From positions 248,001 through 312,000 of the forward strand of contig JANQJK010000016.1 in NCBI GenBank assembly GCA_028281665.1: DNA of 64,000 bases, written 5' to 3'. Below, piece by piece: positions 1 to 64,000 of the stretch. The notes beneath the pieces are model-generated. The model did not search any database, had not been told where the DNA came from, and worked only from the letters and a program-made list of their open reading frames with translations. The DNA is from Hyphococcus sp. GTDB taxonomy: Bacteria > Pseudomonadota > Alphaproteobacteria > Caulobacterales > Parvularculaceae. The stretch's first letter is position 1, and every line of letters begins with the position of its first letter. A program made the position numbers and the translations under genes.

Positions 1-612
1 GAGCATCCGTTGATCCAGCACAAGCTGACGATCCTGCGCAATCGGGAGACGCCGACGGCCCAGTTTCGGCAGGTCTTTCGGGAAATCGCGTTCGTGCTCG
101 GCTGCGAGGCGACGCGGGATCTGGCTCTCGGGCAGGTGGAGATCGACACGCCGCTGGAGCGGGGGGCCTTCCCGTATCTCGAAGGCAAGAAGCTTTGTTT
201 CGTGTCGATTCTGCGGGCCGGCAACGGATTTCTCGATGGGCTCCTGGATCTCGTCCCGTCCGCCCGCGTCGGCCATATCGGGATTGAGCGCGACGAGGCG
301 ACCCTTGAGCCGAGGCCCTACTATTTCAAGACGCCGGATAATCTGGGCGAGCGTCAGGTCATTTTGCTCGATCCCATGCTCGCCACCGGCGGGACCGCCA
401 TAGAGGCCGCCGCCGAACTCAAGAAAGCAGGCGCGGGCAGGATTAAATTCCTGTGCCTCGTTGCAGCTCCGGAAGGGGTATCCGCGTTCTCCGAGGCTCA
501 CCCTGACATTCCGATTATCGCGGCGGCCCTCGATCAGCGGCTCAATGATGTCGGGTACATACTTCCCGGCCTTGGCGACGCCGGGGATCGAATTTACGGC
601 ACAAAAGGCTGA
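1..612 (+). CDS. upp: Uracil phosphoribosyltransferase (5' end outside window)
   Basis: Reading frame is open from base 1 ([14 protein letters not shown]...); UPRTase motifs [14 protein letters not shown] and [13 protein letters not shown]-terminal [12 protein letters not shown]. Confidence 0.96.
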
Positions 613-773
613 ATTTCGGGCATTTTTTGCCAAATCGCGGCGATTCCGCGCTGGGATTGCCTATTCCAATTCTGCTCGCCAGGCGCTATTTTCTGTCGCT
701 TATTGCCGGCCCCGTAGCATCGCCGTTCCGCGAAATCCGGCCCGCGTTTCAGGAAAGAGAATTCGCCTTGAAT

Positions 774-1793
774 ATGGCCGTCACTCCGCCGTTCGACCTC
801 AACACCCACGCGCTGAAATATGCGCCGGAATACGGGGAGCATGATTTTTCCGACCATCTGCCCATGGCCGTGACGGCCTTGCGCGAACTGGGCGCCTCGC
901 CGGAGCGGGTGGAGGCGTTCGCCAAGACCTATCGCAAGAAGCTGAAGCGGAAAAAAGTCGGGAAATCAACGATCGACGGGCTTCTCCTTTCCGCGCGTCT
1001 CGGCGACCCTACTGTCTATCCGGCGGCGCTCAACTACTTCCTGCACTCGATTGAGAGCGAAGGGCGCGCGCAGACGCTGGGCGAGCATCTGCCGGAATTG
1101 ACCGGCGCCATCGCAGCGGCGGCGTTCCACGGCGTGATCCGTGTGTCTTTCGGGCTGATCGCCAATAATGATGTCGAAATCGCCGCCGGGCTCGCTTACT
1201 GGCACGCTCATGCGACGCCGGTCAAATTCGCCCGGTCTATCGGCGCCGCCAATAATGACGCTCAGACGCTGCTCGACGACATAACCACAACCTTCGCCAA
1301 GCATCGGCGCAAACTGAAACTGGATCAGCCGACGATTTCCGAGCGCATCGCCGAGATCGTTTCCAGCCCCCAGATGGGCGCCGTTCTGACCCGCGCCGCG
1401 GCGGCGGACGTTCCGTTCGAGCAGATCGCCGCGACCGCCCTGCGGATCTACATCGCGTCGCTGGATTTCACCGCACTGCATTGCGTAACGGGCGTGCATG
1501 CGACCCGCGTTCTTGCCGAGCATGTGGTGATGGACGATCGGCAACTGCGCAAAGCGCTGTGGTCGAGCCTGCTTGCGGCCTATGCATCCATTGGCGCGCC
1601 GGCTCTGGAGCCCCTGGCGCCGCCGCCGACGGGTGCGCCCGATTGGCACGTGATTGCGTCCGCGGCGCAGTCGTCGGACGACGAGCACGACATCAAATTC
1701 GCCTATTCCTGTCAGGAAGAAGCCCGCCATTACGGTCGGGACGCCCATTACCGCTTCGCGGCGGCCAAGCGGCTGGGATTGATCCGGGGGTAG
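774..1793 (+). CDS. Questin oxidase family (DUF4243-like) protein
   Basis: Frame 627..1793, probable start ATG 774 (or TTG 768) after AGGAAAGAG; pattern NTHALKYAPEYGEHDFSDHLPMAVTALRELGA...HGVIRVSFGL...LHCVTGVHATRVL resembles the questin oxidase-like family. Confidence 0.65.
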   Translation: MAVTPPFDLNTHALKYAPEYGEHDFSDHLPMAVTALRELGASPERVEAFAKTYRKKLKRKKVGKSTIDGLLLSARLGDPTVYPAALNYFLHSIESEGRAQTLGEHLPELTGAIAAAAFHGVIRVSFGLIANNDVEIAAGLAYWHAHATPVKFARSIGAANNDAQTLLDDITTTFAKHRRKLKLDQPTISERIAEIVSSPQMGAVLTRAAAADVPFEQIAATALRIYIASLDFTALHCVTGVHATRVLAEHVVMDDRQLRKALWSSLLAAYASIGAPALEPLAPPPTGAPDWHVIASAAQSSDDEHDIKFAYSCQEEARHYGRDAHYRFAAAKRLGLIRG

Positions 1794-1805
1794 GCGCGCA
1801 GCCGG

Positions 1806-2687
1806 TCAGTTTGCCGCCGCTCTGGCGTCCTCGATTGATTCGATCAGCTCCCGCGTATCGAAGCCCTGCACGACATTTACGTATTCCCCGTCGAGGGACG
1901 CCACGACAAACGCGGGCGTGCCGTCAACGCCCATCTCGCGAACAATGTTGAGCGTTTCAACAATCGACTCCCGGACATTCGGGTCTTCGCGTCCTTTTTC
2001 GAGTCTCGAAAAATCGACGCCGTTCTTCTTTGCAATCGTCCGGATGCGGTCTTTCGTAAGGTCGCCTGACGCTTCCATCATGGCGAAATGCAAATCGAGA
2101 AACTTGCCCTGTTCGCGCGCGGCCAGCGACATTTCTGCGGCGAGTTCCGACTTTTCGCCGAAGATTGGATACTCCCGGTAAACGACTTTCACGTCCTTTT
2201 CGTTTTTCATGAGCGATTTCATCAACGGCGCTGCGCGCTTGCAGTAGCCGCAGTGGTAATCAAACAGTTCGATGACGGCGACCTTGGCTTTTTCCGGATT
2301 GTCCACAGCGACAAACCCGTGTTCTGGATCGAGGAGCCTGGAAAGGTTCTCCCTGGCGCCGTCGACGGCGCGCTGTTGCGAGCGGACGTGTTGAAGCCGG
2401 CTGAATTCGTTGACGGACTCGATGATGACTTCCGGGTTGGTCATCAGATATTCGCGAACGAGGGCGCGGATTTCGTCTTCCTGCCGATCTGAAAACGACG
2501 TTTCGACGGGTGCGCGGTCGGAGACGCGAACCGGAACGCTCACCCGTTCGCCTGCATCCGGCGCGGCTTCGCCTGCGCCATTCGCCGAAGACGGTTGCGC
2601 CGTGGAGAATGTGACCATCGATATGCCGCCGAGAGTAAACGCGCCGAAAAGCGCCGCGCCGATGCCCCATTTCGTTTTACTGTCCAC
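1806..2687 (-). CDS. DsbA family thiol:disulfide oxidoreductase (thioredoxin-fold, N-terminal signal/anchor)
   Basis: VIELFDYHCGYCKRAAPLMKSL CxxC active site, GVDGTPAFVV cis-Pro motif, N-terminal TM. Confidence 0.92.
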   Translation of the reverse strand: MDSKTKWGIGAALFGAFTLGGISMVTFSTAQPSSANGAGEAAPDAGERVSVPVRVSDRAPVETSFSDRQEDEIRALVREYLMTNPEVIIESVNEFSRLQHVRSQQRAVDGARENLSRLLDPEHGFVAVDNPEKAKVAVIELFDYHCGYCKRAAPLMKSLMKNEKDVKVVYREYPIFGEKSELAAEMSLAAREQGKFLDLHFAMMEASGDLTKDRIRTIAKKNGVDFSRLEKGREDPNVRESIVETLNIVREMGVDGTPAFVVASLDGEYVNVVQGFDTRELIESIEDARAAAN

Positions 2688-2749
2688 CGATCATTCTCCG
2701 CGTTGGCGCCGCGCCCGGCGCATGACTGACGCCTTTTAGAGCTAAAAAG

Positions 2750-4228
2750 TTATTCCGGTGCAAATGTCGGATCCGGCACGTCCGGCGCCTTTTCCGGCTC
2801 CGGCTCGGGCCTGCGGGTTGTCGGCGCCGGCTGTTCCACGCCGGACGGCAGCGGCAACGCCTGTCCCTCCGGCTGGGTCGCAAGGATAATGTCCGTGGCC
2901 TGGCGCCATTCCGGCGTGCCGCGGGCAAGCCCCGCCATCGCCCGCCGGGCGAAGCTGTTTGCATCGGCTTCGGCGCCGGCGTGATAGCGCGACTCAGCGG
3001 TCGCCAGCAGCGCCAGCGATTCCTGATCGAGGGCGCCATAGGCGCGCGCGAGTTCAAACCAGCCGAAGCTGTTATCCGGCTCCAGCAGCAACGCGCGCTT
3101 GAATTCGGCCGTCGATTCCTCGATCAGCACGGGCTCGTTCGACGCCAGCAAAGACCGGCCAAGTCCGATCCGCAACAGTGCATTGTCCGGCAGCAGGCTG
3201 ATTGCGGTGCGGTTCGGCTCGATTGATTCATTTGTGCGCCCGAACTCAAACAGCATCTGCCCCTCAAGCTCATGGAAATAGGGATTGTTCGGATCCTGGT
3301 CCGTCAACGTGCGGATTTCGGAGAGGGCCTCGTCAATCTTCGCAACGCGGAAATATGCGACGGCGCGCGCGTAATGCGCGGGTCCCGACTGATCGGTCAG
3401 GGGAAACTTGCGCAGCGTCGCGTTCGGATCGTGCAGAAACCCGTAAATCTTCGCCTGAATGTATCTGAGCCGTTCGATTTCTTCCGGTGAATCCACAACA
3501 TCGACGTAAGGTGATGCTTCGACGCGGGACTGGAGCGCGGTCAGACGTTCGTTGGCCAGCGGGTGCGTCAGGAAATAGGGGTTGATGTTATCGCCGCGAA
3601 TGATCTGGCTGTTGCGCAGCTTGCGCCAGATTTCGAGGGCGCCGATGCTCGAACGGCCGATGCGGTCCATATAGGTGATTGACGCCTGGTCTGCCGACGC
3701 TTCCTGGCCGCGGCTGTATTTCAGGAAATTCGCCTGACCGACGGTTTGCCCGAGGGACAATATGCCGAGGCCTGCATCGGGCGCGCCGGCTGCGATGGCC
3801 GCGGCGCCGAGGAGCAAGCCGAGAATCATCGGACGGGAGGCCGAGGCGAGGGCGTCGCCCCTTCGCGCCGTATGCCCGCCGGCGAGGTGGCCGGCTTCGT
3901 GCGCAATCACCGCCTGAACCTGGTTCGGCGTGTCGGCGATCGTCAAAAGGCCGGTGTTGACGCCCATATACCGGCCCCCGGCAAAGGCGTTGAACGACCC
4001 GTCATTGACGATCAGGATCTGGATGGAATCCGGAGACAGTCCAGCGGCGGCGAATATGGGTCTTGAGTAGTCGTCGAGGAATTTCTCGATCTCCGCATCG
4101 CGCAACAGGCTGATGCCCTGGGCCTGCGCCGCAGCGCCGCTAAACGCGAATACGGGCGCGGCCAGGGCCGCGACGGCTTTGCGCCAGGAAAACGCGGCGC
4201 GTTTGAGCAACGAAAATCTCTTCAACAT
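2750..4228 (-). CDS. M48 family metalloprotease with TPR-like C-terminus (BepA/YfgC-like)
   Basis: HEAGHLAGGH zinc motif (HExxH), signal peptide, C-terminal TPR-like helices. Confidence 0.9.
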   Translation of the reverse strand: MLKRFSLLKRAAFSWRKAVAALAAPVFAFSGAAAQAQGISLLRDAEIEKFLDDYSRPIFAAAGLSPDSIQILIVNDGSFNAFAGGRYMGVNTGLLTIADTPNQVQAVIAHEAGHLAGGHTARRGDALASASRPMILGLLLGAAAIAAGAPDAGLGILSLGQTVGQANFLKYSRGQEASADQASITYMDRIGRSSIGALEIWRKLRNSQIIRGDNINPYFLTHPLANERLTALQSRVEASPYVDVVDSPEEIERLRYIQAKIYGFLHDPNATLRKFPLTDQSGPAHYARAVAYFRVAKIDEALSEIRTLTDQDPNNPYFHELEGQMLFEFGRTNESIEPNRTAISLLPDNALLRIGLGRSLLASNEPVLIEESTAEFKRALLLEPDNSFGWFELARAYGALDQESLALLATAESRYHAGAEADANSFARRAMAGLARGTPEWRQATDIILATQPEGQALPLPSGVEQPAPTTRRPEPEPEKAPDVPDPTFAPE

Positions 4229-4355
4229 ACCTTTAAAACTTTAGCGGCGAACCGCGGCGATTTCGAGGCGGCGCCGGTATCCTGCGTTACCGGGCGCCGC
4301 AATCGTGATCCTGTTTAACGCGCCGGATTGCTCAATCCGTCGCAATGGGTCGCGA

Positions 4356-7238
4356 TCAGGAGGCTGACCGATGCCACCAGCCGCGTCGCGCAGGCTTTTG
4401 CGGCGCGGTCGGACCGTCTTCCGGGTTGGATTCGCCGGCGGAAGCGTCCGGTTGTACGTCGTCTTCCTTTTCGTGCGCGCCTGCGTCGTCGCCGTTTTGT
4501 TGTGCGCCGTTGGAGCCGGCAGAAGGCATTGCATCATCCGGTGCGGCGTCTGGCTGTGTTTCTTCCGCAGCGGTGGGTGCCGGGCCGGCGTTGTCCGCTG
4601 CATCGCCGGCGGCGTTTGCTTCGTCTTGCTCCGTCGCAGGATCGGCACTCTTTTCTGCGTCGTCTCCGGCCGCGTCCGCATTGTCGCCCTCGGCAGACTC
4701 GGACGCCTCTGCGCTCGTCGTCTCCTTGCGGTTGCGGCGCCCGCCGCGGCGCCCGCGGCGCCGACGTTTTTTCGGCTTGTCTTCGGACTCTTCGTCACTT
4801 GACGGAGCGTCCGCCGACTGCGTCTCCGATGCGGCGTCGTCGCCGTCGCCGGCGGTTTCGCGCTGATCGCCGTCGTCCCGGTCGCGCCGCGGGCGCCGTC
4901 GCCGGCGTCGCTTTTTCGGCTTCTCTTCAGAGTCAGCGCTTTGCTCCGCTCCGGCGTCGTCGTCTGTGACGTCCGCATCATCCATGTCGAGCGGCTCGGT
5001 CTGATCGGCCCGGACGACGGGCTGGTCCTTTCGCCGTTCCCGCGGCGCGCCGCTCGTCTCCAGTTCGTAGTCGTCCCCGTGCTTGTCGGAATCGGCGATG
5101 ATCTCGACGCTGACGCCGTTGGCCTGCTCAATCCGGTTTATCCAGTCCCGATGATGATTGAGCACGTGGAGGGATACGTCGATCGAACTGCGCACGGCGA
5201 TTGTCCCCACCTTGCCGGCAATCGCTTCCCCTTCGATGGCGCGCAGAATTCGGAGCGCCGCCATGTTGTGCGAGCGAATAACGCCGGCGCCGGAGCACGT
5301 CGGACAGGTTTGAGTCGTGCCGTCGACGATGCCTGAACGCCGCCGTTGCCGAGACAATTCCAGAAGTCCGAACGGCGAAATACGTCCGATCTGAACGCGC
5401 GCGCGGTCGGCCTTCATCGCGTCTTTGAGGGCGCGCTCAACCTTGCGGTTATTGCGCGGCTCTTCCATGTCGATGAAATCGATGACGATGAGACCTGCAA
5501 GGTCGCGCAGGCGGAATTGGCGCGCCGCTTCTTCGGCGGCCTCGATATTTGTCTTCAGCGCCGTCTGCTCGATATTGCGTTCGCGCGTGGCCCGGCCCGA
5601 GTTGACGTCGATTGCAACAAGCGCCTCGGTCTGGTGGATCACGATGTAACCGCCGGACTTTAAGCGAACCGACGGTTGATACATGCCGTCAAGTTGCGTT
5701 TCGACGCCGTGCTTCAAAAATATCGGCGCGCGTTCCTTGTAAGGCTGCACGTTTTTGGCGTGGCTCGGCATCAGCATTTTCATGAAGTCTTTCGCTTCAC
5801 GATAGCCTTCCTCGCCCTCCACATAGACCTTGGAGATATCCTTGTCGTAAAGGTCGCGAATGGCGCGCTTGATGAGGCTCGCCTCCTCGTAAATTAGGCA
5901 GGGCGCGATCGACTTTAACGTCAGGGAACGGATGTTTTCCCAAAGACGCAGCAGATAATCGTAGTCGCGCTTAATCTCGGTCTTCGTGCGTTTTGCGCCG
6001 GCAGTGCGGATGATCAGCCCCATGCCGCGCGGCACCTCAAGGCTGTCGACGACGCGGCGCAATCGGCGCCGGTCTGAGCCGTTGGCGATCTTGCGGGAAA
6101 TGCCGCCGCCCCGCGCCGTGTTCGGCATCAGGACGCAGTAGCGGCCGGCGAGCGAAAGATAGGTGGTCAGCGCTGCGCCTTTGTTGCCGCGTTCTTCTTT
6201 GACGACCTGGATCAACAGGATCTGGCGGCGCTTGATGACTTCCTGAATTTTGTAGTTGCGGAGCAGGTTTGCGCGTTTGCGCTTGGCGTTTTTGTAGCGC
6301 TCGAAAAGCGCGTTGCGCGCGGCGCGCGCGCTCTTGGCCGCGTCGTTCTTGCTGTCGCGGACTGTTTCCTCGTCCCCATCATCACTTTCATCGTCATCGG
6401 CGGAAACATCGTCGCCCGCGGCGTCGTCACTTGCTTCGGCCTGGTCCGCCGCGGCTTCAGCATCGTCATGGTCGTTTTCCGCATCGGTTTCGTCTGACGC
6501 CGCGTCTTCGGCTGCGTCCTCAGATGTCGCTTCCGGCTGCGCGTCGGCTTTCAGCGACGGCTCTTCGCCGTCTTCGTCGATTTCATCGCCGACGTCCGGT
6601 TGTGGTTCGGACCGTTCGCCCGCCGCTTCGTCATCGTCTGACGCCTTCGTCTTTTTGTCTTCTTCCTCTTCTTCTTCCGTTTCGCGGCGCTCTATTCGCT
6701 GGTCGTCGGGGGAGGCCGCCTCGTCATCGGTCTCGCTGTCGGACTGGGCGCGGACATTGTCCTCATCGTCGGCGTCATTGTCGCTGTCTTCCGAGGCTTC
6801 ATCGTCGCCGACGTCGGAAAGGGCTTCGGCGAAGCTTTCGTCCTGTTCGTCCTCACCCTCATCGTCGGAGCCTGCGGCGGAGGGCCCGGCGTCCTCATCG
6901 TCTTCGTCGTCGCCGCGCTGCGACAGTTCCAGTTCGGCGGCGAGCTCAGCGACTTCCTGCTCCGCTTCCTGCAGAAGATTACGGTCGGAAACCGGTATCT
7001 GGTAATAGTCGGGGTGGATCTCGCTGAACGCCAGAAAGCCGTGGCGATTGCCGCCGTAGTCGACGAAGGCGGCTTGCAGAGATGGTTCGACGCGGGTGAC
7101 CCGCGCCAGAAAGATGTTACCGCGTAATGGCTTGCGCGCCGCGGATTCGAAGTCGAAGTCTTCGATTTTGTTCTGGGATACGACCGCCACGCGCACCTCT
7201 TCCGGGTGGGCGGCGTCGATTAACATTTTTTTGGACAT
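4356..7238 (-). CDS. rne: Ribonuclease E
   Basis: MSKKMLIDAAHPEEVRVAVV start, S1 split by a long acidic insert, DFIDMEEPRNNRKVERAL, Zn-link CPTCSGAG, acidic/Arg-rich C-terminal tail. Confidence 0.95.
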   Translation of the reverse strand: MSKKMLIDAAHPEEVRVAVVSQNKIEDFDFESAARKPLRGNIFLARVTRVEPSLQAAFVDYGGNRHGFLAFSEIHPDYYQIPVSDRNLLQEAEQEVAELAAELELSQRGDDEDDEDAGPSAAGSDDEGEDEQDESFAEALSDVGDDEASEDSDNDADDEDNVRAQSDSETDDEAASPDDQRIERRETEEEEEEDKKTKASDDDEAAGERSEPQPDVGDEIDEDGEEPSLKADAQPEATSEDAAEDAASDETDAENDHDDAEAAADQAEASDDAAGDDVSADDDESDDGDEETVRDSKNDAAKSARAARNALFERYKNAKRKRANLLRNYKIQEVIKRRQILLIQVVKEERGNKGAALTTYLSLAGRYCVLMPNTARGGGISRKIANGSDRRRLRRVVDSLEVPRGMGLIIRTAGAKRTKTEIKRDYDYLLRLWENIRSLTLKSIAPCLIYEEASLIKRAIRDLYDKDISKVYVEGEEGYREAKDFMKMLMPSHAKNVQPYKERAPIFLKHGVETQLDGMYQPSVRLKSGGYIVIHQTEALVAIDVNSGRATRERNIEQTALKTNIEAAEEAARQFRLRDLAGLIVIDFIDMEEPRNNRKVERALKDAMKADRARVQIGRISPFGLLELSRQRRRSGIVDGTTQTCPTCSGAGVIRSHNMAALRILRAIEGEAIAGKVGTIAVRSSIDVSLHVLNHHRDWINRIEQANGVSVEIIADSDKHGDDYELETSGAPRERRKDQPVVRADQTEPLDMDDADVTDDDAGAEQSADSEEKPKKRRRRRRPRRDRDDGDQRETAGDGDDAASETQSADAPSSDEESEDKPKKRRRRGRRGGRRNRKETTSAEASESAEGDNADAAGDDAEKSADPATEQDEANAAGDAADNAGPAPTAAEETQPDAAPDDAMPSAGSNGAQQNGDDAGAHEKEDDVQPDASAGESNPEDGPTAPQKPARRGWWHRSAS

Positions 7239-7838
7239 TGAATTGGGCTCCGCGGCGCGCGCGATTCCCGAAGGACCCGCAGCCGGCGCCGCCTGTGTTG
7301 GTTCGCAGATCTGCGGACGCGATTGCGCGGGCGGCCCGGGAACGGGCACCGTCGCAAGTCGAAGTCGTGTTATGCAGCATCGGCGATGTTTCTTTAATAA
7401 GCCGGCGGGGCCGGCGCGTTGATTTTCCGGCGCTCAAAAAAACTCCAGCGCCTGCTTTTCGCTCCTCGCGTCGTCCTTTCCGACGCGGGCCGGCATTCAT
7501 GGAGCTGCCGGCGCTGATACCGGGACCGGTGAAGGTCCGGAATTTCGCTGGCGGCCGCGAGCGCTGGGCGTCCGCTAAACCGCCGATTTTCATCATCTGC
7601 GATGTGGCGAAATACTGCCGGAATCGCAAGTCATTTTTACCATGCCGGAGCCGGTGGAAAAAGAAAAGGCGGCTCACGGCGCGACTCAATCTCCCATGTG
7701 TTTCTGGACGAACTCTTAATTGCGCATTAACGGTGTGGCAGGAAAATTGGGGTCTCCGGAGTGTCTTGCGCAATCGGCCTCGAACCGGTCGAATGCGGCG
7801 TGCGTCGGCGTGGCCGCGCGAGGAAGTATGTTGAGGCC

Positions 7839-9116
7839 ATGAAAAACGCCTTCGTCACCGTTATTTTCGGGCTCGCCGCGCTTCTCGCGACGGCCATGCA
7901 GGCTGAGGCGGCGGACCTGAAATCCGTGCGATTCGGCCCGGAAGCTGGCAAGACGCGCATCGTTTTCGACATCGCCGGCGCGCCGACTTATGCGCTGGCC
8001 GGCGACGATCTGGGAAATGGGCGCTTATTCGTTGATTTTAAAGAGCTTTCCATTCCGCCATCGGCGCTGGCGCTGCAACCGGCGATGGGGCATGTGGCGA
8101 ACTACCAGTTCGTCAAACAGAGCGACGGCCGCCTGCGCGCTGTGCTGACCCTGAAGAAAACGGCGAAAATCGGCGAAAGCTTCATTATTGAGCCCTCCGA
8201 GAAGGTCGCCAACCACCGGCTGGTGATCGATCTCGTGAAGGGGGATAAGGCGGCGTTTCTCGCCAGCTTGCCCGCCCAGTATCCTGACCTCGGGCCCGTT
8301 ATCGAGCGGGCCACGGCGGCCGGCGATGACGAAATGCCCGCGCCCGCCCTGAAACGCGAGGTCGCCGCGCCACCGGCAAAACGCGTTATCGTTGTCGATG
8401 CAGGCCATGGCGGCGTCGACCCCGGCGCGATCGGGCAGGGCGGCACGCTGGAAAAGACCGTCACCTTGAAGGCCGCTTTAAAGCTGAAAGAAATTCTTGA
8501 AAAAACAGGCCGTTACGACGTTGTTCTCACGCGGATGTCAGCAAGGGACGTGCGCCTGATCCCCAATCAGGCCAAGGAGCTTGCGCGCCGCGAGACGCTG
8601 GCGCGCGACAGCAATGCGGCGTTGTTTATCTCGCTCCATGCGGACGCCCTCGGCGACAAATCGATTCGCGGGGCGTCTGTCTACACTCTGTCGGACAAAG
8701 GCACGGAGCGTTCGGCTCGGATGGCCAAGTCGCAGGGCAATTACACGGTATACCGGCTGGATACCCGTGAGTTCCAGGACGATGCGTATGTGGGCGATAT
8801 CCTGTTCGACATTGCGCAGGGCAAGACCAATACGGCTTCGTCGCGGTTTGCGGACAAGCTTTTGAAGGAGCTTTCGGGGAAAATTCCGCTGCTCAACAAG
8901 TCTCACCGCAAGGCGGACCTGCGGGTGCTGCTTGCGCCGGATGTGCCGGCGGTGCTGTTTGAAATGGCTTTTATCTCCAACGCCAAGGACGAAGTGAACC
9001 TGAAATCAGCCGCCTGGCGAAATCGCACCATGGGAGCGGTCGCCAGAGCCATCGATAAGTATTTTGAGGAAAACCCGCAGCAATTCGCGCAGACCGGGGC
9101 CGCCGGCGGGAACTGA
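7839..9116 (+). CDS. amiC: N-acetylmuramoyl-L-alanine amidase with AMIN domain
   Basis: Signal peptide; VVDAGHGGVDPGAIG, ALFISLHADA and LFEMAFISNAKDE Amidase_3 motifs. Confidence 0.92.
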   Translation: MKNAFVTVIFGLAALLATAMQAEAADLKSVRFGPEAGKTRIVFDIAGAPTYALAGDDLGNGRLFVDFKELSIPPSALALQPAMGHVANYQFVKQSDGRLRAVLTLKKTAKIGESFIIEPSEKVANHRLVIDLVKGDKAAFLASLPAQYPDLGPVIERATAAGDDEMPAPALKREVAAPPAKRVIVVDAGHGGVDPGAIGQGGTLEKTVTLKAALKLKEILEKTGRYDVVLTRMSARDVRLIPNQAKELARRETLARDSNAALFISLHADALGDKSIRGASVYTLSDKGTERSARMAKSQGNYTVYRLDTREFQDDAYVGDILFDIAQGKTNTASSRFADKLLKELSGKIPLLNKSHRKADLRVLLAPDVPAVLFEMAFISNAKDEVNLKSAAWRNRTMGAVARAIDKYFEENPQQFAQTGAAGGN

Positions 9117-9285
9117 CCAATGGTCGGCGGTGTACGCAAATCAGCCGATATTTAACAAAAATGGGCATGATTGCGCCTCGCTGCCGCCGATATTATGCGG
9201 TAGCAATTCAGTCCCGGCGCGGGGGTTTGGGCCGCGCCGGTCTCAAAGTCAGGCGGGGCGCCCATCGGCGATGCGGTGAGAAACG

Positions 9286-12039
9286 ATGAGTAACGATGAC
9301 ACAAAGAACGGTTCGAAGGGGCGGGACGACGCGCCAATCGAACACGATATGTTCGCGCCCGGTGAAACGAAAAAACCCGCTGTCGACGCCGCAGGCGAGA
9401 ACGGGGCTGACGACGTTATTGAACTTGGACCGTCCGACCGCACGCGACCTCGCGCGCAGGACGAGATGACCGCCCCGAAACGCGCCGAAGAAAATCCTGA
9501 ACGGGACCAGATCGACAAACCGGGCGGGTTTGTTTCAACGGCGGTGAAAGTCGTCGGGATCGGCTTTGCAGCCGGCGCTTTCGCCATCATCGGGGCGGCG
9601 ATATTCGTTGCGAGTTATCTTGGCCGGCTCGCGGAAGATTTGCCGCCCTATGGTCAGCTTGCGGAATATGCGCCGCCTGTGACGACGCGGGTCTACGCCG
9701 GCGACGGCTCACTCGTTGCGGAATTTGCCCGGGAGCGGCGCCTGTTCGTGCCCATCGAACAGATCCCCGACCACGTCAAAGGCGCATTCGTCTCCGCTGA
9801 AGACAAAACTTTTTATGAGCACACCGGGCTTGATATGCGCGGGCTCATCCGCGCGCAGATTTCGAACATTTCCAACATTCTCCAGGGACGGCGCCTCGAA
9901 GGCGGTTCGACCATCACCCAGCAGGTCGCGAAGAACTTTCTTCTGACAAGTGAGCAAAAGATCGACCGCAAGCTGCGGGAGATGATGATCTCGCGAAAAA
10001 TGGAAGCGGCGTTCACCAAGGATCATATCCTTGAGCTGTATCTGAACGAGATTTACCTCGGCAACCGCTCCTACGGGGTTGCGGCGGCGGCGCTCAACTA
10101 CTTCGACAAGGCCTTGAGCGATCTCTCCGTCGCCGAGGCCGCCTATCTTGCTGCAATCACCAAAGGCCCATCCAATTACCACCCCATCGAAAACGAAAAA
10201 CGCGCCGTCGCGCGGCGGAACTGGGTGATCGGCCGGATGCTGGAAGACGGACGAATTGAGCAGGCGGACGCGGACGAGGCGAGGGAGTTGCCCCTCGGGG
10301 CGCAGATGGCGGATCCGCTGGGTGCGCGCGAATGGACGATGGAATACTTTGCCGAGGAAGTTCGTAAACAGATCGTCGATCTTTACGGCGTCGAGGCGCT
10401 TTATGATGGCGGGCTTTCCGTGCGGACGTCGGTTGATCCGCATTTGCAGCGGGCTGCGGGAACGGCCCTTCGCCGGTGGCTTGTCGAATACGATCAGCGG
10501 CACGGATGGCGCGGCCCGCTTGCGACCATGGAGTTCGACGCCGGCGCCGACTGGAACGAGGCGTTTACGGCGCAGGTCGCCGACATGGTGGAGACGCGCG
10601 CCGTATCGGAAGATCTGGCGCCATGGCGCCCGGCGCTGGTTCTTGCTGTCGAGGACACTGAGGCGCGGATCGGCTTCGGCGACGGAACCGAGGGGATTAT
10701 TCCCGTCGACCAACTCTACTGGGCGCGCGAGTACATCTCCGCGAACGAGCGCGGCCCGGCCGTTGAGAGCGCCGGACAAGTCTTTTCCGAGGGCGACATC
10801 GTTTATGTCGATGCGGCGCGCGAAGTTACAAAAGACGACAATGGCGTGCGAACGGTCGCCGCGGACGCGCCGGTCATTGACGGCGCCTATGCGCTGCGTC
10901 AGCCGCCGGCGGTTAATGGCGGGCTGATCGCAATCGATCCGCATACGGGACGCGTGCTCGCCATGGTTGGCGGATTTTCCTTCCGCATGTCCGAATTCAA
11001 TCGGGCCGTGCAGGCGGAGCGCCAGCCCGGCTCCACATTTAAACCGTTCGTTTATTCAGTGGCGCTCGATAATGGCTATACGCCGTCATCGACCGTGCTG
11101 GATGCGCCCTTTGTCGCGCCGGGCGAAGACAGCTGGTACAAGCCGGGCAATTATATTGAGGGCCGCTTCGGCGGCGAGTCGACGCTCCGTACAGGGATTG
11201 AAAAATCGCGCAACACCATGACTGCGCGCCTCGCGCAGGATCTCGGCATCGGCCCGATCATGGAGTACATCGAACGGTTCAAACTGTCCGACCGGCTGCC
11301 CCGCGAACTCGCAATCTCCCTTGGGTCGGGCGAGACCACGCTGATGAGAATCACCGCCGCCTATTCGATTTTCGTCAATGGCGGCAAACGCGTTGACCCT
11401 GCGATTATCGACCGCATTCAGGATCGCGCCGGCGAAACGATTTACACGCGTGACAACCGCGTGTGCTCCGCTTGCGACGCGCCGTTCTGGTACGGCCAGG
11501 CCGAACCGCAATTGACCGACCCGCGTGAGCAGGTGCTTGATCCGCGCACCGCCTATCAGATTACCTCGATCCTCGAAGGCGTGGTCGTGCGCGGCACGGG
11601 AAGCGCTGTGCGTAAAGCGTCAAACAAACCGCTCGCAGGCAAAACCGGCACCACCAATGACTACAAAGATGCATGGTTCGTCGGCTTTTCGCCGGACCTC
11701 GCCGCTGGCGTTTTCGTCGGCTTCGATCTCCCTCAGACGCTCGGCCGGAACGAAGCGGGCGGTACGGTAGCGGCTCCGATCTTTGCGGACTTCATGGTTG
11801 AAGCCTTGAAAGACGAACCCGGCATTCCCTTCCGGGTGCCGTCCGGCATTCGACTTGTTCGCGTCAACGCAGAAACCGGTAAGCCGGCGTCAAGCGGGCG
11901 GGTCATTCTCGAAGCGTTCAAGGCGGACGATATCATCGGCGGCGGCCCGTCGTCGGAGGAGCTGATTCTCGATCCGCTGTCGTCAGCGGGCCTTGCCGAC
12001 GAGACGCCGGAAGAGGAAGACCTCAACGGTCTTTACTAG
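9286..12039 (+). CDS. mrcA: Penicillin-binding protein 1A
   Basis: GT51 motifs EDKTFYEHTG and RRLEGGSTITQQVAKN; transpeptidase QPGSTFKPF and KTGTTNDYKDAWFVG. Confidence 0.95.
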   Translation: MSNDDTKNGSKGRDDAPIEHDMFAPGETKKPAVDAAGENGADDVIELGPSDRTRPRAQDEMTAPKRAEENPERDQIDKPGGFVSTAVKVVGIGFAAGAFAIIGAAIFVASYLGRLAEDLPPYGQLAEYAPPVTTRVYAGDGSLVAEFARERRLFVPIEQIPDHVKGAFVSAEDKTFYEHTGLDMRGLIRAQISNISNILQGRRLEGGSTITQQVAKNFLLTSEQKIDRKLREMMISRKMEAAFTKDHILELYLNEIYLGNRSYGVAAAALNYFDKALSDLSVAEAAYLAAITKGPSNYHPIENEKRAVARRNWVIGRMLEDGRIEQADADEARELPLGAQMADPLGAREWTMEYFAEEVRKQIVDLYGVEALYDGGLSVRTSVDPHLQRAAGTALRRWLVEYDQRHGWRGPLATMEFDAGADWNEAFTAQVADMVETRAVSEDLAPWRPALVLAVEDTEARIGFGDGTEGIIPVDQLYWAREYISANERGPAVESAGQVFSEGDIVYVDAAREVTKDDNGVRTVAADAPVIDGAYALRQPPAVNGGLIAIDPHTGRVLAMVGGFSFRMSEFNRAVQAERQPGSTFKPFVYSVALDNGYTPSSTVLDAPFVAPGEDSWYKPGNYIEGRFGGESTLRTGIEKSRNTMTARLAQDLGIGPIMEYIERFKLSDRLPRELAISLGSGETTLMRITAAYSIFVNGGKRVDPAIIDRIQDRAGETIYTRDNRVCSACDAPFWYGQAEPQLTDPREQVLDPRTAYQITSILEGVVVRGTGSAVRKASNKPLAGKTGTTNDYKDAWFVGFSPDLAAGVFVGFDLPQTLGRNEAGGTVAAPIFADFMVEALKDEPGIPFRVPSGIRLVRVNAETGKPASSGRVILEAFKADDIIGGGPSSEELILDPLSSAGLADETPEEEDLNGLY

Positions 12040-12092
12040 ACCGGCGGGCCTTATTACCAATCCGCGTCTTTCAATTTTGACCGGAGTTTTCC

Positions 12093-13218
12093 ATGCGCGC
12101 GGAAATCGAGGCGCTCATCACCGAAACGAGGCAGTCTGCTGAACTGCTGAGGAGGCGTCTTTGACTGGGATAAAGCCCGGCGAGACCTCGACGAACTGAA
12201 CGCGCGCGCAGAAGACCCGAAACTCTGGGACAATCCGGAAGAGGCGCAAGCGCTCATGCAGCGCCGCAATGCGCTTGAAGCGCAGATGAACGCTGTATCG
12301 GAGATCGACGGCGAACTGAGCGATATCTCGGAACTTGCCGAACTCGCTGACGCAGAGAGCGACGAGGCGAGCCTTGATGAGGCGCAGGAGATGTTGAAGG
12401 CCCTGCGCGACCGTGCGGCGAAAGCGGAGATCGAGGCGCTGCTTTCCGGCGAGGCCGACGCCAACAATGCGTTCGTTGAGATTCATCCGGGCGCGGGCGG
12501 CACGGAATCAAATGACTGGGCGGCGATGCTCCTGCGCATGTATGTGCGCTGGGCGGAGCAGCACGGCTATAAAGTCGATGTGATTGAGCAGCAGGCCGGC
12601 GACGAGGCGGGCATCAAGTCGGCGACCATCCATGTCAAAGGCCACAATGCGTATGGATGGCTGAAAACTGAATCCGGCGTGCATCGCCTCGTGCGCATCT
12701 CGCCATACGATTCCAATGCGCGGCGCCACACGTCGTTTTCTTCCGTCTGGGTCTATCCGGAGATCGACGACCGCATTGAGATCGAAATCAACGAATCGGA
12801 TTGCCGGGTCGATACGTTTCGCGCCTCCGGCGCCGGCGGTCAGCATGTGAACAAGACCGACTCGGCGGTGCGCATAACCCATGAGCCGACCGGCATCGTG
12901 GTGCAGTCGCAGAACGAGCGCTCCCAGCATAAAAACCGGGCGACGTGCTGGAACCTTTTGCGCGCGCGCCTTTACGAACGGGAATTGCAGATCCGGGAGG
13001 AAGCGGCCGCCGCAACGGAGGCGGCGAAATCCGATATCGGCTGGGGCCACCAGATCCGCTCCTATGTGTTGCAGCCCTATCAGATGGTGAAGGATCTGCG
13101 CACCCAGGTGGAAAGCCCGAGCCCTGATGCAGTGCTCGACGGCGATCTCGATCCGTTCATGTCGGCGGCGCTTGCAGCGCGCATCGCCGGGGAGGCGGGC
13201 GAGGGCGCGGAGGCCTAA
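12093..13218 (+). CDS. prfB: Peptide chain release factor 2, expressed by programmed +1 frameshift (frame change at 12161/12163)
   Basis: Short ORF ATG 12093..TGA 12164, then +1 frame GAC TGG GAT AAA...; [13 protein letters not shown] motif; AGGAGG-CGT-CTT-TGA-C recoding site. Confidence 0.96.
12150..12165 (+). promoter_or_regulatory. RF2 programmed +1 frameshift signal (AGGAGG CGT CTT TGA C)
   Basis: Internal SD AGGAGG at 12150-12155, 3-nt spacer, slippery CTT, UGA C stop context; downstream frame encodes RF2. Confidence 0.95.
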
Positions 13219-13671
13219 ATGAAACTTGTCGTTCCGCCGCCGATACAGGGCGTCATCATTGCACTGTTGATGTGGGCGCTGGCGCGCTGGACGCCGCAAT
13301 ATTCGGTAGACTTCCAGGGACGTGCGTTGCTGGTTTACTTATTTGGTGTCGTCGGGGTCGTCATGGAAATTGTCGCGGGCGCGATCTTCCTGCGCGCGAA
13401 AACCACCGTCAATCCGATGAAGCCAGAAAACGCGAATAGGCTGGTGACGACCGGCCTTTACCGTATCAGCCGCAATCCGATGTATCTGGCGCTACTGTTT
13501 ATTCTGATGGCTTGGGGCGCTCATCTTGCGAATCCGTTGAACATTATAATGCTAACCGCGTGGGTGCTCTACATTACGGAAATGCAGATCAAACCCGAGG
13601 AGGTGGCGCTTCGCGACAAATTCGGCAAGGAGTACAAAGCTTATTGCCGGCGGGTGAGGCGGTGGATTTGA
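13219..13671 (+). CDS. Isoprenylcysteine carboxyl methyltransferase / phospholipid methyltransferase family protein
   Basis: Multi-TM protein with RLVTTGLYRISRNPMYLALL and C-terminal EEVALRDKFGKEYKAYCRRVRRWI motif. Confidence 0.85.
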   Translation: MKLVVPPPIQGVIIALLMWALARWTPQYSVDFQGRALLVYLFGVVGVVMEIVAGAIFLRAKTTVNPMKPENANRLVTTGLYRISRNPMYLALLFILMAWGAHLANPLNIIMLTAWVLYITEMQIKPEEVALRDKFGKEYKAYCRRVRRWI

Positions 13672-14747
13672 CGGCGCTCCGCGTATTCGCCGCGATGTTA
13701 GCTGGCGTCGTCGCTATGGCCGCATGTGGCGACGGACATTCCGTTTCCGATAGAGCTGAGGGCCGCGGCATGGATGATCGTGAACTGATCGTGATGGCCG
13801 CGCCTCGGGACGGCGATTCCTATTACGCGGATGTTGCGGGTACCATACGCGATTTTCATGTTGCCTATGCACAAGCGATTATAGAAAGTGGCGACGACGT
13901 CGTGATCTTTGTCGATCAGGCGTCTTATCCGCGTTACGCCGAAACGCTTGACCCGCGCTATCTCGCCATTGCGCCGATGGACGACATCTGGATGCGGGAC
14001 TTTTCCCTTTCCAACGCTGAAGCCCCGGTGATGTTTCGTTACACTGCCGAAGGGCAGGGAGGAGGACGAAGGGGGCAGGCGGACGCCGACGCCGTGCAGG
14101 AGACGCTTGCCGCCTATCTCGAAGACGCCGGGTTGGCCTTCGAAGAAAGCGATCTGCTCAATGATGGCGGCAATCTTGTTGACGATTATGCGGGCCGCGC
14201 CGTCGTCAGCCGCAAGTTTCTCCGCGACAATGATTTATCGGACGAAGAGGGCCGGGCGCTGTTGCGCAGCGCGGCCGGGCTTGACTACGTCGCGTTCATT
14301 GAAGCTGACGAGCAAGGAGGGCTTGAACACGCCGACGGGGGCGTCGCGTTCACCGACCCGAATCGAGTCGTGATCAACAGTTACCCGGAAGATCCGGATT
14401 ACGCCGCCGAACTGAAGGCTGATCTTGGGGCCGGTCTTCCCGGGGTTGAGATTCTCGAAATCGTAACGCCCTACGACGGGTCGGCCGTTCACGACGAGCG
14501 CTTTGGCTCGGCCTGCGGGCTCTACACCAACATGCTGGTTACGCCGACGCGAATCTATTTCCCGCAATTCGGCGTCCCGGAAGACGTTGCGGCGCTTGAG
14601 GCGATGCGGTCATGGACCGACAAGGAAGTCATACCGGTTCAGTCAGCAGGGGTCTGTCATATGGGAGGCGGCGTTCGCTGCATGTCCTGGCAGTTGCGTG
14701 GGGAAAACGCGAAGAGACTTCGCCACTGGGCCGAGAGCCGCCGTTAA
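13662..14747 (+). CDS. Agmatine deiminase / peptidylarginine deiminase (PAD_porph) family lipoprotein
   Basis: Lipobox-like LAGVVAMAAC; DDIWMRDFSL, LLNDGGNLVDDY, GGGVRCMSWQ catalytic Cys motif; start GTG 13662 or TTG 13668. Confidence 0.85.
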   Translation: MDLTALRVFAAMLAGVVAMAACGDGHSVSDRAEGRGMDDRELIVMAAPRDGDSYYADVAGTIRDFHVAYAQAIIESGDDVVIFVDQASYPRYAETLDPRYLAIAPMDDIWMRDFSLSNAEAPVMFRYTAEGQGGGRRGQADADAVQETLAAYLEDAGLAFEESDLLNDGGNLVDDYAGRAVVSRKFLRDNDLSDEEGRALLRSAAGLDYVAFIEADEQGGLEHADGGVAFTDPNRVVINSYPEDPDYAAELKADLGAGLPGVEILEIVTPYDGSAVHDERFGSACGLYTNMLVTPTRIYFPQFGVPEDVAALEAMRSWTDKEVIPVQSAGVCHMGGGVRCMSWQLRGENAKRLRHWAESRR

Positions 14748-14967
14748 AAAAGGCCGTGTTTCAGGCGCTGCGCCCCTTTGCATTACGTCGCGGAGCCCGC
14801 TAAAACCCGCCGGAATTTGGGGCCTTAAGGTCGTTTCGTCGCATTGCGGGGAGGCCGCGGGCCCGTCCATCACACCTGTCGGCCGGCCTCAGTCTTTGGG
14901 TCTGGTTTGTAGCCAAGAGTTTTATCAACGCCCTGCGCGAATAGCGGGAAATGACGCCGGACCGGAC

Positions 14968-15597
14968 ATGATCGGAGCCTTTGCTTTTTATCTATTCGCC
15001 GCTGCGGCCGTGGGGTGCGGGTTTATGGTGATTGCCGCGCGCAATCCGGTGCACTCGGTCCTGTTTCTCATTAGCGCATTCCTGTCGGTTGCAGGGCTTT
15101 TCGTTCTGATGGGCGCGGAATATCTCGCGATGCTGCTGGTCGTCGTTTATGTGGGCGCCGTTGCGGTCCTGTTCCTGTTCGTCGTGATGATGCTCGATGT
15201 GGATTTCGTCGAGATGAAACAGGGCTTCCTGCAATACATGCCCATCGGTTTTGCCCTGGCGGCGCTGGTGGTGATCGAGTTGATCATGATCGTCGCGGTC
15301 TGGGCGTTTCCCCCCGAGGCGGAGATGGCGAGGGCGCACCCGATACCGACCGCGGCGGAAACCGTCTCCGACCCGAACGGGCCGACGAATATCGAGGCGC
15401 TGGGGCTCGTTCTCTACACAGACTACGTTCATCTTTTCCAGATTGCGGGCATGGTGCTGCTTGTCGCCATGATCGGCGCCATCGTTCTTACCTTCCGGAC
15501 GCGCGAAGGCGTCAAGAAGCAGGATCCCGCAGAGCAGGTCGCCCGCGGGCGCGATGTGGAACTGGTCGATATCCAGTCCGGTCAGGGACTACGTTAG
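14968..15597 (+). CDS. nuoJ: NADH-quinone oxidoreductase subunit J
   Basis: NPVHSVLFLISAFLSVAGLFVLMGAEYLAMLLVVVYVGAVAVLFLFVVMMLD. Confidence 0.96.
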   Translation: MIGAFAFYLFAAAAVGCGFMVIAARNPVHSVLFLISAFLSVAGLFVLMGAEYLAMLLVVVYVGAVAVLFLFVVMMLDVDFVEMKQGFLQYMPIGFALAALVVIELIMIVAVWAFPPEAEMARAHPIPTAAETVSDPNGPTNIEALGLVLYTDYVHLFQIAGMVLLVAMIGAIVLTFRTREGVKKQDPAEQVARGRDVELVDIQSGQGLR

Positions 15598-15606
15598 GGG
15601 CGGTTG

Positions 15607-15918
15607 ATGCTGGACATCGGATTAGGACATTACCTTGCCGTCGCCGCGATCCTTTTTTCGATCGGCATGGCCGGCATTTTTCTCAACCGGAAAAACGTCA
15701 TCGTGATCCTGATGTCGATCGAGCTTATGCTGCTGGCCGTCAACATCAACCTTGTCGCGTTCTCCCAGTTCCTCGGGGATCTGGCCGGTCAGGTGTTCGC
15801 CTTCATGGTGCTGACTGTCGCCGCCGCCGAGGCCGCCATCGGTCTCGCCATTCTTGTCGCATTCTTCCGTAATCGCGGCGACATTGCCGTCGATGACGCC
15901 AACCTGATGAAGAACTAG
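15607..15918 (+). CDS. nuoK: NADH-quinone oxidoreductase subunit K
   Basis: [28 protein letters not shown]...[16 protein letters not shown]. Confidence 0.96.
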
Positions 15919-15932
15919 GAGCGGCGCCGGAT

Positions 15933-18038
15933 ATGGGGCAACTCGTCGTTTTATTGCCGCTCTTCGGGGCGATGCTGTCGATGCCGGTCGGTCGCACATT
16001 CGGACCGAAGGCGTCGGAATATGTGACGACCGGGCTCATGCTGATCGCTGCGGTGCTGTCGTGGATCCTGTTCTTCGACGTCGCCATCGGCAACAATGCC
16101 CGAACGATCGAGCTCTTTACATGGATTGCGTCGGGCGGGTTTGAAGCGAACTGGGCCGTGCGCCTGGACACCATGTCGGCGGTGATGCTCGTCGTCGTGA
16201 ATTCGGTGTCCTTCCTCGTCCATCTTTATTCCATGGGCTACATGAAGGAATACGGCGAACAGTCACGCTTCTTTGCATATCTGTCGCTCTTTACCTTCGC
16301 CATGCTGACGCTGGTGACGGCGGACAATTTCCTCCAGCTTTTCTTCGGCTGGGAGGGTGTGGGGCTTGCCTCTTATTTGCTCATCGGCTTCTGGTTTAAG
16401 AAAAAGTCGGCGAACGATGCGGCGATCAAGGCCTTTATCGTCAACCGGGTCGGGGACTTTGGCTTCGCCCTCGGCATCATGTGCATTTTCTATGTCTTCG
16501 GTTCGATTGAGTTCGACGCCGTGTTCGAGGCGGTTCGCAATAACGCCGTCGTCGATCCTTACGGCGCGGTCGCCGCGGCGCCGATCCGCGAGTTACAGAT
16601 CAATTTCCTCGACAATGACTGGCATGCGCTGACCGTTATCGCCGTTCTTCTCTTCATTGGCGCCATGGGCAAGTCGGCGCAGTTCCTCCTGCACACCTGG
16701 CTGCCGGACGCCATGGAAGGTCCGACGCCAGTTTCCGCCCTTATCCATGCGGCAACCATGGTGACGGCCGGGGTTTTCCTCGTTTGCCGCTGCTCGGTGA
16801 TCTTTGAATACGCCCCGAGCGCCGCGGCGCTGGTTACCATCGTCGGCGCGGTCACGGCTTTTTTCGCAGCGACCGTCGGTCTCTTGCAGGACGACATCAA
16901 AAGGGTCGTCGCCTATTCGACCTGCTCCCAGCTCGGTTATATGTTCTTCGCCGCCGGCGTCGGCGCCTATGACGCGGCGATGTTCCATCTCTTTACCCAC
17001 GCTTTCTTTAAAGCGCTCCTGTTCCTTGGCTCGGGCGCGGTCATCATCGCCATGCATCATGAGCAGGACATGAAGAAGATGGGCGGCGTTAAAGACATCC
17101 TGCCGCTGACGCACATATTGATGGTGATCGGCACTATCGGCATCACCGGCGTGGGGATTCCCGGATTTTATCTCTTCGGCGCGCCGTTCGGCACGGCTGG
17201 GTTTGTTTCAAAAGACGTTATTATCGAAGGCGCCTTTGCGGCAGGCGAGGTCGGGCGCGCCTTCGCCAATTTTGCCTTCGTGATGGGGCTTCTCGCCGCG
17301 GTGATGACGGCGTTCTATTCATGGCGGCTTATCTTCCTGACCTTCTGGGGCAAGTCGCGGGCGCCGGAATCTGTGCGCAAACATCCGCACGCCGTGCCCG
17401 ACACCATGATGGCGCCGCTCATTCCGCTGGCGCTCGGCGCCATGGCCGCCGGCATGGCGTTTTACGGCGATTTCGTTGGTAAGGAGAAAGAGGCGTTCTG
17501 GAACGGTGCGCTGTATTTTTCCGATGCGCATCATGAAGAAACAGCGTCGACAGACCATCACAAGGAAGATGCGTCGCATGGCGCTGCTGAAGGCGATCAC
17601 GGCGCGGCCAAGGAAGGCGGATATGAAGACAGCGGGCACCACGTCCCGGCATGGGTTTTGTGGTCGCCGTTTATCGCCATGCTCGCCGGCTCCCTGACCG
17701 CCGCGTTCCACTATCTTCGCGGCGATCCGTTGCGGCCGGGACTCCTGCGGCCGGGCGGCATGATCTACGCGTTCCTGAAAAACAAGTGGTACTTTGACGA
17801 GCTTTACGACTTCATTCTGGTTAAGCCGGCGCTTGCGATCGGACGGTTCCTTTGGATCGACGGGGACGGCAAGACGATTGACCGCGTCGGTCCCGACGGC
17901 ATCGCCGCCGTCGTCGCCGCAAACGCCAAACGCATCGTCAAGCTGCAATCGGGATATCTCTATCACTACGCGTTCGCCATGCTGATCGGCATCGCCGTGC
18001 TCGTGACATTCGTTTTGATCCGGCTGGGGGGCGGTTAG
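15933..18038 (+). CDS. nuoL: NADH-quinone oxidoreductase subunit L
   Basis: GWEGVGLASYLLIGFWF, LLHTWLPDAMEGPTPVSALIHAATMVTAGVFL. Confidence 0.97.
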   Translation: MGQLVVLLPLFGAMLSMPVGRTFGPKASEYVTTGLMLIAAVLSWILFFDVAIGNNARTIELFTWIASGGFEANWAVRLDTMSAVMLVVVNSVSFLVHLYSMGYMKEYGEQSRFFAYLSLFTFAMLTLVTADNFLQLFFGWEGVGLASYLLIGFWFKKKSANDAAIKAFIVNRVGDFGFALGIMCIFYVFGSIEFDAVFEAVRNNAVVDPYGAVAAAPIRELQINFLDNDWHALTVIAVLLFIGAMGKSAQFLLHTWLPDAMEGPTPVSALIHAATMVTAGVFLVCRCSVIFEYAPSAAALVTIVGAVTAFFAATVGLLQDDIKRVVAYSTCSQLGYMFFAAGVGAYDAAMFHLFTHAFFKALLFLGSGAVIIAMHHEQDMKKMGGVKDILPLTHILMVIGTIGITGVGIPGFYLFGAPFGTAGFVSKDVIIEGAFAAGEVGRAFANFAFVMGLLAAVMTAFYSWRLIFLTFWGKSRAPESVRKHPHAVPDTMMAPLIPLALGAMAAGMAFYGDFVGKEKEAFWNGALYFSDAHHEETASTDHHKEDASHGAAEGDHGAAKEGGYEDSGHHVPAWVLWSPFIAMLAGSLTAAFHYLRGDPLRPGLLRPGGMIYAFLKNKWYFDELYDFILVKPALAIGRFLWIDGDGKTIDRVGPDGIAAVVAANAKRIVKLQSGYLYHYAFAMLIGIAVLVTFVLIRLGGG

Positions 18039-19616
18039 ATGATCGAGAGCTTTGCGTCGCAACCCTGGCTGACCATGGTGACATTCGCGCCGCTTGTGGG
18101 CGCCTTGTTTATCGTCGCCGCGCGCCTGGTCGCGAAGAAGAACGCTGACGGCGTTATCGAGGGCGAGGCGCTGACGCAACTGGAGCGCAGCTCGAAAGTC
18201 ATCGCGCTCGGCGCAACGTTGGTCACGTTCGCAATCTCGCTTCTGGTCTATTCGCTGTTCGATCCGTCGCTCGCCGGTTTCCAGCTCGTTGAAGAGGTTG
18301 CGTGGATCGGCGGCGGCGTCTCCTACAAGATGGGCGTCGACGGCATATCGATTCTGTTCGTGCTGCTCACGACATTCATCATGCCGATCTGCATTCTGGC
18401 GTCATGGGACTCGATCAAAAATCGCGTCGCCGATTACATGATTGCGTTTCTGGTTCTTGAAACGCTGATGATCGGCGTTTTCTGCGCGCTCGATCTCTTC
18501 CTCTTCTACGTCTTTTTCGAGGGCAGCCTGATCCCGATGTTCCTCATCATCGGCGTTTGGGGATCGAAGGGCGTGAAAGAGTTCGCCGGGTTTCAAATGT
18601 CGTCGAAAGTCTATGCGGCGCTCAAATTCTTCCTCTACACGCTCGTCGGATCGCTCCTGCTGTTGATCGCCATGGCGTGGATGTACGCCACTGTCGGCAC
18701 GACGGATATCGTGGCGCTCCAGCAGTTCGACTTCCCCGCGGGCGCGCAGAAATGGTTGTGGCTTGCGTTCTTCGCTTCTTTCGCCGTCAAAATGCCCATG
18801 TGGCCGGTGCATACCTGGTTGCCGGATGCGCACGTGCAGGCGCCAACGGCCGGATCCGTCGTGCTGGCGGCGATCCTCCTGAAAATGGGCGGCTACGGGT
18901 TTTTGCGTTTCTCCCTGCCCATGTTCCCCGACGCGTCGATGGATTTCTCGCCGCTGATTTTCGCGCTCTCGATTGTCGCGATCATCTACACGTCCCTTGT
19001 GGCGCTCGCCCAGGAAGACATGAAGAAACTGATCGCCTATTCGTCCGTCGCCCATATGGGTTTCGTGACCATGGGTATTTTCACGGGAACGAAGCAGGGG
19101 ATCGAAGGCGGTCTCTTCCAGATGTTGAGCCACGGCTTTATCTCCGGCGCGCTCTTTTTATGCGTCGGGGTCGTTTATGACCGGATGCATACGCGGGAGA
19201 TCGCCGCCTATGGCGGACTGGTCCACCGCATGCCGCTTTATGCGTTCTTCTTCCTCTTCTTTACGCTGGGCAATGTCGGTCTGCCGGGCACGTCCGGTTT
19301 CGTCGGCGAGATCCTGGCGATGACGGGCGCGTTCAAGGTGAATTCGTGGATTGCGTTCTTCGCGGCGTTCGGCGTCATTCTCTCTGCGGCGTACGCGCTG
19401 CGGCTTTACCGTCAGGTGATTTACGGCGATCTCACCAAAGAAGCGCTGATGGGCATTCCCGACCTCAACAAGCGCGAGCTGTTTTTGCTGCTCGCGCCGC
19501 TGATGTTCTTTGCGTTGTTCCTGGGTTTCAATCCGGGGCCGGTGCTTAACGTCTTTGCGCCGTCGGTTGACCTCCTTATGGACAATATGAACGCCGCGCT
19601 TGGGAGCGCGCTTTAA
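18039..19616 (+). CDS. nuoM: NADH-quinone oxidoreductase subunit M
   Basis: [48 protein letters not shown]. Confidence 0.97.
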
Positions 19617-19619
19617 GTC

Positions 19620-21062
19620 ATGGGCATATTTGAAACCCTTACCTACGCGCTTCCCGAACTTGCGCTCGCAATCGGTTCGATGGTCCTGCTCATTGTCGGC
19701 GTCTTTCTCGGCGACAAGTCCGCGCGCCAGATCGCCTATGCCAGCGTCGGGCTGCTGCTCGTGGCGCTCTTGCTGGTTGTGGTTGGTCCATCGGCCGGGC
19801 GCGCGTCGCTTTTCGACGGCGCCTTTGAAATCGACGCCTTCGCCGCTTTCGCCAAGGTGATCATCTTCGCCGCCGCCGCCATCGCGATCTTGATGTCGCA
19901 GCAGCTGATCGACGGCAAGGCCGGCGGCCGCTTCGAATACTCCGTGCTCATCGTCCTTGCGGCCTTCGGCATGGCGTTGATGGTCTCGGCGAACGATCTC
20001 ATCTCGCTTTACATGGGCATCGAGATGCAGAGCCTCGCGCTTTACATTCTCGCCTCATTCAACCGCGACAGTCGTCGTTCGACGGAAGCGGGCCTGAAAT
20101 ATTTCGTCCTCGGCGCGCTTTCGTCGGGGCTGCTGCTTTATGGCGCGTCACTGGTGTACGGCTTTTCCGGCTCGACGTCGTTTGACGAAATCGCGCGGGT
20201 CGCCGCCGCCGATCCGGACAATGCCGGGTTGATCGTCGGGCTGGTGTTCATGATCTGCGGGCTGGCCTTCAAGGTTTCCGCCGCGCCGTTCCATATGTGG
20301 ACACCCGACGTTTATGAAGGCGCGCCGACGCCTGTGACGGCGTTCTTCGCCGCCGCGCCGAAACTCGCCGCAATGGCGCTCTTTGCCCGCGCGCTCGTCG
20401 TTTCCTTTCCCGGCGTTCTTCAGGACTGGCAGCCGGTGATCGCCATGATCGCCGTCGCGTCCATGGTTGTCGGCGCCTTCTCCGCGATTGCACAGACAAA
20501 CATCAAACGCCTGATGGCGTATTCGTCGATCGGCCATATGGGGTACGCGCTTGTCGGCCTCGCCGCGGGGACGCGCGAGGGCGTGACGGCGGTGCTGATC
20601 TATATGGCGATTTACGTCGCCATGACTATTGGCGCGTTCGCCTGCATCCTGATGATGCGACGGCGCGGCGGCATGACCGAGAACATCGACGATCTGGCCG
20701 GCCTGACGAAGACCAACATGCCCCTGGCCGTCGTTCTGACGATCCTCCTGTTTTCGCTTGCCGGCGTCCCGCCGCTCGCCGGCTTCTTCGGCAAGTGGTT
20801 TGTCTTCTTTGCCGCTGTGGAGGCGGACCTCGTATGGCTCGCTGTTGTCGGCGTGCTGGCGAGCGCCGTATCGGCGTTCTACTATCTGCGCATCGTCTGG
20901 TTCATGTGGTTCGACGAGCCGGCGCCGGCTTTCGAACGCGACGCGGGGCCAACGCTGCGGTTTGCCGCATGGGGTTCGGCGCTTTTGATGATTCCGCTGC
21001 TGCCGATTTTCATCGGCCAGTTGCGACGGGTCGCCGAAACCGCTGCGGCGGCGCTGTTCTAA
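19620..21062 (+). CDS. nuoN: NADH-quinone oxidoreductase subunit N
   Basis: YMGIEMQSLALYILASFNR, AAPFHMWTPDVYEGAPTPVTAFFAAAPKLAA. Confidence 0.97.
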   Translation: MGIFETLTYALPELALAIGSMVLLIVGVFLGDKSARQIAYASVGLLLVALLLVVVGPSAGRASLFDGAFEIDAFAAFAKVIIFAAAAIAILMSQQLIDGKAGGRFEYSVLIVLAAFGMALMVSANDLISLYMGIEMQSLALYILASFNRDSRRSTEAGLKYFVLGALSSGLLLYGASLVYGFSGSTSFDEIARVAAADPDNAGLIVGLVFMICGLAFKVSAAPFHMWTPDVYEGAPTPVTAFFAAAPKLAAMALFARALVVSFPGVLQDWQPVIAMIAVASMVVGAFSAIAQTNIKRLMAYSSIGHMGYALVGLAAGTREGVTAVLIYMAIYVAMTIGAFACILMMRRRGGMTENIDDLAGLTKTNMPLAVVLTILLFSLAGVPPLAGFFGKWFVFFAAVEADLVWLAVVGVLASAVSAFYYLRIVWFMWFDEPAPAFERDAGPTLRFAAWGSALLMIPLLPIFIGQLRRVAETAAAALF

Positions 21063-21066
21063 GGCC

Positions 21067-21807
21067 GTGCAGCGCTTACCCACCGGCGCCCGTCTCGAAA
21101 CGTTCGACACAATCGATTCGACGAGCGCCGAGGCAAAACGGCGCGCCGCAGCGCGCGAAGCAGGGCCCTTATGGATTCTCGCCGGCGAACAGACCGCCGG
21201 TTACGGGCGGCGCGGCCGCGAATGGGACATGGGCGCAGGCAATTTCGCCGGCACATTTCTCTTCTCGCCGGAAGGCGATCCGGCTTCATTCGGACAGCTA
21301 TCCTTTGTCGCGGCGATCGCCGTTCTCTTTGCGCTCAGCGAATATGCGCGCGACGGCGTTCTCGCACTCAAATGGCCCAACGACATTCTGTGCGGGGGCG
21401 CGAAAATCAGCGGTTTGCTCCTGGAGCGGATCGATCACGACGACAAGGCGCTGGTGGCTCTTGGCATCGGCGTCAACATTGCCGCTGCGCCGGACGACTT
21501 GCCTTACCCGGCGGCGAAACTGATTGACGCAATGGATGGAGCCCCGCCGACGCCCGAAGAACTGGTCGTGCGAATCGATCATCACTTCTGGAATATGTAT
21601 ATGGCGTGGGGCAAACTCGGCTTCGCGCAGATCCGTGAAACATGGTTAAAGCACGCCCGGGGCGTCGGCGAGCCGATTGTCGTGCGTCTGCCCGGCGAAG
21701 AGCTGCGCGGTTATTTCGAAGGGCTCGACGAGACGGGCGCGCTTATCCTGCGACAGGGCGATGCCTGTCGCTATATCACCGCCGGCGAGATCATGTTTGG
21801 CGATTGA
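21067..21807 (+). CDS. birA: Biotin--[acetyl-CoA-carboxylase] ligase (GTG start)
   Basis: [50 protein letters not shown]. Confidence 0.93.
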
Positions 21808-21851
21808 GCGGCGCGCCCGCTATAATCGCCAAACGAACAAAAGGCTCCCGC

Positions 21852-22625
21852 ATGCTGCTTGCCATCGATGTCGGTAATACGAATTCAGTGATCGCGCTGT
21901 TTGAGGGCGATACGCCCGCATCGGTCTGGCGAACCTCCACGTCGTCGACCCGAACGGCGGATGAATACGCAGTCTGGCTGTCCGGTCTGATGGCCATGTC
22001 CGGCCGGCGGTTCGAAGACGTCAGCGAATGCATCATTTCCAACGTTGTGCCCCAGTCGATGTTTCACTTACGCAATCTGTCGCGTCGCTATTTCGGGTGT
22101 GAGCCTTTCGTCATCGCTCATGACAATATTCCGGGCGTTGCCGTGCGCATTCCGAAACCGTCCGAGGCCGGCGCGGACAGGCTCGTCAATTCCGTAGGCG
22201 CGTTTGTCGCCCATGGCGGACCGCTGATCGTGGTCGACAGCGGCACCGCCACGAACTTCGATGTTGTCGGCGCAGACGGTGCCTTTGAAGGGGGCGTTAT
22301 CGCGCCGGGCATCAATCTTTCGATGCAGGCCCTCCATGACGCCGCGGCGCGGCTGCCGCGCGTTGCGATCCAGCGCCCGCCGAAAGTGATCGGCACCGAT
22401 ACGGTCGGCGCCATGCAGACTGGCGTTTTCTGGGGCTATGTCAGTCTGATAGAGGGCGTGATCGACCGCATCCGGGCCGAGTACGCAACACCCATGAAGG
22501 TTGTGGCCACGGGAGGCATCGCTTCATTGTTTCAGGGCGCGACCGATCGCGTCGACATCTTCGATTCCGATCTGACCATTCGCGGTCTTAAGGAAATCCA
22601 TAAGCGCGTGAAGGCGCAAAACTAA
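21852..22625 (+). CDS. coaX: Type III pantothenate kinase
   Basis: [48 protein letters not shown]. Confidence 0.95.
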
Positions 22626-24277
22626 TGTCGCGTAAAGAGTTAGTGTTTCTGCCGCTCGGCGGGTCCGGCGAGATCGGCATGAATATGAACCTGTATGGCT
22701 TCGGCACGGAAGCGAACCGCCAATGGATCATGATCGATTGCGGCGTCATGTTCGGCGATCTTGCGACGCCCGGCGTTGACCTGGTTTGTCCGGACCCGAC
22801 CTATATTCTTGAAGAACGCGAAGCGCTTCACGGGCTCTTGCTGACGCACGGTCATGAGGATCATATCGGCGCCGTTGCGCTCCTCGCGCCCAAACTCGGC
22901 TGCCCGATTTACGCAACCCCCTTCACCGCGGCGCTCGTTCGCCGCAAGCTTGACGAGTACGGTGTCAACGACGCGCCGCTTCGCGTGATCGATATGAACT
23001 CTACGCTGTCTCTCGGGCCCTTCGACCTTGAATATGTGACGCTGACGCATTCGATCCCCGAACCCTCGGCGATTGTGATTCGCACCGAACTCGGAGCGGT
23101 GCTGCACACCGGCGACTGGAAGATCGATCCGTCCCCGACGCTAGGTCCGACCGCCGACGATGCGGCCATTCGCAAGCTTGGCGATGAGGGGCTGCTCGCC
23201 ATGGTGTGCGATTCGACAAACGTCTTTTCGAAAGGGGAATCCGGGTCGGAATCGAAGGTCCGAAAAAATCTTGTCGAACTCATCGGCAGGCAGGAGGGCC
23301 GCGTTGCCGTAACGACCTTCGCGTCGAATGTGTCGCGCGTCGTTTCCATTTGCGAGGCTGCGGCGGCGACCGACCGCAGCGTTTGCCTGCTCGGGCGGTC
23401 GATGCTGCGCATTGTCGACGCCGCCCGTGAAGTCGGCATTCTTCCCGAGACGCTTTCATTCGTCGATCCTAAGGACGCCGGTCATCTGCCGCGCCAGCAT
23501 GTCCTTTATCTTTGCACCGGCAGTCAGGGCGAACCGCGCGCCGCGCTCGCGCGCATCGCACGGGACGATCATCGCGATCTTGTGCTCGGGGACGGGGACA
23601 CGGTGATCTTTTCGTCAAAGATCATTCCGGGCAATGACCGGGAAATCTACAATCTGCAAAACGATCTCGTGGATCGCGGCGTCCATATCGTCACGGAAAA
23701 AGACGAATTCATCCACGTATCGGGCCATCCCTGTCGCGACGAACTGAAGGCGATGTATGAGTGGGCCCGTCCGCATATCGCGATCCCCGTTCATGGCGAG
23801 GCGCGCCATTTGGAAGAACACGCGGACTTTGCGTCTTCTTTGGGCGTCGCTGAAACGCTGGCGCCGCGCAATGGCGATCTGATCCGGCTGGCGCCGGAAG
23901 GACCGGAAATCATCGAAGAGGCGCCCGCCGGCCGCATGTATCTTGACGGCGACGCGCTGCTGCCGGACGGCGCTGCGCCAATGCGCGAGCGGCGAAAACT
24001 TGGCTATGCGGGCGTTGTCGTCGTGTCGCTGCTGCTGGATCGGTCGGGGGCGTCCGAGGGAGCGCCCCGGATTTTTTGCAAGGGCGTTTTTGCCGGCGAC
24101 GCGCTGGCTGACCTGGCGGACGACATCGCCGTCGCGGTCGACGAACTGCCGAAGAAAAAGCGCCGGGACGATGACGCTGTTGAGATTGCGATCCGCCGTG
24201 CAGCGCGCGAGTTCTTCGACGATGTCTGGGGCAAGCGGCCCCTTATCGAAACGCACATTCTTCGGAGCAGCTCATGA
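22625..24277 (+). CDS. rnj: Ribonuclease J (MBL/beta-CASP)
   Basis: LPLGGSGEIGMNMNLYGF, LTHGHEDHIGAVALL, CTGSQGEPRAALARI, HVSGHPCRDELK. Confidence 0.95.
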   Translation: MSRKELVFLPLGGSGEIGMNMNLYGFGTEANRQWIMIDCGVMFGDLATPGVDLVCPDPTYILEEREALHGLLLTHGHEDHIGAVALLAPKLGCPIYATPFTAALVRRKLDEYGVNDAPLRVIDMNSTLSLGPFDLEYVTLTHSIPEPSAIVIRTELGAVLHTGDWKIDPSPTLGPTADDAAIRKLGDEGLLAMVCDSTNVFSKGESGSESKVRKNLVELIGRQEGRVAVTTFASNVSRVVSICEAAAATDRSVCLLGRSMLRIVDAAREVGILPETLSFVDPKDAGHLPRQHVLYLCTGSQGEPRAALARIARDDHRDLVLGDGDTVIFSSKIIPGNDREIYNLQNDLVDRGVHIVTEKDEFIHVSGHPCRDELKAMYEWARPHIAIPVHGEARHLEEHADFASSLGVAETLAPRNGDLIRLAPEGPEIIEEAPAGRMYLDGDALLPDGAAPMRERRKLGYAGVVVVSLLLDRSGASEGAPRIFCKGVFAGDALADLADDIAVAVDELPKKKRRDDDAVEIAIRRAAREFFDDVWGKRPLIETHILRSSS

Positions 24278-24519
24278 ATATCGCGGCCGTCATCGTCGTT
24301 TTTATCATCTGGTGGTGGATTGTTTTTCTCGCCGTATTGCCCATGGGCGTTCAAAGCCGCTGGGAGACGGGCGACGATGGCGTCGAGGGTGCGGACCCGG
24401 GCGCGCCGAACGATCCGCAACTGAAAAAAAAGGCGATCCGCGCGACGGTGATCGCGTTCGCGCTGACGGTGGTTACGGCGGCGATCATCGCCAGCGGCCT
24501 CGTTAGCTTTCGCGACTAG
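24274..24519 (+). CDS. DUF1467 family small membrane protein
   Basis: WWWIVFLAVLPMGVQSRWE...APNDPQLKKKA typical of DUF1467; overlaps rnj stop by 4 nt. Confidence 0.85.
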   Translation: MNIAAVIVVFIIWWWIVFLAVLPMGVQSRWETGDDGVEGADPGAPNDPQLKKKAIRATVIAFALTVVTAAIIASGLVSFRD

Positions 24520-24601
24520 CGCACGCCGTCTTGCCAAGGCCGCCGGGCTGGAATAGCAACGCCTCCATCAGCGCTCTCGGACGGGGCGCATGGGAGCGGC
24601 C

Positions 24602-26047
24602 ATGAGTGATACACCGCACACGGATGAAGCGGAGGACGGCGTCGACGCGATTGTCGAGGACGCCCAGTTCGCTGAAGACAGAACGCTCAGCCCGGATTTT
24701 GTCGATGCGGTGGTTGTCGCAATTGAAAAAGGCGATCCGCTTGAATTTGAATATCTGACGCGCGAACTCCATCCTGCAGACATAGCCGATCTGATCGGCC
24801 TGTTGAGCGACGACGACCGGACGCGCCTTATCGAGATGAAAAGCGGCGCCCTGGCGGCGGACGTTCTGGCTGAACTCGACAATGATTTGCGCGAAGATGT
24901 CGTTGAGGCGATGGACCCCGCAAAGGTCGCAGAAGCGGTCGTCGAACTCGACACCGATGACGCGGCCTTCGTGCTGGAAGACCTGGACGAGGAAAAACGC
25001 TCGGAAATCCTTGCCGAGGTGCCGCTTGAAGAGCGGCTCGCGGTGCGGGCGGCGCTTGAATATGAGGAAGAGAGCGCCGGGCGCGTCATGCAGCGCGAGT
25101 TTTTCGCCGCGCCCGGCTATTGGACGGTGGGCCAGATCATTGATCGCCTGCGGTCGACGGAGGATTTGCCCGACCGGTTTTATGAAGTCTTTGTGGTCGA
25201 TCCGGCGTTCAAGCCCATCGGCGAGGTGCCGCTGTCTACGCTCCTGAAGTGTCCGCGCGAAACGCGTATTGACGACATCATGCTGACGACCGCGCAGAAG
25301 ATCCCGGTCACCATGGACCAGGAAGAAGTCGCCTATCTTTTCGAGCAGTACAACCTGATCTCGTCGCCCGTCGTTGACGCTGCGGATCGCCTCGTCGGTA
25401 TGATCACGGTGGACGATGTCGTGGAGATGGTGCGGGAGGAAACGCAGGAAGACATGCTCGCGCTCGGCGGCGTCGAGGCTGATACGGGTCTTTCCGATAC
25501 GGTCATGGAGACCGTGCAGTCGCGATTCTCATGGCTTGCGGTCAACCTTGCAACGGCGATCCTTGCGTCTCTGGTCATTGCTTTCTTTGACGGGGCGATC
25601 GAACAGGTTGTTGCGCTTGCCGTGTTGATGCCGATCGTGGCGTCCATGGGCGGCAATGCGGGAACCCAGACGCTGACCGTCGCCGTGCGCTCCATTGCAA
25701 CGAAGGATTTAACGCCCTCCAACGCCGCGCGGATCATCTGGCGCGAAGCGTTGGTCGGGCTCGCCAACGGCGTATTGTTCGCGGTGATTATGGGCGCTTT
25801 GGCGGCTCTCTGGTATTATCTTTCCGGTTGGGGCGAGCGGGGCGACGCCATCGGTCTCGGCGCCGTTGTCGGCGCGGCCATGATTATCAATCTTCTTTGC
25901 GCGGGGCTTGCCGGCATACTCGTGCCGTTGGGCCTCCAGCGCGCCGGACAGGATCCGGCCGTCTCTTCCGCTGTCTTCGTTACAACGGTCACGGATATTG
26001 TCGGCTTTTTTGTCTTTCTCGGCCTTGCGGCGGTCGTGCTGCTCTAA
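24602..26047 (+). CDS. mgtE: Magnesium transporter MgtE
   Basis: MgtE_N helices, CBS pair, C-terminal VLMPIVASMGGNAGTQTLTVAVRSIA and TTVTDIVGFFVFLGLA. Confidence 0.95.
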   Translation: MSDTPHTDEAEDGVDAIVEDAQFAEDRTLSPDFVDAVVVAIEKGDPLEFEYLTRELHPADIADLIGLLSDDDRTRLIEMKSGALAADVLAELDNDLREDVVEAMDPAKVAEAVVELDTDDAAFVLEDLDEEKRSEILAEVPLEERLAVRAALEYEEESAGRVMQREFFAAPGYWTVGQIIDRLRSTEDLPDRFYEVFVVDPAFKPIGEVPLSTLLKCPRETRIDDIMLTTAQKIPVTMDQEEVAYLFEQYNLISSPVVDAADRLVGMITVDDVVEMVREETQEDMLALGGVEADTGLSDTVMETVQSRFSWLAVNLATAILASLVIAFFDGAIEQVVALAVLMPIVASMGGNAGTQTLTVAVRSIATKDLTPSNAARIIWREALVGLANGVLFAVIMGALAALWYYLSGWGERGDAIGLGAVVGAAMIINLLCAGLAGILVPLGLQRAGQDPAVSSAVFVTTVTDIVGFFVFLGLAAVVLL

Positions 26048-26057
26048 GACGCGGCGA

Positions 26058-26092
26058 GGCCGGCGAAAGAACCCATTGGTCCTTCGCCGGCC
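26058..26092 (+). terminator. Stem-loop terminator-like element downstream of mgtE
   Basis: GGCCGGCGAAaga...CCTTCGCCGGCC hairpin 11 nt after the mgtE stop; no strong T-tract. Confidence 0.55.
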
Positions 26093-26108
26093 TTAACTCA
26101 TCGCTCCG

Positions 26109-26635
26109 TTAGCGAAGCGCGGGTCTCAGAATGCGCCAGTAGACGAGGGCGCCCGCGATCAAAATGATCAGCATTCCCGGTTCCGGAACGTCGACCGGCG
26201 GTTCTTCCGGCGGAATGACCGGCGGCACGTGAATCGGCGGCGGGCCAAATGTCGGCGGTAGTGACGGCACAGGCAGTTCCGGCGGATAAGCTCGCGGCTC
26301 ATCTTTTGGCGCCTGCGGCGTTGCTGGCGGAACCCGCCCGGTTTCGATCACTGGCGCCGGGCTATAGCCGGCGAGGCGCGTCGGAACGGGGCGGGGCGTC
26401 AAAAAGAACGGCTGGCGGCCCTCCGCTGGCCTTCTTCTTCGCCTTCGCCGCAACAACCGCAATTGACGACAATGTCGTTGCGGATGTCGCCCACGGCGCG
26501 CGCTAACCAATCGGCGTACTCGTCGTCGGCGACGGCGCTTGCGCCGCCATTGCCGCCGAAGCCGCCGGTCCAAATGATCGCGCCCGCAAGAATCAGGGCG
26601 GCGATGATGTTTGCGATCCCATTGCTGCCAAGCAT
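26109..26635 (-). pseudogene. Putative PEP-CTERM-like small secreted protein, split by an apparent single-base frameshift in a T5 run (26401-26405 on + as A5)
   Basis: 5' frame: MLGSNGIANIIAALILAGAIIW...VVNCGCCGEGEEEGQRRAASRSF*; 3' frame: LTPRPVPTRLAGYSP...PPVDVPEPGMLIILIAGALVYWRILRPALR*. Adding one T joins the frames exactly; good SD (AGAGGA) at the start. Confidence 0.6.
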
Positions 26636-27069
26636 GACAATCCTCTGTTGCCCCGAACTTCCCCACTGAGCGCCCGCCATGATAACGGCCGTCCCGAGCC
26701 AATGGCCGAAGCAATCGCCATTCGCACGGGGTCAGACTTCACAAGTCCCGTGCCAAGCGGCCCGATCCGGCCGAAAACGCGAAATTGACCGGTAATCAAC
26801 GCGTTACCGCGGGGCGTGTGCAGTTTTTGGGGGAATCGCGAGCGGGTTTTCTAACGGCAATTGTCCCAAAACCGGCCAGAATCAGCGCATGTGCAGAATT
26901 GACACAGAATTGCGGCCCGAACCGGCGCGGCAGGCGGTCCGTCTACCCAAGCCCGGGGCCATGTGTTACGTAAAGGTTAATGCGGCGCGCCGGGGGCGTT
27001 GCAGCATAGTTCGGATTTGCCTTGCGCGGCGTGGCTTCGTGAGGGTGGTGAAGAGGGGCAGCAGGTCTG

Positions 27070-28041
27070 ATGCGGACGGGTGATACCGGTCTCAATCTGA
27101 TCAAGGGATATGAAGGGCTGCGCATGGCGGCCCATTATGCGCCCAATGAGCAGTGGACCGTTGGGTACGGTCACACCACGACGGCGCGACACGGCATGTC
27201 GGTCACCGAGGGCGACGCGGAAAGGCTGCTCCGCGAAGATGTCAAACCGATCGAGCAACTGATTTCGGACACGGTTCGCGCACCCCTTAACCAGAACGAG
27301 CATGACGCCCTGACGTCGCTGATTTTCAACATCGGCGAGGAGAACTGGAATCGGTCAACCGTGCTGCGCAAGCTGAACGCCGGGGACAAGATCGGCGCCG
27401 CCGACGCTTTCGAGATGTGGACCAAGGCGTTTGTCAACAATGAGCTGGTCTCCCTCGACGGCCTGGTGCGTCGCCGTGCGGCGGAGAAGTCGCTGTTCCT
27501 GATGCCGACGGATGCGTCGCTGGTTGTTCCGAGTTCGGATGTTTCGCCGGCTGCTGAATGCGAGCCGGAATTTATCTCGGACAAGGTTCTGGCTGCGAAG
27601 CCCGCTGTTGATTTCCACCAGATTCGCGAGAACCGGAAAAAGGCGCTGTCCCCGGAGGAACGGGCCGCGCGGACGCGGGCCCTGTTTGCGGCGACCCAGG
27701 CGCTTTCCGGCGATCCCACCAAGATGATTATTTCCAAGGAAGAAGAATACGCGGATATGGGAATAACGGTCGGCGCCGTGCTTGCGGGGCTGCTGGCGCT
27801 CGTGATGACGGTGATGGGCGCGGTTCTTCTGCTGGGGCAGGAGGCCCCGGGCGTTGCCGAGAGGCTCGGGCTCTCCTATGAGCGCTTTGCAACGATATTT
27901 GAGAACCTGCCAATGTGGCTCGCCGCGATCGGCGCAGCCATGTGTTACTTCATCCTTTACATTCTCGTGAAACGGCTCTCCCGCCATGACCTGAAACGTC
28001 AGCGCGCACAGGATGTCGCGCGGCTGCGAATTGCTGAATAA
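27070..28041 (+). CDS. spmX: SpmX-like protein: GH24 muramidase domain plus two C-terminal TM helices
   Basis: YEGLRMAAHYAPNEQWTVGYGHTTTARHGMSVTEGDAERLL, LNQNEHDALTSLIFNIG...STVLRKLN, LVRRRAAEKSLFL; charged linker; two TM segments at the C-terminus, as in Caulobacter SpmX. Confidence 0.82.
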   Translation: MRTGDTGLNLIKGYEGLRMAAHYAPNEQWTVGYGHTTTARHGMSVTEGDAERLLREDVKPIEQLISDTVRAPLNQNEHDALTSLIFNIGEENWNRSTVLRKLNAGDKIGAADAFEMWTKAFVNNELVSLDGLVRRRAAEKSLFLMPTDASLVVPSSDVSPAAECEPEFISDKVLAAKPAVDFHQIRENRKKALSPEERAARTRALFAATQALSGDPTKMIISKEEEYADMGITVGAVLAGLLALVMTVMGAVLLLGQEAPGVAERLGLSYERFATIFENLPMWLAAIGAAMCYFILYILVKRLSRHDLKRQRAQDVARLRIAE

Positions 28042-28071
28042 GTCTCACCGAATGCCGCCAAAAGACTTTTG

Positions 28072-28503
28072 ATGGCTTTGCATCTCCTAAAGCTGTGCGT
28101 CGGCGCAGCATCTGTTGACGATCAGAAAGCCTGGATCAGAAAACGCGTCGCGCAGAACGAAAGCGACGGTCGCGGGCGCGTCCATGACTGCGTGACGCGG
28201 ATGCGGCCGCGGCGCGCTGATGAGTTGGTTGACGGCGGCTCGCTTTACTGGGTCATCAAGGGCGTTGTGCTCGCGCGTCAGCGTATCCTCAAGCTGGAGC
28301 CCCGACCGGGCGGCGACGGCGTCGAGCGGACGGCAATTATCCTTCAGCCCCGGCTGCACCTTACGGAACCCCAGCCGCGTCGCGCATTTCAGGGTTGGCG
28401 CTATCTCAAGCCGGAAGATGCGCCTGCCGATATCGCGGTCCGTGGCGGCAAGCCGCCGCCGCCGGAACTCTCGTCAGCGCTGGCCGACCTCGGTCTCCTT
28501 TAG
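28072..28503 (+). CDS. DUF1489 family protein
   Basis: MALHLLKLCVGAASVDDQKAWI...TRMRPRRADELVDGGSLYWVIKGVVLARQRIL...GWRYLKPEDAPAD. Confidence 0.88.
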   Translation: MALHLLKLCVGAASVDDQKAWIRKRVAQNESDGRGRVHDCVTRMRPRRADELVDGGSLYWVIKGVVLARQRILKLEPRPGGDGVERTAIILQPRLHLTEPQPRRAFQGWRYLKPEDAPADIAVRGGKPPPPELSSALADLGLL

Positions 28504-28696
28504 GAACAATTGTCGATGTCCTGGGGAATAAAGGCTCCCCTGCGGCGCTGCGAATTTCCGCAAAAAACCGAAAAAATCGACCGATTGCCAAGGCCGGCGA
28601 TGATTTGCCTCCTTGGCGGGCCAGACGCGGAGCGATATGGTGTATCATGCCAATCGATTCCGGCCCCGTTGGCGTATCTGAACAGGAGACTGCGAT

Positions 28697-29461
28697 TTGC
28701 GTGCGTTGAAGGTCGTATTGCTGGTGTTCGCAGCCGGTACGCTTGCCGCCTGTTCAACCCTTTCCGGCGGCGCGGAGACCGCGAGCGGCGCTGACGACGC
28801 TTACTCGAACCCGCGGGAAATAGAGGCGCAGACCAAGCTGGCGCGTTTGCAGACGGAAAATGCGCGGCTTGCAAATCGCGTCCTGGAGCTGCAACGCGAA
28901 AACGACCAGCTGAGGAAGGCGAAGGCTGCTGCGGCGGCGGTCGATAACGCGGCGCAGACAGCCGAAGCCGAGCCGGCTTCGGAGCCCGCCGAAACCGTTG
29001 TGGCGCTGCGTGAGCCCGAAGTTCTCAAACAGCCTGTTGTCGACAATCCTGAAACGCCGGAAATGACGAGTACGGAAGTGCCGGTGGAGCCGGCGCCCCG
29101 ACTGACGCAGCCGACCTTTGAGTCGACGGATGCGGTGTTTGAAAACGAAGCGGGTTCAGAGGCGCGCACGCCGGCAATGCTGTTTGGCGTTCACCTTGCG
29201 TCTTACCGTCAGGAAGACGAGGCGCGCGAAGGCTGGCGCAAATTGCAACGGGAGAATCCCGACGAACTCGGATTGCTGGAGCCGCGGCTGGAGACAGTGG
29301 ATGTGCCTGAACGCGGATCGTTCCTGCGTCTGATTGGCGGCGGTCTTTCTTCGCGCGAAAAGGCCGAGGCGCTTTGCTCCAATCTCAAAACCAAGGGACT
29401 CTATTGTTCGGTGTCGGATTTCTCCGGAGAGCGCCTCTCCCTGGTTGAAAATACTGGATGA
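28697..29461 (+). CDS. SPOR domain-containing lipoprotein
   Basis: Lipobox GTLAAC; coiled-coil; C-terminal FGVHLASYRQEDEAREGWRKLQRENPDEL...LIGGGLSSREKAEALCSNLKTKGLYCSV; TTG start. Confidence 0.82.
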   Translation: MRALKVVLLVFAAGTLAACSTLSGGAETASGADDAYSNPREIEAQTKLARLQTENARLANRVLELQRENDQLRKAKAAAAAVDNAAQTAEAEPASEPAETVVALREPEVLKQPVVDNPETPEMTSTEVPVEPAPRLTQPTFESTDAVFENEAGSEARTPAMLFGVHLASYRQEDEAREGWRKLQRENPDELGLLEPRLETVDVPERGSFLRLIGGGLSSREKAEALCSNLKTKGLYCSVSDFSGERLSLVENTG

Positions 29462-29464
29462 CCC

Positions 29465-30262
29465 TCAGTCCGGCGGCGCGATTGCAAAGCGCCGTTCATC
29501 GAACAACTGGCCATCGTATTCCGCGGCGCCCTCGTAGCGCAGGGTGAGTTGGCCTGCGCCGAGGGAAAAGAACCCGAGAGGCAATTCGAACAGGCGCATC
29601 TCCGCGTCGGGATAGCCGACCACATTCTCGGCGACCGCGAGGAGCTGGCGGCCCCCATCACCGTCCGGATCGAAAGTCGCGGTCAGCCGCCCGAAAGTTG
29701 AGTGATCTCCCTCAGGGACGATTGCGGTCGACAGGAGCAGGAGGCCGTCGCTGTCCCGCAGCAATTTGGTTTCGGCGATGCTGGCGCGCGCCGAGCCGGG
29801 ACCGCGCAGGATGACGGGGACGGAGACGCCCGCATCGATATCGACCTGAAGCCCGGAGTCCTTTGCCTTTCGCATTAACGATCGGGTCGCCGCCGTTTCG
29901 ATCAGGAGATGAGAACGACGCTCGCCCGTTGGCGGCGTGGCGTCGTCTCTGAGGCTGATGGTAATTTCGATCCGCGCGCCTGGCTCAAGCCTGAAGTGAG
30001 AGGGACGCACCGTAAACCAGGGTGCGGCGCTCAACGCCTGTCGCGTCGCAATATCGGCGTTTTCGTAGCCCAGCGTTGTGGCCGCAAGGTCGATCCAGCC
30101 GGCGCGCCCTTCCAGAATGCGCGGCGTCGGGTTCGAGACCACAAAGCGCGCCTCCCGCCGGTCGGCATCCAGAACCTGGCGCAGCGGGCTGACGGCCATA
30201 TCCGCCGTGGCGGACGAGATCGTCGCGAGGATGGCAAAAAAGCTGAAAAACGCTATTCGCAT
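29465..30262 (-). CDS. PapD-like fimbrial/periplasmic chaperone
   Basis: Signal peptide then MAVSPLRQVLDADRREARFVVSNPTPRILEGRAGWIDL...FRLEPGARIEITISLR; PapD-like immunoglobulin fold pattern. Confidence 0.75.
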   Translation of the reverse strand: MRIAFFSFFAILATISSATADMAVSPLRQVLDADRREARFVVSNPTPRILEGRAGWIDLAATTLGYENADIATRQALSAAPWFTVRPSHFRLEPGARIEITISLRDDATPPTGERRSHLLIETAATRSLMRKAKDSGLQVDIDAGVSVPVILRGPGSARASIAETKLLRDSDGLLLLSTAIVPEGDHSTFGRLTATFDPDGDGGRQLLAVAENVVGYPDAEMRLFELPLGFFSLGAGQLTLRYEGAAEYDGQLFDERRFAIAPPD

Positions 30263-30363
30263 AACCCTCGCCCATTGCAAGAATCGGATCACCATATTCG
30301 TTAACGCGAGACTGGTTTCGGTTAAGTAACCAAACGGCGTTAACTCGGCCCCATAGGAGGGCG

Positions 30364-31230
30364 TTGGCAAAGGGCGCCGCAGTGACACACGTCATCGTTC
30401 TTGGAAATGAAAAGGGCGGATCCGGTAAAACAACCACGGCGATGCACCTCGTTGTGGCCCTCTTGAAGAGTGGTCGGCGCGTCGGCGCAATAGATCTCGA
30501 CCTGCGGCAGCGCAGTCTGACGCGATACTTTGAGAACCGTCGAAAGTTCAGCGAACTCAACGGTAAGGATCTTTGCTTTCCTGTGATTTCGGAGGTTGAG
30601 CCTTGCGCCGTTGACAGCCGCGAGGAGTCGACGCGACGGGAAACGGAGAACTTGGCTACGGCGCTATCGGCGCTTGAAGGGTGCGATTTCGCGGTGATCG
30701 ATTGCCCGGGCGCCGACACGCATCTCTCACGTCTTGCCCATATCCACGCCGACACTATCGTCACACCGCTCAATGATAGCTTCGTCGACTTCGATCTGCT
30801 CGCGCGCATCGATCCCGAAACCGGACGCATTGCCGGGCCAAGCCTTTACAGCGAGATGGTCTGGGATGCGCGCAAGCGCCGCGCGATGACCGGTGTTCCG
30901 GGATCGATCGACTGGGTGGTGCTGCGTAATCGTCTGTCCGCGACCCGGGCCAACAACAAAAAACGCATGGGTGAAGAACTCGAAGATTTGTCGGCACGAA
31001 TTGGCTTCCGGCTGGCGCGCGGGTTCGGCGACCGTGTGATTTACCGCGAGCTGTTTCCGACCGGGCTGACGCTGCTGGATCTCGGCGGCAAGGGCGCGCC
31101 CGTCCGCCTGTCGACCATGAGCCACGTGACCGCGCGCCTTGAGATTCGCTCCCTTGTCGCATCGCTGAACCTGCCCGGTGCCGCTGCCGCCGGTCCGACG
31201 GAGGAAGCGGCGGCCGCAGCGGCCGCATAG
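30364..31230 (+). CDS. mipZ: ParA-family division-plane positioning ATPase MipZ
   Basis: VIVLGNEKGGSGKTTTAMHLVVALL deviant Walker A; DLDLRQRSLTRYFENR; MSHVTARLEIRSL C-terminus. Confidence 0.92.
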   Translation: MAKGAAVTHVIVLGNEKGGSGKTTTAMHLVVALLKSGRRVGAIDLDLRQRSLTRYFENRRKFSELNGKDLCFPVISEVEPCAVDSREESTRRETENLATALSALEGCDFAVIDCPGADTHLSRLAHIHADTIVTPLNDSFVDFDLLARIDPETGRIAGPSLYSEMVWDARKRRAMTGVPGSIDWVVLRNRLSATRANNKKRMGEELEDLSARIGFRLARGFGDRVIYRELFPTGLTLLDLGGKGAPVRLSTMSHVTARLEIRSLVASLNLPGAAAAGPTEEAAAAAAA

Positions 31231-31326
31231 TGCGCGCGGATCGGTCGTTCATAATCCTGCCCATCGCTCCGTGTCCGTGCTACGACCGTCATAGATTTTC
31301 TGAACCCGCCCGCGCGTTAGGAACCG

Positions 31327-31818
31327 ATGTCGCTTGGATTTCTCGCCTTGTTGTTGGCCGGCGTCGGCGCCGGATGGCTCCTGTGGCGGCTCGCGCGCAG
31401 CCAGGCCGGCGGGCGGTCTGAGGGCGGCGCGCGCAATGTCACCATGCTGAAAGCGATCGTCTGGTTCGGCCTTGCCGCCGTGCTCTTTGCCGCAAAGCTC
31501 TGGCCGCTCGCCTTCATGGTGTTGATTGCGGCCGGCGGCGTCAGCGCCATCGAGATGTGGCGCGACCGCGCGGTGAAGGAAGACGAGGCGGCAAACGCGG
31601 TTTCGAAGCCGCCCTCGCGTATCATGGATCTTGCCGAGGCGGCGAGCGTTCTCGGTGTCGCCGAAAACGCGAACGCCGCCGACATCCGCGCCGCGCACAA
31701 GAAACTGATCGCGCAAACCCATCCCGACAAAGGCGGCACGGACTATCTCGCCGCGAAGATCAACGAAGCGCGGGACGTGATGCTGCGTGGTCAGCCTGCC
31801 TTGGATTCAGATGAATAA
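31327..31818 (+). CDS. Membrane-anchored DnaJ-domain protein (C-terminal J domain)
   Basis: N-terminal TM segments; C-terminal ASVLGVAENANAADIRAAHKKLIAQTHPDKGG with HPD motif. Confidence 0.88.
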   Translation: MSLGFLALLLAGVGAGWLLWRLARSQAGGRSEGGARNVTMLKAIVWFGLAAVLFAAKLWPLAFMVLIAAGGVSAIEMWRDRAVKEDEAANAVSKPPSRIMDLAEAASVLGVAENANAADIRAAHKKLIAQTHPDKGGTDYLAAKINEARDVMLRGQPALDSDE

Positions 31819-32545
31819 TCACATAGCCGACGATATCTACGACCCTGCGTTCGTCAAGGAAGTGTTTGACCGGTGTTCCGAAAAATACATTGCATTCAGT
31901 TATGTTTGCTCGATGGGGTTCACTGAGCGGTGGCGCAAGCAATGCGTTGCGTCATTGCCCCAGCCAAACAAGAATCTTACCCAAGGTTATGACCTGATGG
32001 CTGGCGCCGGAGAAGTATGGCCCCATCTGCTCCGGCGACATCCAGAAATCCGAAGAATTACGGCGGTCGATATTTCATCGGGAATGCATCAGCAAGCGTT
32101 AAAGAGGCTTCACAGGCACCGCGCGCACAAAATCGACTTCATTGAGGACGACGTGTTTGCGAACGGTCTTCCGCCAGAAAGCGCCGACTTCGTTGTGTCG
32201 ACTTTTGGACTAAAAACGTTCAACGATGAGCAACATCGAAAACTGGCGGAGCTGATTGCACGCGTTCTGAAGCCAGGCGGCGTATTTTCGCTGATCGAAG
32301 CGTCGGATCCAACAGGCTGGATGTTCAGGCCAGTCTATCGTTTTCATCTTATGCGCGTCTTGCCGGCGGTCGAACGTCTTTTTCTGAACGGAGCGCAGGA
32401 CTTTGCGATGATCGGCCAATACAGTACGAAATTCGGGGATGCGAAGCGCTTTGGAGAATACCTCGCCAGTTGTGATCTTGAATCGGAATTCCGGCAATAC
32501 TTCTTTGGCTGTGCGACCGGTGTCGTCGGGCGTAAACCGGTCTAA
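31811..32545 (+). CDS. Class I SAM-dependent methyltransferase (UbiE-like)
   Basis: YDLMAGAGEVWPHLLRRHPEIRRITAVDISSGMHQQA...ADFVVSTFGLKTFND...LARVLKPGGVFSLIEAS; overlaps the DnaJ stop. Confidence 0.82.
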   Translation: MNNHIADDIYDPAFVKEVFDRCSEKYIAFSYVCSMGFTERWRKQCVASLPQPNKNLTQGYDLMAGAGEVWPHLLRRHPEIRRITAVDISSGMHQQALKRLHRHRAHKIDFIEDDVFANGLPPESADFVVSTFGLKTFNDEQHRKLAELIARVLKPGGVFSLIEASDPTGWMFRPVYRFHLMRVLPAVERLFLNGAQDFAMIGQYSTKFGDAKRFGEYLASCDLESEFRQYFFGCATGVVGRKPV

Positions 32546-33246
32546 GAAAACAACTCCTCCAGAAAATTCGTCATGGCCTGCCATGACCGCCGGTCCGCAT
32601 CGGCGTTGTAGACCGTTCCGAAATCCGGATCGTTGGCGGCGGGGTTGGTGAAGGAATGCATGGTCCCGCCATAGGCGTGGAGTTGCCAGTCGGCGTTCGC
32701 CTTGTTCATTTCCGCGCCGAACGCTTCGACATCCGACGGCGGCGCCATAGGATCGTCCCAGCCATGAAGCGCGAGCACTTTTGCGTTGATATTGTCTTTT
32801 GTGTTGCCGGGCGCCCCGAGCAGGCCGTGGAAACTGGCGACGCCGGCGACGTCGCCGCCGGCGCGCGCAATATCCAGGACGCACAGGCCGCCGAAACAAA
32901 AACCGATTGCGGCGAGCTTCGATCCGTCGACCTCCGGCAAATCCTTCGCCATGGCGATGTTATCGAGAAGCCGTTTCTGAAGCAGCGGTCGGTCTGACGC
33001 CAGGGGCGTCATCAACGCTTCATTCTCTTCGTTCGATGTTCCAAGGACGCCCTTGCCGTAAAGATCGCAGGCAATCCCCGTATAACCGAGACCCGCGAGC
33101 GCGGTCGCCTTGTTGTTTTCAAAGTCGGACCTGCCGGCCCATGCGTGAAAGACGAGAACGCCCGGCGCGGGCTTGCCGCTGCTGGCGACGAACGCTTCGT
33201 AGGTCTTGCCCTCGATGTCGTAGTCATGGGCGCGTGTTTCAGTCAT
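32542..33246 (-). CDS. Dienelactone hydrolase family protein
   Basis: PGVLVFHAWAGRSDFENNKA, AAIGFCFGGLCVLDIAR, LALHGWDDPMAPPSD. Confidence 0.9.
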   Translation of the reverse strand: MTETRAHDYDIEGKTYEAFVASSGKPAPGVLVFHAWAGRSDFENNKATALAGLGYTGIACDLYGKGVLGTSNEENEALMTPLASDRPLLQKRLLDNIAMAKDLPEVDGSKLAAIGFCFGGLCVLDIARAGGDVAGVASFHGLLGAPGNTKDNINAKVLALHGWDDPMAPPSDVEAFGAEMNKANADWQLHAYGGTMHSFTNPAANDPDFGTVYNADADRRSWQAMTNFLEELFS

Positions 33247-33298
33247 GGGAACTCTCTCTCCTTGCCTCAAGATGAGCGGAAATTTGTGCAGACAGGCG

Positions 33299-34720
33299 TC
33301 AGCTTTCAAGGGCGCCGATGCGGCTGATTTTCAGCGTATTGGTTTTGCCGGGGCGCCCGAACGGATAGCCCGCGAGGATGATGATGCGGTCGCCGTCCTG
33401 GCCCCCATGATCGACGGCCAGTCGGTCTGCTTTTTCGATCATCTCGTGGAAGTGCGAGATGTCTTCCGTGACGACGGGCATGACGCCCCAATAAAGCGAG
33501 AGGTTGCGCGCGACCCTTGCGTCCGGGGTCGCAGCGATGACCGGGCAGTGAGGTCGGTCGCGGGACAGGCGCCGGGCGGTCGATCCTGTTTTCGTGTAGG
33601 CGACGGCGTACCGGCAATGGAGTACCTCCGCGATGCGCCGGGCCGACAGGGTCATGGCGTCGGCGGTGGTGTAATCCTCGTCGTCGCGCCGGTCGCTCTT
33701 GTAGCTGCCGGACTCATCGTCCTTTTCCGTGGCGATGATAATCCGGTCCATGATGGCGACGGCGGTGGGCGGGTGTCGGCCGACGGCGGTTTCGGCGGAC
33801 AGCATCACCGCGTCCGCGCCCTGGTAGACCGCGGTGGAAACGTCCGACGCCTCGGCGCGGGTCGGCGCAATCGACTCCACCATGGATTCCAGCATGTGGG
33901 TCGCGACGATCACCGGTTTGCCGGCGCGTCGGCATGCGCGGATGATCCGGCGCTGGATCAGCGGCACGTCCTCCGGCGCGCACTCGACGCCGAGATCGCC
34001 GCGGGCGACCATAATGGCGTCCGCTCTTTCGATGATTTCGTCGAGGAAATCGACGGCCTGCGGTTTTTCGATCTTTGCGATGACGCCGGCGCGCCCGTTG
34101 ATCAGCGCCTTCGCCTCGTCGACGTCCTCAGGCTTCTGGACGAAGGACAACGCGACGTAATCGACGCCGAGGCCAAGGGCGAATTCGAGGTCTTCGCGAT
34201 CCTTTTCGGTGAGCGCGGAGATGGGCAGGGCGCGGCCCGGCACGTTGATGCCCTTGCGGTCTTTCAACTCGCCCGGCGTGTCGGCCTTGACGGAAATGTC
34301 GTCGCCATGACGCGCCGACACCGTGACCTGTAGCTTTCCATCGTCGAGTTTAAGGATGTCGCCGGGCTCAAGAATATCGAGCAACTCCTTGTGCGGGATG
34401 GGAATAACGTCCGGTTCCTTTGTCTCCGCCGCATGAACGATTTTGTAGTCGGCGCCGTATTTCAGCGTAATCTGTCCGCCCTCGAACGCGCCGGTGCGGA
34501 TTTTCGGGCCCTGTAGATCCGCAAAGACTGCGAGCGGCGTTCCCGTCTCCTTTTCGATGCGCCGGATCGCTTCCGACACCAGCGCCAGCTTCTCGTGCTG
34601 GCCGTGGCTCATATTGAGGCGAAAGATATCGACGCCGGCGTCGTGGATAAGGCGGAGCATGGAGGGCGAGGAACTCGCCGGCCCGATGGTCGCCACGATC
34701 TTTGCCAGCCGTTTGCGCAT
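33299..34720 (-). CDS. pyk: Pyruvate kinase
   Basis: RLAKIVATIGPASSSPSMLRLIHDAGVDIFRLNMSHG, DAIMVARGDLGVECAPEDVPLIQRRIIRACR. Confidence 0.97.
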   Translation of the reverse strand: MRKRLAKIVATIGPASSSPSMLRLIHDAGVDIFRLNMSHGQHEKLALVSEAIRRIEKETGTPLAVFADLQGPKIRTGAFEGGQITLKYGADYKIVHAAETKEPDVIPIPHKELLDILEPGDILKLDDGKLQVTVSARHGDDISVKADTPGELKDRKGINVPGRALPISALTEKDREDLEFALGLGVDYVALSFVQKPEDVDEAKALINGRAGVIAKIEKPQAVDFLDEIIERADAIMVARGDLGVECAPEDVPLIQRRIIRACRRAGKPVIVATHMLESMVESIAPTRAEASDVSTAVYQGADAVMLSAETAVGRHPPTAVAIMDRIIIATEKDDESGSYKSDRRDDEDYTTADAMTLSARRIAEVLHCRYAVAYTKTGSTARRLSRDRPHCPVIAATPDARVARNLSLYWGVMPVVTEDISHFHEMIEKADRLAVDHGGQDGDRIIILAGYPFGRPGKTNTLKISRIGALES

Positions 34721-35031
34721 CCGGGGACGATATGGCTGTTTCGCCCCGTATGAAAGCGGCGGCCTTGCCCTTTTTCGGCGCGGCGGCAGGCGATGAGAAA
34801 TCTGCGTGTATTTCCATGGCGCCAGTTTAGGGCGCCTGTGGAGGGCGCCGAAAAATTCCGCTCGCCGGCGCCCTCGGTCATAGCGAAAAACCGCTGAACC
34901 GCCCGCCGGCGCTCAAAACGCCCGTTGATAAGTTTTGTGGTTTGTAACGTGCGGCGTGACAATGGGTGGTATCGACGATCCGGAAAATTCGGTGCTCCGA
35001 GCCCGCCGACCCGGCATTGCTGCGCGCCGCC

Positions 35032-35487
35032 TCAGCGTTGTTCCTCGTCCAGCGTCAGGCCGCCGCGCCGCATGATCAGGCGGATTGCGATGTAGAGCAC
35101 GAGGCCGACCGGGCCGAACATCAGGGTAAAGAACAAGCACGGGACGACCAGAAGGTGCGGAATTCGCCGCGCCTGGGCGTCTCGCCCGATCCATGCGCCG
35201 ACGAACAGGTCGAAAGCGAGGTAATGGGTCCAGCCCGTCAAAACGCCGACGGGACTGGAAAACAGCGCCGAGACGCCGCTTATGCTGGTCATGCTGGCGT
35301 TCTCAGCGCCTGCGCTGAAAAAAATCGCCGCAATAAGAAACGCCGCGTATATTCCGCCATAGACAAGCGGGTACAGGAAACTGTGGACCCCGCGCCGCGT
35401 GACGCTCCAGCGCGGCGCCAGCGCCAGCAACGCCCATGCGGGCATGACGCCCAGATTGATCGCCGTGTAGAGCGTCTCGTAGTTCAC
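35032..35487 (-). CDS. ABA4-like (DUF4281) family membrane protein
   Basis: Multi-TM; GVLTGWTHYLAFDLFVGAWIGRDAQARRIPHLLVVPCLFFTLMFGPVGLVLY. Confidence 0.85.
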   Translation of the reverse strand: MNYETLYTAINLGVMPAWALLALAPRWSVTRRGVHSFLYPLVYGGIYAAFLIAAIFFSAGAENASMTSISGVSALFSSPVGVLTGWTHYLAFDLFVGAWIGRDAQARRIPHLLVVPCLFFTLMFGPVGLVLYIAIRLIMRRGGLTLDEEQR

Positions 35488-35492
35488 AGCGT

Positions 35493-36455
35493 TCAGCCGC
35501 AGATGGCGGCCTTTGCGGCGAGATACTCCTTTTCGAGCCGGTCGACATATTCGGCCGTGGTCATGCGCTTCTTGATCGCGCCGATGCCCTGACCGCAGCC
35601 CCAGATATCTTTCCAGGCTTTCTTGTCGGTATTGCCGCCGGAGCCGAAATTCATTTTCGACGGATCGCTCTCTGGCAGGTTTTCCGGATCGAGGCCGGCC
35701 GCCTTGATCGACGGAATGAGATAATTGCCGTGCACGCCGGTGAATAAGTTCGTATAAAGAATATCTTCGGCTCTGTAGTCGACAATCGCCTGTTTGTAGC
35801 CTTCCGCGGCGTTCGCTTCCTCGACGGAAATAAACGCCGAACCGATATAGCCGAAATCCGCGCCCATGGCTTCGGCGGCGAGAACGGCGCGGCCGGTGGC
35901 GATGGAGCCGGAAAGCGCGATCGGCCCGTCAAACCATTCGCGGATTTCCTGCACCAGCGCGAAAGGCGAGGTGACGCCCGCATGGCCGCCGGCGCCCGCC
36001 GCAACGGGGATCAGACCGTCGGCGCCCTTCGAAATCGCCTTCTTTGCAAAAAAGTCGTTGATAACGTCGTGCAGCACGATCCCGCCATAGGAGTGCACCG
36101 CCTCATACACGTCTTCGCGCGCGCCGAGGGAGCAGATCACGATGGGAACCTCATGCTTCACGCAAGCCTCAAGGTCGTGCATCAGCCGGTCGTTGGAGCG
36201 ATGAACGATCTGGTTGACGGCGTAGGGCGCGGACGGCCGGTCGGGGTTTTCGTCGTCATGCCGGGCGAGCGCTTCCTTGATCTCCACGAGCCAGCCGTCG
36301 AGCGCTTCGGCGGGCCTGGCGTTGAGAGACGGAAACGAGCCGACGATCCCGGCCTTGCACTGGGCGATTACGAGTTTGGGGTTGGAAACGATAAACATCG
36401 GCGAGCCAATGACCGGCAGGCGCAGACGCGATTTGATCTCGGCGATGGCGGGCAT
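35493..36455 (-). CDS. Nitronate monooxygenase family protein
   Basis: [71 protein letters not shown]. Confidence 0.92.
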
Positions 36456-36588
36456 GGGCGGTTCCTTTCACGCTGGGCGCTCGCGAAGCTACGGCGTCCG
36501 CCGCCGGGCGCAACTTGAAATTGCAGTCCATTTTGCCGCGGCGCGCGTAATCAGCCATAATCGCAAAAACGCAGGGAGAATAAGGGAT

Positions 36589-38136
36589 ATGGCGGAATCC
36601 GAGATCCTGACGCCGGCGCTGATCGGCGATCTGGTGGAAGAGCAGGCGGCGCGTGCGCCTGAAAAAATCGGACTGGTCTTTGAGGGACGTGAATTCACCT
36701 ATGCGGAGATGAACGAGCGCGCCAACAAAGCGGCGGCGGCGCTACGGCATCTGGGGGTCAGCCGGGGGGACCGGGTCGCCTGGCTCGCACGCAACGTTGC
36801 TGTGTTCTGGGACGCCTTGTTCGGCGCGGCGAAAATCGGCGCCGTGATGACGCCGATCAACTGGCGCCTTGCGCCGGCGGAGATCGCGCAGATCCTTGAA
36901 GATTCCAAGGCGACGATTTTTGTCGGCGAGAAGGATTTCATCGATCCGTTAAACGCCATCGGCGCCGCGACGCCGGAGACGACGTTGACGCTCGAAACCG
37001 GCGCGGGATCATTCGATGCGCTGGTCGACGAACAGAACGCGGTGGCGCCGGCGCATAAGCCGTCGCTCGATGACGCGTTTATTCAACTCTACACCAGCGG
37101 CACGACGGGTCTGCCGAAAGGCGTCGTCCTCTCCAACCGCGCCTACAAAATGAATGGCGAACTCGGCGCCGAGCAACGAATACTGGCGCCGAAGAGCGCC
37201 GATGAAGTGGCGCTCCACGCGCTGCCGCATTTTCACGTCGCCGGCGTCAATTTCGGGCTGATGGCGATGGCGCGGTCTATGCCGATCCTGCAATTGCGTC
37301 AGTTCGATCCCGTGGGAATCGTCGAGGCCGCGAAAGGCGCCGCGCCGCTCAATTCGTTTCTCGTGCCCGCGATGATCATGATGATCCTCGAAGCGGCGAA
37401 ACAGATGCAAACGCCCCTCGGCAAATTCGCCAATGTTTCTTACGGCGCCGCGCCGATGCCGGAGGCGTTGCTCGATGCGGCGATGGCGGCGATGCCCAAC
37501 GCGACCTTCACGCAGTTTTACGGGGCGACCGAGAATTGCGGCGCGGTGACGTTCCTCGCCCATGGCGACCACGCCAGGGGCAAGAAACAGCGCGTCGCCG
37601 CAGGCAGGCCGTGGCCGGGTACCGAAGTTAAAGTCTGCGATCCGGAAAGCGGCGATACGGTCGGCGCCGGCGAAACGGGCGAAGTCTGGATGCGCTCCGG
37701 CGCTGTCATGGACGGCTATTGGGGCCGTGACGACGCTACGGCGGAAGCGCTCGTCGACGGCTGGTACCGCACCGGCGACGCCGGGTATTTCGACGAAAAC
37801 GGCTTTTTGTATGTGTGCGATCGCGTCAAGGACATGATCATTTCCGGCGGCGAAAATATTTACCCGGCGGAAATCGAAAATGCGCTCGCCCAGCACCCCG
37901 CCGTTTTGGAGGCAGCGATTATCGGCGTGCCTGACGAGAAATGGGGCGAGATCGTCAAGGCGTTCATCGTCAAGCGCGCAGGGACGGAACTGTCCGAGGA
38001 CGATGTCATTGCGCATCTCGCCGATCGTATCGCCAAATTCAAACTGCCGCGGGAGGTTTCGTTTATCGGCGCCCTTCCGCGCAATCCGTCAGGCAAGATC
38101 TTGAAAACCGAGTTGCGCAAGGGGCAGGGCGAATAA
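36589..38136 (+). CDS. AMP-binding acyl-CoA synthetase
   Basis: [76 protein letters not shown]. Confidence 0.93.
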
Positions 38137-38137
38137 G

Positions 38138-38665
38138 TCACGCCGTTCCGTCCATGACGGATTGAACCGTATCGTATCCGGATGATTTCAGGGCCGCGTG
38201 CGCAGCATCGCGATATCGGCAGGCGTTGCGGATGTCGCTTTCATATGGATGCGTGAGCAGCCGCCCAACGTAATCGTCGACCAGCTTGTGCTCGCGCGCG
38301 CCGGCGATCATGAGCGCGAGATACCAGTCATAGGGTGCAAGGCCCGCTTTCGGCGTTTGTGCAATATACGTCATGGCGCGCCGCGGCGCCGCACCGTCGT
38401 CAATCTCAAAATCGTCAATGCGGTCGTATCCGGTCTCGGCCCGGTCGAGCACGGGCGCCTCGGTCCGGTCGATCTCGTACAAGACCCCCTGAATGGCCGC
38501 GCGTTGCGACGCGACAAGCGTCGCCTTGCCGGATCCGTCAGCGCCGGGTTTGGCGAAGGCAAGCCTGAATCCACGCGCCACCGCAAGGCCGGCCGGGCGT
38601 GCCGAGGGGCATCGCGCGCGAATGCGCGCTGTCAGGAGATTTGACCCATAGGCGAAGTAAAGCAT
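38138..38665 (-). CDS. Gamma-glutamylcyclotransferase (AIG2-like) family protein
   Basis: MLYFAYGSNLLTARIRARCPSARPAGLAVARGFRLAF...GVLYEIDRTEAPVLDRAE. Confidence 0.88.
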   Translation of the reverse strand: MLYFAYGSNLLTARIRARCPSARPAGLAVARGFRLAFAKPGADGSGKATLVASQRAAIQGVLYEIDRTEAPVLDRAETGYDRIDDFEIDDGAAPRRAMTYIAQTPKAGLAPYDWYLALMIAGAREHKLVDDYVGRLLTHPYESDIRNACRYRDAAHAALKSSGYDTVQSVMDGTA

Positions 38666-38780
38666 TGATCCTAAGTCCTGATTTCACGTTTCGCGGATGC
38701 CTTTCGGGCGCCGGCCCGAATTTGCTACAAAAAAGTCATCCGGCGAGGCGGCGAAAGCGTAACCCTTACGTCTCTCCAAC

Positions 38781-38853
38781 GCATTTCCTATTCTCCCCCC
38801 TGGAAATGCTATGGAACCGCCGCCCGGATGTCCTTCCCTCGGGCGGCGGTTTT
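38781..38853 (+). ncRNA. Candidate intergenic small RNA 3' portion: two tandem hairpins plus T-tract terminator (5' end undetermined)
   Basis: GCATTTCC-tattctcccccct-GGAAATGC then CCGCCGCCCG-gatgtccttccct-CGGGCGGCGG-TTTTGGTTT; both stems perfect, both loops 13 nt and C-rich. Confidence 0.45.
38817..38853 (+). terminator. Rho-independent terminator-like hairpin, + strand polarity
   Basis: Perfect 10-bp GC stem CCGCCGCCCG/CGGGCGGCGG followed by TTTTGGTTT; the annotated flanking genes are both on the - strand. Confidence 0.65.
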
Positions 38854-38892
38854 GGTTTCGAAACATGTCCTGTGGCGCCGGGCGCGATGGCG

Positions 38893-39759
38893 CTATTTGT
38901 TCGCGGCGCCGAAGGAGGCGCGCCACGCATCTTCGAACGCATTTTCCGCGGCGTGCGCATGAACGAGCAGGCGAATATCGGAGCGATCGGTCAGCGCACG
39001 GAAGGTGCTTTTTTTCCGGTCCTCGATAAAGCCAAGTTCGTAAAGCCAGTCCGCCGACCGTCCGGTGAACACCCAGGAGCGATGCCACGGCAGCGCTTTC
39101 GGAAAGGCTTCGTTGACGGCCTTGGCCAACTCGTTGGTGCAGTTGGAGTGGAGCGTATTGTAAAATCGCGGCCGCTCTGCGAGTTCGTTCGTGCGGCGGA
39201 CAAAATACTCGAATAAACGGCGCATCTGGTCCGGCTCCAGTCGAAGCTTGTAGGCGTAAAGCGTATGGTCGAGGCCAACGGCGATACGGGTCAGAATATC
39301 GCGCTCCGTTGACCAGACATACATGAGCTCGTAATTGCGCAGCGCGCCGTCAACGGGCGAATACTGCTCGTCCGTTTCCATGCGCGCCTCAATCGATACG
39401 GACATGGTTTTGCGCCGTCCGCTATCGTCCTTGAAGACAAAAGACAGGAAACTGTGCGCGAAGAGGGGATTGTCCGGGAAGGGTTCGATGAAGAACCACA
39501 TTTCCGCGATATCCGCAGCGTTCACTTCAGCGGGCCGCCATCCCGGCGTATTTTCGCCCCCGGCTGTAAATTCGTAATCGCGCAATTGGGGCAGGCGGTA
39601 GCGGCCGGGCGCCGCTTCCTCAAAGGCTGCGACTTTTGAAAAGAGCGGCTTCCAGTTCCGGTCTGACTGCGGCGTTTTCGACAGAACGAGGGCCGCAAAC
39701 ATCAGCCCGAAAAGCATTGCGAACAGAATGACCAGGTTAGTGAAATCACGCGGCGTCAA
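38893..39759 (-). CDS. DUF4105 (Lnb N-terminal periplasmic domain-like) protein
   Basis: AEMWFFIEPFPDNPLFAHSFLSFVFKDDSGRRKTMSVSIEAR...FYNTLHSNCTNELAKAVN. Confidence 0.82.
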   Translation of the reverse strand: MTPRDFTNLVILFAMLFGLMFAALVLSKTPQSDRNWKPLFSKVAAFEEAAPGRYRLPQLRDYEFTAGGENTPGWRPAEVNAADIAEMWFFIEPFPDNPLFAHSFLSFVFKDDSGRRKTMSVSIEARMETDEQYSPVDGALRNYELMYVWSTERDILTRIAVGLDHTLYAYKLRLEPDQMRRLFEYFVRRTNELAERPRFYNTLHSNCTNELAKAVNEAFPKALPWHRSWVFTGRSADWLYELGFIEDRKKSTFRALTDRSDIRLLVHAHAAENAFEDAWRASFGAANK

Positions 39760-39795
39760 TGTGCAGCTCCATTGGCTGGAAGGCGGCGCGCCGGT

Positions 39796-40341
39796 CTAGT
39801 CGCTCGCCGCCGCAAGCGCTGTGCGGTGACGGCGCGCTTCCTCAACATAATGGGCCGAACCCATGAGCGCCATTTTGTCCTCGCCTTCCTTGAGATCCCG
39901 AAATTTTTTCGCCGGCATGCCGGCCCACATCTCGCCGGCGGGCACGACCTTGCGCGCGGTGAGAAAGGCGCCCGCGGCGAGCATCGCCCCGGTTTCGACG
40001 GTTGAGCCGTCAAGCATGGTCGCGCCCATGCCCACAAAGCCGCCATTGCCAACCCGCGCCCCGTGCAGCATTGCCTTGTGGCCGATCAGCGCGTTCTCGC
40101 CGATCAAGGTGGGCACGCCGCCGATTTCGGGATTGTCGACATGGATCACCGTGCCGTCCTGCACGTTCGCCCCCGCGCCGACGACGATCCGGTTTTCGTC
40201 GCCGCGCAATACGCATCCATACCAGACCGACGCGTTCTCGCCGATCTCCACATCGCCGCAGACAACGGCGCCCGGCGCGATAAACGCGGTTTCATGAATT
40301 TTCGGCGTTTTGTCGCCGATGGCGAAAATTATGGGTTTCAT
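39796..40341 (-). CDS. Gamma-class carbonic anhydrase family protein
   Basis: Left-handed beta-helix hexapeptides; CVLRGDENRIVVGAGANVQDGTVIHVDN...LIGENALIGHKAMLHGARVGNGGFVGMGA. Confidence 0.92.
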   Translation of the reverse strand: MKPIIFAIGDKTPKIHETAFIAPGAVVCGDVEIGENASVWYGCVLRGDENRIVVGAGANVQDGTVIHVDNPEIGGVPTLIGENALIGHKAMLHGARVGNGGFVGMGATMLDGSTVETGAMLAAGAFLTARKVVPAGEMWAGMPAKKFRDLKEGEDKMALMGSAHYVEEARRHRTALAAASD

Positions 40342-40985
40342 CAGGCGCCTTTCACTGCATCGGGCTGATTGTCGGGATGCGCTTTCTCGAAAACGGGGAG
40401 TTTGATGCACGCATCGTATATTTCGTTGAGCCGCGGTAATGCGGAGACGTCGACGCCGAACCGCTGTGCGCCGTACATCTGCGGTACGAGATAGCAATCG
40501 GCGATGGTCGGCGCATCGCCAATACAGAACGCGCCGCCATGGGCAGCAACTATTTTTTCAGCCGCCGCCATGGCGCCGCCGGGCCAGCGATTAAGCCATG
40601 CAGTCACCGCATCGGCATCGAGCTTCAGCGTCTTTTTCAGATAACTCTGTATGCGAAGATTCATAAAGGGCTGCGCTTCGCAGGCGAGGGTCGCCGCAAT
40701 GGCGCGGGCGTGTCCGCGCGCCGCCAGATCGTCCGGCAGGATGGACGGCGTCGGATGCGCGTCTTCAAGATATTCCATGATCGCCAGCGATTGGGTGATG
40801 ACGGCGCCGTCGTCTGTTTCGAGCGCAGGAACGAGTCCTGCGGGGTTTTTTTCAAGATAGGCCGGCTCGCGCTGCTCGCCCTCAAGCAGATTGACGGGCT
40901 GGTACGCCCAGTCGAGGCCTTTCAGCGCCAGCGCCATACGGACCCGATAGGTGGCGCTTGATCGCCAGTATCCGAACAGTTTCAT
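40341..40985 (-). CDS. maiA: Maleylacetoacetate isomerase
   Basis: MKLFGYWRSSATYRVRMALALKGLDWAYQPVNLLEGEQ; GST zeta architecture. Confidence 0.94.
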   Translation of the reverse strand: MKLFGYWRSSATYRVRMALALKGLDWAYQPVNLLEGEQREPAYLEKNPAGLVPALETDDGAVITQSLAIMEYLEDAHPTPSILPDDLAARGHARAIAATLACEAQPFMNLRIQSYLKKTLKLDADAVTAWLNRWPGGAMAAAEKIVAAHGGAFCIGDAPTIADCYLVPQMYGAQRFGVDVSALPRLNEIYDACIKLPVFEKAHPDNQPDAVKGA

Positions 40986-41003
40986 CTCGTTGCCCTGCCT
41001 TGG

Positions 41004-41037
41004 AACAATTTGATGTAATTGCTTGTCATATTGTTCG
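41004..41037. promoter_or_regulatory. Imperfect inverted repeat upstream of maiA
   Basis: GAACAATTTGATG-taattgct-TGTCATATTGTTC, 13-bp arms with 3 mismatches, 19 nt upstream of the maiA start codon. Confidence 0.4.
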
Positions 41038-41099
41038 CAAATTTTTTGGCGCGGGACGGCAGATTTCCCCCAAACGCATTTATTCGGGGTCGCCGCGCC

Positions 41100-41516
41100 A
41101 TGCTATCAGAAGAACAAGTAGACGCTGTCGAAGAGGCAGCCGCCGAGTTAAAGCGTCGACGCGACAACCGGCCGCCGACCGGCGCCAGGAAGAAACCGAA
41201 CCCTGCTGCTGGGGCCTCAAGCCCGAAAGACGAAGATCGGGTCTGGGCGAGGGCGAATCTGCGCTTCAAGAGCGGCGGGCCGTATCTCGACAGCGCCAAC
41301 GCTCTGCGTGTTTTTGAGCGGCATCCGGCATTTGCGGGCCGTTTCAAATTCAACGAGACCCTGAACAAGGTGATGGACAAGGGCACGGTCATGCTCGACT
41401 GGCGGGTCTGTGAAGTGGTCGCGGTGATCCAGGAGCGGTTCCTGCCCGAGATTTCCCCCGATGCGGTGGAAAAGGCCCTGATCGTCCACGCCAACCGCGT
41501 CATTCAAAAGAAATAG
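41100..41516 (+). CDS. Small protein resembling part of phage VapE/primase-helicase N-terminal region (tentative)
   Basis: ANALRVFERHPAFAGRFKFNETLNKVMDKG...DWRVCEVVAVIQERFLPEISPDAVEKALIVHANR pattern; no P-loop present. Confidence 0.45.
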   Translation: MLSEEQVDAVEEAAAELKRRRDNRPPTGARKKPNPAAGASSPKDEDRVWARANLRFKSGGPYLDSANALRVFERHPAFAGRFKFNETLNKVMDKGTVMLDWRVCEVVAVIQERFLPEISPDAVEKALIVHANRVIQKK

Positions 41517-41558
41517 CATCGCCTGCGCTTTTCCAAGAGAGGCTCTTGCGCAAAAATA

Positions 41559-41572
41559 GTAACATATGTTAC
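41559..41572. promoter_or_regulatory. Perfect 14-bp palindrome GTAACATATGTTAC in the hpd promoter region (candidate MarR operator)
   Basis: Exact self-complementarity; lies 55 bp upstream of the hpd start codon; MarR gene directly downstream of hpd. Confidence 0.6.
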
Positions 41573-41626
41573 CAATTAGGGCAGAAGGGCGGCGTGGGCG
41601 CCGCACGAACCATGGGAGGGAGCATC

Positions 41627-42694
41627 ATGGCCGACCTTTTTGAAAACCCGATCGGCACAGACGGGTTCGAATTTGTAGAATATACAAGCGAAAACCCTGA
41701 CGAGCTGGCCGCGCTGTTCGAGCGCCTCGGGTTTACGGCCGTCGGCCGACATCGCTCCAAGGACGTGGTCCATTACCGGCAAGGCGACATCAACTTTCTC
41801 TTGAATCGGGAAGATGCGGGCCAGCCGGATGTTTTCCGCAACCAGCACGGCGCCGGCGCCAACGCTATGGCGTTTCGCGTCAAGGACGCCGCCCATGCGT
41901 TCAAGGAAGCGGTGAAACGCGGCGCCAAGCCGATTGACGCGAAAACGGGTCCGATGGAACTCAACATCCCGGGCATTGAAGGCATCGGCGGTCTTAACGT
42001 CTATCTGGTGGACCGCTACGGCGCGAACACCATTTACGATGTCGATTTCGAACCGATTGCCGGCGCCGATCCGTCAAAGAACAGCATGGGGCTTACCTAT
42101 ATCGATCACCTGACCCACAATCTCCATCGCGGCAATATGGATAAATGGGCCGCGTACTACGAAGACATCTTCAACTTCCGGGAGATTCGGTATTTCGATA
42201 TCGAAGGAAAACTGACGGGCCTTGTCTCAAAGGCGATGACAAGCCCGTGCGGAAAAATCCGTATACCGCTTAATGAAAGCCAGGACGAGAAATCCCAGAT
42301 CGAGGAGTTCCTTGAGCGCTATAATGGCGAAGGCATCCAGCATATCGCGCTGGGCACGGACGATATCTACGACACGGTGGAGCGTCTCGCGGGCCGAGGC
42401 GTGCCGTTTCAGGATACGCCCGACACCTATTACGGCAAGGTCGACGAACGCGTGGGCGACCATGGCGAGGATCTTGAGCGCCTGAAAAAGAACCGGATCC
42501 TGATTGACGGCGCCCCGACGGAGGGGCAGGGACTGTTGCTCCAGATTTTCACGCAGGACGCCATCGGCCCGATTTTCTATGAAATCATTCAGCGAAAAGG
42601 CAATGAAGGTTTCGGCGAAGGCAACTTCAAGGCCCTGTTCGAGTCGATCGAGGAAGACCAGATCCGACGCGGCGTCCTGAAAGAGTCCGCCTGA
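41627..42694 (+). CDS. hpd: 4-hydroxyphenylpyruvate dioxygenase
   Basis: NPIGTDGFEFVEYTSENP, YIDHLTHNLHRGNMDKWAAYYEDIFNFREIRYFDIEGK, GEGIQHIALGTDDIYDT, GPIFYEIIQRKGNEGFGEGNFKALFESIE. Confidence 0.97.
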   Translation: MADLFENPIGTDGFEFVEYTSENPDELAALFERLGFTAVGRHRSKDVVHYRQGDINFLLNREDAGQPDVFRNQHGAGANAMAFRVKDAAHAFKEAVKRGAKPIDAKTGPMELNIPGIEGIGGLNVYLVDRYGANTIYDVDFEPIAGADPSKNSMGLTYIDHLTHNLHRGNMDKWAAYYEDIFNFREIRYFDIEGKLTGLVSKAMTSPCGKIRIPLNESQDEKSQIEEFLERYNGEGIQHIALGTDDIYDTVERLAGRGVPFQDTPDTYYGKVDERVGDHGEDLERLKKNRILIDGAPTEGQGLLLQIFTQDAIGPIFYEIIQRKGNEGFGEGNFKALFESIEEDQIRRGVLKESA

Positions 42695-42706
42695 CCGGGG
42701 TCGGCG

Positions 42707-43201
42707 GTGAGCGCATCGAACCGTAAGGAAAAACCGGCGGCGCGCGACCGAACGCTTGTTCTTAATCGGTTCGCGCCGTACCGGATCGTTGCGCTCGGTC
42801 ACGCCATAGGCGACCGGCTTCGGCGCGCCTATGCGGATGAGAATGTGACGATCAATGAGTGGCGGGTGCTTGCGGTGATCGCCCAGGCCGACGCCGTCGC
42901 CGCCCGCGACGTGGTTCGCCTGACGCCCATGGACAAGATGACGGTGAGCCGCGCCGTCGCTAGTCTGGAAGCTAAAGGCATTGCCGAAAGATCTGTCGAT
43001 GCGCGCGACCGGCGGGTCAATACGGTGTCGCTGACGGCAGACGGGCGCGTCCTGTTCGCCCGCATATCCACTCTTGCGCTTGACTACGAAGATGAGATCA
43101 TGGGCGTGTTGACCAGCGAGGAGCGCGACAGCTTTGATCGAATTCTTGCCAAGCTCTCACGGCTAACCGGCGCGGCTGGATGCGATACGCCCTCGCGGTA
43201 G
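42707..43201 (+). CDS. MarR family transcriptional regulator (GTG start)
   Basis: wHTH pattern NEWRVLAVIAQADAVAARDVVRLTPMDKMTVSRAVASLEAKGIAERSVDARDRRVNTVSLTADGR. Confidence 0.92.
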   Translation: MSASNRKEKPAARDRTLVLNRFAPYRIVALGHAIGDRLRRAYADENVTINEWRVLAVIAQADAVAARDVVRLTPMDKMTVSRAVASLEAKGIAERSVDARDRRVNTVSLTADGRVLFARISTLALDYEDEIMGVLTSEERDSFDRILAKLSRLTGAAGCDTPSR

Positions 43202-44118
43202 TCTCCCTTGCGCTCGGTTTGTTTGCGTCGGCCTGCGTAACGTTTCCCGGCGCGCCCGCGGCGGTCGCGCCGCCGGTGCTCGCAGCCAATGCTCTGCAAA
43301 CGACGGATGGCCGTTATCTGCCCGTCGCCGCATGGCCGGCAGAGTCGCCCGGCGCCGTCGTGCTCGCTCTCCACGGCATGAACGATTACTCAAACGCCTT
43401 CGCCATGCCGGGCGCCTGGTGGGCTGAACATGCGGCGATCACGACCTATGCGATCGACCAGCGCGGGTTTGGCGCCGCGCCGGGCGCCGGCTTCTGGGCC
43501 GGGGCTGAGGCGATGAAGGCGGATTTGCGCGCCGCCGTCGCCGCCGTTCGCGACGCCCATCCCGGCGTTCCGGTTTACGTCGTAGGCCATTCCATGGGCG
43601 CCGCGGTGGTGATGGCGGCATCCGCGGACGCCTCCCTCCACGTTGACGGCGTGATCCTCGCGGCGCCCGGCGTTTGGGGCGGTTCGGCGCTGCCGCTGAC
43701 GCACCGATTGTCCGCTAATCTCGCCGCCGTCATCGCGCCCGGAAAAACGCTGACCGGGGAACGCGCCGGCCGTCAGGCCTCCGACAACATAGACGTCCTG
43801 CGCGCCATGGGCGCCGACCCCAAGGTCATCAAGGCAACCCGTATCGATGCGGTGCTCGGCGTTGTAAGGCTGATGGGCGAAGCGTTCGATAACGCCGACG
43901 GGGTTTGCAATGACGCGCTGGTGCTGATGGGCCGCAAGGACGACATCATTCCCCTGTCGGCAATGGAGCACGTCGCGGAAAACCTCTGCGGCGACGTTGA
44001 CGTCAGGCGCTACCCCGATGGCTGGCATCTCCTGTTTCGCGATCTCCAGCGCGAGCGCGTCTGGCGCGACGTCGCGGCCTGGATCGACATGCGCGAAGCC
44101 GACCACGCGGAACAGTGA
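43180..44118 (+). CDS. Alpha/beta hydrolase, monoacylglycerol lipase-like (lipoprotein-type N-terminus)
   Basis: LALGLFASAC; VLALHGMNDYSNAF, VYVVGHSMGAAVVMA, LVLMGRKDDIIPL. Confidence 0.88.
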   Translation: MRYALAVVSLALGLFASACVTFPGAPAAVAPPVLAANALQTTDGRYLPVAAWPAESPGAVVLALHGMNDYSNAFAMPGAWWAEHAAITTYAIDQRGFGAAPGAGFWAGAEAMKADLRAAVAAVRDAHPGVPVYVVGHSMGAAVVMAASADASLHVDGVILAAPGVWGGSALPLTHRLSANLAAVIAPGKTLTGERAGRQASDNIDVLRAMGADPKVIKATRIDAVLGVVRLMGEAFDNADGVCNDALVLMGRKDDIIPLSAMEHVAENLCGDVDVRRYPDGWHLLFRDLQRERVWRDVAAWIDMREADHAEQ

Positions 44119-44161
44119 ACGCCGCGGACCGTGGGAACATGGGCGGACGGTCCGCAGCGTT
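44118..44161 (+). terminator. Stem-loop at the 3' end of the alpha/beta hydrolase gene
   Basis: AACGCCGCGGACCGT-14 nt-ACGGTCCGCAGCGTT, 14/15 paired; weak T-tract. Confidence 0.5.
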
Positions 44162-44358
44162 CGACTAATGAGCGCTTACTGTTACATGATGGCGCGCCAA
44201 CCAGTGTGCATTGCGGCGTGCTGACCGAGCCGGCATGAGTGACGGGCGGACCCGGGGGCGTTTCAGAAGCGCCGCAATAGCCCGATTGTAAGCGCGCGGT
44301 CTTAACAATAGGTTGCAAAAAATAGTACATGCAACTTTTAATTGTATCCCGAAATGTG

Positions 44359-44688
44359 CTATTTTTTGCCGGTGGCGCCGCCGATCCACTCAAGAAACGG
44401 CGCAAATGAGGCGCGTTCGTCGACCGGAAGCGCAAGAACGCACGGGCAATCATAAGGGTGCATGGCGACGATCCGGTCGCGCGCGGCGTCAGCAGCGGCT
44501 GTGGCCGTCTTGACGAGAAACGGGGTTTCCTCGGCGCGCTCGGCGACGCCGTCCCATTCGTAAACGGACGTCATCGGTGAAAAGATATTGACGCAGGCGG
44601 CGAGCTTCTCGGCGATGAGTGCAGCGGCGATCGCCTGCGCCAGTTCCTTATCCGGCGCCGTTGAATAAAGTAACGTGACGTCCGTCAT
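44359..44688 (-). CDS. cutA: Divalent-cation tolerance protein CutA
   Basis: [42 protein letters not shown]...ETPFLVKTA...[13 protein letters not shown]. Confidence 0.93.
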
Positions 44689-44761
44689 GTTGCAGGCTCC
44701 ATCGGCGCAGCCTATGAAAAAACCGGCACGCCGCGATGCAATTCTGCGTGCGGAAAGGCCT

Positions 44762-45469
44762 ATGCGCAAGCTCGATCATAAACAGGCGCTCGTTCTTTTT
44801 TCGGGCGGTCAGGACTCTTCCATCGCGCTCGTCTGGGCGCTTGACCGATTTGAAACCGTGGAAACCGTCGGGTTCGATTACGGTCAGCGCCATGTGGTGG
44901 AACTTGGCGCGCGCCAGGCGGTGAAACGCGAAGTGGGCGCAGCCTTTCCTGCCTGGGCGCCGAAGCTCGGACCCGATCACATGATTTCCGCCCGCGGCCT
45001 GAAAGACATCGGCGATACGGCGATGACGGCGGAACAGGACATTGTCATGGGCGACGACAACCTGCCGACGACATTCGTGCCCGGTCGAAATCTGGTGTTC
45101 CTGTCGCTCGCGGCGGGGCTTGCTTATCGGCGCGGCGCGGGCGTGCTGGTTGCGGGCATGTGTGAAACGGATTTTTCCGGCTACCCCGATTGCCGCGAGA
45201 CGGCGCTCAATGCGCAGATGGAAGCCATTCGTCTCGGTATGGAATGCGACGTGCGTCTTGAAACGCCGTTGATGCGCCTCACCAAGGCGGCGAGCTGGCG
45301 CCTTGCGGAAGATGTGGGCGGCGAGACCGCCGTGTCCCTGATCAATGAGCACAGCCATTCCTGTTATCGCGGCGTGCGTTCGACGCGCCATGATTGGGGC
45401 TATGGGTGCGGCGATTGCCCGGCCTGCGATTTGCGCGCAAAAGGATGGGCCGAATACAAGTCGGCCTGA
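44762..45469 (+). CDS. queC: 7-cyano-7-deazaguanine synthase QueC
   Basis: [43 protein letters not shown]...[18 protein letters not shown]. Confidence 0.95.
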
Positions 45470-45486
45470 CGGGACTGCGGCGAAGA

Positions 45487-46122
45487 ATGACCTATTCCGT
45501 AAAGGAACTGTTTTACACCTTGCAGGGCGAGGGCGCGCAGACCGGCCGGCCGGCTGTCTTTCTTCGCTTCGCCGGTTGCAATCTCTGGTCCGGTCTTGAA
45601 CGCGACAGGGCCGGCGCTGTCTGCAACTTTTGCGACACGGAATTTGTCGGCGTAGACGGCGAGGGGGGCGGCAAGTTTCCGTCGCCGGACGCGTTGGCGG
45701 ACGCCGTCGCGCGGGCCTGGCCCCGGGACGGATCGGGCGTGCCTTACGTTGTTTGTACCGGCGGGGAGCCCCTGCTTCAGCTCGACGATGCGCTGATCGA
45801 CGCGCTGCACCGGCGCGGATTCGAAGTCGCCGTTGAAACCAACGGCACGATCGCGGCGCCGGCGGGGCTCGACTGGATCTGCGTTTCGCCGAAAGCCGAT
45901 GCGCCCCTTGCGCAAATCCGCGGGGACGAGTTGAAGCTTGTCTATCCGCAGGAAAAGGCGATGCCGGATCGCTTCGAGGACCTCGCATTTGACTTTTTCT
46001 TTTTGCAGCCTATGGACGGCCCCTCGCTCGCCGACAACACCGCGGCGGCGATAGCGTTTTGCAAGCGCCGCCCGAAATGGCGCCTGTCGGTGCAGTCCCA
46101 CAAAATGCTGGGCATACCCTGA
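45487..46122 (+). CDS. queE: 7-carboxy-7-deazaguanine synthase QueE
   Basis: YTLQGEGAQTGRPAVFLRFAGCNLWSGLERDRAGAVCNFCDTEFVG, VCTGGEPLLQLD. Confidence 0.95.
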   Translation: MTYSVKELFYTLQGEGAQTGRPAVFLRFAGCNLWSGLERDRAGAVCNFCDTEFVGVDGEGGGKFPSPDALADAVARAWPRDGSGVPYVVCTGGEPLLQLDDALIDALHRRGFEVAVETNGTIAAPAGLDWICVSPKADAPLAQIRGDELKLVYPQEKAMPDRFEDLAFDFFFLQPMDGPSLADNTAAAIAFCKRRPKWRLSVQSHKMLGIP

Positions 46123-46160
46123 TAGGCGCTGAACGCAGGCGGCCCGAGAAAGGCTGACCC

Positions 46161-46517
46161 ATGCGGATCGTCAAGTCGATCAGTTTCGACGCCGCACACT
46201 TTCTGGATCACGACCCGCAAGCGCGGCCTTATGCGCGCCTGCACGGCCATTCCTTCGTGATGGAGGTCGAGATCGCCGGCGATCCGGACCCGGAAGCGGG
46301 GTGGGTTGTCGATTTCGGCGACGTCGAGGAGGCGTTGCAGAAGCTTCGCGACAAGCTTGATCATCGGTTGCTGAACGAGGTCGAGGGCCTTGAGCGGCCG
46401 ACGCTGGAAAACATATGCCAGTGGGCGGCGGCGCGCCTTCAGGCGGACTTTCCGGGGCTTACGGCGGTCAGGGTGTCGCGGCCGTCAAACGGCGAAACCT
46501 GCATCCACGAACTCTAG
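46161..46517 (+). CDS. queD: 6-carboxytetrahydropterin synthase QueD
   Basis: FDAAHFL...RLHGHSFVMEVEI...VVDFGDVEEAL...LDHRLLNEVEGLERPTLENI. Confidence 0.95.
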   Translation: MRIVKSISFDAAHFLDHDPQARPYARLHGHSFVMEVEIAGDPDPEAGWVVDFGDVEEALQKLRDKLDHRLLNEVEGLERPTLENICQWAAARLQADFPGLTAVRVSRPSNGETCIHEL

Positions 46518-46526
46518 CCTGACGGC

Positions 46527-47183
46527 TTATTCGAACGCGCCGTTCATGCGCGCAATCAGATATTGGGCGTCGCGGCAATAGCCGGCGGCCGACCGGTCTG
46601 CGCGCAGCAACGCGGTGTCGAGTTCGCCGAGAATGCGGTCTATCTCTTCATCTGTCGCGAACGCTTCGCCCGGCGGGGTGAGGTTCAGTCCCTGGTCGGA
46701 CGTATCGAGCCTCGCCGGTGAAATCGAATAGCGGGCCTTTCCGCCAAGCGCGACGTCAAAGTGCCGTTGCCCCGATCCGATCAGCACGGCGGCGCGGGGG
46801 TCCGCATTGTTCAGTATGCTGTCGACGCCGAGCCGAAGCTCGTCGTAGCGTTCCGCAAGGAGGGCGCGCCCGCCCGGATCGTCGATGTCCTTGGCGGAAA
46901 CGGCGACTTCGCAGGCCTGCTCCAGCGTGTCGCGAATCCGATCGATAGCGTAGAGCGCCGCCTCGATGGCGCCCAGCGCATCGCGCACATGATTCTGCGG
47001 GTCCTTGTCCTCGTTTTTTTCCTCCGGGAGACCGGTCTTTTTCAATGCGCGATTGACGCCGGCGTCGATGTCGATTTCCGGCAGCGCGTCATCGTCCGAT
47101 TTCGACTTTTTGCCGAGCCAGCCAGCGAGCGGGCTTCTCTTCGATGATTTCTTTTCAGCGGTTTTTTGTAATGCAAACGCCAT
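46527..47183 (-). CDS. Hypothetical protein with flagellin-like helical segment
   Basis: Long ORF with plausible codon content; DALGAIEAALYAIDRIRDTLEQACEVAVSAKDIDDPGGRALLAERYDELRLGVDSILNNADPR. Confidence 0.6.
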   Translation of the reverse strand: MAFALQKTAEKKSSKRSPLAGWLGKKSKSDDDALPEIDIDAGVNRALKKTGLPEEKNEDKDPQNHVRDALGAIEAALYAIDRIRDTLEQACEVAVSAKDIDDPGGRALLAERYDELRLGVDSILNNADPRAAVLIGSGQRHFDVALGGKARYSISPARLDTSDQGLNLTPPGEAFATDEEIDRILGELDTALLRADRSAAGYCRDAQYLIARMNGAFE

Positions 47184-47260
47184 GGGCGCCGTTTTCCTTC
47201 GCGCAATTGATGAGTATCAACCTATAGGTCATGCACTTTGAGGCGCGGTTAAGGAATTGG

Positions 47261-49348
47261 CTAAATTTTATCGGTCGGCTTTGACGGCGCACGCCGCAAA
47301 CGCCCGCTTTCTATGAGCCATGCGGTTAACAGGGCCGACGCAATCAGGATCAACCAGGCGACGGGGGGCGCCGCCGGCGTGTCGCGAACGGCGTCGATCC
47401 GCGCCGCGCCGCGCTTTACGACGCCGGCCCAGCTTTCGCCCGCCCGGACGCCTGTCGGGGCGACCCGTTTGAGATCCGGCACGCGGCCGCTGGCGTTCGT
47501 TCGGAAGACGCCCGCGCGGGTCGCTTCGGCAAGGGGGCGCAGTTTGAGCGACGTCGAAACGACGTCCTGCATCTCCGGCGCGGCGGCGAGGCCAACGGCG
47601 CCGATGGCGAACAGCTGGCCCGACCGCGCGCGATAAAGGCCCCGGGGCGCGTTGTCGATGCGCATGGTGAAAAGCCCCGGCTCCGATTGCGTCGGCGAAA
47701 TCTCTTCGACATCGCCGTTCGGATATTCGAGTTCGACGGGGTCCGGCGTTTCTCCCACCGAGCGGCGCTGGACGATCAGCGCGCCGTTGTCTTCCACGAG
47801 CGACAGCGCCTCTTCTTCCAACTCCGGCTCTTTCATCAGCCAGTGGGCGATGCGACGCAACAACTCCGCATGGGGACCGCCGCCGTCAAAGCCGCGGGCC
47901 CACAGCCAGACATGGTCCGACAACAGGAGGCCGACCCGGCCTTCCTCCACCCGGTCGAGAATGAGCAGCGGCGCATCGTTCGGCCCCGCCATCAGCGATT
48001 GTCCGCGCCGTTGATCGACCGGCATGATCCGCAGCCACCGGCCCCAGTAATCTTCCTCGCTGAGACCGGCGGTGACCGGGTGGCGCTCGCCAAGTTCGGT
48101 GACCTTCGGCCGAAAGGCGCTTTCGATTGCTGGGCCCGTCGGCGCGGCGGGCAGCACGAAAGAGAGGTTGCGCCGTGCGGCGAGGGATCGCCGACCGGCA
48201 TATTCCGGCCCCGCCGCAATGAGGACCGCGCCGCCGCCTTCAACGTAACGGGCGATGTTGTCGAAATGGAAACTGTCGAGCACGGCCCGGTATGTGTAGC
48301 GATCAAAAATAAGCAGATCGAACTCGGTGAGTTTCTGGATAAAAAGCTCGTCTTGCGGAAACTGGATGAGCGCAAGTTCCTGCGTCTTTGCGACGCCGTC
48401 GCTTTTCTCAATAGGACGCAAAATGGTGAAGTGGACAAGGTCCACCGCCGGGTCTGACTTCAAAAGGTTGCGCCAGACCCGCTCGCCGGGATGAGGCTCG
48501 CCGGAAATCAAGAGTACGCGCAGGCGATCGCGGATGGCGGAAATGGGCAGCACCGCAATGTTGTTACGCGTCGTCAGCTCGCCGTCGCGGGGTTCGACTT
48601 CCAGTTCGATAACCGTCGATCCCGGTCGGGTCAGCGGTGCATCGAATCCCGCCTCGACGCCAAGGGGCACGGGCTCGCTCAACACCTGCTTGCCGTTTAC
48701 CCGTAACGTTACCTTGACCGGCGGGCCGTCATTGGTCGTTTTTTCGTCCGTACCCAGATCATCGACACGGAATGAAACCCGCACGGACTGGTCGACAATG
48801 CCGTAGCGCGGGGCGTTCGTCAGCGTCACTTTCCGGTCGATTTCGTCATCGTTCCCGGCGATGACGAGATGGGTCGGCGCGTTAAGTCCGGCAATCGTCT
48901 GGTCCGCGTCTGTCGCCTGACCATCGGTCACGATGAACACGGCGCCAAGGCGTGATCTCGGAATATCGGCAAGCGCGCCTTGCAGTGCTGCAATCGTTTG
49001 CGTCTCTTCCGTACCGGTGATCTCAGCGAGCCGGCTTTCAACGCCGTCGAGTTTGCCCAGGCCGTCGATCAGGGCGTCGGCGGCGCGGCTGGCACCGCTG
49101 TCGCGGCCGCCAAGCTCTTGACTTGCGCTTTTGTCGAGCAACACCAGCGCCACGTCATCGAGGCCCGAACGCTCTGCGTTCCTCATCAGCGGATTGGCCA
49201 GCAGCGCAAGCAACGCCAGGAGCGCAACCGTGCGGAAGAGGCCGCTTTTCCAGTTTCGCCACAGGCTGATCGCGGCGATCGTCAGGCATGCGCCGGCGAC
49301 GAGGGCGAAAGCCCAGCCGGATAGCCAAGGATCGAACACCAGCGTCAC
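47261..49348 (-). CDS. Membrane protein of MoxR/Bat-type cluster (vWA/GATase-like, TM at both ends)
   Basis: N-terminal TMs, VALVLLDKSAS near-MIDAS, FIVTDGQATD, LLIFDRYTYRAVLDSFHFDNIARYVEGGGAVLIAAGPEYAG, C-terminal TM. Confidence 0.75.
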   Translation of the reverse strand: MTLVFDPWLSGWAFALVAGACLTIAAISLWRNWKSGLFRTVALLALLALLANPLMRNAERSGLDDVALVLLDKSASQELGGRDSGASRAADALIDGLGKLDGVESRLAEITGTEETQTIAALQGALADIPRSRLGAVFIVTDGQATDADQTIAGLNAPTHLVIAGNDDEIDRKVTLTNAPRYGIVDQSVRVSFRVDDLGTDEKTTNDGPPVKVTLRVNGKQVLSEPVPLGVEAGFDAPLTRPGSTVIELEVEPRDGELTTRNNIAVLPISAIRDRLRVLLISGEPHPGERVWRNLLKSDPAVDLVHFTILRPIEKSDGVAKTQELALIQFPQDELFIQKLTEFDLLIFDRYTYRAVLDSFHFDNIARYVEGGGAVLIAAGPEYAGRRSLAARRNLSFVLPAAPTGPAIESAFRPKVTELGERHPVTAGLSEEDYWGRWLRIMPVDQRRGQSLMAGPNDAPLLILDRVEEGRVGLLLSDHVWLWARGFDGGGPHAELLRRIAHWLMKEPELEEEALSLVEDNGALIVQRRSVGETPDPVELEYPNGDVEEISPTQSEPGLFTMRIDNAPRGLYRARSGQLFAIGAVGLAAAPEMQDVVSTSLKLRPLAEATRAGVFRTNASGRVPDLKRVAPTGVRAGESWAGVVKRGAARIDAVRDTPAAPPVAWLILIASALLTAWLIESGRLRRAPSKPTDKI

Positions 49349-52089
49349 CGGCCGAGCCTTTCAAGAAGCACAGGCGTGTGCACCTGATCGGATTTGTAAT
49401 TGCCCGTGAAAGCCACCATCACGATATTGACGCCGGCGCGATAGGCGCATTCGCGCTTGCCGCCGGAACAGACCGCGGCGGGCCGGCTCCACTGGCCCAT
49501 CTGCCGGACTTCACGCCCGAACTGATCCGTCGCCCAGGCGCCCGCCCAGTCACGCCCGCCGATGATGACCGGCGTAACGCCGTCATTCGATCCGGCGGTG
49601 TCTGACGCCACCCAGACGGGGTTATGGCCAACGCGCCCGTGAAGGTCCGACAACAGATAAAACGACCGGGAGAGAACGTGGTTCCGATCGACCGGCGTCA
49701 GCGGCGGAATATTCAATTGCGATAATACGCGTTGCAGGGCCGCGCCTTCCGGCGTTGTCTGCGCACCGATGGCGCGTTCGTCGTCGCGCGTATCGAAGAG
49801 GATCAGTCCGCCGAAGCGCATGAAATTTTCGATATTGGCGAGCGCCGCGTCGGACGGCGCCTCCGCATCGGGGGCGATGGGCCAGTAAAGAAAGGAATAA
49901 ACCGACAGATCGTCCGCAGCCGGATCAACGCCGGCGGGCGGGCCGGGTTCCAGGGCGGTGCGTCGATAAAGCTCCCGCGACAATCCGGCGAGCGCCTGCG
50001 CGGAGAGACGGTCAAGGGTCGGGTCGCCGGTTTTCACATAGGCAAGGCGTGTCAGGAGCGCGGCGTCCGCGGTGGACGTCTCGATCTCGGGGTCGAGGGG
50101 CTGGGCGCTTGCGGGGCTGTTATTGGCCGACGCGACAACGCCGACAAGAACCGCCGTCGCCGCTGTAGAGAGACGCGGCAGACGCAGCTTGCCCGCGAGC
50201 ATCAGCGCCGCCAGCGCATCAAGCACAAGGAGCGCAAGGGCCGCGGCGAACAGCGGCGGCGCAAGGCGCCGGGGCGGGGCGGCTTCATATGGATTGACGC
50301 TTACGCCTTTGACGGAGAGCGGCGCGTAAACCGTATCCTCGCGCATCACATTGAGCGCCAGCGGCGCGTCCGGCGATCCGTAAAAGCCGGGCGGACGCAG
50401 CGGCCCGACCGTCTTTGCGAGGTCTTCGGTGGAGAGCGCCGGATCGCCGTCCGCAGGGCGGCGAAAGCGGCCATAGCCGTCCAGCAACCGCAAGGGCTGG
50501 TATTCGCGCGCGGCGTCTGCGTCGGCGCTTTCCGGTCCAAGCGCCGAAAGGAATACGAGCCGGCGCAGCATGTCGACGAAGAGGCCGGAAATTGGAAGAT
50601 CGGACCATTGCGGCGTTGCCGTGACGTGGAACAGGGCGATGACGCCGTCCCCCTCGCGGGCGCCGGTGACGAGGGGGGTTCCGTCTTCAAGGCGCGCCCA
50701 GCTGCGCAAGGTGGTCTCGCCGCCGGGTTCGGCCAGAACCTGACGGCGCACTTTGGCGTCGGATTGCGGCGAGAGACCGGCGAAAGGGCTCTCCGCCGGA
50801 AAGCCGTCAATCGATTGCGGCGTCTCCCAGGTCAGCGCGCCGCCGAAAGCGCGACCGCCGCCGCGGAGTTGAACGGGCAGGAGCGGCGGGTCGCGATCCT
50901 GCGCGGCTTCGGCGAGGATCGGCCCGGCGAAGCGGATCAGGACGCCGCCTTTTTCGATCCACGCGGTCAGCTTTTCGATATCGCCCGCGCGCACGGCGCC
51001 AACATCGTCAAGGATGATCACCGAGACGCCGGCATCAACCACTTCCGTCAGTGAGTCTTCAATAAGTTCTGCATACGGACCGAGCGCCTCGCGCAAATAA
51101 TGGGCGCCAGAAAGGAGGCGGTCGCCCGCGGGTGCAGCGTCTGCGATGACGCCAATAAGCGCGCGCCGGTCCCGCGCGTCGATCAACTGCACGGCGCCGG
51201 CGCTCGTTGCATTCTCGATCCGCACGGCGGCGATGTCGTTTCGCAGGGCGAGCGGCAGTTCAACGCCGACTTCGGCCGCGGTTTCTCCTTCGCCGACATA
51301 AACGCCGATGCGCGCCAGTTCGCGTCCGTCCTGCGCCGTCGCTAGCAGCGTTCCCTCCCAGTCGCCGGCGCCGGAAAGCCGTTCGACGCGAAAGACCGGT
51401 CCCGTCCCGTCGCCCGGAGAGGGACGCAGCGCCGGCTTCGGTGATCGCCGGTCGACAAAGAGGGAGAGAGCGCCGCGCGCCGATAACGCATCGACGAATG
51501 CCTGATCGTCGGGCCCGGCAAGGCCGTCGGCAAGCCAGCGGATGTCGTATGACGCCTCGGCGCCGAGACCGTTTAGCAGGTCCGCCGCAGCGTTGCGGTC
51601 CGCGGCGAACGGTTTTGGCCGCAGTTTTTCCGCGGCCTCGCGAGCGGACTTGCCGGTCATCGGCTGCGGGGCGTCGTCGGCGCCGGGCGCCGTGGTCAGC
51701 AGGTAAACGGGCCTGTCGGCCTGTTCCGCTTCCGCCGCCGCCGTCAGCATCGCGTCCTTTCGCGCGCGCCAGTGATGGGCGGCCGAATAGGTGTCGTCCA
51801 CAACAAGAAGTATCGGGTTGCTTGCCGGCGTTTTCGGCGGCGCGTTCAGGATCGGACCGGCCAGTGCGGTAATCACGAGGGCGACCAGCGCCATGCGCAT
51901 GAGCAACAGCCACCAGGGCGTGCGATCCGGGGTTTCCCGCGGATTGGTCAGCTTGCGGAGAATAATGAACGCCGGGAAGGGCTGCTCTTTCGGCGCCGGC
52001 GGCGTTGCGCGCAACAGCCACCAGATGGCGGGCAACGCAATCAGCGCGGCAAGCATCAGCGGCGTGGTGAAGGAGAGGGCGCCCAGCAT
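49345..52089 (-). CDS. BatA-type N-terminal / DUF4159 domain-containing membrane protein
   Basis: GALSFTTPLMLAALIALPAIWWLLRATPP BatA N-terminus; C-terminal FLYWPIAPDAE...NIENFMRFGGLILFDTRDDE...NHVLSRSFYLLSDLHGR DUF4159. Confidence 0.88.
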   Translation of the reverse strand: MLGALSFTTPLMLAALIALPAIWWLLRATPPAPKEQPFPAFIILRKLTNPRETPDRTPWWLLLMRMALVALVITALAGPILNAPPKTPASNPILLVVDDTYSAAHHWRARKDAMLTAAAEAEQADRPVYLLTTAPGADDAPQPMTGKSAREAAEKLRPKPFAADRNAAADLLNGLGAEASYDIRWLADGLAGPDDQAFVDALSARGALSLFVDRRSPKPALRPSPGDGTGPVFRVERLSGAGDWEGTLLATAQDGRELARIGVYVGEGETAAEVGVELPLALRNDIAAVRIENATSAGAVQLIDARDRRALIGVIADAAPAGDRLLSGAHYLREALGPYAELIEDSLTEVVDAGVSVIILDDVGAVRAGDIEKLTAWIEKGGVLIRFAGPILAEAAQDRDPPLLPVQLRGGGRAFGGALTWETPQSIDGFPAESPFAGLSPQSDAKVRRQVLAEPGGETTLRSWARLEDGTPLVTGAREGDGVIALFHVTATPQWSDLPISGLFVDMLRRLVFLSALGPESADADAAREYQPLRLLDGYGRFRRPADGDPALSTEDLAKTVGPLRPPGFYGSPDAPLALNVMREDTVYAPLSVKGVSVNPYEAAPPRRLAPPLFAAALALLVLDALAALMLAGKLRLPRLSTAATAVLVGVVASANNSPASAQPLDPEIETSTADAALLTRLAYVKTGDPTLDRLSAQALAGLSRELYRRTALEPGPPAGVDPAADDLSVYSFLYWPIAPDAEAPSDAALANIENFMRFGGLILFDTRDDERAIGAQTTPEGAALQRVLSQLNIPPLTPVDRNHVLSRSFYLLSDLHGRVGHNPVWVASDTAGSNDGVTPVIIGGRDWAGAWATDQFGREVRQMGQWSRPAAVCSGGKRECAYRAGVNIVMVAFTGNYKSDQVHTPVLLERLGR

Positions 52090-52983
52090 TTACGCCGTCC
52101 ACTGACGCATGTCGCCCAGCGCGGTGAAGAGCGCGAGCAGCGCGTGATGGGCCGGCCGATCCGTGCGGTGGGCGAGAAAGGTCCATCCGGCGCCCTGGGC
52201 AAGCGTTTCAAGCGCGCGCCGATGTGTGGCGAATTGCGATTTGTAGGACGCGGCGAGGGCGCCCGTGTCGCCGAAGGTCAGGCGGTCGCGGCTTTCGAGG
52301 TCGCGGAACTCGACGCGGCCGCGATAAGGAAACTCTTCCTCGGCGGGATCGCATATCTGCACCAGCGCGCCGGTGGCGCCGCCGGCCGCAAGCGTGCGAA
52401 CGGAACTCGCAACGGCGTCAATGTCCGAATAGAAGTCGCTGAACATAACGACGCGGGCGCCCGGCCGGGGATGCGCCGGCGGCGGCGCCGATCCGGTCTG
52501 GTCTGTCGCCATCAGCGCTTCGAGAATGCGCGCCGGCGCGCCGCGTCCGTGAAACGGGCGGCGTTCCTCGCCGAGAAGGCCGATGCGTTCGCCGGCCTGG
52601 CTGAGAAGGATGGAAAGGGCGACGGCGAGGATGTCCGCGCGGCGGCCCTTTTGCGGAATGCTCCCAAGCGAAGCGAAATCGAGAGACGCTGACGGGTCGC
52701 GCCAGAGGAAAACCGCGGCCGCCGCTTCCCACTCGTTTTCGCGCACGTAAAGCCGACTGGCCTCCCGTGCGGACTGGCGCCAGTCGATGGCGGAAACCGG
52801 GTCGCCGAAGGAATAGGGCCGGTGCTGCCAGAAAGTCTCGCCCGGTCCCGCGCGCCGGCGGCCATGCAACCCTGCGGCGACCGTCTGCGCGATGCGCTCC
52901 GCTTCCACCAGCAACGCAGGAAACGTCGCGGCGGCGGCTTCCGCGTCGCGGCGAATATCAATGGCGGCGGTGTTTTCGTTCAT
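52090..52983 (-). CDS. DUF58 domain-containing protein
   Basis: GLHGRRRAGPGETFWQHRPYSFGDPVSAIDWRQSARE...LYVRENEWEAAAAVFLW. Confidence 0.92.
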   Translation of the reverse strand: MNENTAAIDIRRDAEAAAATFPALLVEAERIAQTVAAGLHGRRRAGPGETFWQHRPYSFGDPVSAIDWRQSAREASRLYVRENEWEAAAAVFLWRDPSASLDFASLGSIPQKGRRADILAVALSILLSQAGERIGLLGEERRPFHGRGAPARILEALMATDQTGSAPPPAHPRPGARVVMFSDFYSDIDAVASSVRTLAAGGATGALVQICDPAEEEFPYRGRVEFRDLESRDRLTFGDTGALAASYKSQFATHRRALETLAQGAGWTFLAHRTDRPAHHALLALFTALGDMRQWTA

Positions 52984-53002
52984 CAGGCTTGGCGCTCGTC
53001 GG

Positions 53003-54013
53003 TTATGCGTCCTTCGCCCCGTCCACTAATTCATCGATAAATTGATCCGTATCCACCCCTTCGGACCGTGCGGCGAAATTCAGCGCCATGCGATGTCGCA
53101 ATACGGGCTTCGCCAGTCGCTTGACGTCGTCGAGGGAGGGCGCGTGTCGCCCTTCGATCAGCGCAAGCGCTCTGGCGGCGAGGGAAAAGGCCTGGCTCGC
53201 CCGCGGGCCCGGCCCCCAGGCCACCAGCGCGCGCACGCGCTCGCTGGCCTGTTCGTCCGGCCGCGCGGCGCGCACAAGCTGCAAGATCTTTTCGACCACC
53301 TGCTCGCCGATGGGCATTTCGCGCACCAGCTTCTGTGCTGCTTTCAGGTCGTCCGCGGACATAACCGCTTTTACGTCTGCGTTTGCAACGCCCGTCGTTT
53401 CCGCAAGCATGCGCTTTTCAGCATCAAGGTCCGGATAGCCGACATTGATTTGCAAGAGGAAGCGATCGAGCTGCGCCTCGGGCAGCGGATACGTCCCTTC
53501 CTGCTCAATCGGGTTTTGCGTCGCCAGAACATGGAAGGGCGTCGGCAGATCATGTCGCGCGCCGGCGACCGTCACATGCTGCTCCTGCATCGCCTGCAAC
53601 AGCGCCGATTGGGTGCGCGGAGAGGCGCGGTTGATCTCGTCAGCCATGAGAAGCTGGCAGAACACCGGTCCCGGAATGAAACGGAATTCACGCCGGCCGT
53701 CGGCGCTTTCCTCCAGCACTTCCGAACCCAGAATGTCGCCGGGCATCAAGTCCGGCGTAAACTGAACGCGCTTTTCCGACAGGCCCAGAAGGTCTGCGAC
53801 AGATGTCACAAGCAAGGTCTTGGCAAGCCCGGGCGCACCGACCAGAAGGCCGTGCCCGCCAGCCGCCAGGGTCGCCAGGGTCAGGTCAATCACTTCCGTC
53901 TGGCCGAAAACCACGTCGCCAAGCGCCGCCCGCGCCCGATTCATGCGCCCGGCAATGTCTTCAAATCTCTGTAACAATGCGTCGTCGTCGGAGCGGGCGT
54001 CGTCTTCGATCAT
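53003..54013 (-). CDS. MoxR family AAA+ ATPase
   Basis: GQTEVIDLTLATLAAGGHGLLVGAPGLAKTLLV, LLMADEINRASPRTQSALLQAMQE, FHVLATQNPIEQEGTYPLPEAQLDRFL. Confidence 0.95.
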   Translation of the reverse strand: MIEDDARSDDDALLQRFEDIAGRMNRARAALGDVVFGQTEVIDLTLATLAAGGHGLLVGAPGLAKTLLVTSVADLLGLSEKRVQFTPDLMPGDILGSEVLEESADGRREFRFIPGPVFCQLLMADEINRASPRTQSALLQAMQEQHVTVAGARHDLPTPFHVLATQNPIEQEGTYPLPEAQLDRFLLQINVGYPDLDAEKRMLAETTGVANADVKAVMSADDLKAAQKLVREMPIGEQVVEKILQLVRAARPDEQASERVRALVAWGPGPRASQAFSLAARALALIEGRHAPSLDDVKRLAKPVLRHRMALNFAARSEGVDTDQFIDELVDGAKDA

Positions 54014-54283
54014 GAATGCAACTTCTTCTTTCGGCGCGGAAAACGGGTGATACCACGGCTCTGTGCCGGTTGTCGGTCCCTTTGGCAAGGAATCGGCACG
54101 CGTCGTCGCAAATCTCTTGCCTCTTGCCGGCGCGCGCACAATTTCTTTACGATACACCGGCAGGTTTCAGGCAGGCGCCGCCTCCCGTCCTGCGAGGGGT
54201 ATCACGAGAATGCGCGGATCGGCGACGGCTGTTCGGTTTGCGCGCCGGAAAAGGCAAAAAGCCAGAATACAGGGGTTTGTTTA

Positions 54284-56179
54284 GTGTCGGATCATTCAGG
54301 GTTTTCGGTTTGGGGGTTTATCAAGGGGTTCGGCAAGCTGGTGATCGGCGTGCTGCTGCTGCTTCAGGGCCTTATTGGTCTCGTTGTGCTGCTCCTGTTT
54401 GTTGGTGTTCTGGTCAGCGTCGCGAACGGCGTCGCCGGCAATGCGGATAAGCCGCAGGTGACGATCCCGGACGAGGCGGCGCTCGTCATTAATCCTAACG
54501 GCGTCCTTGTCGAGCAGGCGGCTGAAGTCGATCCTTTTGAGGCCGTTGTCGAGGAGGCGTTCGGCGCCGACCAGCCGACCCAGATCGAGGTGCACGACCT
54601 CGTTCGCGTCGTTCGCAAGGCGACGGACGATGAACGCATCAAGGGCATCGTCCTCGATCTCGGCAATCTACAGATTCCGTCCTCAAGCGCGTCAAAAGCT
54701 CATTACCTCGCCGGCGAACTGAAAAAGTTCCGTGCAAGCGGCAAAAAAGTTATCGCGGTCGGCGACTCTTACGGTCAGGATCAATATCTGCTGGCGGCGA
54801 CCGCCGACGAAATTCACATGAACGATTACGGCAATGTCTTCATTTACGGTTATGGCCGGTACGGGCTTTACCTGAAGTCCTTTCTCGAAAAACTGAAGAT
54901 TACGAGCCACGTGTTCCGTGTCGGGACGTTCAAGTCCGCCGTTGAGCCCTTTATCCGCGATGACATGTCGCCGGAGGCGGAGGAAGCGAACCGGGCCTAT
55001 CTCGACGTGCTGTGGCGCGAATACATGTCTACGGTCGAGACCGCCCGCGGCTTGGATCAGGGAACGATCAGCAATTACGCGAATAATCTCGGCGACGTAT
55101 TGCGGGCCGCAAACGGCGATTTCGCGCAGGCGGCGTTGCAGACCGGCCTCGTAGACAAGTTGAATTCGCGCGCCGAACAGCGCGAACATCTCATGACGCT
55201 TTTCGGCAAGGACAAGGACGAGAAATCCTACAATCAAGTCGGCTTCCGTCGTTACCTGTCGGCGCTCGAAGGGCGTAAAGACGGCGACAGTCCGAATATT
55301 GCCGTGGTGACAGCGTCGGGCGCGATTGTCGATGGCGAAGCGCCGCTCGGCGAAGCGGCGGGCGGCGACACCATTGCCGCGCTCCTGCGCAAGGCTCGCG
55401 AGGACGAGAATGTCAAAGCCGTCGTTCTGCGCGTTGACAGCCCCGGCGGGTCAGCTTTCGCGTCGGACGTCATTCGCGACGAACTGCTCGCCATCAAGGC
55501 GAGCGGCAAGCCGGTCGTCGCGTCGATGGGGTCGCTCGCAGCGTCGGGCGGCTACTGGATATCTGCGGCCGCAGACGAAATCTGGGCCGCGCCGACGACA
55601 ATAACCGGTTCGATCGGGATCTTCGGTTACTTCAATACGTTTGAGGAAGCCGCCGCCCATTGGGGCATTTACGCAGATGGTGTCGGCACCACGGAGCTTT
55701 CGCCGCTCATGGCGACGGGCATCGGTCCGCTTCCCGAGAATGTTGCAGACATCATTCAGCAGTCGGTTGAGCACGGTTATGACCGGTTCCTGACCATCGT
55801 CAGCGAAGGCCGCGACCTCGATAAAGAATATATCAATTCCATCGGTCAGGGCCGCGTATGGATTGGCGAGAAAGCGATCGAACTGAAGCTTGTCGACAGT
55901 ATCGGCGGCCTTGATGAGTCGATTGATGCGGCGGCGCGGCTGGCGAAGCTTGAGGATTTCGACGTTGTCGAAATGACCGACAAGAAGACGCCGTTCGAGC
56001 AATTGCTCTCAGGCTTTTCCGTCGAGGCGGTTCGCTTTGTCGGCGCCGACCGCATTGCGTCCACGCGCAAAACGCCGACGCTCGCAAAGATCGCCGGCAA
56101 GGTGGAGGAGCAGATTGAGTTCTTTGCCGAGTTCAACGATCCGAACGCCGCCTATGCGCGATGTCTCGCCTGCGAATAG
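54284..56179 (+). CDS. sppA: Signal peptide peptidase SppA (67K-type), GTG start
   Basis: RIKGIVLDLGNLQ, two protease domains, VVLRVDSPGGSAFASDVIRDEL, SMGSLAASGGYWISAAADEIWAAPTTITGSIGIFG. Confidence 0.95.
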   Translation: MSDHSGFSVWGFIKGFGKLVIGVLLLLQGLIGLVVLLLFVGVLVSVANGVAGNADKPQVTIPDEAALVINPNGVLVEQAAEVDPFEAVVEEAFGADQPTQIEVHDLVRVVRKATDDERIKGIVLDLGNLQIPSSSASKAHYLAGELKKFRASGKKVIAVGDSYGQDQYLLAATADEIHMNDYGNVFIYGYGRYGLYLKSFLEKLKITSHVFRVGTFKSAVEPFIRDDMSPEAEEANRAYLDVLWREYMSTVETARGLDQGTISNYANNLGDVLRAANGDFAQAALQTGLVDKLNSRAEQREHLMTLFGKDKDEKSYNQVGFRRYLSALEGRKDGDSPNIAVVTASGAIVDGEAPLGEAAGGDTIAALLRKAREDENVKAVVLRVDSPGGSAFASDVIRDELLAIKASGKPVVASMGSLAASGGYWISAAADEIWAAPTTITGSIGIFGYFNTFEEAAAHWGIYADGVGTTELSPLMATGIGPLPENVADIIQQSVEHGYDRFLTIVSEGRDLDKEYINSIGQGRVWIGEKAIELKLVDSIGGLDESIDAAARLAKLEDFDVVEMTDKKTPFEQLLSGFSVEAVRFVGADRIASTRKTPTLAKIAGKVEEQIEFFAEFNDPNAAYARCLACE

Positions 56180-56246
56180 GGCGATCCCGGCAACAAGATG
56201 ACAAAGGGCCGGCGCTGCACATACTGTGCGGCGCCGGTTTTCGTTC

Positions 56247-56813
56247 ATGGCTGATTTGATGCGATATGCGGCGGCGCTGGAAGGGCTTGATCGGCGCGCC
56301 CTGCCGCCCGTTGAGAAATGGGACCCGCCCCGTAGCGGCGAGATCGACATTGTCATCAAGTCTGACGGAACCTGGTTCCACGAGGGAGGGCCGATCAACC
56401 GCGCCCGCCTTGTGCGCCAGTTCTCGACAATTCTACGGCGGGAGGGCGAGGATCACTTCCTCGTGACGCCCGCTGAAAAACTGAAAATCACCGTCGAAGA
56501 CGCCCCCTTTCTCGCAGTCCGGATGAACGTTGAAGGAGAGGGCGAGGGCCGCCGCATCGAATTTACGACAAATCTGGGCGACGCCGTCGTCGCCGGCCCC
56601 GGCTGCCGGCTCGAATTTCGCCCGTCGCCCGCCGGCGATATTGCACCCTATATTGACGTTCGGCGCAGCCTTGAGGCGCGAATTGGGCGTGCGGTCTATT
56701 ATGACCTTGTGGCGCTCGGCGAGCGGCGCCACATGGGGGACGTCGAGGTCTTCGGCGCGTGGTCGAATGGCGAGTTTTTTCCCTTCGCCGACGCCGGCGA
56801 CATAGACGACTGA
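56247..56813 (+). CDS. DUF1285 domain-containing protein
   Basis: PPRSGEIDIVIKSDGTWFHEGGPINRARLVRQFSTILRREGEDHFLVTPAEKLKI. Confidence 0.9.
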   Translation: MADLMRYAAALEGLDRRALPPVEKWDPPRSGEIDIVIKSDGTWFHEGGPINRARLVRQFSTILRREGEDHFLVTPAEKLKITVEDAPFLAVRMNVEGEGEGRRIEFTTNLGDAVVAGPGCRLEFRPSPAGDIAPYIDVRRSLEARIGRAVYYDLVALGERRHMGDVEVFGAWSNGEFFPFADAGDIDD

Positions 56814-56874
56814 AGAAACTCCGCCCCGCGAGCCGCGCCAGCGAGCGAGCCGGAAAAATGGTGCTGGCGATTGT

Positions 56875-57546
56875 ATGGCGGAAAGCGTGTTTGACGGACA
56901 GGAATCAACAGCGGCTTTGCGAGCGCGAATCGAGGCGAACCTCCATCGCGCGTCGGCGCAGCATGTGCGCGATCACTTTCGAAGCCTGAACCCGCATCTC
57001 GTCGGCGACAAGCTTTTCGAAAGCCGCTGGAGCGACATTCGCAGGGATGCGGCGGTGCTGGTGCCGATCATTCCCCGTGCGAGCGGCGCGACCGTATTGT
57101 TTACGGTTCGCTCGAACGACATGCCCTCCCACGCCGGACAAATCAGCTTTCCTGGCGGCAAGGTCGAGAAGTCCGACGCCAACCGCGAGGCGACGGCGCT
57201 GCGCGAAGCCCATGAGGAAGTGAACATTGCGCCCGATGCGGTCGATATTGTCGGGCGCCTCGGCGTGCATCAGGGCGGGCTCGGATTTTCCGTAACGCCG
57301 GTGGTCGGCATCGTCGATCCGGCGGCGGATATCCGGCCATGCCCGCGCGAAGTGGATGAGGTGTTTGAGGCGCCGCTGGCGCATTTCGCAAATCCGGATA
57401 ATCATCGCACGGAACAACGCACCCATAAGGACGTCACCTACAATATGTTCGCCGCGCCGTATGACCGGTTTCATATCTGGGGTCTGACGGCTGGCATTCT
57501 CCGAACGCTGCTGGATGTCTTGCAGGAAGAGGATATGCCGTCGTGA
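56875..57546 (+). CDS. CoA pyrophosphatase (NUDIX)
   Basis: HAGQISFPGGKVEKSDANREATALREAHEEVNI Nudix box. Confidence 0.92.
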   Translation: MAESVFDGQESTAALRARIEANLHRASAQHVRDHFRSLNPHLVGDKLFESRWSDIRRDAAVLVPIIPRASGATVLFTVRSNDMPSHAGQISFPGGKVEKSDANREATALREAHEEVNIAPDAVDIVGRLGVHQGGLGFSVTPVVGIVDPAADIRPCPREVDEVFEAPLAHFANPDNHRTEQRTHKDVTYNMFAAPYDRFHIWGLTAGILRTLLDVLQEEDMPS

Positions 57547-58781
57547 GCGCCGCGGCCGGGTCGCTTGTTCCGTTAAGCGAGGCACAGCGAGCAGCGTTTG
57601 CCTGGCTTGAAAAGCCGCATTTGAAAACCGTCGTTGCGGCGCTTGACCGGGCGGCGCCGGGCGGCGCGCGTTTCGTCGGCGGATGCGTGCGCGATGCGCT
57701 GCTGGGGGAGGCGCCGAAGGATTTCGATATCGCAACGACGCTGACGCCGGCGGAAACGATCGCCGCCGTAAAGGCCGCCGGGCTGCGCGCGGCGCCGACC
57801 GGGATCGATCACGGCACCGTCACGGTCATCGTCGATCATCAGGGCGTTGAAGTGACGACCCTTCGCGCCGACGTGTCGACCGACGGGCGCCGCGCAAGCG
57901 TTGCCTTTACGGATGACTGGGCGGTCGACGCGGCGCGGCGCGATTTCACCGTCAACGCGATTTATCTGACCCCGGATGGTTTCCTGTTCGACCCGGAGAA
58001 CGGGCTGGGGGATATCGAGTCCAGGACCGTGCGATTCATCGGCGACGCGGAACAGCGCATACGCGAGGACTATCTGCGGATCCTGCGGTTCTTCCGTTTC
58101 AGCGCGCGGTTCGCCCCCACCTTCGACAAGGTGGGGCTGGCGGCGGCGACAAAGCTGAAAGACGGCGTATCGATCCTCTCGGCGGAGCGGATCGGCGCGG
58201 AGTTTATGGCGATACTTTCCCTGCCGCGCGCCGTTTTCGCCCTTGACGGGATGGCGCAGACCGGCGTGCTGACGAAAATCTGGCCATCGCCAGCGCGGAT
58301 CGACGCCGTTGGCCGGCTGAAGGAGCTGGCGCCGCAGGCTGCGCCGCCGGTTGTGCTTGCGGCGTTGTTCGGCACTGCGGGCGACGGCGTGGGCGGCGCA
58401 TTGCGTTTGTCGAACGCCGAAAAAGCGATGCGGGCGGCGGCGCTCAGGGGCGCGGCGGCGGTCACGCCGGGACTTGAGGAAAAATCCGTTCGTGTCCTGA
58501 TCTATGAGCTTGGCCGCGACGTATTCTTCGATGCGGTGGCGGTCGCGGCGGCGACTGGCGCGATAGACGCGGACGAATTTTCGCGCCTTTCCGCGCTTGG
58601 CGACGGCTGGACGCCTCCGACGCAGCCTCTTTCCGGCAAGGACGTTGTCGCCTTCGGCGTCCGGCCGGGGGCGGAGGTTGCTGAAATTCTGGCGGCCGCC
58701 GAGGCCGCCTGGATTGCGGAGGACTTCCCGCCCGAGCCGCGGCCCAGCGCCATCCTCGCGGAAATTATCGCAAACCGTTGA
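57543..58781 (+). CDS. cca: CCA tRNA nucleotidyltransferase
   Basis: RFVGGCVRDALLGEAPKDFDIATTLTPAETIAAVKAAG, AARRDFTVNAIYLTPDG, RIREDYLRILRFFRFSARF. Confidence 0.95.
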   Translation: MSAAAGSLVPLSEAQRAAFAWLEKPHLKTVVAALDRAAPGGARFVGGCVRDALLGEAPKDFDIATTLTPAETIAAVKAAGLRAAPTGIDHGTVTVIVDHQGVEVTTLRADVSTDGRRASVAFTDDWAVDAARRDFTVNAIYLTPDGFLFDPENGLGDIESRTVRFIGDAEQRIREDYLRILRFFRFSARFAPTFDKVGLAAATKLKDGVSILSAERIGAEFMAILSLPRAVFALDGMAQTGVLTKIWPSPARIDAVGRLKELAPQAAPPVVLAALFGTAGDGVGGALRLSNAEKAMRAAALRGAAAVTPGLEEKSVRVLIYELGRDVFFDAVAVAAATGAIDADEFSRLSALGDGWTPPTQPLSGKDVVAFGVRPGAEVAEILAAAEAAWIAEDFPPEPRPSAILAEIIANR

Positions 58782-58858
58782 CGTTTCGGTTTGACGCGCC
58801 GGCCCTGACAGGATTTGATAAGCAAAACAATCATATCCGACAGGGAGGACTACACGCG

Positions 58859-60475
58859 ATGATGGGACTGATGATGGATCGGCCGCTTTTGACGACCGAT
58901 ATCCTGAAACATGCGGTGCGGAACTACGCTCATGTCCCGATCGTGACGAGAACGGTGGAAGGGCCGACCCACCGTTATACGATAGCAGACTCCGCCAGGC
59001 GCATTGCGCAACTTGCCAACGCACTCGCGAAAATCGGCGTCAAACGCGGCGACCGCATCGGTGTGATCGGCTGGAACACCTACCGCCAGTTCGAAATGTA
59101 TTACGCCGTGGGCGGTCTCGGCGCCGTTCTGCATACGGTCAATCCCCGTCTTGGACCGGAGAACGCAACGTTCGTGATCAATCACGCGGAAGATGACTAT
59201 CTCTTTTACGATACGACCTTCGCGCCGCTCGTTGCGGCGATGCGTCCGCACCTGAAATCCGTCAAGGACTATTTCGTTCTTTCGGACGAGGCCGGCGCGG
59301 GCGAAGCGGCAAAGGGCGCGAAGCTCTATGAAGAGTTCATCGCCGGGGAGGCGGAGACCATCGACTGGCCGGAGTTTGACGAAAACACCGCCGTCACCAT
59401 GTGTTACACCTCGGGCACGACCGGCGACCCGAAAGGCGTCGTGTACTCTCATCGCGCTTTGGTGTTGCAGGCGTTCGCCAGTGGCCTGCCGTCTGCCCTT
59501 GGCCTCAACGAAGGCGATGTGTTTCTGCCGGTTGTCCCGATGTTTCATGTCAATGCGTGGAATACGCCGTATACGTGCCTTTTAACCGGCGTCACGCAGG
59601 TGTTCCCGGGGCCGCGTCTCGACGGTGAAGGGCTGTACGAGTTGTTCGAAAGCGAGAAGGTGGTCTATTCCGCCGGCGTCCCCACCGTTTGGCTCGGTCT
59701 TTTGCAGTATCTTGAAAAAACCGGCAATAAACTGTCGACCCTGAAAGCCGGATTGTCCGGCGGGTCGGCGCTGCCGGAATCCCTTATTCGCGGCTTTGAA
59801 AAATATGGCGTCAATCTGGTGCAGGGATGGGGCATGACGGAAATGTCCCCGGTCGGCACCGTCGGAAAGTTGCCGCCGCATCTTGAAAACCTGCCGCTTG
59901 ACGAGCGTGTTCCCTATCAGCTGTTCGCCGGCCGCCCCATTCCATATGTGGATATGCGCGTTGTCGGCGAGGATGGCGCTGTGCTGCCGAATGACGGAGA
60001 GTCCGACGGAAACCTCCAGGTGCGCGGCCCGTCAATCGTCAGTTCCTATTACAAAGCGACGGAGCCGACGCTGACTGAAGACGGCTGGTTCGACACCGGC
60101 GACGTCGCCATCATTCATCCGGAAGGCTTCCTGCAAATCACCGACCGTTCGAAGGACGTCATCAAGACCGGCGGCGAGTGGGTGTCGTCGATCGACATCG
60201 AAAACGCCGCCATGATGCATCCGGGCGTCGCTCAGGCAGGCGTCATCGGCGTTCATCATCCGCGCTGGCAGGAACGTCCGCTTCTCATTGTCGTCAAGAG
60301 CGACGGCGCCGATCCGTCGTCCGAGGAAATCATCGAGTTCGTCAAACCGAAGCTGGACAAGATCGCCTGGCCCGACGCGGTTGAGTTCGTTGACGCGATC
60401 CCCCTTGGCGCGACGGGCAAGGTTCTGAAAACCGAGCTTCGCAAGATGTTCAAGGATTACAAGCTCGCCGGATAA
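58859..60475 (+). CDS. Long-chain/medium-chain fatty-acid--CoA ligase (AMP-binding)
   Basis: [72 protein letters not shown]. Confidence 0.94.
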
Positions 60476-60481
60476 AGCGCC

Positions 60482-61129
60482 TTAACGGGCCAGTCCGTTT
60501 TTCACGGCGTAAAGCGCGGCCTGGGTCCGGTCGTTGACGCCGAGTTTTGACAGGACGGTGGAAACGTACCCCTTCACCGTCCCCTCGGTGAGGCCGAGTT
60601 CGCAGGCGATCGACTTGTTGGATTTGCCCGCGGCGATCTCTTTCAGAATGTCCAGTTCCCGAGGCGTCAGGTCTTCATGAGCCAGGCGTTCGCCCGTGGC
60701 GCGACGCAATAATTGTTTCTGTACGGACGGGTGAAAGGCGGGCGCGCCGCCATGGGCGGATCGGATTGCGCGCGTGAGTTCGTCGCGCGAAACGTCTTTC
60801 AAAAGGTAGCCCATAACGCCGGCGTCCAGCGCCTCCTGCAAGCGCAGATCATCGCCGATGGCGCTGGTCAGGAGCACGACCCTTGTCGGCAATCCGGCCT
60901 TGCCGATGCGGTCGGCGGCGGCGATGCCGTCAAGTTCGGGCATGGCGACGTCCATCAGAACGATGTCCGGCGTCTCGCGCGCAACCAGCGACACGGCGTC
61001 CTCGCCGTCGACGGCTTCGCCGATGAGTTCAATGTCAGGCTGGTCGGACAGAAGCGTGCGGAGCCCCTCCCGGACGATGGCGTGATCGTCCGCGATTGCG
61101 ACGCGAATCGGCCTCGATCCCCGGGTCAT
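60482..61129 (-). CDS. NarL/FixJ-family response regulator
   Basis: IRVAIADDHAIVREGLRTLLS...DIVLMDVAMPELDGI; C-terminal LTPRELDILKEIAAGKSNKSIACELGLTEGTVKGYVSTVLSKLGVNDRTQAALYA. Confidence 0.95.
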   Translation of the reverse strand: MTRGSRPIRVAIADDHAIVREGLRTLLSDQPDIELIGEAVDGEDAVSLVARETPDIVLMDVAMPELDGIAAADRIGKAGLPTRVVLLTSAIGDDLRLQEALDAGVMGYLLKDVSRDELTRAIRSAHGGAPAFHPSVQKQLLRRATGERLAHEDLTPRELDILKEIAAGKSNKSIACELGLTEGTVKGYVSTVLSKLGVNDRTQAALYAVKNGLAR

Positions 61130-61150
61130 GCCTGTCTCCCGCGAAGCAGC

Positions 61151-61255
61151 TTACGCCACCGGCAGAGTGACCTCAACGCATACGCCGCCGCTCGAACGAT
61201 TTTCGATGGTGAGCGTTCCGCCAGCGGCGCCGGCGCGGGTTCTTGCCGATCGGCG
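61151..61255 (-). pseudogene. C-terminal remnant of a sensor histidine kinase (HATPase G2-box end)
   Basis: Frame ends RAGAAGGTLTIENRSSGGVCVEVTLPVA*, 21 nt before the RR start; upstream kinase body absent, a GLTG-like segment lies in a different frame. Confidence 0.6.
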
Positions 61256-61408
61256 CCGGTCAACCCATGGCGCCCGCCGCACCGGGCGTTTTTCCAATCT
61301 TCCCATGGCCGGGCTCTGGCAAAATGGTATAACAAATTTGGAGCATGAACGGCGCCCCGAAATCCGGTCGCCATAATCTTTGAAAAACGATCCTATTCGG
61401 AGGCGATG

Positions 61409-62200
61409 ATGCGCTGTGAGTATGTCGACGGTCCCCATGGGCAGGTTCACTTGCGGCGTTGGGCGCCAGACGGCGCATCGCTGCCGCCGTTGTTGTGCTT
61501 CCATCCCGCGCCGTTCAGCGGCTGCGCGTTCGAAGGGATAGCGCCCTTTCTCGCGCAGGACCGCGTCGTGATTGCGCCCGACTATCCCGGATATGGCGGA
61601 TCGAGCGCCATGAAGGGGGCGCCGGCCATCGGCGATTATGCGGACGCGATGATCGCAGTCGCCGAAGCTGCGGCGGGCGGCGGGCCCGTGGACGTCCTCG
61701 GGTTCCATACCGGGTGCCTTGTTGCGGCTGAAGTTGCGTTGCGCCGCCCGGAAGGCGTTCGCAAAGCCTGTCTCATCGATCTGCCGGCATTTCCGCCCGA
61801 TCAAAGCGCGCAAATGGCGGAAAAGTTTGCGGGCCCCGTCGAGATTACGCCGGACCTCGACTGCCTCGCGGCTGCGTGGAAGATGGGCTTTCTTTCGCGC
61901 ATCGAGAGTCAGTCCGTCGATCGCGCTTTCCAGATGTTTTCCGAACAGCTGCGGCCGGGACGCGCAATGAATGCCGCCTTTCACGCTGCCTTTACATATC
62001 CCTGGGCCGAACAACTTTCAAAGATTCGTGTAGAGACGCTCGTGCTGGCGACAAACTCCTCATTGCTGGAAGGCTCGCGCGCAGGGAGCAAGGTTATTCC
62101 ATCTGCACAACTGCTGGAGCGCCTCGATGTCAAACGCGCGGTTCTTGACGAAGCGGCGCAGACAATTGCGGCAGACCTCAACAATTTTCTGACAGGTTAG
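61409..62200 (+). CDS. Alpha/beta hydrolase-fold protein with atypical GFHTG nucleophile elbow
   Basis: LLCFHPAPFSGCAFEGIAPFLAQDRVVIAPDYPGYGGSS, VDVLGFHTGCLVAAEVALRRP. Confidence 0.75.
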   Translation: MRCEYVDGPHGQVHLRRWAPDGASLPPLLCFHPAPFSGCAFEGIAPFLAQDRVVIAPDYPGYGGSSAMKGAPAIGDYADAMIAVAEAAAGGGPVDVLGFHTGCLVAAEVALRRPEGVRKACLIDLPAFPPDQSAQMAEKFAGPVEITPDLDCLAAAWKMGFLSRIESQSVDRAFQMFSEQLRPGRAMNAAFHAAFTYPWAEQLSKIRVETLVLATNSSLLEGSRAGSKVIPSAQLLERLDVKRAVLDEAAQTIAADLNNFLTG

Positions 62201-62210
62201 GTGAACAACC

Positions 62211-62282
62211 GATTGGCGGCGCAACTGCCGATCTTCGGGGATCAGCGACGCCGCCTGTTATGCCCTGCGCAAAAAGTACGGG
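62211..62282 (+). mobile_element. Remnant of IS3-family OrfA (HTH segment)
   Basis: Frame reads DWRRNCRSSGISDAACYALRKKYG, compared with the usual ...CRxxGISDATxYxWRKKYG of IS3/IS407-type OrfA; no homology continues on either side. Confidence 0.5.
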
Positions 62283-62434
62283 GTGTGGCCCCCAACCGCG
62301 ATCGGAAGTGCTGGTTGACTGATAAAGCCGCACTCCAGAGGGAAACGGGGTTCAAAGGTGAGATCAAACGCTCAAAGATCTATGATCCGCCAGAATGGGG
62401 TCCGCTGCGTTTCAAGACTTCTAATCGGCATTGA

Positions 62435-62740
62435 GAAATCTACAACCACCTCATTGATACCTGCATTGAATTCGGTGAGTCCGTGGAGACGGCTATCGAG
62501 CGGGCGGGACGACGCATCCTGAGCATCGAAGACGAGATATTGTCGTTGGTGAAGACACCGCATCAAGGGACTCTAAGACCGGAATTCATGGATGGCCTGC
62601 GGAACGTCACCAAAAATAAGGCGGTGTTTTACTTTGTCGTCGATGAAGCGCAGGAAACCGTTCGGCTTCTAGCTGCCTTTTTCGGCGGGCAGGACCATCA
62701 GCGACATATGTTGTCCCGATTGCTCAATCCCTGGAGATAG
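62435..62740 (+). pseudogene. RelE/ParE-type toxin, N-terminal part interrupted by in-frame TGA (62432-62434)
   Basis: EIYNHLIDTCIEFGESVETAIERAGRRILSIEDEILSLVKTPHQGTLRPEFMDGLRNVTKNKAVFYFVVDEAQETVRLLAAFFGGQDHQRHMLSRLL. Confidence 0.7.
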
Positions 62741-62757
62741 AGAGGGCATTTTACTAA

Positions 62758-62835
62758 CACGGTGAATTCGACCGCCTCTTCACACCAGACGAATGCTGGA
62801 ACTCCTTCAAGGCGCAAAACTATGTTGCAGTTTAA
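62758..62835 (+). mobile_element. 3' end remnant of an IS630-family transposase gene
   Basis: HGEFDRLFTPDECWNSFKAQNYVAV* resembles the FTPxECxNYFxxAGY C-terminus of IS630 transposases. Confidence 0.55.
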
Positions 62836-62959
62836 TCGCCCGAGACTCTAAATGGCTTTGCCTTGAGCACCGATCTTTGAAAAACTGAAACATGCAGCCT
62901 CTCATCGCAAATGAATAGGAATATTAGCGGGCGCAGGTGTGACTCGCCTGTAAAAGTCG

Positions 62960-63007
62960 GTCACCATTTGTCACCGAAGTGTACGGATATTGGTGACATA
63001 CAGTGAC
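62960..63007. repeat. Nested GTGAC-type inverted/direct repeat
   Basis: GTCACCatttGTCACC ... 16 nt ... GGTGACatacaGTGAC; arms 13/16 complementary. Confidence 0.6.
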
Positions 63008-63237
63008 AGGAGCGGACAGGCCCCTGACGTCAATGCAGCCTTGCGCCAGCTAGATAGATACTACCAAAAGCTTCGAATAATCAGCCTTCTTAGGAGGCGG
63101 ATTGTACAGCTTTTCTATATCCAGAAGCCTGTTCCAGTCTGAAATCACCTCTAAAAACCGGTTCAAGGCATCTCCCGCAAGTGACGCCAGAACCAGCGGC
63201 TGTTTTCAGATCGAACGCAGCGCGGCGTGGGCCGACC

Positions 63238-64000
63238 CTAAAGGAACCGCGCCACGACATCCTTGTAGGATCGCGACAGTTTCAATTCCTGGCCGTTGTC
63301 GAGGATGAGGAAGTATTCGCCATTGGAATGGGGGTGGAGTTCCTTGACCTTGCTGACGTTGACGATGGCGGAACGATGCACCCGCTGGAACCGGGACGGA
63401 TCAAGGCGCTGCGTCAACGCTTTCATGGTTTCACGAATGATGTGTGTCTTGCCGCCGGCGTGAATGCACATATAGTCGCCTGCCGCATCGATCCATTCTA
63501 TTTCATCCGCATCAAGAACAACTACTTTGGAGCCGTCCTTAAAGGAAAGACGCTCCGAATACCGTTCTTTCTCCGCCCAGTCCGGGTCCGCGATCAGTTC
63601 CTTGATCCGGTCCTGTTCGTCCTCGGAAAGCGAGGCGAGAAGCTCGACAAGTTTTGATTCGCGCGTGAGCGCCGCTTTTGAGTGAAGCGCTTCCCTGATC
63701 CGGTGGATCGCGTCTTTGAGGCGCTCCTCTTCAACGGGCTTGACGATATAGTCGAGCGCGTTCGCTTCGAAAGCGTCGATTGCGAACTTGTCGTAAGCGG
63801 TCACGAAAATGAACAGCGGCGCCGGCGCGCCGATCAACGCACGCACCACGCCGAACCCGTCAAGGCCGGGCATCTGGATATCAAGAAACACAACGTCCGG
63901 CGTCCTTGCGCGAATCTCCTTGACGGCTTCGCGGCCGTTGGCGCATTCGCCGACAATGTCGACTTCCGGAAACTCGGCAAGCCTCATTTTCAGGCCGCGC
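63238..64000 (-). CDS. LytTR-family response regulator (5' end outside window)
   Basis: Receiver ...RGLKMRLAEFPEVDIVGECANGREAV...PDVVFLDIQMPGLDGFGVV; C-terminal LytTR EIEWIDAAGDYMCIHAGGKTHIIRETMKAL...FQRVHRSAIVNVSKV; frame open to the window edge. Confidence 0.93.
   Translation of the reverse strand, partial: RGLKMRLAEFPEVDIVGECANGREAVKEIRARTPDVVFLDIQMPGLDGFGVVRALIGAPAPLFIFVTAYDKFAIDAFEANALDYIVKPVEEERLKDAIHRIREALHSKAALTRESKLVELLASLSEDEQDRIKELIADPDWAEKERYSERLSFKDGSKVVVLDADEIEWIDAAGDYMCIHAGGKTHIIRETMKALTQRLDPSRFQRVHRSAIVNVSKVKELHPHSNGEYFLILDNGQELKLSRSYKDVVARFL

What the first reader, a model, noticed from the sequence alone, without database searches (positions are those of the whole stretch)
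38690..38855. Candidate new small RNA with two C-rich anti-SD loops and a terminator
Between two - strand genes lies a + strand module: GCAUUUCC-[UAUUCUCCCCCCU]-GGAAAUGC (perfect 8-bp stem), then CCGCCGCCCG-[GAUGUCCUUCCCU]-CGGGCGGCGG (perfect 10-bp stem), then UUUUGGUUU. Both loops are exactly 13 nt and rich in C/U, complementary to AGGGGGGA- and AGGGAAGGA-type ribosome binding sites. The layout (C-rich loop hairpins ending in an intrinsic terminator) resembles alphaproteobacterial trans-acting sRNAs such as GsrN and the CUCCUCCC-loop (cuckoo/CcsR) RNAs. I cannot assign the sequence to any family I recognise. No coding gene on + would need this terminator.
Basis: partly seen in the sequence, partly recalled or inferred. 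Interest (0 to 1): 0.68.

Follow-up and report, generated by a model that had tools for sequence, protein, structure and literature searches.

The report
Small RNA with two C-rich hairpins
Between two genes of a marine alphaproteobacterium (a Marinicaulis relative) lies what is very probably a small regulatory RNA, built like known alphaproteobacterial RNAs that silence messages with C-rich hairpin loops; it has sibling copies in the same genome and genus and is a new member of a known kind rather than a new kind.

Summary
It is not chance: the fold z-score is -6, 0 of 12 shuffled windows hold such a module, and it is kept at the same place in two other species (G023, G014), where seed sequences persist while stem 2 changes. 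Rfam gives no hit at gathering thresholds, but sub-threshold full-length matches fall on the C-rich-loop sRNA families: ar14 (39.1 bits, gathering 58.8) and, for the G023 ortholog, CcsR1 (27.2, gathering 65.3). The same two-hairpin architecture recurs across the genus (23 of 28 genomes): after a HIT gene, in the 3' UTR of a DM13 gene and, in this genome, after an Hsp20-like gene; stem covariation is clear. Best reading: a stand-alone, lineage-specific sRNA working like NfeR1/CcsR/GsrN by loop pairing to G-rich mRNA leaders. It is not a member of ar14 or CcsR by their defining CCUCCUCCC motif. Anti-Shine-Dalgarno specificity is only compositional in my test. Expression, promoter and targets are unproven; a 3'-UTR or terminator reading remains the main rival.

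The parts
38735..38780 (+). Probable 5' part of the RNA (start not located); contains GCGTAACCC (38757-38765) and ACGTCTCTCC (38768-38777)
   Evidence: ar14 covariance model aligns from 38735; GTCATCC, CGTAA and CTCTC blocks shared with G023 and/or G014 orthologs at the same genomic position. No convincing promoter found.
38781..38809 (+). Hairpin 1: 8-bp stem, 13-nt loop TATTCTCCCCCCT
   Evidence: sequence, RNAfold, loop TTCTCCCCCC kept in G023; helix covaries across the related set
38791..38800 (+). C-rich seed 1 TTCTCCCCCC
   Evidence: identical in the G023 ortholog; in G014 a TCTCCCCCC run lies just 5' of hairpin 1 instead; UCUCCCCC also in the loop of the DM13-linked sibling of this genome
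38817..38849 (+). Hairpin 2 (terminator stem): 10-bp G+C stem, 13-nt loop GATGTCCTTCCCT
   Evidence: sequence, RNAfold; in G014 the stem is GGCCGCCGTT/AACGGCGGCC with the loop motif kept
38832..38840 (+). C/U-rich seed 2 CCTTCCCTC
   Evidence: identical in all three orthologs and in 7 of 10 HIT-linked siblings
38850..38858 (+). T-rich tail TTTTGGTTT, presumed end of transcription
   Evidence: sequence; T tract kept in orthologs (G014: TTACTTTTTT)
38138..38665 (-). Neighbour: GGACT/AIG2-like protein gene, divergent from the RNA
   Evidence: Pfam PF13772/PF06094
38893..39759 (-). Neighbour: Lnb_N periplasmic-domain protein gene, convergent with the RNA; marks the syntenic position in G023 and G014
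   Evidence: Pfam PF13387; synteny

Best explanation
A stand-alone non-coding RNA of about 90-125 nt on the + strand, ending at the intrinsic terminator at about 38858. Its two C/U-rich loops (UUCUCCCCCC and CCUUCCCUC) are the active parts, and the stems present them and end transcription. It most likely acts in trans: a loop pairs with G/purine-rich stretches at or near ribosome binding sites of several mRNAs and lowers (or, as with GsrN and katG, sometimes raises) their expression. It is one of several sibling RNAs of the same architecture in this genome (after a HIT gene, in the 3' UTR of a DM13 gene, after an Hsp20-like gene). Shown here: the structure, conservation at the same place in three species, conserved seeds, architecture shared with a covarying genus-wide set. 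Inferred: transcription, trans-action, targets, direction of regulation.
For: Exact double hairpin, fold z about -6; no such module in shuffles. Orthologs between the same neighbours in G023 (L107:5840-5929) and G014 (L108:5827-5925) although flanking genes differ. Seed 2 is identical in all three while stem 2 in G014 has another sequence. ar14 model, built from other alphaproteobacteria, matches full length at 39.1 bits, E 5.4e-6; the G023 ortholog matches CcsR1 at 27.2 bits. Model R1 finds the architecture in 23 of 28 genus genomes; model R2, trained only on DM13 3'-UTR copies, still finds the window copy at 32.3 bits, third-best place in that whole-genome search. Covariation in the DM13-linked set: 11 of 16 pairs with changes on both sides, 0 of 500 shuffles. 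The HIT-linked sibling has a promoter-like TTGCGN-N17-TANNTT (G014: TAAGTA) upstream in three species, so at least one sibling could be an independent gene. Known RNAs with this architecture act by loop pairing (PMC10746234, PMC3927594, PMC5869019).
Against: No expression data. No credible promoter for the window copy. Only three genomes carry this particular copy. Window and G023 stems are near-identical, so covariation at the locus itself rests on G014. R2's score for the window is only 3.4 bits above an ordinary G+C-rich terminator in this genome (C3:171693, 28.9 bits). Loop pairing with translation starts is not better than for permuted loops. In G014 hairpin 1's loop is not C-rich.
Confidence: 0.62

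Rival explanations
1. A 3'-UTR element or plain terminator: a stability hairpin plus intrinsic terminator that ends the mRNA of an upstream + strand gene (originally the acyl-CoA synthetase gene) and shields the convergent Lnb_N gene; the C-rich loops are incidental or only stabilise the mRNA.
For: In G014 the ortholog begins about 87 nt after the stop of the co-directional acyl-CoA synthetase gene; class A siblings start soon (tens of nt) after the DM13 stop codon; an ordinary G+C-rich terminator in this genome scores nearly as high with R2.
Against: In the window a - strand gene lies between that synthetase gene (ends 38136) and the module, and in G023 the neighbour on that side is divergent, yet the module persists. 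A terminator does not need identical loops: seed 2 is kept while the stem changes. Other terminator-like hairpins in the window rarely have C-rich loops.
Confidence: 0.23
2. A true member of the ar14/CcsR (cuckoo) family that has drifted below the Rfam cut-offs.
For: Full-length sub-threshold matches to RF02344 and, for the G023 ortholog, RF02791; the published family has modular hairpin numbers and variable stems (PMC3927594).
Against: The defining loop motif CCUCCUCCC is absent; scores are well below gathering; no shared promoter signature found.
Confidence: 0.1
3. An RNA sponge or protein-binding RNA: the C-rich loops capture other RNAs with G-rich loops or an RNA-binding protein, rather than mRNA leaders.
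For: Caulobacter CrfA/SisA shows such sRNA-sRNA pairing with a UUUCCUCCCU seed (PMC12559287); the loops show no specificity for translation starts beyond composition.
Against: No partner RNA or protein site identified here.
Confidence: 0.05

Closest known systems
ar14 / NfeR1 (Rfam RF02344), Sinorhizobium and relatives
   Same: Hairpins with C/U-rich loops, the last one the terminator; about 120 nt; loops conserved while stems vary; full-length covariance match at 39.1 bits
   Different: ar14 has three hairpins, each with CCUCCUCCC (PMC10746234); here at most two C-rich loops, with UUCUCCCCCC and CCUUCCCUC; below gathering score; no ar14-like promoter signature near 38,700
CcsR1-4 / cuckoo RNAs (RF02791; SmelA075/SmelA099 families)
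   Same: Two or more C-rich-loop hairpins, several copies per genome, some attached to mRNAs (PMC3927594, PMC10253847); G023 ortholog matches CcsR1 at 27.2 bits
   Different: No CUCCUCCC; neighbours are GGACT and Lnb_N genes, not a DUF1127 gene
GsrN (Caulobacter)
   Same: Exposed C-rich loop as the presumed target-recognition site (PMC5869019)
   Different: GsrN is driven by an EcfG sigma-factor promoter and its C-rich loop is in the 5' part; no EcfG-type site near this locus
SisA-D / alpha-R8 (Caulobacter)
   Same: Sibling sRNAs with a pyrimidine seed (UUUCCUCCCU) and an intrinsic terminator (PMC12559287)
   Different: Their seed is single-stranded downstream of a weak hairpin; here it sits in the loops (in G014 one seed is single-stranded)

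Membership tests
ar14 (RF02344) | Rfam gathering score 58.8 bits | tested here: not met
   39.1 bits, E 5.4e-6, model positions 1-123
ar14 (RF02344) | Three hairpins each with CCUCCUCCC in the loop | tested here: not met
   No exact CUCCUCCC in the locus; nearest is CTCCCCCC at 38793; only two clear C-rich-loop hairpins
ar14 (RF02344) | RpoD-type promoter CTTAGAC-N17-CTATAT with conserved upstream stretch (PMC10746234) | tested here: not met
   A near pattern, CTTGAC-N17-CTATAT with up to 3 mismatches, has no match between 35850 and 40887
ar14 (RF02344) | Hfq-independent silencing of mRNAs at the ribosome binding site | not testable with these tools
   needs experiments
CcsR / cuckoo RNAs | CUCCUCCC motif in the hairpin loops | tested here: not met
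CcsR / cuckoo RNAs | Rfam RF02791 gathering score 65.3 | tested here: not met
   G023 ortholog 27.2 bits; the window copy is not listed at E up to 10
CcsR / cuckoo RNAs | Several copies per genome, modular hairpins, terminator at the end | tested here: met
CcsR / cuckoo RNAs | Association with a DUF1127 gene (often found, not obligatory) | tested here: not met
   The five neighbouring genes tested hit other Pfam families
GsrN | EcfG-type promoter (GGAAC-N17-CGTT) | tested here: not met
   No match with up to 1 mismatch within 6 kb of the locus; only the N17 spacing was tried
GsrN | Exposed C-rich loop | tested here: met

The most novel reading that the evidence does not exclude
Marinicaulis-type bacteria carry their own sibling set of C-rich-loop sRNAs, unrelated by descent to ar14/CcsR, with non-canonical seeds (UCUCCCCC and CCUUCCCUC instead of CCUCCUCCC), made both as free-standing genes and as 3' ends of HIT-, DM13- and Hsp20-linked mRNAs; the window copy would be a free-standing gene in the window and in G023 that sits directly behind an acyl-CoA synthetase gene in G014.
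Probability: 0.35. Interest if true: 0.55.

Novelty: new member of a known kind. Interest (0 to 1): 0.4.

Why it matters
It would extend the C-rich-loop (anti-SD-like) sRNA strategy, known mainly from rhizobia, Rhodobacter and Caulobacter, to a marine lineage for which I found no sRNA paper (a search of the held papers for Parvularcula together with sRNA gave none). It offers a natural series (same architecture, changed stems, slightly changed seeds, gene-linked and free-standing copies) to ask whether loop sequence or only C/U richness defines the targets.

Tried and rejected
(1) BLAST with the core in 60 relatives: only G023 is a real match; the rest are short chance hits. (2) Orthologs behind the acyl-CoA synthetase gene in other genus members: only G014 has one. 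(3) BLAST with the G014 copy finds no others; the pattern CCTTCCCTCNNNCGGC finds further matches, but those I inspected lie in long reading frames and lack the module. (4) Sequence-specific anti-SD targeting: loops favour translation starts over interiors (p 2e-7 and 1.5e-3, 256 crude gene starts) but permuted loops do as well in 32/100 and 29/100 cases; a smaller test on the window alone was negative. (5) A conserved small ORF: reading frames through the RNA differ and carry different stops in the three orthologs. (6) A terminator for the - strand Lnb_N gene: on that strand the stem is followed by TTCCATAG, not a T tract (sequence). (7) Betaproteobacteria-1, CC1840 and similar Rfam hits (E 0.06 and worse) are taken as chance. 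(8) My first hairpin scanner missed the window module because of a G-U limit; fixed.

Full report
WHAT IS THERE. The single-strand fold is -41.1 kcal/mol, z = -5.99. A scan for two neighbouring hairpins with C-rich loops and a T-rich end finds one such module in the window, none on the other strand and none in 12 shuffled windows. The neighbours are a - strand GGACT/AIG2 gene (38138-38665) and a - strand Lnb_N gene (38893-39759); the nearest upstream + strand gene, an acyl-CoA synthetase, ends at 38136. Contigs that hold the closest Lnb_N relatives are named Marinicaulis MAGs, so the window comes from a close relative of those.

RFAM. No family reaches its gathering score anywhere in the window. 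With a permissive search of the locus, ar14 (RF02344) matches over its full length at 38735-38854, 39.1 bits (gathering 58.8), E 5.4e-6. The orthologous RNA of G023 matches CcsR1 (RF02791), 27.2 bits (gathering 65.3), E 0.008. Both are C-rich-loop alphaproteobacterial sRNAs, so the kind is recognisable although membership is not.

CONSERVATION AT THE LOCUS. In G023 (L107) the module lies at 5840-5929 (-), on the far side of the Lnb_N block and next to a divergent nitronate-monooxygenase-like gene (name from the look of the protein; not searched against a family library); in G014 (L108) at 5827-5925 (-), about 87 nt after the stop of the acyl-CoA synthetase gene, again next to the Lnb_N block. 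The orientation against Lnb_N is the same in all three, while the genes around it come and go. Loop 2 keeps CCUUCCCUC in all three; loop 1 keeps UUCUCCCCCC in G023; in G014 the UCUCCCCCC run sits just 5' of hairpin 1, and GCGUAACCC...ACGUCUCUCC upstream is shared with the window. Stem 2 in G014 is GGCCGCCGUU/AACGGCGGCC instead of CCGCCGCCCG/CGGGCGGCGG, so the helix is kept with different letters. In 384 kb of this genome (both strands) the 9-mer CCTTCCCTC occurs once, in this loop; elsewhere in the genome it also occurs by chance inside long reading frames.

A SET OF SIBLINGS. A covariance model (R1) built from 12 candidate members finds matches at E <= 1e-6 in 23 of 28 genomes of the genus. 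Three contexts recur: behind a HIT-domain gene, directly behind the stop of a DM13-domain gene (HIT and DM13 genes are neighbours in several genomes), and this locus; in this genome a further one follows an Hsp20-like gene (C3:88226). Of 26 genus genomes with the HIT gene, most (about 20) have a clear module (R1 at least 33.9 bits) within about 1 kb downstream and one more is weak. In the DM13-linked set (14 sequences, located through the genes, exact ends taken from the model) 11 of 16 pairs show changes on both sides, and 0 of 500 shuffles reach the covariation score; in the mixed set that includes the window, 8 of 15 pairs do. The HIT-linked set keeps CCUUCCC in the terminator loop in 10 of 10 sequences. 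In three species the HIT-linked copy has TTGCGN-N17-TATTTT, -TATCTT or -TAAGTA upstream, which looks like its own promoter. A second model (R2), trained on the DM13-linked copies only, still finds the window copy at 32.3 bits, third-best in that whole-genome search; an ordinary terminator scores 28.9, so R2 alone is not decisive.

HOW IT MOST LIKELY WORKS. ar14/NfeR1, the SmelA075/A099 (cuckoo) RNAs and GsrN use C-rich loops to pair with G-rich sites on mRNAs, mostly at ribosome binding sites (PMC10746234, PMC3927594, PMC5869019). The same is the best guess here. I tested loop pairing on 256 crude gene starts of the same genome: both loops bind the -25 to -4 region better than gene interiors (p = 2e-7 and 1.5e-3), as do a 16S anti-SD and the cuckoo motif, but permuted loops do as well (32/100 and 29/100 permutations). 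So the loops suit purine-rich leaders by composition; nothing here shows sequence-specific targets. Neither loop contains CCUCC.

MAIN RIVAL. The module could be a terminator or 3'-UTR element inherited from an acyl-CoA synthetase mRNA, as its place in G014 suggests, and the DM13-linked siblings sit at mRNA ends too. Against this: in the window and in G023 no co-directional gene immediately precedes it, and the loop is better kept than the stem. A 3'-UTR origin followed by independence would reconcile both; CcsR RNAs are cut out of a protein-coding transcript (PMC10253847).

LIMITS. No expression data. No convincing promoter for the window copy. Only three genomes carry this copy. R1 was trained with the window and G023 copies; independent support comes from the ar14 model, R2 and synteny. 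Covariation counts on related sequences are not probabilities. The cuckoo-family paper itself (PMC4615179) was not held; its content is taken from papers that cite it.

VERDICT. A real, conserved, probably regulatory RNA; a new, lineage-specific member of a known kind. Interest moderate.

Noticed in passing
G000 C10:138372-138467 (L154:1311-1406, -): Sibling double-hairpin RNA between a HIT gene and a DM13 gene, with promoter-like TTGCGC-N17-TATTTT a few tens of nt upstream; similar modules follow the HIT gene in about ten genus genomes.
   Followed up: partly
G000 C10:137696-137783 (L154:635-722, -): Sibling module directly behind the DM13 stop codon (3' UTR), with strong stem covariation in 14 genomes.
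   Followed up: yes
G000 C3:88226-88313 (L180:2227-2314, +): Two C-rich-loop hairpins behind an Hsp20-like gene (GCGCACCCTATGCCCCTCCCGGTTGCGC, then GGGCGCAGCATCCCCCGTGCTGCGCCC and a T run).
   Followed up: partly
L108:5827-5925 (-): In G014 the C-rich run of hairpin 1 has moved from the loop to the single strand just 5' of it; loop 1 is now GAATTGTATAAG-like.
   Followed up: partly
L050/L097 (G041), L052 (G057), L051 (G037): In another family of the order, RNAs with long CCCCUCCCCUCCCCCC-type loops in two hairpins followed by a terminator, closer in look to ar14.
   Followed up: no
window 38599-39216 (+): A long open + frame (205 codons) runs through the RNA region and across the Lnb_N 3' end; the frames through the RNA itself are not conserved in the orthologs, so it is probably a G+C-rich accident.
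   Followed up: partly
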